Shown here: positions 1 through 39,259 of the stretch, piece by piece
How the letters are laid out: each line of letters starts with the position of its first letter
How positions within the stretch are numbered: the first letter of the stretch is position 1
Assembly: GCA_018436095.1 (NCBI GenBank)
Contig: JAHDMJ010000029.1
Span: forward strand, 1 to 39,259
DNA from: Clostridia bacterium
GTDB lineage: Bacteria > Bacillota > Peptococcia > DRI-13 > UBA5745
Reading direction: 5' to 3'
DNA length: 39,259 nucleotides
Position numbers and translations under genes: made by a program
The notes under the pieces: generated by a model
Databases searched by the model: none
What the model saw: only the letters and a program-made list of their open reading frames with translations
Told to the model about the DNA's origin: nothing

Positions 1-18
1 AAAAGTTGCCTTAGTCTT

Positions 19-193
19 AGCTGGGTGTACAAATTTTGAAGTATTGTGTGATTCGCTCTGCTAAAATAGGCGTTCAATCTGCCTAAGACACTAAATGTAG
101 GCAAAAGACGGTGCTCGGTGCGGTAAAACTTGAAATTCTGAGCAGTTAGCTGAGGCAAATACACGTAAAACCTCATTTTTTGTACACCCGGCT
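19..193. repeat. Inverted repeat pair, 15 bp, about 145 bp apart
   Basis: The left arm (19-33, AGCTGGGTGTACAAA) and right arm (179-193, TTTGTACACCCGGCT) are reverse complements with one mismatch. A smaller hairpin, TGCCTA/TAGGCA, lies between them near 79-103. No open reading frame fills the interval. The layout resembles a small non-autonomous repeat element, but no target-site duplication was identified, so this is a repeat call only. Confidence 0.55.
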
Positions 194-361
194 GGATAGG
201 AGGGGGCTTTTTGCTTGCCCCGGCTGCTCCCTAATCCCCAAACGAGGGCGGCGGATCAGGCGGCAGTCCAGGCTGGCGGGGCCGCATCACCGCAACACTT
301 ACCACCGGACAACCGGCACCACCATGCCAACCGTTGCCACCGTACAACTGCACTAGCGTTT
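194..361. other. Non-coding stretch at the left end
   Basis: Together with 1-193 this makes 361 bases without a convincing gene. Short open frames here lack ribosome sites and recognisable content. A GC-rich hairpin (GGGGC and GCCCC around a T-rich loop, about 204-223) is present but has no T-run on the side needed to end the minus-strand gene that stops at 362. I see no other structure. Confidence 0.4.
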
Positions 362-1729
362 TTAGCTGCCCAAAAGAGGCCCCACAGTCAGAATCATCAC
401 ACTGTAAAGCATCAGGCAAACCAGGCCGTAGCGCCAGTTTAGCTTCAGACCCGTATACCAGGAGTTTTTGCCGCAGAGGCCGGCCATGGTCAGATTGAGG
501 GCGGAAAAAGGGGAAAGCATATTGGATAAAAGCCAGGCGCAGATGATGGTCATGGCAAAGGTAGGGACGGTGAGGCCGACGGTGGCCGGTACGATGGTCG
601 CCACCAGGGTGGTGCCGGTAGCTACGGGATGGACGCCCAGCTGGCCCGGCAGAATCACCAGCAGCATCAGAGCCATCACTAAAAGCACGGGATAGTCCAC
701 CAGGGAATGGGGAATCAACCCGGAGATCTTGGCGCCCACACCGGAAATATCCAGAGCGTAGGCCAAAAGGCCGGCAGCGGTAAATAAGAAAACCTCCGTC
801 CGGCCCTTAAACAGGGATTTGTCGTAATAATTGCGCAAACCCCTTTTGAGCTCAGGTTTTTTGTTTTGAACCAAGGCGCAAACCAGGGGAAAGAGCATGC
901 TCACCAAAGGTACGATGGCTAGGAGGTTCCAGCCCAGGGACTGATTAATCACCAATGTCACCAAAACAATAGAGGCGGCCAGGGCAAACATGATCCAGAT
1001 TTTGCGCCACTCCACAACGGTGTCTTTATCGGGGGCCAGGGTAGGATAGCGGCCGGGATGGCGCAGCATAGCGATTTTGATGCTGGTTAGATTGATGCCT
1101 ACGGACACCGCGGCAAAGATCAGCCCTACCAGGATCACCCGGTACCAGGGGATGTGCAACTCCGAAACCACCAGCATCACGGAGACCCAGGAGGTGCCCC
1201 AAAAACCGGAGGTGGAATAGCTGCGGATCAAAGTGGAGATAAAGATATCCTCGGCGTCATACAGCTTGCTGGTTTCCAGAAAGAGATTGTACATGATGGA
1301 AAAGGCAGCAAAGCCGGTAAGGGCGGCGAAGATATGAGTAGGTATGGCAATAAGACAGGCAAAGGGAATCAGCGTATGCATATGGAGTTTGGCTATGTTT
1401 TTTAACTCCGATTGATAATCTTCATAGGTAAAGGGCAAATTGAGCAAGGGGCCGCAGGTGAAAAGAGCAATCAGCAGGCCGTTTTTGCCCAGGCCGGTAA
1501 GCCATTGCATAAAATCGGCTTTGGCGTAAATCATCAATAGGGAAGCAGCCAGAAAAAGGCCGATACAGACCAGCCGGTTGATCTTCGGCATATTGAAGAG
1601 GGAGATGGCCAGCACATAAAACAGGCAAAGAATAGCGAGATAGAAAAGAGGCTTCCAGGGGAGAAAATAATAGACTACATTTAAAAAGGCATAGAGAAAA
1701 ACAGAAATTCGCAGAAGCTTGTCCTTCAC
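362..1729 (-). CDS. Polytopic membrane protein, transporter-like, unknown substrate
   Basis: A very hydrophobic protein of about 455 residues with roughly ten to twelve predicted membrane segments. It is clearly homologous to the protein at 7853-9238: both share LPF-YEDYQSELK, KLY-AEDIF-STL-RSY, GVHPVA-GT and LLSPFSA motifs at matching positions. A C-terminal hairpin-loop with small and polar residues (GVHPVATGTTLVATIVPATVG) recalls ion-transporter superfamily permeases, but I cannot assign a family. The start is set at the GTG at 1729 because AAAGGAG sits 8 bases upstream; an ATG at 1747 has only a purine run directly against it. It is divergent from the reductase genes starting at 1944, so shared control is plausible. 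Substrate unknown. Confidence 0.8.
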   Translation of the reverse strand: MKDKLLRISVFLYAFLNVVYYFLPWKPLFYLAILCLFYVLAISLFNMPKINRLVCIGLFLAASLLMIYAKADFMQWLTGLGKNGLLIALFTCGPLLNLPFTYEDYQSELKNIAKLHMHTLIPFACLIAIPTHIFAALTGFAAFSIMYNLFLETSKLYDAEDIFISTLIRSYSTSGFWGTSWVSVMLVVSELHIPWYRVILVGLIFAAVSVGINLTSIKIAMLRHPGRYPTLAPDKDTVVEWRKIWIMFALAASIVLVTLVINQSLGWNLLAIVPLVSMLFPLVCALVQNKKPELKRGLRNYYDKSLFKGRTEVFLFTAAGLLAYALDISGVGAKISGLIPHSLVDYPVLLVMALMLLVILPGQLGVHPVATGTTLVATIVPATVGLTVPTFAMTIICAWLLSNMLSPFSALNLTMAGLCGKNSWYTGLKLNWRYGLVCLMLYSVMILTVGPLLGS

Positions 1730-1750
1730 GGCGGCGGCTCCTTTCATCTC

Positions 1751-1795
1751 TTTTCAAATACATATCTTGTGAATCATATCTAAAGTATTTGAAAA
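1751..1795. promoter_or_regulatory. Inverted repeat between divergent genes, operator-like
   Basis: TTTTCAAATAC (1751-1761) and GTATTTGAAAA (1785-1795) form a perfect 11-bp inverted repeat with a 23-base spacer. It sits just upstream of the minus-strand membrane protein gene, in its likely promoter. It could be a regulator site or an RNA hairpin in the leader. No regulator gene is adjacent. Confidence 0.5.
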
Positions 1796-1811
1796 TATCA
1801 TTAGCTACTGG

Positions 1812-1848
1812 TATGATTATATCATAATGTTAAAGTGATTATATCATA
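1812..1848. promoter_or_regulatory. Twin palindromic boxes, 22-bp period, operator-like
   Basis: TATGAT-TAT-ATCATA (1812-1826) is a perfect 6-bp palindrome around a 3-base centre. Its core TGATTATATCATA recurs exactly at 1836-1848, 22 bp downstream, i.e. about two helical turns and so on the same DNA face. The pair lies about 95-130 bases before the ATG at 1944. The arrangement fits two dimers of a repressor or activator binding side by side; the AT-rich boxes could also overlap -10 elements. Confidence 0.55.
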
Positions 1849-1943
1849 GAAAGGGTTCGGCAATCTTAACATAGGTGAACAAAACACAAGAAAACACAGG
1901 AATGGCCGATAATTCAAACAAGAATAATAAGGAGGATGGAATA

Positions 1944-2630
1944 ATGGAATTGACAGTTGCAATAGTAGGCTCCGGCAGAATGGGTACTTTTGTGGGCGAG
2001 CAGTTGCCCGAGGACGTCAAAAAAATCTGCATCGACAGCGACGAAGGGAAGGCCAAGCAGTTGGCCGCTGCCATCGGCGGCACCTATGGACTGACCATGG
2101 AAGCTGCTAAGGATGCAGATGTGATTGCTATTATCCTGCCGGCGCCGGTGGTTAACGCCATGGCCCGGGAATTGGCCGCAATGGCCAAAGACGGGGCAGT
2201 GATCATCAATATGGCTACCAACGGCAAAATCGATGATGACGTCAAAAAGCTTAATCCTGCACTTAGCTTTGTTGATGCCAAAATCATCGGCAACGCCAAG
2301 GTTATGGCCATGGGCTTCCCCAGCTATGTTGTGGTCAATACGGAAGATCAAGGAGTTTACGAGAAAATCAGCTATATCTTGCCTGGTTATACTAAAGTAG
2401 TGATGGGGGATTCCAACCTGGTACCCCAGATCAACACCATCGGCTCTGAAGAGGGAATCCGCACTGCGGTTAATATCCGCAAGCGCCTCAAAGAATTCAA
2501 TATCCCCAAGGATTGGGAAGACATCGTGATTTACACCGTTTGCGCCGGCACCATGCTGGCCTACGTAGATGATGACCTGGGCGAATTTGCCCGCAATCTG
2601 GCCGATAAGCTGGAAAAAGAAATGCTTTAA
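1944..2630 (+). CDS. Rossmann-fold NAD(P)-binding reductase-like protein, copy 1
   Basis: 228 residues. The N-terminus has a dinucleotide-binding beta-alpha-beta motif (VAIVGSGRMG, residues 5-14) with an acidic residue at the end of the second strand (CIDSD), which favours NAD over NADP. The sequence resembles the N-terminal domain of F420-dependent NADP oxidoreductase/pyrroline-5-carboxylate reductase-type proteins, but the C-terminal half (INTIGSEEGIRTAV, IPKDWEDIV) is not one I can name. The next gene is a tandem paralogue sharing NMAT-G, DAK-IG and GS-EGIR-AV motifs. The ATG at 1944 is chosen because AAGGAGG precedes it; an upstream ATG at 1875 adds a low-complexity Asn/Lys leader with no ribosome site. 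Reaction and substrate unknown. Confidence 0.8.
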   Translation: MELTVAIVGSGRMGTFVGEQLPEDVKKICIDSDEGKAKQLAAAIGGTYGLTMEAAKDADVIAIILPAPVVNAMARELAAMAKDGAVIINMATNGKIDDDVKKLNPALSFVDAKIIGNAKVMAMGFPSYVVVNTEDQGVYEKISYILPGYTKVVMGDSNLVPQINTIGSEEGIRTAVNIRKRLKEFNIPKDWEDIVIYTVCAGTMLAYVDDDLGEFARNLADKLEKEML

Positions 2631-2724
2631 TTGGCGCCGGCCTGCCTGATTGAAGTACGAATGCGCAATAAAACGACATACAGGACAAAAAGCTAATACA
2701 TGACAAAAGGATGGGAGAAAACGA

Positions 2725-3408
2725 ATGAAAATTGCTCTGATCGGACCCGGTAAACTTGGTACTGCCGTGGCTATGCGTATGCCTAAAAATGCTCAAAAAA
2801 TCATCATCGGACGGAGCGAGCGTAATGCCCAGTGGCTGGGGGAAAGCATGGGCTGGCCTTATGCTTTGGAGCTCAGCCAATGCCATGATGCCGACGCTAT
2901 TCTGCTGACCCTTGACGCCCATGTAATCAATCCCGTTTTGGCCCAGGTGGTTACCTTTGCCAAAAAGGGAGCTTTGATTTTAAATATGGCCACAAAAGGC
3001 GTAGTGGATCCGGCTATCATTGAGGCTAATCCCCAGTTGACTATTGTGGACGCCAAGGTTATCGGTTCGGCCCTGGGCTTGCAACGGGGTATGCCCGGCA
3101 TTATTGTGGCCAAAACCGAGGATTCCGCCATTTTTGATAAGATTTGCTATGTTCTCTGCGGCTTTGACGATGTAGTACAGGGTGATGCGGATATCGTACC
3201 CAAAATCAACTCCATCGGTTCCGGAGAAGGTATCCGGGCGGCAGTTATCATGCAGAAAAAGCTGGAGGAATTCCAGGTGCCCAAGGAATGGGAGGATATG
3301 ATTCTTCGTTCCGTGGCTCCCGGCACCATGCAGGCCTTTGCCGAAAACCGCTTGGGCCATTTTGCCCAGGAACTGGCGGATAAGGTTCGTAAAGAGCTGG
3401 AATCCTAA
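2725..3408 (+). CDS. Rossmann-fold NAD(P)-binding reductase-like protein, copy 2
   Basis: 227 residues, a tandem paralogue of the preceding protein with the same length and motif order: GPGKLG dinucleotide loop at residues 7-12, NMATKGVVD, DAKVIGSA, GSGEGIRAAV and VPKEWEDM. The cofactor-specificity position reads GRSER rather than CIDSD, so this copy may prefer NADP while its twin prefers NAD; that is inference from charge alone. The gene lies 94 bases after copy 1 with a purine-rich ribosome site (GGATGGGAG). Two copies of equal length, side by side, could form a heterodimer or act on two related substrates. Confidence 0.8.
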   Translation: MKIALIGPGKLGTAVAMRMPKNAQKIIIGRSERNAQWLGESMGWPYALELSQCHDADAILLTLDAHVINPVLAQVVTFAKKGALILNMATKGVVDPAIIEANPQLTIVDAKVIGSALGLQRGMPGIIVAKTEDSAIFDKICYVLCGFDDVVQGDADIVPKINSIGSGEGIRAAVIMQKKLEEFQVPKEWEDMILRSVAPGTMQAFAENRLGHFAQELADKVRKELES

Positions 3409-3436
3409 GAGTTGCAAGGAAAGGCAGGCGTATAGA

Positions 3437-4444
3437 ATGAGGTATACCACTTTAGGGAAAACCGGCCTTAAGGTATCCTTTTTGGGCTTTGGCGGCATCC
3501 CTATTCAGCGGGTGTCCCGTGAGGAGGCTGCCGCTACGGTGCGCCGCTGCCTGGAGCAGGGAATTTGCTTTATTGATTCGGCCAGAGCTTATACCGACAG
3601 TGAAGAAAAAATCGGCGGGGCTTTGAAAGGACTGCCCAGGGACAGCTACGTCCTGGCCACCAAAACCATGGCCCGTACCGGCGGGGATATGGCCAGGGAT
3701 ATTGACGCCAGTTTAAAAAGCTTTGGAGTGGAGCATATTGATCTTTATCAATGCCATAATGTTCGCTATGACGAGGATGAAGCAGCCTTGTTTGCTCCCG
3801 GCGGCGGGCTGGACGCCCTTTTGGACGCCCAAAAAGCCGGCAAGATCGGCCACATCGGTTTGACGGGCCATCAGGTGAGCCGGCTGGTTAGGCTGATGAA
3901 GACCGGCCAGTTTGCCACCATACAAGTACCTTATAATTTTAATGAGCTCAAACCGGAAGAAGAGCTTTTACCTCTGGCCATAAAGGAAAACTTCGGCGTC
4001 ATCGCCATGAAGCCATTAGGCGGCGGCGCTCTGCCTCAGGATCTGGCCCTCCGGTTCTTCCTGGATAAATCTGTGGACGTAATCATCCCCGGCATGGAGG
4101 AACCGGCCATGGTGGATCAGAATCTGCGCTCCCTCATAGAGGGCAGCCCCCTTTCCGAAGATGAAAAAGCGGAAATAAACCGGATAAAGCAGCAGCTTGG
4201 CCAAAGTTATTGCCGGCGCTGTGATTATTGCCAGCCTTGCCCCCAAAATATAGACATATCTACAGTGTTTTTGGCGCATGCTTATTATGAAAGGTATGGT
4301 ATGAAGGACTGGGGGAAGAAGCGCTACGGCAGCCTGAAGGTCAAGGCGGATTCCTGTATTCAGTGCGGCCAATGCACCGGACGTTGTCCTTATAGCTTAC
4401 CTATACCCGAGTTGATGAAGAAAGTGGCGGCAGAGATGGGTTAA
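3437..4444 (+). CDS. Aldo/keto reductase with C-terminal ferredoxin clusters
   Basis: 335 residues. An aldo/keto reductase barrel occupies residues 1 to about 245 (IDSARAYTDSE with catalytic Asp/Tyr, ATKT with the Lys, YQCHNV with the His). A tail follows with two cysteine clusters, CRRCDYCQPCP (about 258-268) and CIQCGQCTGRCP (about 305-316), typical of 4Fe-4S ferredoxin domains. Such fused proteins are common in anaerobes and probably link NAD(P)H or ferredoxin electrons to carbonyl reduction; the substrate is unknown. The ATG at 3437 is preferred to an upstream in-frame ATG inside copy 2 because MRYTTLGKTGLKVS is the standard family start. It follows copy 2 by 28 bases, so the three genes are probably co-transcribed. 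Confidence 0.9.
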   Translation: MRYTTLGKTGLKVSFLGFGGIPIQRVSREEAAATVRRCLEQGICFIDSARAYTDSEEKIGGALKGLPRDSYVLATKTMARTGGDMARDIDASLKSFGVEHIDLYQCHNVRYDEDEAALFAPGGGLDALLDAQKAGKIGHIGLTGHQVSRLVRLMKTGQFATIQVPYNFNELKPEEELLPLAIKENFGVIAMKPLGGGALPQDLALRFFLDKSVDVIIPGMEEPAMVDQNLRSLIEGSPLSEDEKAEINRIKQQLGQSYCRRCDYCQPCPQNIDISTVFLAHAYYERYGMKDWGKKRYGSLKVKADSCIQCGQCTGRCPYSLPIPELMKKVAAEMG

Positions 4445-4486
4445 GGGTCAGGACTTGTCTAAAGGTCTTTGGCCCCGGAGATACAG

Positions 4487-6883
4487 ATGCCGCCGGAAAA
4501 GAAAGATAGGCAAAGGATGAAAATGAAAAAAGGCAACAGGGCAGGAGAAAAGCCCAAGGGAAAAGGCACGATGAAAATCGGCGTTAAGGCGGCAGGGGAG
4601 TTTGCCGGCAAAACGGCGGCGGCCCGGCCGAAGGCGGCGAAAAAATCGGGGTTTTTAGTAAAAGCGGCAAAGCCGGAAGCCACACTGAAAGGGGGGGTTA
4701 AACCGGCTGCAGAAAAGCTGGCAGCTTTGGCGAAGCCGGCAGCTAAACCGGCAGGCAAACTGTCAACTAAGCCGGCAGCTAAACCGGTAAGCAGACCGGC
4801 AACAGCGCCGAAAGGGTCAGCCAAACCGGAAATCATCGGTATTTATGAGCGCATCGGCGCTTTTGGCCGGGTGATTCCCGACGACCGCAGGGAAATCAAA
4901 GAAATCATGATCCTCCAAGGCAATGAAGACCAGGCCAGGCAAGGGGATAGAGTGGTGGTGGAGCTTTCTCCCCAGCACAGCTACCGCAATTTGCGGGGCC
5001 GCTCCGGCGCCGACCGGGTGGGCCGGATAATCGAGGTTTTAGGGGCCGGCGGCGATTTGGCCGTAGCCGAAAAAGCCGTCATCCGCCGCTTAGGGCTGCG
5101 GCAGACCTTTACTCCCAAGCAATTGGAGATGGCCCGGGCCCTCAACCGGCCCCTAGGCGATAAAGAGATAGAGGGCCGGCTGGATTTACGGCAGGAACTA
5201 TTGGTCACTATTGATGGTGAGGATACCCGGGATATTGACGATGCCGTCAGCATTCAGCCTTTAGCCGGCGGCAGCTGGCAACTGGGGGTCCACATCGCCG
5301 ATGTTTCTTATTACGTCAAAGAAGGTTCCCTGCTGGATAAAGAAGCCTTTCTTCGGGGCACCAGCGTTTATTTTCCCGATCTGGTACTGCCCATGCTGCC
5401 GCCGGATCTGTCAAACGGCATTTGCAGCCTGAATCACGGTGTGGACAGGCTGGCCGTAAGCTGCCTGATGACCCTGGATAGCCGGGGCAAGGTAACCAGT
5501 CATGATATCCGGCCTACGGTGATAAGGGTCAGAGAGCGGCTGAGCTATCCCCAGGTTCAGGGCTACCTCAACCGCCATGGCTGGAGCACAAAAGAGGCTT
5601 TAGCGGCCCTGGAGGGCAAAAGCCAGCACAGCCAAGGCTTGGATGCCAAAGGCCAGGAGGGCAAAGCCCGGGACAGCAAAGCCGAGGAAAAAGTCTACTT
5701 TGAGGACGAGGCGATAGGCCCCATGATGATAGAAGCGGCTAAGCTTTGTCTTGAATTACGCCGTAACCGGCTGAACCGGGGAGCTTTGGAGTTTGAACTG
5801 CCGGAAAGCAAGATTCAGCCCGGCCCCGGCGGCAAAGCAACGGAATTAAAACGCAAGAAGAGAATGCTTTCGGAAATGATTATCGAAGAATTGATGATCA
5901 TTGCCAACGAAACCGTAGCTCTTCATTACCGGAAGCTGGGTGTGCCCTTTCCTTACCGTATTCATATCGGCCCCAGCCAGGACCGTACCTTCGGTTTAAA
6001 TCTCATGCTGAAAACCCTGGGACTGACGTTAAAAGGGCAGCGGTCCGGCAAGAAAAATAAAGAAGAGCTAGCTATTACTTCAGGCTCTTATCAGCAGCTT
6101 TTGGCGGAGGTAAAGGGCAAGCCGGAGGAAACCATTGTTTCCACCTTGCTGCTGCGTTCCCTGAATCATGCCTATTACGGCCCCGAGGAATACGGCCATT
6201 TTGGCCTGGCCTCCGATTGCTATTGCCACTTTACCTCCCCTATCCGCCGTTATGCCGATTTGATGGTCCACCGTATCATCAAGAGGATTGCTCAGGAGGG
6301 CAAGCTGAAAACCCAGCAGAAGGAAGCCCTTCGGGCGAAGGTAGACAAGCAGTGCCAGCAGGCCAGTATATGTGAGCGGATTGCCGAAGAGGCGGAGCGC
6401 AAAGTAGACAGCCTCTGGAAAGCCGACTATATGAGCCAGTTTATCGGTGAGGAATTCAGCGGCGTCATCAGCGGTGTTACCGAGTACGGGCTTTACGTCA
6501 GCCTGGAAAATACGGCGGAAGGCATGGTGCATATTTCCCGGCTGGAAGGATACTACGAATGCAATGAAGAGCAGATGTGCCTCTACAATTATCAAAGCCG
6601 GCAGCGGTACCGTCTGGGAGATCCGATAACGGTACGGCTGGACAGCGTGGATGTGGGGGCAGGCTATATCAATTTTAGCCTGGCGGCAGCCCAGCCCCAA
6701 GCCAAGGCAGCAGCAGCGGCCAAGGGAGCTCAGGCAGCCCAGATAGCCGGCGCCACGGCAAAAGCCAAGGCGAAAGGCTCAAAAGCGGTGAAAGACGGCC
6801 AGGAGAGCGGGCGGGGCCGCGGCCCCAAGGCTAAAGCAAACAAGGGCAAAGGAAAACCAAACGCCAAGCCAAGCGCAACGTAA
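4487..6883 (+). CDS. rnr: Ribonuclease R with long basic terminal extensions
   Basis: About 798 residues; a 3'-5' exoribonuclease that degrades structured RNA. Cold-shock-like RNA-binding regions are followed by the RNB catalytic domain with DGEDTRDIDDAVS (about 242-254), which carries the metal-binding aspartates, and HIADVSYYV (about 270). A C-terminal S1 domain follows (EFSGVISGVTEYGLYVS, from about 655). Unusual are roughly 110 N-terminal residues rich in Lys, Pro and Ala with repeated KPAAKP units, a Lys/Ala/Gly-rich tail of about 65 residues, and a hydrophilic insert (about 375-405) inside the RNB domain. The ATG at 4487 has GGAG six bases upstream; ATG 4523 (AAAGG before it) and TTG 4469 are alternatives, differing only in the disordered leader. 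Confidence 0.95.
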   Translation: MPPEKKDRQRMKMKKGNRAGEKPKGKGTMKIGVKAAGEFAGKTAAARPKAAKKSGFLVKAAKPEATLKGGVKPAAEKLAALAKPAAKPAGKLSTKPAAKPVSRPATAPKGSAKPEIIGIYERIGAFGRVIPDDRREIKEIMILQGNEDQARQGDRVVVELSPQHSYRNLRGRSGADRVGRIIEVLGAGGDLAVAEKAVIRRLGLRQTFTPKQLEMARALNRPLGDKEIEGRLDLRQELLVTIDGEDTRDIDDAVSIQPLAGGSWQLGVHIADVSYYVKEGSLLDKEAFLRGTSVYFPDLVLPMLPPDLSNGICSLNHGVDRLAVSCLMTLDSRGKVTSHDIRPTVIRVRERLSYPQVQGYLNRHGWSTKEALAALEGKSQHSQGLDAKGQEGKARDSKAEEKVYFEDEAIGPMMIEAAKLCLELRRNRLNRGALEFELPESKIQPGPGGKATELKRKKRMLSEMIIEELMIIANETVALHYRKLGVPFPYRIHIGPSQDRTFGLNLMLKTLGLTLKGQRSGKKNKEELAITSGSYQQLLAEVKGKPEETIVSTLLLRSLNHAYYGPEEYGHFGLASDCYCHFTSPIRRYADLMVHRIIKRIAQEGKLKTQQKEALRAKVDKQCQQASICERIAEEAERKVDSLWKADYMSQFIGEEFSGVISGVTEYGLYVSLENTAEGMVHISRLEGYYECNEEQMCLYNYQSRQRYRLGDPITVRLDSVDVGAGYINFSLAAAQPQAKAAAAAKGAQAAQIAGATAKAKAKGSKAVKDGQESGRGRGPKAKANKGKGKPNAKPSAT

Positions 6884-6888
6884 TTCTA

Positions 6889-7005
6889 AGAAGGGGAAGT
6901 AAGCCTCAGCGAACGTTTGCAACCGTCCAAATCTCCTTGATTACTAATTGCTCTTACTTCTAAATTTGATCGGTGAGAAGTGAGCAAAGGCTTACTTCCC
7001 CTTCT
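6889..7005. repeat. 18-bp perfect inverted repeat with alternative internal hairpin
   Basis: AGAAGGGGAAGTAAGCCT (6889-6906) and its exact reverse complement (6988-7005) bracket 81 bases between rnr and sfsA. The right arm can also pair locally: GAAGTGAGC (6977-6985) with GCTTACTTC (6990-6998), one G-U pair, AAAG loop. The two pairings are mutually exclusive. Neither is followed by a long T-run, so it is not a standard terminator. It may protect the rnr mRNA 3' end or act as an attenuator. Confidence 0.6.
6937..6966 (+). promoter_or_regulatory. Candidate sigma-A promoter for sfsA
   Basis: TTGATT (6937-6942), an 18-base spacer and TAAATT (6961-6966) lie about 70 bases before the sfsA ATG. The 29 bases from 6912 up to the first half of the -35 are nearly identical (24 of 29) to a stretch in the same position before the promoter at 16752-16780, which supports a regulatory role. 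Confidence 0.45.
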
Positions 7006-7035
7006 ACTAAATCAAGACAGGATGACTAAAGTTTC

Positions 7036-7824
7036 ATGGAATATACAAATATAGTCGGAGGCAGGTTCCTCCGGCGGCCTAATCGATTTATTGCCCACTG
7101 CAGCCTGGATTCTCAGGCTGCTTCTTATAAGGCCGGGCCGGATTCCGGAGAAAAGGAATCCAGCCGGGAGGCGGCGGTTGCCGCCGAAACCGTAGTTCAC
7201 GTAAAAAATACCGGCCGCTGCCGGGAGCTTTTAGTGCCGGAGGCCCGGGTCTATTTGGAGAGGTCCTCCAATCCTGCCAGAAAAACGGCTTATGATCTCA
7301 TTGCCGTTGAAAAGGCAGTCAAAAATGGCAGCCTGTTGGTCAACATGGATTCCCAGGCCCCTAATCAAGTTTTTTATGAAGCCCTGGCTGCAGGACTAAC
7401 TTTACCGGGGCAGCCGGGCCCTTGGCGGCAGCTGCGCCGGGAGGTTGTTTTCGGCGGTTCCCGCTTTGACCTTTATGGCCAGGCTGCTGATGGCCAAGGA
7501 GGTCTGTGGCAAGCTTATATCGAAGTCAAAGGCGTGACTTTGGAGGAAGACGGTGTCGTTCGTTTTCCCGATGCACCTACGGAAAGAGGCGCCAAGCACC
7601 TGAAGGAGCTGGCTTTGGCTGTGGAGGCAGGTTTCGCCGCCTATGCCGTTTTTGTAATTCAAATGAAAGGCGTAACTTATTTTACGCCCCATGATGAACG
7701 GGACCCTGCTTTCGGCAAAGCTTTGCGGCAGGCGGCCCAGGCCGGGGTCAACATACTGGCCTATGATTGCCTGGTGGCGCCGGGCAGTATGATATTGGAT
7801 GCGGCCGTGGAAGTAAGGTTTTAA
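7036..7824 (+). CDS. sfsA: SfsA-family protein (sugar fermentation stimulation homologue)
   Basis: 262 residues. Family hallmarks are the N-terminal barrel (FLRRPNRFIAHC), HVKNTGRCRELLVPEARVYLE, SRFDLY and YIEVKGVTL, and a C-terminal nuclease-like fold (FPDAPTERGAKHLKEL, VFVIQMKG). The D-Y and EVKGVTL residues correspond to a PD-(D/E)XK-like site in SfsA structures. The protein is slightly longer than the usual 230-240 residues because of an insert near residues 25-50. Function in cells is poorly defined; it was named for effects on maltose gene expression in E. coli. The ribosome site is weak (AGGA about 12 bases upstream). Confidence 0.9.
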   Translation: MEYTNIVGGRFLRRPNRFIAHCSLDSQAASYKAGPDSGEKESSREAAVAAETVVHVKNTGRCRELLVPEARVYLERSSNPARKTAYDLIAVEKAVKNGSLLVNMDSQAPNQVFYEALAAGLTLPGQPGPWRQLRREVVFGGSRFDLYGQAADGQGGLWQAYIEVKGVTLEEDGVVRFPDAPTERGAKHLKELALAVEAGFAAYAVFVIQMKGVTYFTPHDERDPAFGKALRQAAQAGVNILAYDCLVAPGSMILDAAVEVRF

Positions 7825-7852
7825 TCAAGGGGCGTCAGGAAAGGAACCAGGT

Positions 7853-9238
7853 ATGGAAAAGGAGAAAATAAGTGCAAAAGGTCACTTAATCCGTTGGATG
7901 GTGCTCTTTTTTGCGATTACTTATTTGGCAAATTATTTTTTACAGATCAGACAATTGTCTTATATCGGCAGTATTTTATTGGTTTTAATCCTGATCCAAG
8001 GCATTCCTCTTTTGCCCAAGGTGAATTTTCGGGTGGTCTGCGGCCTTTTGCTGGCAGGAGGAGTCATACTGCTCTGGAGCAAAGGCGATTGGCGGGTTTG
8101 GTCGGCGGCAATTATGCAAAACGCCAATCTGGCCGTACTGTTTATTTGCTCGCCGATGATGGCTCTGCCTTTCTTCTATGAAGATTATCAAAGTGAATTA
8201 AAAGTGGTGGCTCAAACAAAAATGCAAAGCCTGCTGGCCTTTTGCCTGCTGATCAACGTCAGTGCTCATATCCTGGGGGTTTTGATCAGCGTAGGGGCCC
8301 TGGCCATCATCTACGAATTGTTGCAGCCCCAAAGCAAGCTATATAAGGCGGAAGATATTTTTCTTTCAACTCTGGTGCGCAGCTATTGCTCATCGGGCTT
8401 TTGGTCGCCAGCCTGGGCTTCGATGGTGCTTTTGACCTCCGCTACCTCAGTGACCTGGGTAGCGGTGATCCCTATTGGTATAGCGTTTTCTTTAATCTAT
8501 ATAGGGATTGATATGGCCACGGTGGCCGCAAAAATGAAAAGAAACCCGGAGCTTTATCCTCTTTTGCAGGCGGAGAGAGGGGCCAGGGTCAATTGGCGGA
8601 AAATTAGAACTATGCTGCTATTAGCTATGGTACTGATCTCGATGATGGTAATGATCAGCGTTATCAGCCGCTGGGATTTGATGGTGATCATTCCTATGGT
8701 AGCGGCCCTTTTCCCACTTTTGTGCGGCTTAAGTCAAAAGCACATGCCCGCTTATAAGCAGGGGATGGGCAAATATTATAGGACTACGCTAATTAAGGTC
8801 CGCAGTGAAATCGCTCTATTTGCAGCCGCCGGCTTCTTAGGAAAGGCTTTGCATTTTTCCGGCATCGGCGAAAAGATCCCGGCTTTGCTGCCGGACCAGT
8901 TCATCGCCTACCCGGCCTTGATGAGCGGTACGATCATGCTGGTTTTGATCCTGCCCTCCCTGGTGGGTGTTCACCCTGTAGCTATAGGTACGGCCCTGAT
9001 TGCCGCCGTAACTCCTGCATCCGTGGGCATGACGGATATGACCTTTGTATTGACCATGCTGACAGGCTGGGCTCTGACGATTTTGCTGTCGCCTTTTTCC
9101 GCCACTTCCCTGATTGCCGGCAATTATGCCGGCCGGCCCTCCTGGGATATATCGCTAAAACTCAATGGCATATTCGGCGCTATTTGCCTTATTATTTTCA
9201 GCATATTGATTTCCGTTGTCGGCCCTATATTGAGTTGA
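7853..9238 (+). CDS. Polytopic membrane protein, homologue of the 362-1729 product
   Basis: 461 residues with about ten to twelve predicted membrane segments. Shared motifs with the first copy are LPFFYEDYQSELK, KLYKAEDIFLSTLVRSY, GVHPVAIGTALIAAVTPASVGM and LLSPFSA. The long cytoplasmic or extracytoplasmic stretch between the two halves (LYPLLQAERGARVNWRKI) is also conserved in position. It lies 28 bases after sfsA with AGGAAAGGA before the ATG, so it may be co-transcribed with it. Presumed permease of unknown substrate; the ion-transporter-like C-terminal motif is suggestive only. Confidence 0.8.
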   Translation: MEKEKISAKGHLIRWMVLFFAITYLANYFLQIRQLSYIGSILLVLILIQGIPLLPKVNFRVVCGLLLAGGVILLWSKGDWRVWSAAIMQNANLAVLFICSPMMALPFFYEDYQSELKVVAQTKMQSLLAFCLLINVSAHILGVLISVGALAIIYELLQPQSKLYKAEDIFLSTLVRSYCSSGFWSPAWASMVLLTSATSVTWVAVIPIGIAFSLIYIGIDMATVAAKMKRNPELYPLLQAERGARVNWRKIRTMLLLAMVLISMMVMISVISRWDLMVIIPMVAALFPLLCGLSQKHMPAYKQGMGKYYRTTLIKVRSEIALFAAAGFLGKALHFSGIGEKIPALLPDQFIAYPALMSGTIMLVLILPSLVGVHPVAIGTALIAAVTPASVGMTDMTFVLTMLTGWALTILLSPFSATSLIAGNYAGRPSWDISLKLNGIFGAICLIIFSILISVVGPILS

Positions 9239-9322
9239 GGGGCCCGTTGCAAGTCATGATTTCCGGCAAAAGGGGCATAATCTTTCTTATGGGCGTATAA
9301 ATTGCGGAAAGGAGCAACGAAA

Positions 9323-10285
9323 ATGAAAGAAAAAGAAATTTGGCTGGCGGGAGGCTGTTTTTGGGGAACTGAGGAATATCTGTCCGGTATTCAGGGCGTG
9401 TTGGAAACCAATGTAGGCTATGCCAACGGCTGTACGGAAAACCCGACTTATGAGCAGGTTTGTTTTGGCAAGACCGGCTTTGCGGAGGCGGTATATGTAA
9501 AATACGATCAGGATGTGCTGTCTCTCAATTTTTTGCTGTCCCTGTTTTTCCGCTCCATTGATCCCACCGCGAAAAACCGTCAGGGCAATGACGTGGGGGA
9601 GCAGTACCGCACGGGCATTTATTACAAGGATGCCGGGGATTTGCCGGTGATCCGCCAGGCTATTGATAAGCTGGCCGAAAGCCTATCTAAGCCGGTAGCC
9701 ATTGAAGTGCTGCCTTTGGAGAATTATTATCCGGCAGAGGATTACCATCAGGATTATCTGAAGAAGAATCCCGCCGGCTACTGCCATATACCGGCCAAGC
9801 TTTTTGCCGAAGCGAAAAAAGCCAGGCAATGGACGAAGCCTGACGATGCTAAATTAAAAGCTATGCTCACCCCTATGCAGTATAAAGTGACCCAGCAAAA
9901 TGCCACGGAGCCGCCTTTTTCCAATGAATACGACCACCACTTTGAGCCGGGGATTTATGTGGACGTTACTACCGGCCAGCCCCTGTTTTTATCAAAGGAT
10001 AAATTTAATTCCGGCTGCGGTTGGCCGGCTTTCTCAAAGCCGGCAGATCAGAAAGCGGTAGCGGAATACCGGGATACCAGCCACGGCATGATTCGCAGCG
10101 AGGTGAGAAGCGCCGCCGGCGACGCTCATTTAGGCCATGTTTTTAATGATGGGCCTTCTGCTGCCGGCGGTCTGCGCTATTGCATCAACAGCGCCGCTTT
10201 GCGCTTTGTACCCCGGGATAAGATGGCTCAAGAGGGTTATGGGGAATGGCTGCCCTTGCTGCAGGAGGCCGGCGGCGGTCAATGA
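9323..10285 (+). CDS. msrAB: Fused peptide methionine sulfoxide reductase MsrA-MsrB
   Basis: About 320 residues; reduces both diastereomers of methionine sulfoxide in oxidised proteins. The MsrA domain (1 to about 165) has the GCFWG motif with catalytic Cys12. The MsrB domain (about 175-310) has [20 protein letters not shown] and [11 protein letters not shown] with catalytic Cys287. The two CxxC pairs that bind zinc in many MsrB proteins are absent (the first site reads YVDVTTGQ), so this is the zinc-free form typical of fusions. The ATG at 9323 is used because GGAAAGGAG is 8 bases upstream; a TTG at 9302 would lie before that site. Gives an anaerobe repair capacity after oxygen exposure. Confidence 0.95.
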
Positions 10286-10902
10286 CCAGATTGGAGCGCA
10301 GCTTTTATCTGAAGGATACGGTGGAGGTCGCCAGGAATCTGCTGGGGATGGTTTTGGTTCGCCAAACCGGCGAAGGCCTGACTGCCGGCAGAATTGTGGA
10401 AACGGAAGCTTATGCAGGAGCCGCTGATGCCGCCTGCCATGCCGCCAGGGGCCGCCGGGAGGGCAGAACCGCCGTTATGTACGGACCCGGCGGTTTTGCT
10501 TATGTGTACCTCATTTACGGTATGTATTACTGCATGAATGTGGTAACCCGGGAGGAAGAAGAGCCGCAAGCGGTGCTGATCCGAGCCCTTGAGCCCTTGG
10601 CGGGTTTAGAGCTGATGGCCAAACGGCGCAATATCCGGGATATCGGCAGCAAAAAAGGCCTGCACAGTCTCTGTACAGGCCCGGGCAAGCTATGTCAAGC
10701 CATGGCTATCGATATGGATTGCTACGGCCTGGATCTATGCGGCAGCGAGCTTTATATAGAACAGGGCCCGAGGCCCGCGGACCGGGATATAGCAGCCACT
10801 AAAAGAATCAACATCGATTACGCTGGTGAGGCTAAGGATTATCCCTGGCGTTTTTTGCTGCGGGATAATCCTTACGTATCGGTAAAAATGGCGGCGTTTT
10901 AG
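10282..10902 (+). CDS. mpg: 3-methyladenine DNA glycosylase, AAG/MPG family
   Basis: 206 residues; removes alkylated or deaminated purines from DNA to start base-excision repair. Family motifs visible are [38 protein letters not shown] (with the catalytic Glu), [19 protein letters not shown] and the C-terminal [10 protein letters not shown]. The ATG at 10282 overlaps the msrAB stop in an ATGA junction, so translation is probably coupled; a GGAGG lies 13 bases upstream. Its 3' end overlaps the convergent arcC stop by four bases, with no terminator between them. Confidence 0.93.
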
Positions 10903-11834
10903 TCACAGACCACGGTGCCGGTGCGGCCGGCAATGCCTTCTTTGGCTTTTTCCAGCAGGGTAATAAGAGCCCGGCGGCCGGGTTTGGAGCTGGCAAATTC
11001 CACGGCCGCTTCCACTTTGGGCAGCATGGAGCCGGGAGCAAAATGGCCTTCGCCAATAAGCTTGCGGGCTTCCGCCGTGGTTAGCTGGGACAGCCATTGC
11101 TGGTCGGGCTTGCCGAAATTGATGGCCACCTTCTCTACGGCCGTGAGAATGATCAGATAGTCGGCGTCCAGGTCCTGGGCCAGGCGGCAGCTGGCGAAGT
11201 CCTTGTCGATAACGGCGGGGATGCCTTTTAACCGGTTGCCTTGATGAATCACCGGGATACCGCCGCCGCCGCAGGCGATAACGATATGGCCGCTGCTGAC
11301 CATAGCGCCGATGGAACCGATCTCAATGATTTCCCGGGGCTTAGGCGAGGCCACCACCCGGCGCCAGCCCCGGCCGGCATCCTCCATAATGGCATAGCCC
11401 TCTTCCTGGAACTTGAGAGCCTCCTCATGGGTCATAAAGCGGCCGATGGGCTTTGTGGGCTGCTTAAAAGCCGGATCCTCAGGGTCCACAGCCACTTGCG
11501 TAATGAGGGTGGAAATTTCTTTGCGGATGCCCCTGTCCAGAAGCTCTGTCCGCAGGGTGTTTTGCAGATCGTAACCGATGTAGCCCTGGCTCATGGCGCC
11601 GCAGACGCTGAGGGGAGTAGGGGGGTATTTGTCCGGATCTTTAGCGGTAAGCTCCGACATGGCCAGATTGATCATACCGACTTGGGGACCGTTACCGTGA
11701 GCAACCACCACCTGATGACCTTCTTCAATAAGGTCGGCAATAGCCTTGGCCGTATTCTGGGCGGCGGCAAACTGTTCTTTTAAACTATTGCCCAGGGCGT
11801 TGCCTCCCAAAGCGATGACAATGCGTTTTGACAT
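10899..11834 (-). CDS. arcC: Carbamate kinase
   Basis: 311 residues, normal length. Converts carbamoyl phosphate plus ADP to ATP, carbon dioxide and ammonia. Motifs are IALGGNALG (N-terminal), VVAHGNGPQVGM, the ACGGGGIPV loop and VIDKDFAS. In this setting (downstream of ygeW on the same strand) it corresponds to E. coli YqeA and would harvest ATP from carbamoyl phosphate made by the YgeW carbamoyltransferase step. AGAAAGGA precedes the ATG. A terminator-like hairpin (11865-11918) separates it from ygeW, so it may be expressed by partial read-through or its own promoter. Confidence 0.95.
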   Translation of the reverse strand: MSKRIVIALGGNALGNSLKEQFAAAQNTAKAIADLIEEGHQVVVAHGNGPQVGMINLAMSELTAKDPDKYPPTPLSVCGAMSQGYIGYDLQNTLRTELLDRGIRKEISTLITQVAVDPEDPAFKQPTKPIGRFMTHEEALKFQEEGYAIMEDAGRGWRRVVASPKPREIIEIGSIGAMVSSGHIVIACGGGGIPVIHQGNRLKGIPAVIDKDFASCRLAQDLDADYLIILTAVEKVAINFGKPDQQWLSQLTTAEARKLIGEGHFAPGSMLPKVEAAVEFASSKPGRRALITLLEKAKEGIAGRTGTVVCD

Positions 11835-11864
11835 GGAAACCGTCCTTTCTCTAGTTTATTGGGA

Positions 11865-11918
11865 AATAAAAAACCCGGCGGCGCAAGGACAGAACCCGCC
11901 TTATGCACCGCCAGGTTT
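11865..11918 (-). terminator. Rho-independent terminator between ygeW and arcC
   Basis: On the minus strand AAACCTGGCGG (from 11918) pairs with CCGCCGGGTTT (to 11871), one mismatch, followed by a T-rich tail (11870 down to about 11865). It starts 12 bases past the ygeW stop. Because arcC follows on the same strand, it would lower arcC expression or mark the operon end. Confidence 0.65.
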
Positions 11919-11929
11919 TAATGAGTATA

Positions 11930-13123
11930 CTACAGAGTCTTGCGCAGGGCGCCTTTTTGCTCCAGGGCTTGCAGCACTTCCTGAGGATTTTTGATCTTGC
12001 TGAGGAAGATCATGGCCGCAATGATATAAGGTTTATAGCTGGCTTCTTTGTAAAGGGGCACCCGGTAGCGGTCAAAGACGGAAGCGGCTACTTCGCCTTC
12101 TTTGCAGCTAACGCCGGTGATGTCCGCCGGCAGGCAATGGAGATATAAAGCCTTGCCGTCCTTCGTCTTAGCCATCATTTCTTCCGTGCATTCCCAGTCT
12201 TTATGCTGGGCATTTTGAGCCAGCAGCTCTTTTTCCAAAGCCTTGATGCCTGCATCGTCCCCTTCACCGTAAAGCTTGGTCCGTTTTTCCATGGCGGAAA
12301 AAGGCGCCCAGCTCTTGGGATAAACAATATCCGCATCCTGGAAGGCTTCGGCCATGCTATTGGTCTTCGTAAAGCTGCCGCCGTTTGCTTTGACGTTTTG
12401 CCGGGCTACTTCTTCAACTTCGCTCATGATCTCATAGCCTTCGGGATGGGCCAAAACTACATCCATGCCCATACGGGTCATCAGACCCACTACGCCCTGG
12501 GGTACGGAAAGAGGCTTGCCGTAAGAGGGAGAATAAGCCCAGGTCATGGCGATTTTCTTGCCTTTGAGGTTTTCCACGCCGCCGAAATGATGAATAATAT
12601 GGGCCATGTCGGCCATACATTGGGTGGGATGGTCGATGTCGCACTGCAGGTTGACCAAGGTGGGCCGCTGCTCCAGCACGCCGTCTTTATGGCCTTCAGT
12701 GACGGCGTCCATAAACTCGTGCATATAGGCGTTGCCTTTGCCGATGTACATGTCGTCCCGGATACCGATGACGTCGGCCATGAAGGAAACCATGTTGGCA
12801 GTTTCCCGGACGGTTTCGCCATGGGAGATCTGGGATTTGCCTTCATCCAGATCCTGCACCTCAAGGCCCAGCAAATTGCAGGCGGAGGCGAAGCTGAAGC
12901 GGGTACGGGTGGAATTATCCCGGAACAGGGAGATGCCCAGGCCGCTGTCAAAGATTTTGGAGGAGATGTTGTTTTCCCGAAGATGACGCAAAGCGTCGGC
13001 TACGGTAAAGACGGCGTCCAGCTCATCCCGGGTTTTTTCCCAGGTGAGGAAAAAGTCGTTTTGATACATTTGGTCAAAGGTTAAACCGTTCAACTTATCA
13101 ATAAAAGGCTTAATATTACTCAT
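11930..13123 (-). CDS. ygeW: Knotted carbamoyltransferase YgeW
   Basis: 397 residues; aspartate/ornithine transcarbamylase superfamily. The carbamoyl-phosphate-binding motif is present as SLFRDNSTRTRFSFASA, and the second-substrate region as LHCLPAD. The length and the segment after LHCLPAD match the YgeW group, whose substrate was long unknown. In purine-degrading clusters it is proposed to work towards carbamoyl phosphate release from a ureido-amino acid, feeding carbamate kinase. Gene order ygeX-ygeY-ygeW on one strand supports this. AAAGGAGA precedes the ATG, and it follows ygeY by 39 bases. Confidence 0.93.
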   Translation of the reverse strand: MSNIKPFIDKLNGLTFDQMYQNDFFLTWEKTRDELDAVFTVADALRHLRENNISSKIFDSGLGISLFRDNSTRTRFSFASACNLLGLEVQDLDEGKSQISHGETVRETANMVSFMADVIGIRDDMYIGKGNAYMHEFMDAVTEGHKDGVLEQRPTLVNLQCDIDHPTQCMADMAHIIHHFGGVENLKGKKIAMTWAYSPSYGKPLSVPQGVVGLMTRMGMDVVLAHPEGYEIMSEVEEVARQNVKANGGSFTKTNSMAEAFQDADIVYPKSWAPFSAMEKRTKLYGEGDDAGIKALEKELLAQNAQHKDWECTEEMMAKTKDGKALYLHCLPADITGVSCKEGEVAASVFDRYRVPLYKEASYKPYIIAAMIFLSKIKNPQEVLQALEQKGALRKTL

Positions 13124-13162
13124 GCTTTATCTCCTTTTCATTTTTCCTCTTTGTGCTGCGGC

Positions 13163-14473
13163 TTACTTCGTGTAAATACCGGGCAGGGCGGCATAGACGG
13201 CGGCGCAAACCACCAGATCGTCTTTCCAGGTTCTTTCGTTGGGGGCGTGGGCCTGAGCTTCGGCGCCGGGGCCAAAACCGATGCAGGGAATACCGTTTCT
13301 GCCCATGATGGAAACGCCGTTGGTGGAGAAGGTCCATTTATCCACCAGGGGCCGGGCTTGGCGGGCGGCTGCCGTCTCGGGGCTGCCGATGCGGCTTTCG
13401 CCGTAAAGGCTGGTGTAGGCTTCATGGAGAGCCTTGGTCACCGGATGATCCTCGGGAATGACCCAGGTGGGGAAGTAGCACTCGATGGGATAAACGCAGC
13501 CGGTCCAGGAAGGCCGGTCATATTGATACATGCTGACCTTCACATCGCTGCCGTATTTTTTTACGGCGGGCAGGTTGCGGATTTCTTCCAGGCAGCTTTC
13601 CCAGGTTTCGCCGGCGGTCATGCGGCGGTCTAAGGAGACGGCGCAGGAGTCGGCCACGGCGCAGCGGGAAGGGCTGGTGAAAAAGATCTCGGAGGTGGTA
13701 ATGGTGCCCCGGCCCAGGAAATTGGCCTCTTTCCACTGGGGATTATACTTCTCGTCCAGCATCTTGACCAGGCCTTTGACTTCCGTGGCGTCGGCGGCGT
13801 CGTTTTCGTTGAGGGACTTGATATCCAGGAGGATTTCAGCCATTTTGTAGATGGCGTTGTCGCCCCGCTCAGGAGCGGAACCATGGCAGGAAACGCCTTT
13901 AACGTCTACCCGAATCTCCATGCGGCCCCGCTGGCCCCGGTAGATGCCGCCGTCGGTAGGCTCGGTGGAAACTACAAATTCCGGCCGGATTTTGCCTTCT
14001 TTGATGATGTATTCCCAGCAGAGGCCGTCGCAGTCTTCTTCCTGAACGGTGCCCGTCACCAATACGGTGTATTTGTCATTGAGCAGGCCCAGATCCTTCA
14101 TGATCTTGGCGCCGTAAACAGCGGAAACAATGCCGCCTAGCTGGTCCGAGGTGCCCCGGCCGCCGATTTCCGTGTCGCTTTCATAGCCTTCATAGGGATC
14201 GAAGGTCCAGTTGCTCATTTCACCCAAGCCCACGGTGTCAATGTGGCCGTCGAAAGCGATGAGCTTTTCGCCGTTGCCCATGTAGCCCAGGATATTGCCC
14301 TGGCCGTCCACTTCCACTTTGTCGAAGCCCAGATCCTTCATTTCTTTTTCGATGCGGCGGACATGGCCTTCCTCGCCGGCGCTTTCACCGGGAATAGCGA
14401 TCAGCTCTCTCAGAAACTTGGTCATTTGGGGCCTGTAATCTTCGGCAGCGGCTTTGATTTTTTGAAAATCCAT
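13163..14473 (-). CDS. ygeY: YgeY family M20-type metallohydrolase
   Basis: 436 residues; M20 peptidase/deacylase fold. Metal ligands are seen in FDGHIDTVG (His and Asp), [10 protein letters not shown] (bridging Asp), [11 protein letters not shown] (catalytic and ligand Glu), STEPTDG, and a C-terminal [13 protein letters not shown] His. The family is annotated as a selenium-metabolism-linked hydrolase because of its neighbours, but in purine clusters it more likely hydrolyses an N-carbamoyl or amide bond in a ring-opened intermediate. AGGAGGAATC lies before the ATG (the complement of 14480-14490). It sits between ygeX and ygeW, both on the same strand. Confidence 0.93.
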
Positions 14474-14504
14474 AATGATTCCTCCATTTCTCTTTTTGAT
14501 GGGA

Positions 14505-14535
14505 ATAGTATCCTTTATGAGGATAGTGTCCTTTA
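14505..14535. repeat. Short direct repeat between ygeX and ygeY
   Basis: ATAGTATCCTTTA (14505-14517) recurs as ATAGTGTCCTTTA (14523-14535), 12 of 13 identical with an 18-base period. On the coding strand each unit carries AAAGGA, a ribosome-site-like core, but both lie too far upstream of the ygeY ATG to be its main site. Confidence 0.5.
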
Positions 14536-14553
14536 GCAGTAAACTGCCTTGCT

Positions 14554-15768
14554 CTATTGCTGCTCCTCCGCCGGGTATTTGCCGTCCCAGACGATACGGC
14601 GGTAAAAATAGGGGTCGGTATTGCCTTCCGTGGAAAAGGTCAGGACTACGGAATTCTCGTCCAGGCCCAGGGCCTGGCGAAGTTCCTGATATTCCTCAAA
14701 TTCCATGATGGCGCTGATGGCGCCGGTATTGACGGCCCCGGATTCGCCGGAGATCACAACGGGATCGCCTTTTAACGGCACGCCCAGCATCCGCATGCCC
14801 CTGGCGCTGATCCAGTCGGGGCAGGAAAGGAAGCAGGTGCTGTGGTTTTTGAGAATATCCCAACCCAGGATATTGGGAGAACCGCAGGCCAGGCCGGCCA
14901 TAATGGTCTGAATATCGCCTTCTACAATGCGGTAACGGCCGTCGCCGGCCACGGCTCCCCGGTAGATGCAGTCGGCGGCTCGAGCCTCCACAATGATGAC
15001 CTTGGGCGGATCCTGGGGATAGCGGTTGACGAAATAACCTTGGACCGCCGCAGCCATAGAGCCTACGCCGGCCTGAACAAAAATATGGGTAGGCTTTCTG
15101 ACGCCTGCCAATTGCAGTTGCAAATCGGCCTCTACCGCCATAGTGCCATATCCCTGCATAATCCAGGCGGGGATTTCTTCGTAGCCTTCCCAAGCCGTAT
15201 CCTGGATCACCACGCTATTGGGCGTTTTGGCGGATTCGGCGGCGGCCAGGCGGACGCAGTCGTCATAATTGCCTTCTTCGATAGTGGCGGTAGCCCCTTC
15301 GTCCAGGATGTGCTGCAGCCGGGGCAAAGTGGAGCCTTTAGGCATGAAGACCACCGCCTTTTGGCCCAGGCGTTTGGCGGCCCAGGCTACGCCCCGGCCG
15401 TGATTACCGTCGGTGGCGGTAAAGAACGTAAACTGTCCTAATTCCTCTTTTAATCCCGGCGCCGTCAAATCCTCATAGCTCATTTCCTGGCGGCCGGTCT
15501 TTTGGGCAATAAAACGGCTGATGGCATAAGAGCCGCCTAAAACCTTAAATGAATTGAGGCCGAAACGAAAGGCCTCGTTTTTGACGAAGAGGTCTTTTAA
15601 ACCTAAATATTTGGCCATTTGCGACAAATGAGCCAAAGGAGTAGGCTCATAGCCGGGAATGGTGCTGTGAAAAGCCTGGGCTTTGCGGACTTCCTCTTCG
15701 GACATTAAGGCTAAATATGGGTCCGAGGTTTTCGGCAAGTGATTGAACTCCCATTTCATTTTTTCCAT
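14554..15768 (-). CDS. ygeX: 2,3-diaminopropionate ammonia-lyase
   Basis: 404 residues, family-typical. This PLP enzyme converts 2,3-diaminopropionate to pyruvate and two ammonia. The Schiff-base lysine is Lys75 in [14 protein letters not shown]; the phosphate-binding glycine-rich loop and [13 protein letters not shown] (Asn/Gly) are present, as is the C-terminal [13 protein letters not shown] segment. In the pathway it would be the final step giving pyruvate. It is the first structural gene after the regulator, with a 48-base gap and a GGAGG ribosome site near 15777-15781 on the minus strand. An alternative start two codons later (MKWEF) is possible. Confidence 0.95.
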
Positions 15769-15816
15769 GGGACAGGCCTCCTTTAGTACATCAGGCGCCT
15801 GGTGCTTTGCGGCGCC

Positions 15817-16488
15817 TCAGTTGCTTTCTTCTTCCTTGAGTGCGGCATCCATGTAACTGTAAAGCGTATATTTTGAGATATTGAAGTGCTTCGCGATTTT
15901 ATCCCCGGACTTGGTGATCAGAAAGGCTCCGGCCTTGTTGAGATACTGAATGGCCTGAACTTTGTCTTCTTTCGTCATCAAGGCTACGGGTTTGCCGGTG
16001 ATGTTTACGGATTGGCTGATCAATTCATCCAACAGCTCGTTGACATTTTGGGGAATCCACTCCGGCTCCTTGGTAATGGCCTCTTCGGCCTGGCCCACCA
16101 AAGCGGTAAGCGCTTTTTCCGCCACCAACAGATGGGTAATATCATAGTTTAATGATAAAATCCCGGTGACGTTATTGTCCTCATCCCGGATGTAAATGGT
16201 GCTGGATTTCAGAATCCGGCCGTCATGAGTCTTGGAAAGGTAGGCCAGCTTATCTTCCAGCTCTGCTGAATTTTTTAAAGCTTCCAAGGCCTCCAAAACG
16301 ATGTGGGAAGGGCCGTCGCCAATTTTTCTGTTGGTCACATGACCGTTTTCAATGACGACGATAGTTTTTTCCGGATCATCGGTGGTGAGGTCGTGAATCA
16401 GTACCTCACAATCACTGCCAAACTGAAGAGCTAGTCCTTTGGCAAGCCGGCTAAGAAAATCAATGCGCAGCTTTCTTCTGGCTTCCAT
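15817..16488 (-). CDS. YheO-like PAS/DauR-type HTH transcriptional regulator
   Basis: 223 residues. The N-terminal YheO-like PAS domain (about 10-125: LALQFGSDCEVLIHDL, SSTIYIRDEDNNVTGILSLN) probably senses a small ligand, and the C-terminal HTH of the DauR type follows (about 185-218: SGDKIAKHFNISKYTLYSYM). Regulators of this class often control adjacent amino acid or nitrogen genes. It lies directly before ygeX on the same strand and divergent from ssnA, so it is the likely local regulator of the purine cluster. The ATG at 16488 is chosen for the AAGGGGG a few bases upstream; the frame stays open to 16563 but without a ribosome site. Confidence 0.85.
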   Translation of the reverse strand: MEARRKLRIDFLSRLAKGLALQFGSDCEVLIHDLTTDDPEKTIVVIENGHVTNRKIGDGPSHIVLEALEALKNSAELEDKLAYLSKTHDGRILKSSTIYIRDEDNNVTGILSLNYDITHLLVAEKALTALVGQAEEAITKEPEWIPQNVNELLDELISQSVNITGKPVALMTKEDKVQAIQYLNKAGAFLITKSGDKIAKHFNISKYTLYSYMDAALKEEESN

Positions 16489-16533
16489 ACGTACCCCCTT
16501 ATCTGTCCCGATTAAACCCTTTAGCCTTAATAT

Positions 16534-16563
16534 ATCATAAAAAATCGGGAATACAAGAGGCAA
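16534..16563 (-). promoter_or_regulatory. Candidate promoter of the regulator-ygeXYW operon
   Basis: On the minus strand TTGCCT (16563-16558), an 18-base spacer and TATGAT (16539-16534) precede the regulator ATG by about 45 bases. An overlapping alternative is TTGTAT (16556-16551) and TATATT (16534-16529), spacing 16. Confidence 0.45.
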
Positions 16564-16605
16564 CTAAAAAATATTTTTCTGACAACAAAAAACTTTTTCA
16601 GGCGA

Positions 16606-16634
16606 TTGATTTTTTCCGGCATTTCTGCTATTAT
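16606..16634 (+). promoter_or_regulatory. Candidate plus-strand promoter, upstream
   Basis: TTGATT (16606-16611), a 17-base spacer and TATTAT (16629-16634), directly followed by AGGAGG. It points into the long intergenic region and is about 1 kb before ssnA. Confidence 0.4.
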
Positions 16635-16751
16635 AGGAGGAGAAGTTTAACCTGAGTTAAGCATAAGTCGAGAGCAAGCGGAATCCAGAAAGAGGGTTTA
16701 GGCGCAGGCCCTGCCGGCCAAAAACCAACGTTTGCAGCCGGCTGAATCTTC

Positions 16752-16780
16752 TTGACTAATAGGACTTTTTTCTTTAATAT
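16752..16780 (+). promoter_or_regulatory. Strong candidate sigma-A promoter in intergenic region
   Basis: TTGACT (16752-16757), a 17-base spacer and TAATAT (16775-16780) is close to consensus. The 29 bases at 16727-16755 match 24 of 29 with 6912-6940, which stands in the same position relative to the sfsA promoter candidate. It would start a transcript near 16787 that meets a terminator at 17003-17046. Confidence 0.55.
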
Positions 16781-16835
16781 TTAGGCGGTAGGTGAAAGCA
16801 TACACTTTCACTTTGGAAGCGGAGGCAGGCGGATT

Positions 16836-16862
16836 AAGGAGTTCAAGGAGTTCAAGGAGTTC
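16836..16862. repeat. Tandem repeat, 9 bp x 3
   Basis: AAGGAGTTC occurs three times without gaps (16836-16844, 16845-16853, 16854-16862). It lies inside the possible short transcript. Confidence 0.9.
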
Positions 16863-17002
16863 ACCCCGCAGCATCCGAAACGAAAAGCGAAGTCAACTAA
16901 ATACTGATAGCTGCAAGGAAGTGCTATGCGCACGGGCTGACTATCACTCAGGAGAAGGTCCGGCACCTCAGGTCCGGCAAGTCCGGGGTCGCTGATCAAT
17001 CG

Positions 17003-17046
17003 ATGAGTGTTCTCTCACCAGAAGGTGGGGAGCGCTCATTTTTGTT
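17003..17046 (+). terminator. Strong rho-independent terminator
   Basis: The left arm (17003-17019, starting ATGAGTG) and right arm (17024-17039, ending GCGCTCAT) pair over 16 positions with several G-U pairs and one bulge around an AGAA loop, followed by TTTTTGTT. It is oriented to stop plus-strand transcription from the promoter at 16752-16780, well before ssnA. Confidence 0.7.
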
Positions 17047-17081
17047 AACAGGGCGAAAAGGACGCAGGTATGTTGTATGGT

Positions 17082-17132
17082 TTGCCTGAGTGGCTGAGTT
17101 GCCTGAGTGGCTGAGTTGCCTGAGTGGCTGAG
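17082..17132. repeat. Tandem repeat, 17 bp x 3
   Basis: TTGCCTGAGTGGCTGAG is repeated exactly three times (17082-17098, 17099-17115, 17116-17132), followed by a partial fourth unit, TTGCC. The copies are identical, which suggests recent slippage and probable length variation between strains. Confidence 0.95.
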
Positions 17133-17200
17133 TTGCCCGATTGGCGGCAGTGAAAGGGCAAGTTGAGAAGGGCAGTAATGGCCGCTAGGGCGCCGATTGA

Positions 17201-17456
17201 GCAAAATTGCAGGTTTGTTGAACCGGAACGGCAAAAATGTGCAAAATTGCAGGTTTGTCCCTGTTCGAATAAAGCGTTAATGGACTTGAAAATGCTTTTT
17301 GACTGTATCTAGTGTTGGAGTCGGAATAGCTCACCTATTTTAGAGCAGGCAACTGGCAACAAACTTGCAATTTTGCTCAAAAGGACCGGAAATCGGCTAC
17401 AAACCTGCAATTTTGCACAAAAGGCCATTGGGTGGGTTACAAACCTGCAATTTTAA
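17201..17456. repeat. Five copies of an 18-bp motif, 40-bp period, two facing three
   Basis: GCAAAATTGCAGGTTTGT occurs at 17201-17218 and 17241-17258. Its reverse complement occurs at 17359-17376 (one mismatch), 17399-17416 (exact) and 17439-17456 (mismatch at the end). Spacing within each group is exactly 40 bases, about four helical turns. The two groups face each other across a 100-base centre (17259-17358). Spacers between copies differ. It may be an array of protein-binding sites controlling ssnA or a dispersed genomic repeat. Confidence 0.85.
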
Positions 17457-17470
17457 GCAAAACTACTGGC

Positions 17471-17520
17471 ACTGCCTCCGGACACTGCCTCCGGACACTG
17501 CCTCTGGGTACTGCCTGCTG
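17471..17520. repeat. Tandem repeat, 13 bp x about 4, decaying
   Basis: ACTGCCTCCGGAC is repeated at 17471 and 17484 exactly, then as ACTGCCTCTGGGT (17497-17509) and a partial ACTGCCTGCTG (17510-17520). Confidence 0.9.
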
Positions 17521-17547
17521 TTTAGGCAAATGGCCGGCAAGCTTTAA

Positions 17548-17575
17548 CAAGGTAATAAAAGCAAGGTAATAAATG
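17548..17575. repeat. Tandem repeat, 14 bp x 2
   Basis: CAAGGTAATAAAAG (17548-17561) and CAAGGTAATAAATG (17562-17575) differ at one base; a third CAAGG follows. It lies 60 bases before the ssnA start. Confidence 0.85.
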
Positions 17576-17635
17576 CAAGGGTTGCATGAAGGAGTAAGGA
17601 ATAAGGAAAAGCTAAAGCTTAAAGGAGGAGTAAAA

Positions 17636-18967
17636 ATGAGCCTGTTAGTGGGAAATGGCAAAGTGGTTACCAGAGACGAAAGCCGGCCTTATCTGGCCGA
17701 GGGCTGTTTGTACCTTGAGGATGGTTCCATCAAGGAAGTGGGGGATACGAAAGAGCTGCGGGCCAAGTACCCGGAAGCTGAGTGGGTGGACGCCCAAGGC
17801 CGGCTGATTATGCCGGGGCTGATCAATACTCATCATCATATTTACAGCGCTTTTGCCCGGGGTTTGTCCATCCGAGGCTACAGCCCCAAAAACTTCGACG
17901 ATATTTTGGACGGCATGTGGTGGACCATTGACCGGAAGCTGAATCTGGAGGATTGCCGCTACAGCGCCTACGCCACTTATCTTAGCTGTATCCGCAACGG
18001 CGTCACCACCGTATTTGACCACCACGCCAGCTATGGGGCTATCGAAGGCAGCCTTTTTGCCATTGCCGATGTGGCAAAGGAGCTGGGCATCCGTACTTGT
18101 CTTTGTTATGAGGTGTCGGACCGGGACGGCCGGGCCAAAATGGAAGAAGCTGTGGCCGAAAACGCCGCTTTCATCCAGGCCTGTGCCAAAGATGACAGCG
18201 ATATGCTTTACGGTATGATGGGCCTCCATGCCGCTTTTACCCTTTCCGATGAGACTTTGAAATACTGTGCCAAGCACAAGGGAGACGCCGGCTACCATAT
18301 TCATGTGGCGGAAGGCTTGTCCGACGTTCAGGACTCCCTGAAAAAGCATGGCAAACGGGTGGTCAACCGCCTCTTTGATCTGGATATTCTGGGGCCAAAA
18401 ACCCTGGCCATTCACTGCGTTCATATCAATAGAGAAGAAATGGGCCTGCTGAAGTCCACGGATACTATGGTGGTTCATAATCCCGAGTCCAATATGGGCA
18501 ATGCCATCGGCTGCGAACCCATGCTGCAGATATTTAATGAAGGAATACTGCTGGGACTTGGCACCGACGGCTATACCAGTGACATGATCGAATCCTATAA
18601 AGTGGCCAATATTCTGCATAAGCACAATTTGGGCGACCCAACGGTGGCTTGGGCCGAGGTGCCGGCTATGCTTTTCGAAAATAATGCCAAGATCGCCAAC
18701 CGCTATTTCAAAAAGCCTTTGGGCATAATCAAAAAGGGAGCGGCAGCCGACGTCATTATTTGCGATTATGATCCCTTGACTCCCATGGACGGCGGCAATG
18801 TTAATTCTCACATACTCTTCGGCATGAACGGCTTTAGCGTTACCCATACCATTATCGGCGGCAAGATGATTATGGCGGATCGCCAAATCCTGGCGGCCGA
18901 TGAGGCTGAGTTAATGGCGGAGAGCCGCAAACAGGCAGCGGCGCTTTGGCAGCGGATCAACGGCTAA
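17636..18967 (+). CDS. ssnA: SsnA, amidohydrolase-family aminohydrolase
   Basis: 443 residues; amidohydrolase superfamily, related to chlorohydrolases and guanine deaminase. The metal-binding motif is NTHHHIYSAFARG (His66-68); other metal ligands are in YHIHVAEG, LAIHCVHI and LGTDGYTSD. The name comes from E. coli, where it was first tied to stationary-phase survival; in anaerobic purine clusters it is thought to deaminate or open a purine-derived ring. AAAGGAGGAG is placed well before the ATG at 17636; upstream in-frame codons to 17573 run into the 14-bp repeats and are not used. First gene of the plus-strand operon, 16 bases before ygfK. Confidence 0.93.
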   Translation: MSLLVGNGKVVTRDESRPYLAEGCLYLEDGSIKEVGDTKELRAKYPEAEWVDAQGRLIMPGLINTHHHIYSAFARGLSIRGYSPKNFDDILDGMWWTIDRKLNLEDCRYSAYATYLSCIRNGVTTVFDHHASYGAIEGSLFAIADVAKELGIRTCLCYEVSDRDGRAKMEEAVAENAAFIQACAKDDSDMLYGMMGLHAAFTLSDETLKYCAKHKGDAGYHIHVAEGLSDVQDSLKKHGKRVVNRLFDLDILGPKTLAIHCVHINREEMGLLKSTDTMVVHNPESNMGNAIGCEPMLQIFNEGILLGLGTDGYTSDMIESYKVANILHKHNLGDPTVAWAEVPAMLFENNAKIANRYFKKPLGIIKKGAAADVIICDYDPLTPMDGGNVNSHILFGMNGFSVTHTIIGGKMIMADRQILAADEAELMAESRKQAAALWQRING

Positions 18968-18983
18968 GAAGGAGGCAAATAAC

Positions 18984-21900
18984 ATGAGCGATCGGATGAC
19001 CCCTATGCCCTTTGGCAAACTGATGGATTGGGTGCTGCGTGAGAAGGCGGGCCAGGGCCAGGTTTTTGGCGTGAAAAAGCCCTTCGTTAAAGACAAGGCA
19101 GGCAAGAAGCTTCATCTATTTAATGAAAAGCTGGAAACTCCTTTTGGCCCCGCCGCCGGACCCCATACCCAATTGTCCCAAAATATTATTGCCGCTTATT
19201 ATGGCGGCAGCCGTTTCTTTGAATTAAAAACCGTGCAGACCCTGGACGGTGAGGACTTGCCGGTGGCCAAGCCCTGTATCGACGCCGCCGATGAATGCTA
19301 CAACTGCGAATGGTCCACAGAGCTGCGGGTGCCCCAGGCCTTTGAAGAGTATGTCCGGGGCTGGTTTGCCCTTAAGCTGCTGGCCCGGGAATATAAGCTG
19401 GGCGACCCGGAAGGCTTCATGTTTAACATGAGCGTAGGCTATGATCTGGCCGGTATTCAATCGGAGAAAATCGACAGCTTTATCGAAGGCTTGAAGGATG
19501 CTTCCGCAACCGCCGTTTGGCAGGAATGCCGCCAATGGACCTTAGAGCATCTGGAGCGTTTCCGGCATATCGATAAGGCTTATGTGGAGGCTATTTCGCC
19601 TAAGGTTTGTTCTTCCATTACCTTGTCCACCCTCCATGGCTGCCCCCCTCAGGAAATCGAGAGAATTGCCGCTTACCTGATTGAAGACAAAGGTCTGAAT
19701 ACCTTTGTCAAATGTAATCCTACGATGCTGGGCTATGAGACGGCCAGAGGGATATTAGACAGCCTGGGCTTTGGCTATGTGGAATTTGACGATCACCACT
19801 TCAAGGGAGATTTGCAGTTTGCCGACGCCGTACCCATGTTCAAACGGCTTTGGGCCAGGGCCGAAGCTAAGGGGCTTTCCTTCGGCTTGAAGCTGACCAA
19901 TACCTGCCCCGTGGATAATAAGGGCGACGCTCTGCCCGGCGATGAAATGTATATGTCCGGCCGGGCCTTGTACCCCTTGACCGTTACCCTGGCCCGCAAG
20001 CTGGCGGCAGAGTTCGAGGGCAAGCTGAGAATATCCTATTCCGGCGGCGCCGATTACTTTAATATTGAGGAATTGTTCCGGGCTGGTATTTGGCCCATTA
20101 CCATAGCCACTACTTTGCTTAAGCCCGGCGGCTATCAACGGTGCCTCCAGATTGCGGAAAGCCTGGAAGCTTGCCCTTATCAGGAATTTGAGGCTATCGA
20201 TGTGGCCGCTTTGGAGCGGATTACAGAAGGGCTGACGGCTGTGGCCAGAAATCATAAGGCCATCAAACCGCTGCCTTCCCGGAAACTGCCGAGAAAAGTA
20301 CCTCTTTTTGATTGCTTCACCGCGCCTTGCCAGGGGGGCTGCCCCATTGGCCAGGATGTTTCCTCCTATGTAGCTTTGGCCGGCGAAGGCCGCTATCTGG
20401 AGGCTCTGGAAGTGATCACCGACAAGAACCCCCTGCCTTTTATTACGGGTACCATCTGCAGCCACTTTTGCATGGAAAAATGCACCCGCAACTTTTATGA
20501 AGAATCCATTCAGATTAGGAGCACTAAGCTGAAAGCGGCGGAAGAGGGTTATGAAGAATTGCTGGCTAAGATCAAGAAAGACCGGGCAGCAGCCTCAGCA
20601 GCCCCCGCAACCCCCGCAACCCCCGCAGCCTCCGGAAAGGCCGGCACTGGTGCCGGCGCTGCCGTAGCCGTAGTGGGCGGCGGCCCTGCCGGTTTGGCGG
20701 CGGCCTATTTCCTGGCCCGCCAGGGCGCCAAAGTCACCGTCTTTGAGAAGGAGGATCAGGCCGGCGGTATCGTAAGCCAGGTGATTCCCGATTTCCGTAT
20801 CGGAGCAAGGGCCATCGCCAATGATGTGGAGCTGGTCAAAGCCATGGGCGTTGAAATCCGCACCGGTGTTACCGTCACTTCCCTGAAGGAACTGCAAGGC
20901 CAGGGCTTTGCCCAGGTGGTTGTGGCTGTAGGGGCCTGGCAGCCGGGACGATTGGAACTGGAGCAGGGCGAAAGCCTCAATGTCCTGGATTTTCTCAAGG
21001 CATTGAAAAAGGATCCATCCAAGCTTGCGCTGGGCAAAAACGTTGCCGTCATCGGCGGCGGCAATACGGCTATGGATGCTGCCCGGGCGGCAAAAGGGCT
21101 GCCGGGTGTGGAGAAGGTATCGCTGGTCTACCGGCGTACCCGCCGCTATATGCCGGCAGACGAGGAAGAATTGGCCCTGGCCCTGGAAGAGGGCGTAGAG
21201 TTTCAGGAGCTTTTGGCGCCGGTATCTCAGGCAGAGGGCAAGCTGAAATGCCGCCGTATGGTGCTGGGAGAGCCGGACAGCAAAGGCCGGCGGCAGCCGG
21301 TGGCCACCGAAGAATTTGTGGAAATCCCTTGCGATACGGTAATCAGTGCCGTAGGTGAAAAGATCGACAGCGGCTTTTATCAGGCTAACGGTTTGGCAGC
21401 GGATGAGACGGGCCGGCCCTTGGTTAAAGGGGAGAGCCGGGAAAGCGCCAACCTTTCCGGCGTCTATGTCATCGGTGACGGCCTGAAGGGTCCGGCTACG
21501 GTGGTAGAGGCCATTGCCGATGCTGCCGCTGCAGCCCAGGCCATAGGGGAAGCTTTAGCTTTAAGTCCCCGGCAAGAGGCGGCAGGCTATCACCACAGCC
21601 GGGAAGAGGTTACCGCAAAACGGGGCTATTTAAAAATGGCCCGGGATGCCGGGGTGGAAGGACAGCGCTGCCTGGAATGCGGCATAGTCTGCGAAAACTG
21701 TGCCCAGGTTTGTCCCAACCGGGCCAATATAGCGGTGCCGGCGCCGGGCTATGGTCAATCCCAGATCGTCCATGTGGACAATATGTGCAACGAATGCGGC
21801 AACTGTACTACCTTCTGCCCTTATGACAGCTCACCTTATAAAGAAAAACTGACGCTGTTTAATTCGGAAGAGGATTTCGCCGATAGTGAAAACCAAGGCT

Positions 21901-22061
21901 TCCTGCTCTTGGACCGGGATACAGGCAGGTTTAGAATCCGCCAAGAAGGTAAAGTCTATGAGGGCAAGCTTAACGGCGGCCATGGGGCAGGCTTGCCGGA
22001 ACAATGGCAGCCTTTGTTGTCGCTGCTGCTGGAGGATTATCCCTACCTGTTTGGCGCATGA
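18984..22061 (+). CDS. ygfK: YgfK, multidomain Fe-S flavoprotein of purine/selenate-reductase type
   Basis: 1025 residues. Residues 1 to about 430 form a dihydroorotate-dehydrogenase-like barrel (FGPAAGPHTQLSQN, STLHGCPPQEIE). About 440-500 is a GltD-type Fe-S region (APCQGGCP, CSHFCMEKC). A pyridine-nucleotide-disulfide oxidoreductase module follows with an FAD loop (VVGGGPAGLAAAY) and an NAD(P) loop (VIGGGNTAMDAA). The C-terminus has two 4Fe-4S clusters (CLECGIVCENCAQVCP, CNECGNCTTFCP; about 894-949). An Ala/Pro/Thr linker joins the barrel and reductase halves. Annotated in databases as a putative selenate reductase subunit, it more likely moves NAD(P)H electrons to or from the molybdenum enzyme encoded two genes downstream. 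Confidence 0.93.
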   Translation: MSDRMTPMPFGKLMDWVLREKAGQGQVFGVKKPFVKDKAGKKLHLFNEKLETPFGPAAGPHTQLSQNIIAAYYGGSRFFELKTVQTLDGEDLPVAKPCIDAADECYNCEWSTELRVPQAFEEYVRGWFALKLLAREYKLGDPEGFMFNMSVGYDLAGIQSEKIDSFIEGLKDASATAVWQECRQWTLEHLERFRHIDKAYVEAISPKVCSSITLSTLHGCPPQEIERIAAYLIEDKGLNTFVKCNPTMLGYETARGILDSLGFGYVEFDDHHFKGDLQFADAVPMFKRLWARAEAKGLSFGLKLTNTCPVDNKGDALPGDEMYMSGRALYPLTVTLARKLAAEFEGKLRISYSGGADYFNIEELFRAGIWPITIATTLLKPGGYQRCLQIAESLEACPYQEFEAIDVAALERITEGLTAVARNHKAIKPLPSRKLPRKVPLFDCFTAPCQGGCPIGQDVSSYVALAGEGRYLEALEVITDKNPLPFITGTICSHFCMEKCTRNFYEESIQIRSTKLKAAEEGYEELLAKIKKDRAAASAAPATPATPAASGKAGTGAGAAVAVVGGGPAGLAAAYFLARQGAKVTVFEKEDQAGGIVSQVIPDFRIGARAIANDVELVKAMGVEIRTGVTVTSLKELQGQGFAQVVVAVGAWQPGRLELEQGESLNVLDFLKALKKDPSKLALGKNVAVIGGGNTAMDAARAAKGLPGVEKVSLVYRRTRRYMPADEEELALALEEGVEFQELLAPVSQAEGKLKCRRMVLGEPDSKGRRQPVATEEFVEIPCDTVISAVGEKIDSGFYQANGLAADETGRPLVKGESRESANLSGVYVIGDGLKGPATVVEAIADAAAAAQAIGEALALSPRQEAAGYHHSREEVTAKRGYLKMARDAGVEGQRCLECGIVCENCAQVCPNRANIAVPAPGYGQSQIVHVDNMCNECGNCTTFCPYDSSPYKEKLTLFNSEEDFADSENQGFLLLDRDTGRFRIRQEGKVYEGKLNGGHGAGLPEQWQPLLSLLLEDYPYLFGA

Positions 22062-22112
22062 AGTTAACTGCGCAAAATTGAGCTTTCACTCACCCTTAAT
22101 GGAGGGGCTAAT

Positions 22113-23525
22113 ATGGATAAATTAATCAAGAATGGAATATTGGTTTTGCCCCAGGGACATAGTAAAGGTGACATATTGCTGCAAGGAGAAAAAATCAAGG
22201 CGGTAGGCGGGGGGATCAGCTATGATCCCGAAGGGATTGGTTACAATCCCTTGAACACGGAGATTATTGACGCCGAAGGCTGCCTGGTTTTCCCCGGCTT
22301 TATCGACACCCATACCCATTTTCAGCTCGACAACGGCCATTTCACTTCACCGGATGATTTTGCTTCCGGCAGCAGGGCGGCAATTTTGGGGGGGACTACG
22401 GCAATTTTGGATTTTGCTACCCAAAACCGGGGAGAGACTTTGGCTCAAGGCTTAGCCAATTGGCATGCTATGGCTAAGGATAAGGCCAACTGCGATTACG
22501 GCTTTCATCTGGCTATTTCGGAATGGAACCAGCAGATTTCCCGGGAAATAAAGGAAATGGCGGCGGCCGGTGTCACATCTTTCAAAGTTTATATGGCTTA
22601 TGATAATTTGCGGTTGAAAGACAGTGAAATTTTCCAGATCATGAAGAAGGTTGGAGAAATCGGCGGTATATTGGGCTGCCATTGTGAAAACGGCGACTTG
22701 ATCAGCTGCCTCACCGACCAGCTTAAAGCAAAAGGAGAGATGGACGTCCGCAACCACCCCCGGGTCCGGCCCGCCCAAGTGGAGGCCGAAGCCGTTTACC
22801 GTTACTTGACTATCGCCGAAATGGCGGGAGTACCGGTAAACATCGTCCATTTAAGTTCCGCCCGGGGGCTGGCTGTAGTAGAAGAGGCCAGAAGCCGGGG
22901 CCAAGAGGTCTATGTGGAAACCTGCCCCCAATACCTGCTGCTGGAGGACTCCCGTTATGAGCTGCCCCCGAGGCAAGCGGCTGTTTACGTTTTCTCGCCG
23001 CCTTTGCGCAAACCGGCGGACCAGCAGGCACTTTGGCAGGCAGCGGCGGCAGGCCAAGTGGATACCATAGGAACGGATCATTGCAGTTTTAATATAACAG
23101 GCCAAAAAGACCAGGGACTTCACGATTTCACCAGGATTCCCAACGGGATTCCCGGTGTGAGCCACCGGCCCCAGCTACTATATACCTATGGTGTGGCTGC
23201 CGGCAAAATCAGTCTGGAAACCATGGCCCGGCTGCTATCGGAAAACCCTGCCAAGCTTTTCGGCCTTTATCCCCGGAAGGGAGTGCTGGCCCCGGGCAGC
23301 GATGCCGACATAGTGATCTGGGACCCGGCCAAAACCGGCAGCATTAAGGCTGAAACCCAGGCCCACCAAGTGGATAATACGCCTTATGAGGATTTTAAAG
23401 TAAAAGGAGCCGTCAGAGCCGTTTATTTGCGGGGGCGGCTGGCAGTGGATGACAAGGGCTTAACCGAAGAAGGCAAGGGTTGTTATCTGGCCAGAGGCAA
23501 GAGCCTGCTGTTTCGTCAAAAATAA
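22113..23525 (+). CDS. hyuA: Hydantoinase/dihydropyrimidinase-family cyclic amidohydrolase
   Basis: 470 residues. The metal site is THTHFQ (His67, His69), the carboxylated bridging lysine is Lys158 in GVTSFKVYMA, further ligands are in LGCHCENGD and VNIVHLSS, and the GTDHCSF motif holds the catalytic Asp. These enzymes hydrolyse cyclic ureides such as hydantoin and dihydropyrimidine rings. Placed between ygfK and the molybdenum hydroxylase, it corresponds to E. coli HyuA (YgeZ) and is a good candidate for opening a reduced purine ring. GGAGGGG precedes the ATG. The 51-base gap after ygfK holds no terminator. Confidence 0.92.
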   Translation: MDKLIKNGILVLPQGHSKGDILLQGEKIKAVGGGISYDPEGIGYNPLNTEIIDAEGCLVFPGFIDTHTHFQLDNGHFTSPDDFASGSRAAILGGTTAILDFATQNRGETLAQGLANWHAMAKDKANCDYGFHLAISEWNQQISREIKEMAAAGVTSFKVYMAYDNLRLKDSEIFQIMKKVGEIGGILGCHCENGDLISCLTDQLKAKGEMDVRNHPRVRPAQVEAEAVYRYLTIAEMAGVPVNIVHLSSARGLAVVEEARSRGQEVYVETCPQYLLLEDSRYELPPRQAAVYVFSPPLRKPADQQALWQAAAAGQVDTIGTDHCSFNITGQKDQGLHDFTRIPNGIPGVSHRPQLLYTYGVAAGKISLETMARLLSENPAKLFGLYPRKGVLAPGSDADIVIWDPAKTGSIKAETQAHQVDNTPYEDFKVKGAVRAVYLRGRLAVDDKGLTEEGKGCYLARGKSLLFRQK

Positions 23526-23554
23526 CCTGAAAGCTAAGCAAAGAGGTGAAGATT

Positions 23555-26287
23555 ATGGCGTTTACCGTTAACGGAAAAACCGTCGATCCTGCTCCCCAGG
23601 GTTTGCTGGAGTTTCTCCGGGATGAATTAAGGCTGACCTCGGTGAAAAACGGCTGCAGCGAGGGGGCTTGCGGTACCTGCATGGTATTGGTGGAAGGCAA
23701 AGCCCAGCGGGCTTGCTTATTAAAGACTCAAAACCTGGAGGGCAAATCTGTTTTAACAGTCGAAGGCCTAAGTCCCCGGGAAAAAGCAGTCTACGCTTAC
23801 GCCTTTAATGCCGCCGGCGCCGTTCAGTGCGGTTTTTGCATACCCGGCATGATCATTAGCGCCAAAGGTTTATTGGACCAGCAGCCCGATCCCAGCCGCC
23901 AGCAGGTCAAGCAGGCCATCAGAGGCAATATCTGCCGCTGCACCGGCTACAAAAAAATTATTGACGGCATACTTCTGGCCGGCAGCTATTTGCGCCAGGA
24001 GCTGCCGGTACCTACAGATAAGGGCTACGGTCCGGCCCTATCCCTTGATCATAACCGGGACTGCGGTCATGACAATGACCGGAACCAAGGCCAGGCCGTC
24101 GCTGAAGGCTGCGATTTTAATTGCGGCGTGGGCAGCGGTCTTCACCGGGTGGATGGCGCCGCCAAGATATTAGGTACCGCCAAATACGCTGACGACCTGT
24201 ATTTTGACGGTATGCTCTATGGCAGCGCCGTAAGAAGTATGACCTATCCCCGGGCCAGAGTGCTGTCCGTCGATATAGAAAAAGCCAAAGCCTTGCCGGG
24301 CGTAGCGGCGGTGCTGACGGCGGCGGATATTCCGGGGGAAAAGGTTATCGGTCATTTGAGGAAGGACTGGAATGTACTGATTCCCCAGGGAGCAATCACT
24401 CATTGCCTGGGGGATCCGGTGGTTTTGGTAGCGGCCGAGACAAAGGAAATACTGGCTCAAGCCAAAGCCCTGGTTCATATTGAATATGAGGAGCTGCCTT
24501 TCCTGGCCCACCCCGCCCAAAGCCTGGCGGAAGGAGCTCCCTTAGTCCATGAAACAGGCAATCTTTTATCTCAGGAGCGGCTGATTCGGGGCAATGCCGA
24601 GGAAAAAATCAAAAATTCCCGTTATGTGGTGACGAATCATTACAGTACGCCTTTTACGGAACATGCCTTTCTGGAGCCGGAGACGGCGGTTGCCATGCCG
24701 GATGAGGAAGTGGAGGGCGGTATCCGGATATTCAGCGGTGACCAGGGGATCTACCAGACCCGTCATGAATGCGCCGACATGTTGGGCTTGCCCCAGGAGA
24801 AGGTCAGGGTAACGGCCATGATGGTAGGGGGAGGTTTTGGCGGCAAAGAGGATATGAGCGTTCAACAACAGGCGGCTTTGCTGGCCTGGTATACGGGAAA
24901 ACCGGTAAAGGTCAGCCTGACCCGGCCGGAAAGTATTCTGACTCATCCAAAACGCCATCCCATGGAAATAACGCTAACCACTGCTTGTGACGAAAACGGC
25001 TGCTTGACGGCCATGAAGGCGGAAATCATAGCGGATACCGGGGCTTATGCCTCTTTAGGAGGGCCGGTGCTGCAGCGGGCCTGCACCCATGCGGCAGGAC
25101 CTTATAACTATCAAGATATCGATATTCTGGGCCAGGCTGTTTATACCAACAACCCTCCAGCCGGGGCTTTCCGGGGCTTTGGCGTTCCTCAAAGCTGCTT
25201 TGCCACAGAGTGCAACATCAACCAGCTTGCGGAAATGGTGGGGCTTTCCCCTTGGGAGATACGCTACCGCAATGCTATCCGGCCGGGCCAGGTGCTGCCT
25301 AACGGTCAGATTGCCGATGATTCCACAGCTTTGGTAGAGACCTTGGAAGCGGTGAAAGAGCTGTTTGAAGCCAATCCCAAAGCCGGCATCGCCTGTGCCA
25401 TGAAAAACAGCGGCTTGGGAGTAGGGGTGCCTGATGTGGGCCGCTGCAATCTGGCGGTACGGGATGGCCAGGTAGAAATACGGAGCAGTGCCGCCTGTAT
25501 CGGTCAGGGCATGGGTACTGTGCTGACTCAGATTGTGGCCCAGGTCACGGGCCTGGATACCAGCTATTTGACTTATGCCGCTCCCGATACGGCTTATGCC
25601 CCCAATGCCGGCAATACCACGGCTTCCCGCCAGACCTTGTTCAGCGGTGAAGCGGCCCGCCGGGCTGCTGAAAAGCTAAAAAAAGACCTGGAGGGTATTT
25701 TAGGGGACAAACCGGGAGAAGAGCCGGCGGGGGCCCATTCTTTGGTGGGTGTAATGGCCGACGGCGCCCTTAGAGCCCTGGAAGGCCGCTTATATGAAGG
25801 CGAATACGAGGGCGTCACCGACAAAATGGGTTCACCTAAGCCTAATCCGATAAGCCATATTGCTTACGGCTATGCTACTCAGCTGGTGGAGCTGGATCAG
25901 GAGGGCAGGGTGGCCCGGGTGGTGGCCGCTCATGATGTGGGCAGGATGGTTAATCCGAAAGCTCTGGCCGGCCAGGTGGAAGGCGGCGTGGTAATGAGCC
26001 TGGGCTATGCGCTGACGGAGGATTATCCGCTGAAAGACTGCCGGCCCACAGCTAAATTCGGTACCTTAGGCCTGTTCCGGGCGCCGGAGACGCCGGAAGT
26101 GGAAACCATTTTTATCGAAAAAAATGATCCCCAAGGCTTGGCTTTGGGAGCCAAAGGCATCGGGGAAATCAGCTCAATTCCCACGGCGCCGGCGGTACAG
26201 TTAGCTTATTATCAGCGGGACGGCATCTTCCGGACGGAGCTGCCTCTGGCGGATACGCCCTACTCGCCGGGAAAACTCCGGCGGTGA
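23555..26287 (+). CDS. xdhD: Fused 2Fe-2S/molybdenum hydroxylase, XdhD-like
   Basis: 910 residues; xanthine-dehydrogenase family without an FAD domain. Residues 1 to about 160 hold two 2Fe-2S clusters (NGCSEGACGTC; QCGFC and CRCTGYKK). After a hydrophilic linker the molybdopterin domain begins near 195 (HRVDGAAKILGTAKYADD), with GGGFGGKED (about 424), PAGAFRGFG (about 534) and the catalytic Glu871 in GAKGIGEISS. It hydroxylates or dehydroxylates purine-like heterocycles; relatives are often called selenium-dependent because they need labile selenium, not selenocysteine. E. coli pairs XdhD with an FAD subunit (YgfM); none is encoded here, so YgfK may be its electron partner. ATG 23555 follows AGAGGTGAAG. 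Confidence 0.92.
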   Translation: MAFTVNGKTVDPAPQGLLEFLRDELRLTSVKNGCSEGACGTCMVLVEGKAQRACLLKTQNLEGKSVLTVEGLSPREKAVYAYAFNAAGAVQCGFCIPGMIISAKGLLDQQPDPSRQQVKQAIRGNICRCTGYKKIIDGILLAGSYLRQELPVPTDKGYGPALSLDHNRDCGHDNDRNQGQAVAEGCDFNCGVGSGLHRVDGAAKILGTAKYADDLYFDGMLYGSAVRSMTYPRARVLSVDIEKAKALPGVAAVLTAADIPGEKVIGHLRKDWNVLIPQGAITHCLGDPVVLVAAETKEILAQAKALVHIEYEELPFLAHPAQSLAEGAPLVHETGNLLSQERLIRGNAEEKIKNSRYVVTNHYSTPFTEHAFLEPETAVAMPDEEVEGGIRIFSGDQGIYQTRHECADMLGLPQEKVRVTAMMVGGGFGGKEDMSVQQQAALLAWYTGKPVKVSLTRPESILTHPKRHPMEITLTTACDENGCLTAMKAEIIADTGAYASLGGPVLQRACTHAAGPYNYQDIDILGQAVYTNNPPAGAFRGFGVPQSCFATECNINQLAEMVGLSPWEIRYRNAIRPGQVLPNGQIADDSTALVETLEAVKELFEANPKAGIACAMKNSGLGVGVPDVGRCNLAVRDGQVEIRSSAACIGQGMGTVLTQIVAQVTGLDTSYLTYAAPDTAYAPNAGNTTASRQTLFSGEAARRAAEKLKKDLEGILGDKPGEEPAGAHSLVGVMADGALRALEGRLYEGEYEGVTDKMGSPKPNPISHIAYGYATQLVELDQEGRVARVVAAHDVGRMVNPKALAGQVEGGVVMSLGYALTEDYPLKDCRPTAKFGTLGLFRAPETPEVETIFIEKNDPQGLALGAKGIGEISSIPTAPAVQLAYYQRDGIFRTELPLADTPYSPGKLRR

Positions 26288-26333
26288 ATTTGGATGTCTG
26301 CTTCTATTGGGTACACCGCTATATTTTACAGCA

Positions 26334-26381
26334 AACGACGACAACCAGCGCAAGCCGGGAGCCGTCGTTGTTCTTTTTTTT
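26334..26381 (+). terminator. Rho-independent terminator after the purine operon
   Basis: AACGACG (26334-26340) pairs with CGTCGTT (26363-26369), followed by GTTC and a run of eight T (26374-26381). It lies 47 bases past the molybdenum hydroxylase stop and closes the ssnA-ygfK-hyuA-xdhD operon. The remaining bases to 26571 hold no clear gene. Confidence 0.6.
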
Positions 26382-26571
26382 GGTGCTGTTAATGCGGCAG
26401 CACCTTTTTGTGGGTCAGCACATGGCCAAAGTTCGCCGACTGTGTGCCGAAACGGGGCCGCAGCCCTGCCCTGATCAAAGGGGTATTTTCTTTTCTGCCG
26501 GGACAGGTTATAGTAAAGATGGCCGCAAAGGCCGGATCTGGAAAGTGCAGAATTTTTATGGGGGGATCGCA

Positions 26572-27486
26572 ATGTATATGCTCACGTTGAAATATGTGGT
26601 GACCGTTGCAGATTTGGGAAGCTACTCCAAGGCGGCGGAAAAGCTGTTTGTCAGCCAGCCCGCTCTCAGCCAGGCCATCCGGCGGCTGGAGACAGAGCTG
26701 CAGGCGCAGATGTTTCAAAAGCAAAACGGCCGCTCAGTCCCTACCCTGGCAGGCGAAATTGTGGTTGAAAAGGGCCGCAGAATTCTGGAACTGCACCAGG
26801 AGCTGCTCAGTGATATTTCCAATATCAATGAGCTGCGGGCGGGAACGTTAAATATCGGCGTAGCCCCTTTTTATCACAAGGTGTATCTCAGCCGCTGCCT
26901 CTCCGATTTTCATGCCTGCTACCCGAAGGTGGAGGTTGCCGTTCAGGAGGGGTTTACGCAGAGCACCATCTCGGGTATTCTGGCGGGAGAGCTGGATTTG
27001 GGGCTGGTCAGCAGTCCCTTTCCCGACACCGTTGAGGAGTGCGCCCTGGCCTTCGAGGAGGAGGTTTTGCTGGCGGTTCCGCCCGGTTTCGCCATCAATG
27101 GGCAGTATTGCCCGGAGAGGGGCGTATACCCCGAGGTGGACCTGAAAGATTTTCGGGATATGAATTTTGTATCCTACCGTCCCGGCAGGAATATGACGCT
27201 GATCACTAAGGAGCAGTGCAGGCGGGCCGGATTTGCACCCAATATCGTATTCCGCTGCGGCAGCACCGAAAGCGTCAACGCAATGATCGCCAGCGGAACC
27301 GGAGTCGGCTTTGTGCCCGGCTCCATTGCCGAAATTTGTCCCGCCAGCCAGCAGGCAGTTTATTACCGATTGAGCGGCGGCAAAATCATGCGCAAATTTT
27401 TCTTCATTCATAAGAAAAACAAAAGGCTCAACCCGGCCCAGAAGCGCTTTCTGGAGCTGGCCCAACAATTGGCCCATCATATGTAA
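26572..27486 (+). CDS. LysR-family transcriptional regulator
   Basis: 304 residues, standard length. The N-terminal winged HTH is clear (LGSYSKAAEKLFVSQPALSQ, residues about 15-34), followed by a periplasmic-binding-like effector domain (TLNIGVAPFYHKVYL; ASGTGVGFVPGS). ATG 26572 is used (GGGGGGA upstream); the frame is open to 26284 but that stretch covers the previous operon's terminator. It is on the same strand as the carboxylate operon, separated by a terminator and an operator-like palindrome, which marks it as the likely activator of that operon with a pathway metabolite as inducer. A weak TATAGT -10 lies near 26511. Confidence 0.92.
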   Translation: MYMLTLKYVVTVADLGSYSKAAEKLFVSQPALSQAIRRLETELQAQMFQKQNGRSVPTLAGEIVVEKGRRILELHQELLSDISNINELRAGTLNIGVAPFYHKVYLSRCLSDFHACYPKVEVAVQEGFTQSTISGILAGELDLGLVSSPFPDTVEECALAFEEEVLLAVPPGFAINGQYCPERGVYPEVDLKDFRDMNFVSYRPGRNMTLITKEQCRRAGFAPNIVFRCGSTESVNAMIASGTGVGFVPGSIAEICPASQQAVYYRLSGGKIMRKFFFIHKKNKRLNPAQKRFLELAQQLAHHM

Positions 27487-27527
27487 CGCCCTGCATATAT
27501 AACACCTTGCATTGGAAGCAATTTGAA

Positions 27528-27560
27528 CCGCCCCGGTCTGCGCTGCGCAGGCCGGGGCGG
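27528..27560 (+). terminator. GC-rich hairpin after the LysR gene
   Basis: CCGCCCCGG-T-CTGCGC pairs with TGCGCAG-G-CCGGGGCGG, about 15 base pairs with a very short loop, then CTGCGTTTTA. It starts 42 bases after the LysR stop and isolates that gene from the operon promoter. The T-run is short (four). Confidence 0.6.
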
Positions 27561-27609
27561 CTGCGTTTTACCGCCGGATACAGCCCCGGGGCTTATAAAG
27601 CCGGACATA

Positions 27610-27632
27610 AAATATAACTATTTGTTATATTT
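27610..27632. promoter_or_regulatory. LysR-type operator, T-N11-A palindrome
   Basis: AAATATAAC (27610-27618) and GTTATATTT (27624-27632) form a perfect 9-bp inverted repeat with a 5-base centre. It contains the T-N11-A core (T27615, A27627) typical of LysR-family sites. Its centre is about 30 bases before the -35 of the promoter that follows, the usual place for an activator recognition site. A second, GC-rich 12-bp palindrome, AGCCCCGGGGCT, lies at 27582-27593. Confidence 0.6.
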
Positions 27633-27650
27633 CGAAATCGTTATTCCTAT

Positions 27651-27679
27651 TTTACAGTGCTAATAGGGACTGCTAGAAT
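27651..27679 (+). promoter_or_regulatory. Promoter of the carboxylate operon
   Basis: TTTACA (27651-27656), a 17-base spacer and TAGAAT (27674-27679): each box differs from consensus at one base. It lies about 47 bases before the first structural gene and just after the LysR-type palindrome. Confidence 0.6.
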
Positions 27680-27725
27680 GAATTAAACGTTAGCCGTTGA
27701 ACCCAAAGGAAAGAGGTATCGCAAG

Positions 27726-29672
27726 ATGGGAGCCTCCGTCACCGAGAAAATACTGCTGGCCCATTTATGCGAAGGCTCCCTGGAGCCCGGTGAAGGAAAC
27801 GGATTCCGGGCCGACAGCGTGCTGATGCATGATATGTCCGGTCTGCTGGCTTGTATGGGGCTGGAGGCTATGGGATTGGAGCGGGCGGTTGTATCGCTTC
27901 CCCTGCTGTTTATAGACCATAATCTGATTTCCATGGACTCCGGCAACCCGGACAGCCAGAGTTATCTGCGAAGCTGCGCCCAGCGGTTTGGCATGTGCTA
28001 CTCCCGGCCCGGCAACGGGATATGCCACAGCCTTTACTATCACCGGCTGGGCCGGCCGGGAACGCTGCTGATCGGCGCCGATAGCCACAGTGCCACCGCC
28101 GGGGCTTTGGGCATGCTAGGCATCGGAGTGGGAGGAATGGATGCGGCGCTGGTACTCAGCGGCCAGCCTTTCCGGATGAAAACACCATCCCTGCTGGAGA
28201 TCCGGCTGACAGGCAGCCTTCCTGCCGGAACCTGCGCCAAGGACGCCGCCCTGATTTTGCTGCGGCTTCTGTCCGCCGGAGGCTGCCTGGGAAAAATTGT
28301 GGAATATACCGGAGAAGGGGTAAAAAGCCTGACGGTGCCGCAGCGGGCCACCTTGGCCAATATGGGCGCCGAAATGGGCGCCACCAGCTCGGTTTTTCCC
28401 TCGGACGAACAGACTGCCCATTTTCTGGCGGCCCAGAGCCGGGAAGAGGATTATATAGCTCTTCAGGCCGACGGGGATGCCCGCTATGACGAGACTATAG
28501 AGTTTGATTTGAACAAGGTGACCCCCATGGTGGCCCTGCCCGGCCAGCCGGACTATGGCCGGCCTGTGGCAGAGGCGGGGAAGGCGGCCTTTTCCCAGGT
28601 TTTCATCGGTAGCTGCACCAACGGCTCCTATACAGACTTGGCCAGGGCCGCATTGATTTTCAAGGGGCGCAAGGTAGCCCCCGGCACGGATGTGCTGGTT
28701 TCCTGCCCCACCCGACAGATATACGGTATGCTGTTGCGGGACGGTTATCTGCAGATGTTTGCCGACGCAGGAGTCCGCATTCTGGAATGCGGCTGCGGCC
28801 CCTGCATGGGTATCGGTCAGGCCCCGGCCGGCCGCACGGTGATTTTGCGCACCTCCAACCGCAATTATCCCGGCCGCTCGGGCACGCCGGAGGCCCGTAT
28901 GTACCTTTGCGGCACCGAAACCGCGGCGGCCAGCGCCGTGACCGGACGCCTGACCGCTGCCCATGAGCTGCTGGATGTTTCGCTGCTGGATCAGGTCCGG
29001 GAGCCGGAGCACTACAGCATAGATGACAGCATGCTGTTGCATTATGAAAAAAAGCCGGAACCGGTTAGGCTGCGTTATGCTCCCAATATCCGCCCCTTAC
29101 CGGTGAAGGAGCCCCCCGGTTCCGCTATCTCCGGCAGAGTTTCCTTGAAACTGGGCGACGGCGTGAGTACCGATGATATCGTTCCGCCGGACCCCCGGAT
29201 ATTGGGCCTGCGGGCTAATATACCGGAGCTCTCAACATACCTGTTTCACCACCTTGACCCGGAGTTTGCCCGCCGGGCCGCTGAATTGCCGGGCAGCGTA
29301 ATCGTGGCCGGAGAGGGTTACGCTCAAGGCTCCAGCCGGGAGCACGCCGCCATCGGCTGCATGTACCTGGGCGTTGAAGCGGTGCTGGCAAAATCCATCC
29401 ACCGCATCCACCGGGCCAATCTCATCAATTACGGCATATTGCCCTTGCTGTTTGAGCAGGCAGAAGATTACGCCGCCATCGAACAAGGCGACCTGCTGGA
29501 GCTGAAAGACCTGGCCGCCCAGCTAAGGTCGGAAAAACGGATCAGCATTAAAAACCTGAGTCGAAACACGGTGTTTTACGGTATATCCGATTTAAACCAC
29601 AGAGAAATCCGGTTACTAGAGGCTGGCGGCTTGATTCCCTATATGCGCAACAAAATTAGCAAAATACTCTGA
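27726..29672 (+). CDS. Aconitase-family hydro-lyase, copy 1 (fused LeuC-LeuD type)
   Basis: 648 residues; one chain with the Fe-S domains and a C-terminal swivel domain, as in the short 'putative aconitate hydratase' type rather than 900-residue AcnA. The 4Fe-4S ligands are Cys297 (GSCTNGSY) and Cys357/Cys360 (GCGPCMG). GADSHSATAGALG and the swivel motif QGSSREHAA, with the substrate-binding Arg, are present. It dehydrates and rehydrates a 2-hydroxy di- or tricarboxylate; citrate/isocitrate is possible, but relatives also act on isopropylmalate, homoaconitate and dimethylmalate. First gene of the operon, 20 bases before a paralogue. Substrate unproven. Confidence 0.88.
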   Translation: MGASVTEKILLAHLCEGSLEPGEGNGFRADSVLMHDMSGLLACMGLEAMGLERAVVSLPLLFIDHNLISMDSGNPDSQSYLRSCAQRFGMCYSRPGNGICHSLYYHRLGRPGTLLIGADSHSATAGALGMLGIGVGGMDAALVLSGQPFRMKTPSLLEIRLTGSLPAGTCAKDAALILLRLLSAGGCLGKIVEYTGEGVKSLTVPQRATLANMGAEMGATSSVFPSDEQTAHFLAAQSREEDYIALQADGDARYDETIEFDLNKVTPMVALPGQPDYGRPVAEAGKAAFSQVFIGSCTNGSYTDLARAALIFKGRKVAPGTDVLVSCPTRQIYGMLLRDGYLQMFADAGVRILECGCGPCMGIGQAPAGRTVILRTSNRNYPGRSGTPEARMYLCGTETAAASAVTGRLTAAHELLDVSLLDQVREPEHYSIDDSMLLHYEKKPEPVRLRYAPNIRPLPVKEPPGSAISGRVSLKLGDGVSTDDIVPPDPRILGLRANIPELSTYLFHHLDPEFARRAAELPGSVIVAGEGYAQGSSREHAAIGCMYLGVEAVLAKSIHRIHRANLINYGILPLLFEQAEDYAAIEQGDLLELKDLAAQLRSEKRISIKNLSRNTVFYGISDLNHREIRLLEAGGLIPYMRNKISKIL

Positions 29673-29692
29673 AAGCAGATGAGGTTACAAGG

Positions 29693-31690
29693 ATGAAATT
29701 GACCGCTGGACAAACCTTGACGGAAAAAATCATTGCCGCTCATATTGCCTTTGGAAACCCGGCGACGGGGAGCGAAATCGGGCTGCGGGTGGATCAGACC
29801 ATTACCCAGGATGCCTTGGGCATGATGGCCTATCTGGCCTTTGAGAGCATGGGTCAATCCCGCATACAGACCGAGCTGGCCGTCAGCTATCTGGATCATA
29901 ATATGCTTTATGCGGATCACAGGAACCCGGATGACCACGCCTATCTGCAAAGCGTCGCCCAGAAATACGGCGTCTGCCTTTCCAGGGCAGGCAACGGCAT
30001 CTGTCACAGCCTCCATTTGGCGCGGTTTGCCAAGCCGGGAAAGATTCTGGTGGGGACCGACAGCCACACGCCTTCAGCGGGAGCGGCAGGGATGTTGGGC
30101 ATCGGAGCCGGCGGCATTGAAACCGCTGCTGTCATGGCGGGGGAGCCCCTGGCCCTGAATATGCCCAGGGTAGTGAGGGTACTGCTGCGGGGCGGGTTGG
30201 ATCCGGGGGTCAACGCCAAGGACGCCGCACTGTGGCTGGTGGGAAAGCTCACCGTGAAGGGCGGATCCGGCGCAGTTTTGGAGTATGCCGGGGAGGGACT
30301 GGCGGGCCTTTCGGTTCCCCAGCGGATGACGCTGGCCAATATGGGGGCCGAGACGGGAGCAACCTCCTCCATTTTTCCATCCGACTTACGTACGCGACAA
30401 TACCTGGCTGCCCAGGGCAGGGAGGGGGACTATGTTCCTCTGCAGGCCGGCGCCGGGGCATCCTATGCCCAGACTATTGAATGCGACCTTTCTGAGCTGG
30501 AGCCCATGGTGGCCCTGCCCCATCAGCCGGACCAGGTGGTGCCGGTGTCTCAAGCGGGACGGGTATATGTGGATCAGGTATTCCTCGGCAGTTGCACCAA
30601 CAGCTCCTTTTCCGATCTGATGCGCGCCGCCAAAATTCTGGAAGGCCGCAACATTTCCCCCCAGGTGAGCCTCATCGTCAGTCCGGGGACCCGGCAGAAT
30701 TTCCGACTTCTGCTAAAAAGCGGCGCTATCGATATTTTTTTACAGGCCGGCGCCAGGATTTTAGAATGCGGCTGCGGTCCTTGTGTAGGCATAGGGCAGG
30801 CCGTAAAAAGCGGCGGCGTTTCTCTCCGAACCTCCAATAGGAATTTCAAGGGACGCTGCGGCACGCCGGATTCCCAGGTCTATCTGGTCAGTCCGGAAAC
30901 CGCCGCTGCCAGCGCTGTACTCGGGTGGCTGGCAGCGGCCCCAGAATTAGGCGATGTCAGCGGACTTGACAGCATTGCGGAACCGGAGGCATATGGGGCG
31001 GAGGATTCCATGATCCTTTTTCCGCCGGCAGAGGGCTCGGCAATTCAGCCGGTATACGGTCCCAATATCAAGCCCGTTCCTCTGGGCCGGCCTCTGCCGG
31101 AAGTATTGCCCATCAAGGTGGTTAAGAAGGTAGGAGACAACATTTCCACCGATGAAATTGCGCCCTCCGCCCCGGAGTTCGTGGCCAGCCGCTCCAATAT
31201 TCCCCAAGTGTCGAAATCCGCCTTCTGCCGGTCGGATCCGGATTTCTGGAAACGGGCGGAAGCCTGCGGCAGCAGCGTCATCGTAGCGGGAGAAAATTAC
31301 GGTCAGGGCTCCAGCCGGGAGCATGCGGCGCTGATGCCTATGTATCTCGGCGTACGGGCGGTCATCGCCAAGGACTTTGCCCGCATCCACCGCACAAATC
31401 TCATCAACTGCGGTCTGCTGCCGCTGATTTTCGAAGACCCCTTGGATTACCACCGCCTGTCGGAAAATGACGAGCTGGAGCTGCCGGAGGTTGAGGCCGG
31501 ACTGAGGGCCGGCCGGCTGAAGGTACGCAATCTTACCACAGGGGCGGAGTTATGGGTTGGGCTCAGCAATTCGCCGCGGGAGACCGGGATTCTGCGGGCC
31601 GGCGGATTGTTACGCTATATACAGGAACGCAATAACATCTGTAGGGAAGGGACGAACAACGAGATAAAACGAAAGGAAGAAAAAGCATGA
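29693..31690 (+). CDS. Aconitase-family hydro-lyase, copy 2 (fused LeuC-LeuD type)
   Basis: 665 residues, paralogous over its whole length to copy 1. Ligands are Cys301 (GSCTNSSF) and Cys361/Cys364 (GCGPCVG); GTDSHTPSAGAAG and the swivel motif QGSSREHAA are intact, so both copies look active. Differences cluster in the swivel entry segment (EIAPSAPEFVASRSNIP here, DIVPPDPRILGLRANIP in copy 1), the region that in LeuD-type proteins helps choose the substrate side chain, suggesting distinct substrates or successive steps. About 15 residues at the C-terminus (from about 648) extend beyond copy 1. The stop overlaps the tctC ATG (ATGA), so translation is coupled. Confidence 0.88.
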   Translation: MKLTAGQTLTEKIIAAHIAFGNPATGSEIGLRVDQTITQDALGMMAYLAFESMGQSRIQTELAVSYLDHNMLYADHRNPDDHAYLQSVAQKYGVCLSRAGNGICHSLHLARFAKPGKILVGTDSHTPSAGAAGMLGIGAGGIETAAVMAGEPLALNMPRVVRVLLRGGLDPGVNAKDAALWLVGKLTVKGGSGAVLEYAGEGLAGLSVPQRMTLANMGAETGATSSIFPSDLRTRQYLAAQGREGDYVPLQAGAGASYAQTIECDLSELEPMVALPHQPDQVVPVSQAGRVYVDQVFLGSCTNSSFSDLMRAAKILEGRNISPQVSLIVSPGTRQNFRLLLKSGAIDIFLQAGARILECGCGPCVGIGQAVKSGGVSLRTSNRNFKGRCGTPDSQVYLVSPETAAASAVLGWLAAAPELGDVSGLDSIAEPEAYGAEDSMILFPPAEGSAIQPVYGPNIKPVPLGRPLPEVLPIKVVKKVGDNISTDEIAPSAPEFVASRSNIPQVSKSAFCRSDPDFWKRAEACGSSVIVAGENYGQGSSREHAALMPMYLGVRAVIAKDFARIHRTNLINCGLLPLIFEDPLDYHRLSENDELELPEVEAGLRAGRLKVRNLTTGAELWVGLSNSPRETGILRAGGLLRYIQERNNICREGTNNEIKRKEEKA

Positions 31691-32700
31691 AACACATCAA
31701 ACGTATTACTGCACTGCTTCTAGCCTGTTCTCTCATTCTGGCGCTGGCCGCCTGCGGAGGCCAAGCCGCAAACACGCCAACCGGTACAACGGCCGGCTCC
31801 GCCGCCCCCACCGAGGCCCCCAAGGTGGATTTTCCTACTAAAACCATCTCTATTGTTGTACCTTTTGCCGCCGGCGGCAACGTAGACCTTACTTGCCGGA
31901 TCATTGCCGAGGAGATGGGCAAGGTTTTAGGCACCAATGTAGTAGTGGAGAACAAGGAAGGCGGCGGCGCCATCATCGGCCAGACTTACGCTTTGAATCA
32001 GAAAGCCGATGGCTACACCATTCTGGCGCTGACCTCCAGCTTTGTAACCAACATCCTCTCCGGCGATACCGACTTCGGCATGGAGGACGCCACTGCCATC
32101 GGCCAGTTCTGCTTTGATCCCGAGATCGTGGTGGCTTCCGCCAACTCCGGCATCACCAGCATCGAAGAGTTCATGGAGCAGGCCAAGGCAGGCTCGCTGA
32201 CCAACTCCACTCCCGGTTTTTCCACTTCCCACCATATTGCCAGCCTGATACTGGCCAATAACCACGGTCTGAATTTCGACTATATGCATACAAATGGCTC
32301 CGCAGAACAAACGGTCCAGCTGGCCGGCGGCCATGCCCAGGTGGGATTGACCACCTACGGCGGTGCGGCGACCCTGATCAAAGAGGGTAAAATCGTTCCT
32401 CTGGCTGTCTGCGATACCCTTCGCTCTCCCTCGCTGCCTGAGATTCCCACCATGGCGGAGGCCGGTTTTGATTTTACCTACGGCGCATACCGGGGCTTTG
32501 CCGTACCTGCCGGCACTCCCGACGAGGTGGTTGCGATTCTATCCGATGCGCTGGCCACCGTCATGAGCACCGAATCAGTAAAGAAGGGCTTTGAGGACGC
32601 CGGTTTCCCCGTCTCCTATCTGAATGCCGCCGATTTCCAGACCATGCTGAACGACGACTACAAAAACATGGAAGCGATCTACTACCTCCTGGAGGAGTAA
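31687..32700 (+). CDS. tctC: TctC/Bug-type solute-binding lipoprotein
   Basis: 337 residues. A signal peptide with lipobox LALAAC gives acylated Cys23, followed by a Thr/Ala/Pro linker. The mature part has the Bug fold markers FPTKTISIVVPFAAGGNVDL and, near the C-terminus, AVPAGTPDEVV. These proteins catch di- or tricarboxylates outside the membrane and deliver them to TctAB, driven by ion gradients. The start overlaps the aconitase copy 2 stop. Unlike many Bug genes, it sits inside a catabolic operon, so the ligand is likely the operon's substrate. Confidence 0.93.
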   Translation: MKHIKRITALLLACSLILALAACGGQAANTPTGTTAGSAAPTEAPKVDFPTKTISIVVPFAAGGNVDLTCRIIAEEMGKVLGTNVVVENKEGGGAIIGQTYALNQKADGYTILALTSSFVTNILSGDTDFGMEDATAIGQFCFDPEIVVASANSGITSIEEFMEQAKAGSLTNSTPGFSTSHHIASLILANNHGLNFDYMHTNGSAEQTVQLAGGHAQVGLTTYGGAATLIKEGKIVPLAVCDTLRSPSLPEIPTMAEAGFDFTYGAYRGFAVPAGTPDEVVAILSDALATVMSTESVKKGFEDAGFPVSYLNAADFQTMLNDDYKNMEAIYYLLEE

Positions 32701-32847
32701 GATTCCTGTAAAGGGCCAGGGGCCATCCTGAGCGGCTTATCAAAGGCGGCTGGGACGGCCCTCTCCCTAAATATTTCCTGACCTGTTCCCGCAGGTGCAG
32801 GTGACAGAATCTCAGCCGACAGACAGCGTAGAGGAAGGGAAGTTATT

Positions 32848-33288
32848 ATGCAAAAAAAGGACATTGGCCTTGGGGCGGTATCCATAGCCTTCGGCGCCTG
32901 GATATGGTACATGGCGGCAGCTTTAAAAAAGGGCGCTGATTTCTGGCCCAAGATCGTAGCGGGGTCTATTATTCTCCTGGGCCTGATCATTTTGGTTATG
33001 GCCCTGATGGAAGTCAGAAGTAAAGGGACGGAGGGAACAAAAAAAGCAAAAGGAAATCCCCAATATCTTCATGTAATGGCGGTCATAGCCGTTCTGATAG
33101 GGTATTACGTTGCCTTTCAGTACGTGGGCTACACGATTCCCACCTTTCTGCTGATTTTTTTGTCGGCACTGATTCTGGGGTACAGGAACTGGAAGGTCAT
33201 GATCCCCACCTCTTTGATCGTCAGCGTTGGGCTCTACCTGATCTTTACCCATTTATTTGGCATCCGGTTTCCCGGCGCTTTTTTTTAG
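32848..33288 (+). CDS. tctB: TctB, small membrane subunit of tripartite tricarboxylate transporter
   Basis: 146 residues with four predicted membrane segments (about 7-24, 33-54, 72-95, 97-140 as a split pair) and a Lys-rich cytoplasmic loop. Sequence is weakly conserved in this family; the call rests on size, topology and position between tctC and tctA. GAGGAAGGGAAG precedes the ATG. The 147-base gap after tctC holds only weak hairpins, which might favour a higher level of binding protein over membrane subunits. Confidence 0.85.
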   Translation: MQKKDIGLGAVSIAFGAWIWYMAAALKKGADFWPKIVAGSIILLGLIILVMALMEVRSKGTEGTKKAKGNPQYLHVMAVIAVLIGYYVAFQYVGYTIPTFLLIFLSALILGYRNWKVMIPTSLIVSVGLYLIFTHLFGIRFPGAFF

Positions 33289-33301
33289 GAGGTGATGAAG
33301 C

Positions 33302-34858
33302 ATGATGAATCATATTATGGAGGGCTTCGGCACTCTGTTTACACTGTGGAATATATTTATACTGGTGGCAGGCACCCTTGTGGGTCTGATCATCGGAGCC
33401 CTGCCCGGGCTTACCGGTAATATGGCCATTGCCTTGATGGTACCCGTTACCTTTGGCATGGACGCCACTTCCGGCCTGACGCTTTTGACCGCAATTTACT
33501 GTTCTTCCATTTTCGGCGGCTCCATCTCCGCCATTTTGCTGGGCATCCCCGGCACCATCTCTTCCTTTGCTACCACGTTGGACGGCTATCCTATGGCCTT
33601 GAAAGGGCAAGCCGGGGCGGCCCTTGGCAACGCTACTATATCCAGCGTCTTCGGCGGCTTGTTCAGTTCCGTGGTGCTGATGAGCCTGACTACGGTTCTG
33701 GCGGAGTTTGCTCTGACCTTCGGCCCCGCCGAATACTTCGCCGTAGCTATTTTAGGGCTCTCCTGTATTGCCAGCATTGGCGGCAAGTCCCTGACCAAGG
33801 GCCTGTTGTCCGGCTTCCTGGGGCTTTTCATTGCCTGCATCGGTATGGATCCCCAATTGGGCATCAAACGTTTTACCTTTGGCAGCGTCAACCTGCTGGG
33901 CGGCATAACTATGGTGGGAGCCCTTATCGGCCTGTTCGGGGTGGTGTCCGTTCTGAAGAGTGCGGAAAAAGCGCAAAAGCTGGCCGAGAAGACCTCTAAG
34001 ATGCCCGATGTGGGCTCCACCTGGATCGGCTGGAAGATGTGCCTCCAGTTGCTTCCCACCTGGCTGCGGGGCTCAGTCATCGGTACGATAGTGGGCATCA
34101 TTCCGGGGGCCGGCACCAATGTGGCTACTTTCCTGGCCTATGATATTGAAAAGAAAATCAGCAAAGACCCCGAAAGCTTTGGCGAGGGAAATCCCAAGGG
34201 CGTCGCAGCGCCGGAAAGTGCCAACAACGGTGTCACCGGCGGCTCTCTGGTGCCTCTGCTGGCCCTGGGCGTACCCGGCAACGCCACCAGCGCCCTGTTC
34301 TTAAGCGCACTGATGCTCCAGGGTCTGGCCACCGGGCCAACTCTGTTTACCGATCACGCCAATGTGGTCTACGCACTGTTTCTGGCTTTCTTCCTGGCCA
34401 ATATCATCATGGCGCCCCTGGGCCTGTTTCTCCTGCGGTATATGAAGACTATTCTGTCGGTGCCGGAATCCCTGCTGGGCGGCATCATCCTGGCCTTCTG
34501 CGTCACCGGTGTATTTTCCATTTCCTCCAACCCCTTTGATGTATTAGTCCTCATCATTTTCGGCGTCGTCGGCTACCTCTTTTACAAATTCGATGTTCCC
34601 TCGGCGCCCCTCATCGTCTGTCTGGTGTTGGGCACCATGGCCGAGAGCAATCTGCGCCAAGCCCTGGTGTCCAGCGGCAATTCCTACAGCTTTATGTGGA
34701 CCCGGCCAATCACCGCTGCCGTGCTGTTGATCTCCGTCGGCAGTTTCTTTGCCCCCATCATTACCAAGATGATGAAGGCCATGCGTAAGCGCAGATCCAA
34801 TATGATCACGGTGGACGATATGGCAAGCAGCCTGGAAGAGGAGATCGAAGAGGATTGA
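33302..34858 (+). CDS. tctA: TctA, large membrane subunit of tripartite tricarboxylate transporter
   Basis: 518 residues, about twelve membrane segments. The two inverted signature regions are seen: GALPGLTGNMAIALMVP with SSIFGGSISAILLGIPG in the first half, and GIIPGAGTNVATFLAYD with LLALGVPGNATSALFL in the second. These form the ion- and substrate-binding hairpins. AGGAGGTGA precedes the start; ATG 33302 and 33305 are both usable. It lies 13 bases after tctB. The acidic C-terminus (SSLEEEIEED) is cytoplasmic. Confidence 0.95.
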   Translation: MMNHIMEGFGTLFTLWNIFILVAGTLVGLIIGALPGLTGNMAIALMVPVTFGMDATSGLTLLTAIYCSSIFGGSISAILLGIPGTISSFATTLDGYPMALKGQAGAALGNATISSVFGGLFSSVVLMSLTTVLAEFALTFGPAEYFAVAILGLSCIASIGGKSLTKGLLSGFLGLFIACIGMDPQLGIKRFTFGSVNLLGGITMVGALIGLFGVVSVLKSAEKAQKLAEKTSKMPDVGSTWIGWKMCLQLLPTWLRGSVIGTIVGIIPGAGTNVATFLAYDIEKKISKDPESFGEGNPKGVAAPESANNGVTGGSLVPLLALGVPGNATSALFLSALMLQGLATGPTLFTDHANVVYALFLAFFLANIIMAPLGLFLLRYMKTILSVPESLLGGIILAFCVTGVFSISSNPFDVLVLIIFGVVGYLFYKFDVPSAPLIVCLVLGTMAESNLRQALVSSGNSYSFMWTRPITAAVLLISVGSFFAPIITKMMKAMRKRRSNMITVDDMASSLEEEIEED

Positions 34859-34884
34859 TCCATAAGGAAAGGGGAGGCGGCGCA

Positions 34885-36231
34885 ATGAATCGGACCAAAG
34901 AACTGTGCGAATTTCTGGCCGGGTTAGACCCTGAAATGGTGGACCCGGAGAATATGCTGGACATTCGCTATAAAACCCTGGACTGGCTCGGTTGCATCAT
35001 TGCGGCCCAGGGACATTCCTGCGTCGCAGGCCTCCGGGCCACGATAACCGCAGCCGGCGGCAACCCCCAGGCCAGCGGGGCAGGTATGCCGGAAAAAACC
35101 TCCGCCCAGCAGGCCGCCTTTTATAACGGCTTCGCCAGCCATGCCCTGGAATATGACGACACCAACAAAATTGCCATCACCCATCCGGGAGGGCCGGTCA
35201 TTGCGGCCGCTCTGGCGGCAGCCGAGGCCCGGGGCGCAACCTTTCAGTCATACGCTATGGGTGTGGCAGCGGGTTATGAGGCCATGATCCGCCTGGGCGG
35301 CGCAATAAATCCCGACCATTACCAGCACTGGCATACCACCGGCACCTGCGGAGTCTTTGCGGCGGCGGCGGCGGTATGCAAGATTATGGGTTTGGATGCC
35401 CGGCAGATGGAGACAGCCTTCGGCCTGGCCTCCACCATGGCCAGCGGGCTGATCTATGTCTTCGGCACCGATGCGAAACTGGTAACCGTGGGCAACGCCG
35501 CCCGCAACGGACTTTTAGCTGCCGAACTGGCGGCCGGCGGACTTTCCGCACCGGAGGACGCCTTTGCCGCCCCCGGGGGTTACGCCCGGTCAGCCGGAGG
35601 CAAGGAGGATCTTTCCTTTATGGTGCCCCGGGCCGGCGACAGGCTGCTGCTGGAGGATGCCTACTACAAAATCCACGCTTCTTGCGGGCATACTCACTCG
35701 GCCCTGGATGCTCTTCAGGCCCTTATGGCCGGCCGCAGTTTTGGGCCGGAAGACGTGGCGTCGGTGGAAGCTCAGGTGTACCGCACGGCCTTGCAACTCT
35801 GCGGCGGCTACCGGACCGAGACTGAATCCAAGGCAAAGTTTTCACTGCCCTACTGCATTGCCGTCATGCTGCTGTACGGCAGGTGCACGCTGTCGGAATT
35901 TACGCCGGAGATTCGCTGCAGCGACGCCGTGGCCCAGTATGCCCGGCGCATTACCGTAAAAGAAAACGAAGCATATACTGCGGCTTATCCGGCCCTGCGT
36001 ATGGAGAAGATCACTGTTGTTCTGCGGGACGGCTCCGCTCTGGAGCGGACTGTAGACCTTCCCCTGGGCCGGCCACCCTATCAGTTCCTGGAAGAAAAGT
36101 TTTTTTCCCTGGCAGAGCTGACGGTAACCCCCGCCTGCGCCCAAAACATCCGGGACTCGGTGTTCGCCATCCGGGACGACGAGCCGCTTTTAAACATAGG
36201 AAATCAAATTAGGAACTTAAGGAGAAATTGA
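34885..36231 (+). CDS. MmgE/PrpD family protein
   Basis: 448 residues. Family landmarks are FYNGFASHALEYDDTN (active-site Asp and His region), GVAAGYEAMIRLG, HWHTTGTCGVFAAAAAV and the lid-domain SCGHTHSALDAL. Known members are 2-methylcitrate dehydratase, cis-aconitate decarboxylase and iminodisuccinate epimerase, so it could dehydrate, decarboxylate or epimerise a polycarboxylate. The next gene is a C-N/C-O lyase one base downstream; the epimerase-lyase pairing recalls iminodisuccinate breakdown, while the aconitases recall methylcitrate or itaconate chemistry. ATG 34885 follows GGGGAGG; a frame extension to 34855 has no such site. Precise activity unknown. Confidence 0.88.
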   Translation: MNRTKELCEFLAGLDPEMVDPENMLDIRYKTLDWLGCIIAAQGHSCVAGLRATITAAGGNPQASGAGMPEKTSAQQAAFYNGFASHALEYDDTNKIAITHPGGPVIAAALAAAEARGATFQSYAMGVAAGYEAMIRLGGAINPDHYQHWHTTGTCGVFAAAAAVCKIMGLDARQMETAFGLASTMASGLIYVFGTDAKLVTVGNAARNGLLAAELAAGGLSAPEDAFAAPGGYARSAGGKEDLSFMVPRAGDRLLLEDAYYKIHASCGHTHSALDALQALMAGRSFGPEDVASVEAQVYRTALQLCGGYRTETESKAKFSLPYCIAVMLLYGRCTLSEFTPEIRCSDAVAQYARRITVKENEAYTAAYPALRMEKITVVLRDGSALERTVDLPLGRPPYQFLEEKFFSLAELTVTPACAQNIRDSVFAIRDDEPLLNIGNQIRNLRRN

Positions 36232-36232
36232 C

Positions 36233-37603
36233 ATGACCTGTAACATGCTTGATTCCATGCTGTACCGCAATAGTTTCAGCACACCTGAAATGCGTACAAT
36301 TTTTGACGATACTACAATTATCCAAAACATTTTAGACGTTGAGGTGGCACTGGCCGAAACCCAGGCCGAGCTGGGCATTATTCCCCGGCAGGCTGCCGAC
36401 GAAATACGCCAAAAGGCCAGGGTGGAAAACTTGAATATCCCCCGCATTGAGGAAGGCATCAAACGGATGGGCCACTCCCTGGTGCCCATTTTGAAGGAAT
36501 TGGAGAGCGTTTGCGACAACGGCTACGGCGAGTACATCCATCTGGGCGCCACCACTCAGGACATCATCGACACAGCTTTCATGCTGTCCATAAAGCGGGG
36601 CTGCCAGGTGATCTACCGGGATATGCTGAAAACCGAGGTTCTGATGATTGAAATGGCCGAAAAATACCGGGACACTATCATGGCCGGCCGCTCCCATACC
36701 CAGCAGGCGCTGCCCATTACCTTTGGTTATAAGGTGGCGGTCTGGGCCAGCGAGCACCGCCGCAATATTGAGCGGCTGGAGGCCTGCATGGAACGTTGCT
36801 TTGTGGGCGAGTTAAGCGGCGCGGTGGGAACCATGGCCGGTTTCGGCCCTCAAGGCATGGAGGTGTGCCGCCGCACCATTAAAAAGGTGGGCTTGGACGT
36901 GCCTGACGCGGCCTGGCATACCTCCCGGGACCGCATTGCGGAAATCTGTACTACTCTTACCATCATCGCATATACTTACGGCAAAATCGGCAATGAGCTG
37001 GCCAAGCTGCAGATGACGGAAATCAGCGAGGTCTATGAGGGCTTCGTCAAGGGCTCAGTGGGCTCCTCTACCATGCCCCACAAACGCAATCCCAACTCTC
37101 TGGAGGCGCTGCAGATGCTGGCCCGCCTGATCAAGGGCAACACCGAGGCCGCCGTGGAGTCCATGTTCTGCGAGCACGAGCGGGATGGGGCCCTGTGGAA
37201 AATCGAGTGGAAGGCCGCCAACGAGGTGGTGATTCTGACCGGCACTGCCTCCGCCAAAGCGCAAAATGTCTTTGCCAACCTGAAGGTGGACCCGGTAAAG
37301 ATGCGCGCTAACCTGGATATCCTCAAAGGACTGATGCAGAGTGAGGCAATCATGCTGGCCCTGGGCGAGAAAATCGGCAAGCAGCGGGCTCATGAGGTAG
37401 TGTACCAGGTATCCATGGCCACTTTTGAGCAGAAGGCGGACTTTTGTGAGATGTTATTGCAGGACGAGACGGTTGCCCAGCACATGACCCGGGAGGAAAT
37501 TCAGCAGATTCTGAATCCCGAGGGCTACGTAGGCCTGGCCGGCGAGGTTGTGGACGGCGTGGTGAAAAACGTCAAAACAGCCCGGGCCAAGTATGCCTCC
37601 TGA
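36233..37603 (+). CDS. Adenylosuccinate-lyase-family C-N/C-O lyase
   Basis: 456 residues; aspartase/fumarase superfamily. The signature GSSTMPHKRNP is at 277-287, with the catalytic serine in the mobile loop. The catalytic-base region GRSHTQQALP holds His155, and EYIHLGATTQDIIDT matches the adenylosuccinate lyase branch. Members split fumarate (or a fumarate-like acid) from a succinyl compound, or cyclise carboxymuconate. This copy is not in a purine-synthesis operon but in a carboxylate operon, so a catabolic substrate such as an N-substituted aspartate or a tricarboxylate is more likely. It starts one base after the MmgE/PrpD stop, with AAGGAG upstream. Confidence 0.88.
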   Translation: MTCNMLDSMLYRNSFSTPEMRTIFDDTTIIQNILDVEVALAETQAELGIIPRQAADEIRQKARVENLNIPRIEEGIKRMGHSLVPILKELESVCDNGYGEYIHLGATTQDIIDTAFMLSIKRGCQVIYRDMLKTEVLMIEMAEKYRDTIMAGRSHTQQALPITFGYKVAVWASEHRRNIERLEACMERCFVGELSGAVGTMAGFGPQGMEVCRRTIKKVGLDVPDAAWHTSRDRIAEICTTLTIIAYTYGKIGNELAKLQMTEISEVYEGFVKGSVGSSTMPHKRNPNSLEALQMLARLIKGNTEAAVESMFCEHERDGALWKIEWKAANEVVILTGTASAKAQNVFANLKVDPVKMRANLDILKGLMQSEAIMLALGEKIGKQRAHEVVYQVSMATFEQKADFCEMLLQDETVAQHMTREEIQQILNPEGYVGLAGEVVDGVVKNVKTARAKYAS

Positions 37604-37645
37604 TAGGTTAGGCTGCGGCAGGCAGCAGAAAGGCCGAAGCTGAAC

Positions 37646-37717
37646 ATGAATTTCCGCATTGAACATAATACCATGGGCCAGGTTCGGGTTCCCGCAGGCA
37701 AATACTGGGGTGCATAA
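37646..37717 (+). pseudogene. Relic of class II fumarase (fumC) N-terminus
   Basis: A 23-codon frame begins MNFRIEHNTMG, continues with a V-P-GKYWGA end and stops at TAA. This is the typical first stretch of FumC proteins (R-E-D-MG--VP--K-WGAQT), cut off just before the conserved QT. No further fumarase sequence follows in any frame I could read before the next gene at 37769. The ribosome site is poor. It lies in an otherwise unexplained 165-base gap in a tightly packed operon, which points to deletion of a fumarase gene that once stood here. Confidence 0.7.
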
Positions 37718-37768
37718 GGCTTTTTCAGACCCGGCAGGCCGGCAGAATAAAAAAGGAGGCATTGGAGC

Positions 37769-38065
37769 ATGGAGCTCAAACTTGCTTTGAAAGTCAACGA
37801 CAAGGACAACGTAGCCACTATTTTTGCCAACGGCATTACCGACGGCACCCGGGTGGAAATGCGGGATAAAAAAGGCCGGGCCGAGGAAATGACCGTTCAC
37901 GGCCAGGTGCCCTACGGTCACAAAATCGCCCTGCAGGATATCAAAAAGGGGGAGCATATCATTAAGTACGGCGAAAGTATTGGAGCCGCCAGCGCCGATA
38001 TCCGCAAGGGTGAATACGTCCACGTCCACAATCTGGAGGCCCTGCGGGGCCGCGGCGATCTCTGA
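37769..38065 (+). CDS. UxaA-type dehydratase small subunit (SAF domain)
   Basis: 98 residues, a single SAF domain as at the N-terminus of altronate/galactarate dehydratases and in SuyA of sulfolactate sulfo-lyase. Typical segments are PYGHKIALQDIKKGE, IIKYGESIG and KGEYVHVHNL; the first His lies in the GHK motif. It must act with the large subunit encoded 14 bases downstream. AAAAGGAGG precedes the ATG. The family removes water (or sulfite) from a 2-hydroxy acid using a bound Fe2+ or similar metal. Confidence 0.88.
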   Translation: MELKLALKVNDKDNVATIFANGITDGTRVEMRDKKGRAEEMTVHGQVPYGHKIALQDIKKGEHIIKYGESIGAASADIRKGEYVHVHNLEALRGRGDL

Positions 38066-38079
38066 AAGGGGAGCATGCA

Positions 38080-39259
38080 ATGAGTCAATATTCTTTTTAC
38101 GGGTATAAACGTCCCGACGGCAAATACGGCGCCCGCAACCTGGTGGCCGTCATCCCCAGCGTCATCTGCACCACCGATGTGGCCCAGGCTGTTGTCCGCC
38201 AGGTCCAGGGAACTGTGGGCTACTTTCATCACCAGGGCTGCTGCCAGCTGCCTCTTGATCTAAAACGGGTCACCGATACCCTGATCAGCCTGGCCAAAGG
38301 CCCCAACGTAGCCGGCGCCTTAATCGTCAGCCTGGGCTGCGAAGGCACCGATTGCGCCCGTATGGTGGAAGAGATTGCCGCCGCAGGCAAACCTGTGGAA
38401 ATCATCTATGTGCAGGAGCTGGGGGGCACCAGCCGCTCCATCCAGGCCGGCATCGACCTGGCCCAGAAGATGGTGCTGGAGGCCTCCGGCCAGCAGCGGG
38501 AGGCGGTGGATATCTCCAATCTGATCATGTCCATCAAATGCGGTGCCTCGGACACCACCTCCGGTATGGCTTCCAATTGCGTCATCGGCTACGTAGCCGA
38601 TAAGCTGGTGGATTTAGGGGCTACCGTCATCTTCGGCGAAACCACGGAATTTTTGGGCGGCGAGCAGATTTTGGCCAATCGGGCCGTAGGCGGACCGGAA
38701 GGCCCCGTAGGCCAAAAGATTCTGGAAATCGTTTCCCGTATGGAAAACCGGGCCAAGGCCACCGGCGAGGACATGCGGGGGGGCCAGCCCACGCCGGGCA
38801 ATATCGCCGGCGGGCTTTCCAGCATCGAAGAAAAAAGCTTGGGGGCCATTGTCAAATCCGGCCACCGCCCCATCCGGGGTGTGCTGGAATATCCCGACTA
38901 CATCACCGATCAAAAGGGCTTGTGGATCAAAGACACGCCGGGCCGGGAGCCGGAAATACTCACCGGCATGGCCGCCGCCGGCGCCCAGGTCATGATGTTT
39001 TCTACGGGCCGGGGAGCACCTCAGGGCTTTCCCAGCATGCCGGTGATCAAAATCTGCGGCAATCCCAATACCTATGAGCGCATGCAACACGATATGGATC
39101 TGAACGCCGGCCGCATCATCATTGGCGAGAAAAGCATTGAGGAGGTTGGGGAGGAAGCTTTTGCCCTGCTGTTGAAGGTCCTTAACGGACAGTTGACGAA
39201 AAACGAGGCCCTTAACTACTTTGCCACCATGGATATCTACTGCCTGGGTCCGGTGATCT
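38080..39259 (+). CDS. UxaA-type dehydratase large subunit (runs off window)
   Basis: 393 residues seen; the frame is open at the window edge, probably only a few codons short given the usual 385-400. Family motifs are GYKRPDGKYGARN at the start, IKCGASDTTSGMASN (metal/substrate Cys), FGETTEFLGGE, PTPGNIAGGLSSIEEKS and FSTGRGAPQG with PVIKICGNP. With the SAF subunit it forms an altronate dehydratase/SuyAB-like enzyme. No sugar-acid genes are nearby, so the substrate is probably a hydroxylated di- or tricarboxylate handled by the operon. AAGGGGAG precedes the ATG. Confidence 0.88.
   Translation, partial: MSQYSFYGYKRPDGKYGARNLVAVIPSVICTTDVAQAVVRQVQGTVGYFHHQGCCQLPLDLKRVTDTLISLAKGPNVAGALIVSLGCEGTDCARMVEEIAAAGKPVEIIYVQELGGTSRSIQAGIDLAQKMVLEASGQQREAVDISNLIMSIKCGASDTTSGMASNCVIGYVADKLVDLGATVIFGETTEFLGGEQILANRAVGGPEGPVGQKILEIVSRMENRAKATGEDMRGGQPTPGNIAGGLSSIEEKSLGAIVKSGHRPIRGVLEYPDYITDQKGLWIKDTPGREPEILTGMAAAGAQVMMFSTGRGAPQGFPSMPVIKICGNPNTYERMQHDMDLNAGRIIIGEKSIEEVGEEAFALLLKVLNGQLTKNEALNYFATMDIYCLGPVI

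Follow-up and report, generated by a model that had tools for sequence, protein, structure and literature searches.

A dispersed family of facing, helically phased motif arrays in a clostridial genome, one copy of which lies in the ssnA leader

The locus studied here raises the question of whether a strikingly regular array of short repeats upstream of ssnA is an operator of that gene or something else. The array occupies positions 17201 to 17456 of the window (the whole stretch of 39,259 nucleotides analyzed) and has two motif copies facing three. Copies of the 18-mer start at 17201 and 17241 on the forward strand and at 17359 (one mismatch), 17399, and 17439 (two mismatches) on the reverse strand. 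The start-to-start spacings are therefore 40, 118 (spanning the 100-base center, 17259 to 17358), 40, and 40. At up to three mismatches, the window has five matches, where dinucleotide shuffles give an expectation of 0.04. A sequence-only reading had described the five copies, their 40-base spacings, the facing arrangement, and the 100-base center, all of which we recovered, and had correctly placed the array upstream of ssnA, as its position 3' of the ssnA RNA and 5' of the ssnA start codon (17636) shows. The features are as follows.

15817..16488, reverse strand: YheO/DauR-like regulator (PAS_6 and HTH_22), a neighbor and an unlikely binder of the array
16901..16948, forward strand: ssnA RNA motif RF03031, a neighbor outside the element, found also in the congener G004
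17198..17218, forward strand: outermost left unit TGAGCAAAATTGCAGGTTTGT, the left end of the element, its edge 3 bases outside the 18-mer, where homology to the sibling island L056 stops
17238..17258, forward strand: inner left unit TGTGCAAAATTGCAGGTTTGT, 40 bases from the outermost left unit
17259..17358, no strand: 100-base center, non-motif island sequence about 86% identical to L056
17301..17317, reverse strand: conserved center sequence CAACACTAGATACAGTC, common to the single-pair core elements of G004
17359..17379, reverse strand: inner right unit TGAGCAAAATTGCAAGTTTGT, a motif match
17399..17419, reverse strand: middle right unit TGTGCAAAATTGCAGGTTTGT, a motif match
17439..17459, reverse strand: outermost right unit TGCTTAAAATTGCAGGTTTGT, an 18-mer with two mismatches
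17636..18967, forward strand: ssnA (amidohydrolase), the downstream neighbor

The leader has other features of its own. A hairpin with a short T-run lies 3' of the ssnA RNA at 16998 to 17046 and is conserved, being kept in G004. The leader is a possible riboregulator, with the repeat lying on the 3' side of both the RNA and the hairpin. Three unrelated short tandem repeats (17082 to 17145, 17470 to 17516, and 16836 to 16863, with repeats of 17, 13, and 9 bases, respectively) crowd the same leader.

An operator array through which the DauR-type regulator controls ssnA cooperatively by looping, as the sequence-only reading had proposed, would fit the position of the array between the regulator gene and ssnA and a spacing that puts the sites on one DNA face. 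The genome-wide count argues otherwise. The host genome, G000 (3.7 Mb in 38 contigs), contains 461 matches to the 18-mer when up to three mismatches are allowed, compared to 2 for a reversed control pattern. By a crude open reading frame caller, 19 of the motif islands lie between convergent genes, 22 between co-directional genes, and 5, the window copy among them, between divergent genes. The intergenic gaps of at least 30 bases on contig C4 number 28, 131, and 34, respectively. This enrichment in convergent gaps argues against operators, which would show the opposite bias. Moreover, G004 keeps the regulator, the ssnA RNA, and ssnA at 84 to 87% nucleotide identity with no array at its ssnA locus, and around the neighboring gene in related genomes the motif was found at none of 80 loci, apart from one isolated match with 3 mismatches. 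The sites are neither confined to the promoters of a regulon nor kept beside ssnA in relatives, and we consider control of ssnA by DauR through this array to be highly improbable. The window array is one member of a dispersed family, which had been offered as the fallback reading, and not an ssnA-specific switch. In the ssnA leader, where it separates the RNA motif from the start codon, the copy is probably a passenger.

The conserved unit (the M1 word) is 21 bases long, TG[TA]GCAAAATTGCARGTTTGT, and has sharp edges, with information near background on both sides (268 units). In 746 kb of host sequence, sampled partly around known motif copies, we found 64 islands with 315 units, a few of which were admitted at 4 to 5 mismatches when next to better copies. 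On contig C4, which was included in full, we counted about 13 islands over 391 kb, and by extrapolation from this density, about 100 or more islands are expected genome-wide. Several host contigs end inside islands, as expected because repeats break assembly. Like MITEs, the islands are short, non-coding, multicopy, and dispersed in intergenic DNA. Exact 40/41-base M1 arrays occur in their own genome only, among the 25 genomes of the order examined. Scans for the exact array in genome contigs, viral contigs, plasmids, and phages returned no match in sets that possibly left out the host genome.

The architecture of the islands is uniform. Nearly every one of the 64 consists of rightward units followed by leftward units (>>..<<), and the junctions comprise 67 convergent and 12 divergent cases, the latter coming from neighboring or nested elements. 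Same-strand spacings are exactly 40 or 41 bases in 147 of 172 cases. The distances between facing arrays cluster at 87, 96 to 98, 106 to 109, 116 to 119, 127 to 129, 136 to 140, 148, 159 to 160, 168 to 170, and 181, with a best period of 10.45 bp (p = 0.001 by simulation with the period scanned, using one length per homology cluster and length class). With one value per cluster the result is p = 0.03, from only seven clusters. The largest well-defined homologous cluster has lengths of 87, 96 to 98, and 108 to 109; thus, indels in the center came in whole helical turns. As the distances move in steps of about 10.45 bases even within one subfamily, helical phase appears to have been kept. Because some centers contain internal 10-bp repeats that could help make length steps of about 10 bp, and because shared descent is only partly removed from the statistic, we regard the case for selection on helical phasing as strong but not proven. 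The earlier suggestion that a four-turn period places the sites on one DNA face for bridging gains support from the phasing of the centers as a property of the repeat family, but it does not stand as a mechanism of ssnA control. What makes these repeats of interest is their strict unit spacing and helical length ladder rather than ssnA.

Facing arrays could also act in RNA, as a long transcript hairpin involved in termination or mRNA stability and favored downstream of convergent genes. The preference for convergent gaps is consistent with this, as is the predicted fold of the window array (-96.5 kcal/mol, z -5.9), which is far better than that of shuffled sequences. However, good folding is expected of any inverted repeat, and hairpins require neither 40/41-base spacing nor loop lengths in steps of 10.45 bases. 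Contrary to selection for pairing, there is no left-right covariation of the motif within an island, as facing units differ by 2.17 mismatches within islands and by 2.04 between them. In addition, no Rfam family matched within the islands above threshold. An RNA-level role for the arrays is thus quite unlikely.

The limits of the repeated unit were determined by all-against-all alignment of islands with 500-base flanks. In many pairs, homology stops 0 to 3 bases beyond the last 18-mer of the shorter array, and the partner runs one 40-base unit further. We conclude that the repeated unit begins and ends with the motif arrays and, as in MITEs, is bounded by terminal inverted repeats. L056, on contig C30, is a sibling of the window island, with 86% identity outside the motifs and 95% inside. 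Across 36 sibling pairs, the divergence of the motif is 0.35 times that of the rest, a ratio with a slight bias from recognizing units by their similarity to the consensus, and the motif is the more identical part in 35 of the 36. The target-site duplication expected of a MITE was not found at the outermost ends of 60 islands (k = 2 to 9, seven end definitions).

The slower change of the motif relative to the linkers is also what would be expected of host architectural sites, i.e., phased arrays in intergenic gaps at which a nucleoid or looping protein bends or bridges DNA, spread long ago by recombination and now kept by the host. Strict spacing, helical phasing, and the lack of a target-site duplication and of a live transposase in the searches made fit this explanation as well, and it is the main rival to a mobile element. 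The comparison with the congener, which is about 85% identical in nucleotide sequence, weighs against it. For six of the eight islands with syntenic flanks, the window island among the six, the corresponding G004 interval lacks the M1 motif, and the other two intervals, one of them 8.6 kb long, do contain it. The G004 intervals without the motif do not represent clean empty sites, since the intergenic DNA on their flanks differs too. Host sites are also hard to reconcile with the confinement of the 40/41-base arrays to this genome among the 25 of the order and with islands that are copies of one another ending at the motif. Overall, we consider host architecture to be a doubtful explanation. 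In place of M1 arrays, G004 has single-pair elements ending in TGAGCAAAATTGCARGTTTAAAGTGT, the core elements being 124, 134 to 136, 145 to 146, and 156 bases long, again about 10.5 apart.

This plan is shared by a second family, TGTACAAAAATTGCGTTTGT, which a search of G004 for self-similarity at 40/41 bases uncovered. It has a 20-base motif, a 41-base period, and mostly two units facing two at distances of 119 to 120, 140, and 150; there are 62 copies in G000 and 88 in G004. A third word, TGTGCAAAAATCGAGGTTGTG, has a 62-base spacing and in some cases lies inside elements of the M4 type described below. Loci are as follows.

Second family: G000:C4:126168-126408; G004:C1:169312-169532 and 336312-336531
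Third word: G000:C4:9404-9484; L134; L137; L162

The M1 word and these two words look related, and their likeness suggests a diversifying recognition system. The ssnA locus of G004 (L104) has, where the array stands in the window, a short inverted repeat, TTGTACAAAAAACGAACTTGTGCTCGAATTTGTACAGTTAACC, 3' of the conserved hairpin and ahead of the start codon. Its sequence is similar to the second and third words, and it may be what remains of a related element.

The M4 element is about 180 to 430 bp long, with inverted ends GAGGGCACTGAAAAAGTC that differ from the M1 arrays and that we take to be IS1182-like. Many of its 25 copies in G000 and G004 have duplications of 8 to 9 bases, and it looks like an ordinary MITE. 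Its insertions favor the M1 motif: of 10 copies in unbiased sequence, 6 lie within an M1-like word (up to 6 mismatches), compared to 2.6% of random sites. The M4 copy at C4:165807-166069 splits an M1 unit, and when the insert is removed together with one of the two 9-base duplicates, the usual 41-base spacing is restored. That M1 island therefore predates that insertion.

If the islands are mobile, a transposase might be encoded elsewhere in the genome, which was searched with profiles PF01695, PF00665, PF13751, PF01609, and PF01797. The IstB search returned only DnaC/DnaA-like matches, the rve search only an IS3-type transposase without the motif, and no Y1 (RAYT) transposase was found. The sole DDE_Tnp_1 match is a decayed relic of an IS1182-type transposase (G000:C4:168804-169314). 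No intact candidate was present among the transposase families searched. We accordingly rejected three partners: IS21, for want of istA/istB genes; REPIN/RAYT, for want of a Y1 transposase; and IS1182 as a partner of the M1 arrays, of which there is only the relic, the MITE with IS1182-like ends, M4, having different ends from the arrays. As there is neither a target-site duplication nor a transposase of the tested families, we do not claim membership of a named family.

Several known systems resemble the islands in part. In eukaryotic foldback elements, the long inverted ends are made up of tandem units in varying number, as in the islands, which differ in being bacterial, only about 0.15 to 0.35 kb long, and of strict 40/41-bp period. 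Bacterial MITEs such as RUP and Correia/NEMIS (reviewed in PMC2229807) are likewise short, non-coding, intergenic, high-copy inverted repeats with no obvious source gene nearby; however, they usually have one inverted-repeat pair and target-site duplications, where the islands have tandem 40/41-bp units at each end and no duplication was detected. REPINs and BIMEs (PMC3116915, PMC2817692) are also inverted pairs of a short conserved word across intergenic space. In contrast to these, the islands have no RAYT/Y1 gene in the genome, a word that is not a small hairpin, and regular tandem units that face each other rather than alternate. Our search for literature on helical phasing in MITEs found nothing directly relevant.

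In end structure, IS21 offers a parallel. Its member IS5376 has direct repeats separated by 23 bp, and an IstA tetramer binds and wraps the ends (PMC10122671); in the islands, the gap between 21-bp units is 19 to 20 bp. Both have several direct repeats per end, inverted between the ends and beginning with 5'-TG (PMC10122671). An oligomeric transposase wraps both ends of IS21 (PMC10122671), and a comparable protein may do so here. These likenesses would fit the view that the arrays are multi-site ends of the IS21, Tn7, or Tn402 type, left behind after loss of the autonomous partner. The islands differ from IS21 in having as many as four units at an end and in lacking coding cargo. Against this view, no duplication was detected, and the genome has no IstA/IstB gene and no IstB or rve-type transposase with the motif. 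We consider descent from such a class unlikely.

We favor, as the probable explanation, old MITE-like elements, lineage-restricted and non-coding, whose multi-site ends would need bridging by a transposase-like protein. The islands are about 150 to 350 bp long, each end having one to four tandem 21-bp sites at a near-four-turn period of 40/41 bp, and the two ends face each other across a center of about 65 to 180 bp. An oligomeric transposase-like protein may bind the tandem sites at both ends and draw the ends into contact by closing a short loop that is stiff and falls below the DNA persistence length. An element would then stay competent only if its length set the sites in helical register, and this bridging would account for the sites staying on one helical face. 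Copies with good sites presumably kept spreading. More tentatively, and with considerably less confidence, these repeats might represent a mobile or architectural system new to description in a clostridial genus, with several related motif families of about 21 bp, phased facing tandem sites, and a candidate protein that bridges short DNA loops and mobilizes or retains the element with no duplication of the target site.

The case is a caution against taking every conspicuous phased array ahead of a gene for its operator. If our reading is true, the islands form a series of naturally occurring lengths from which it can be seen that the two ends of a very short mobile element have to share a helical face, a constraint on transposon ends otherwise measured with engineered transposons (IS50/Tn5). 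With several motif families built on one plan of 40/41-bp units and steps of about 10.45 bp, the bridging geometry of the protein would be inferable from sequence.
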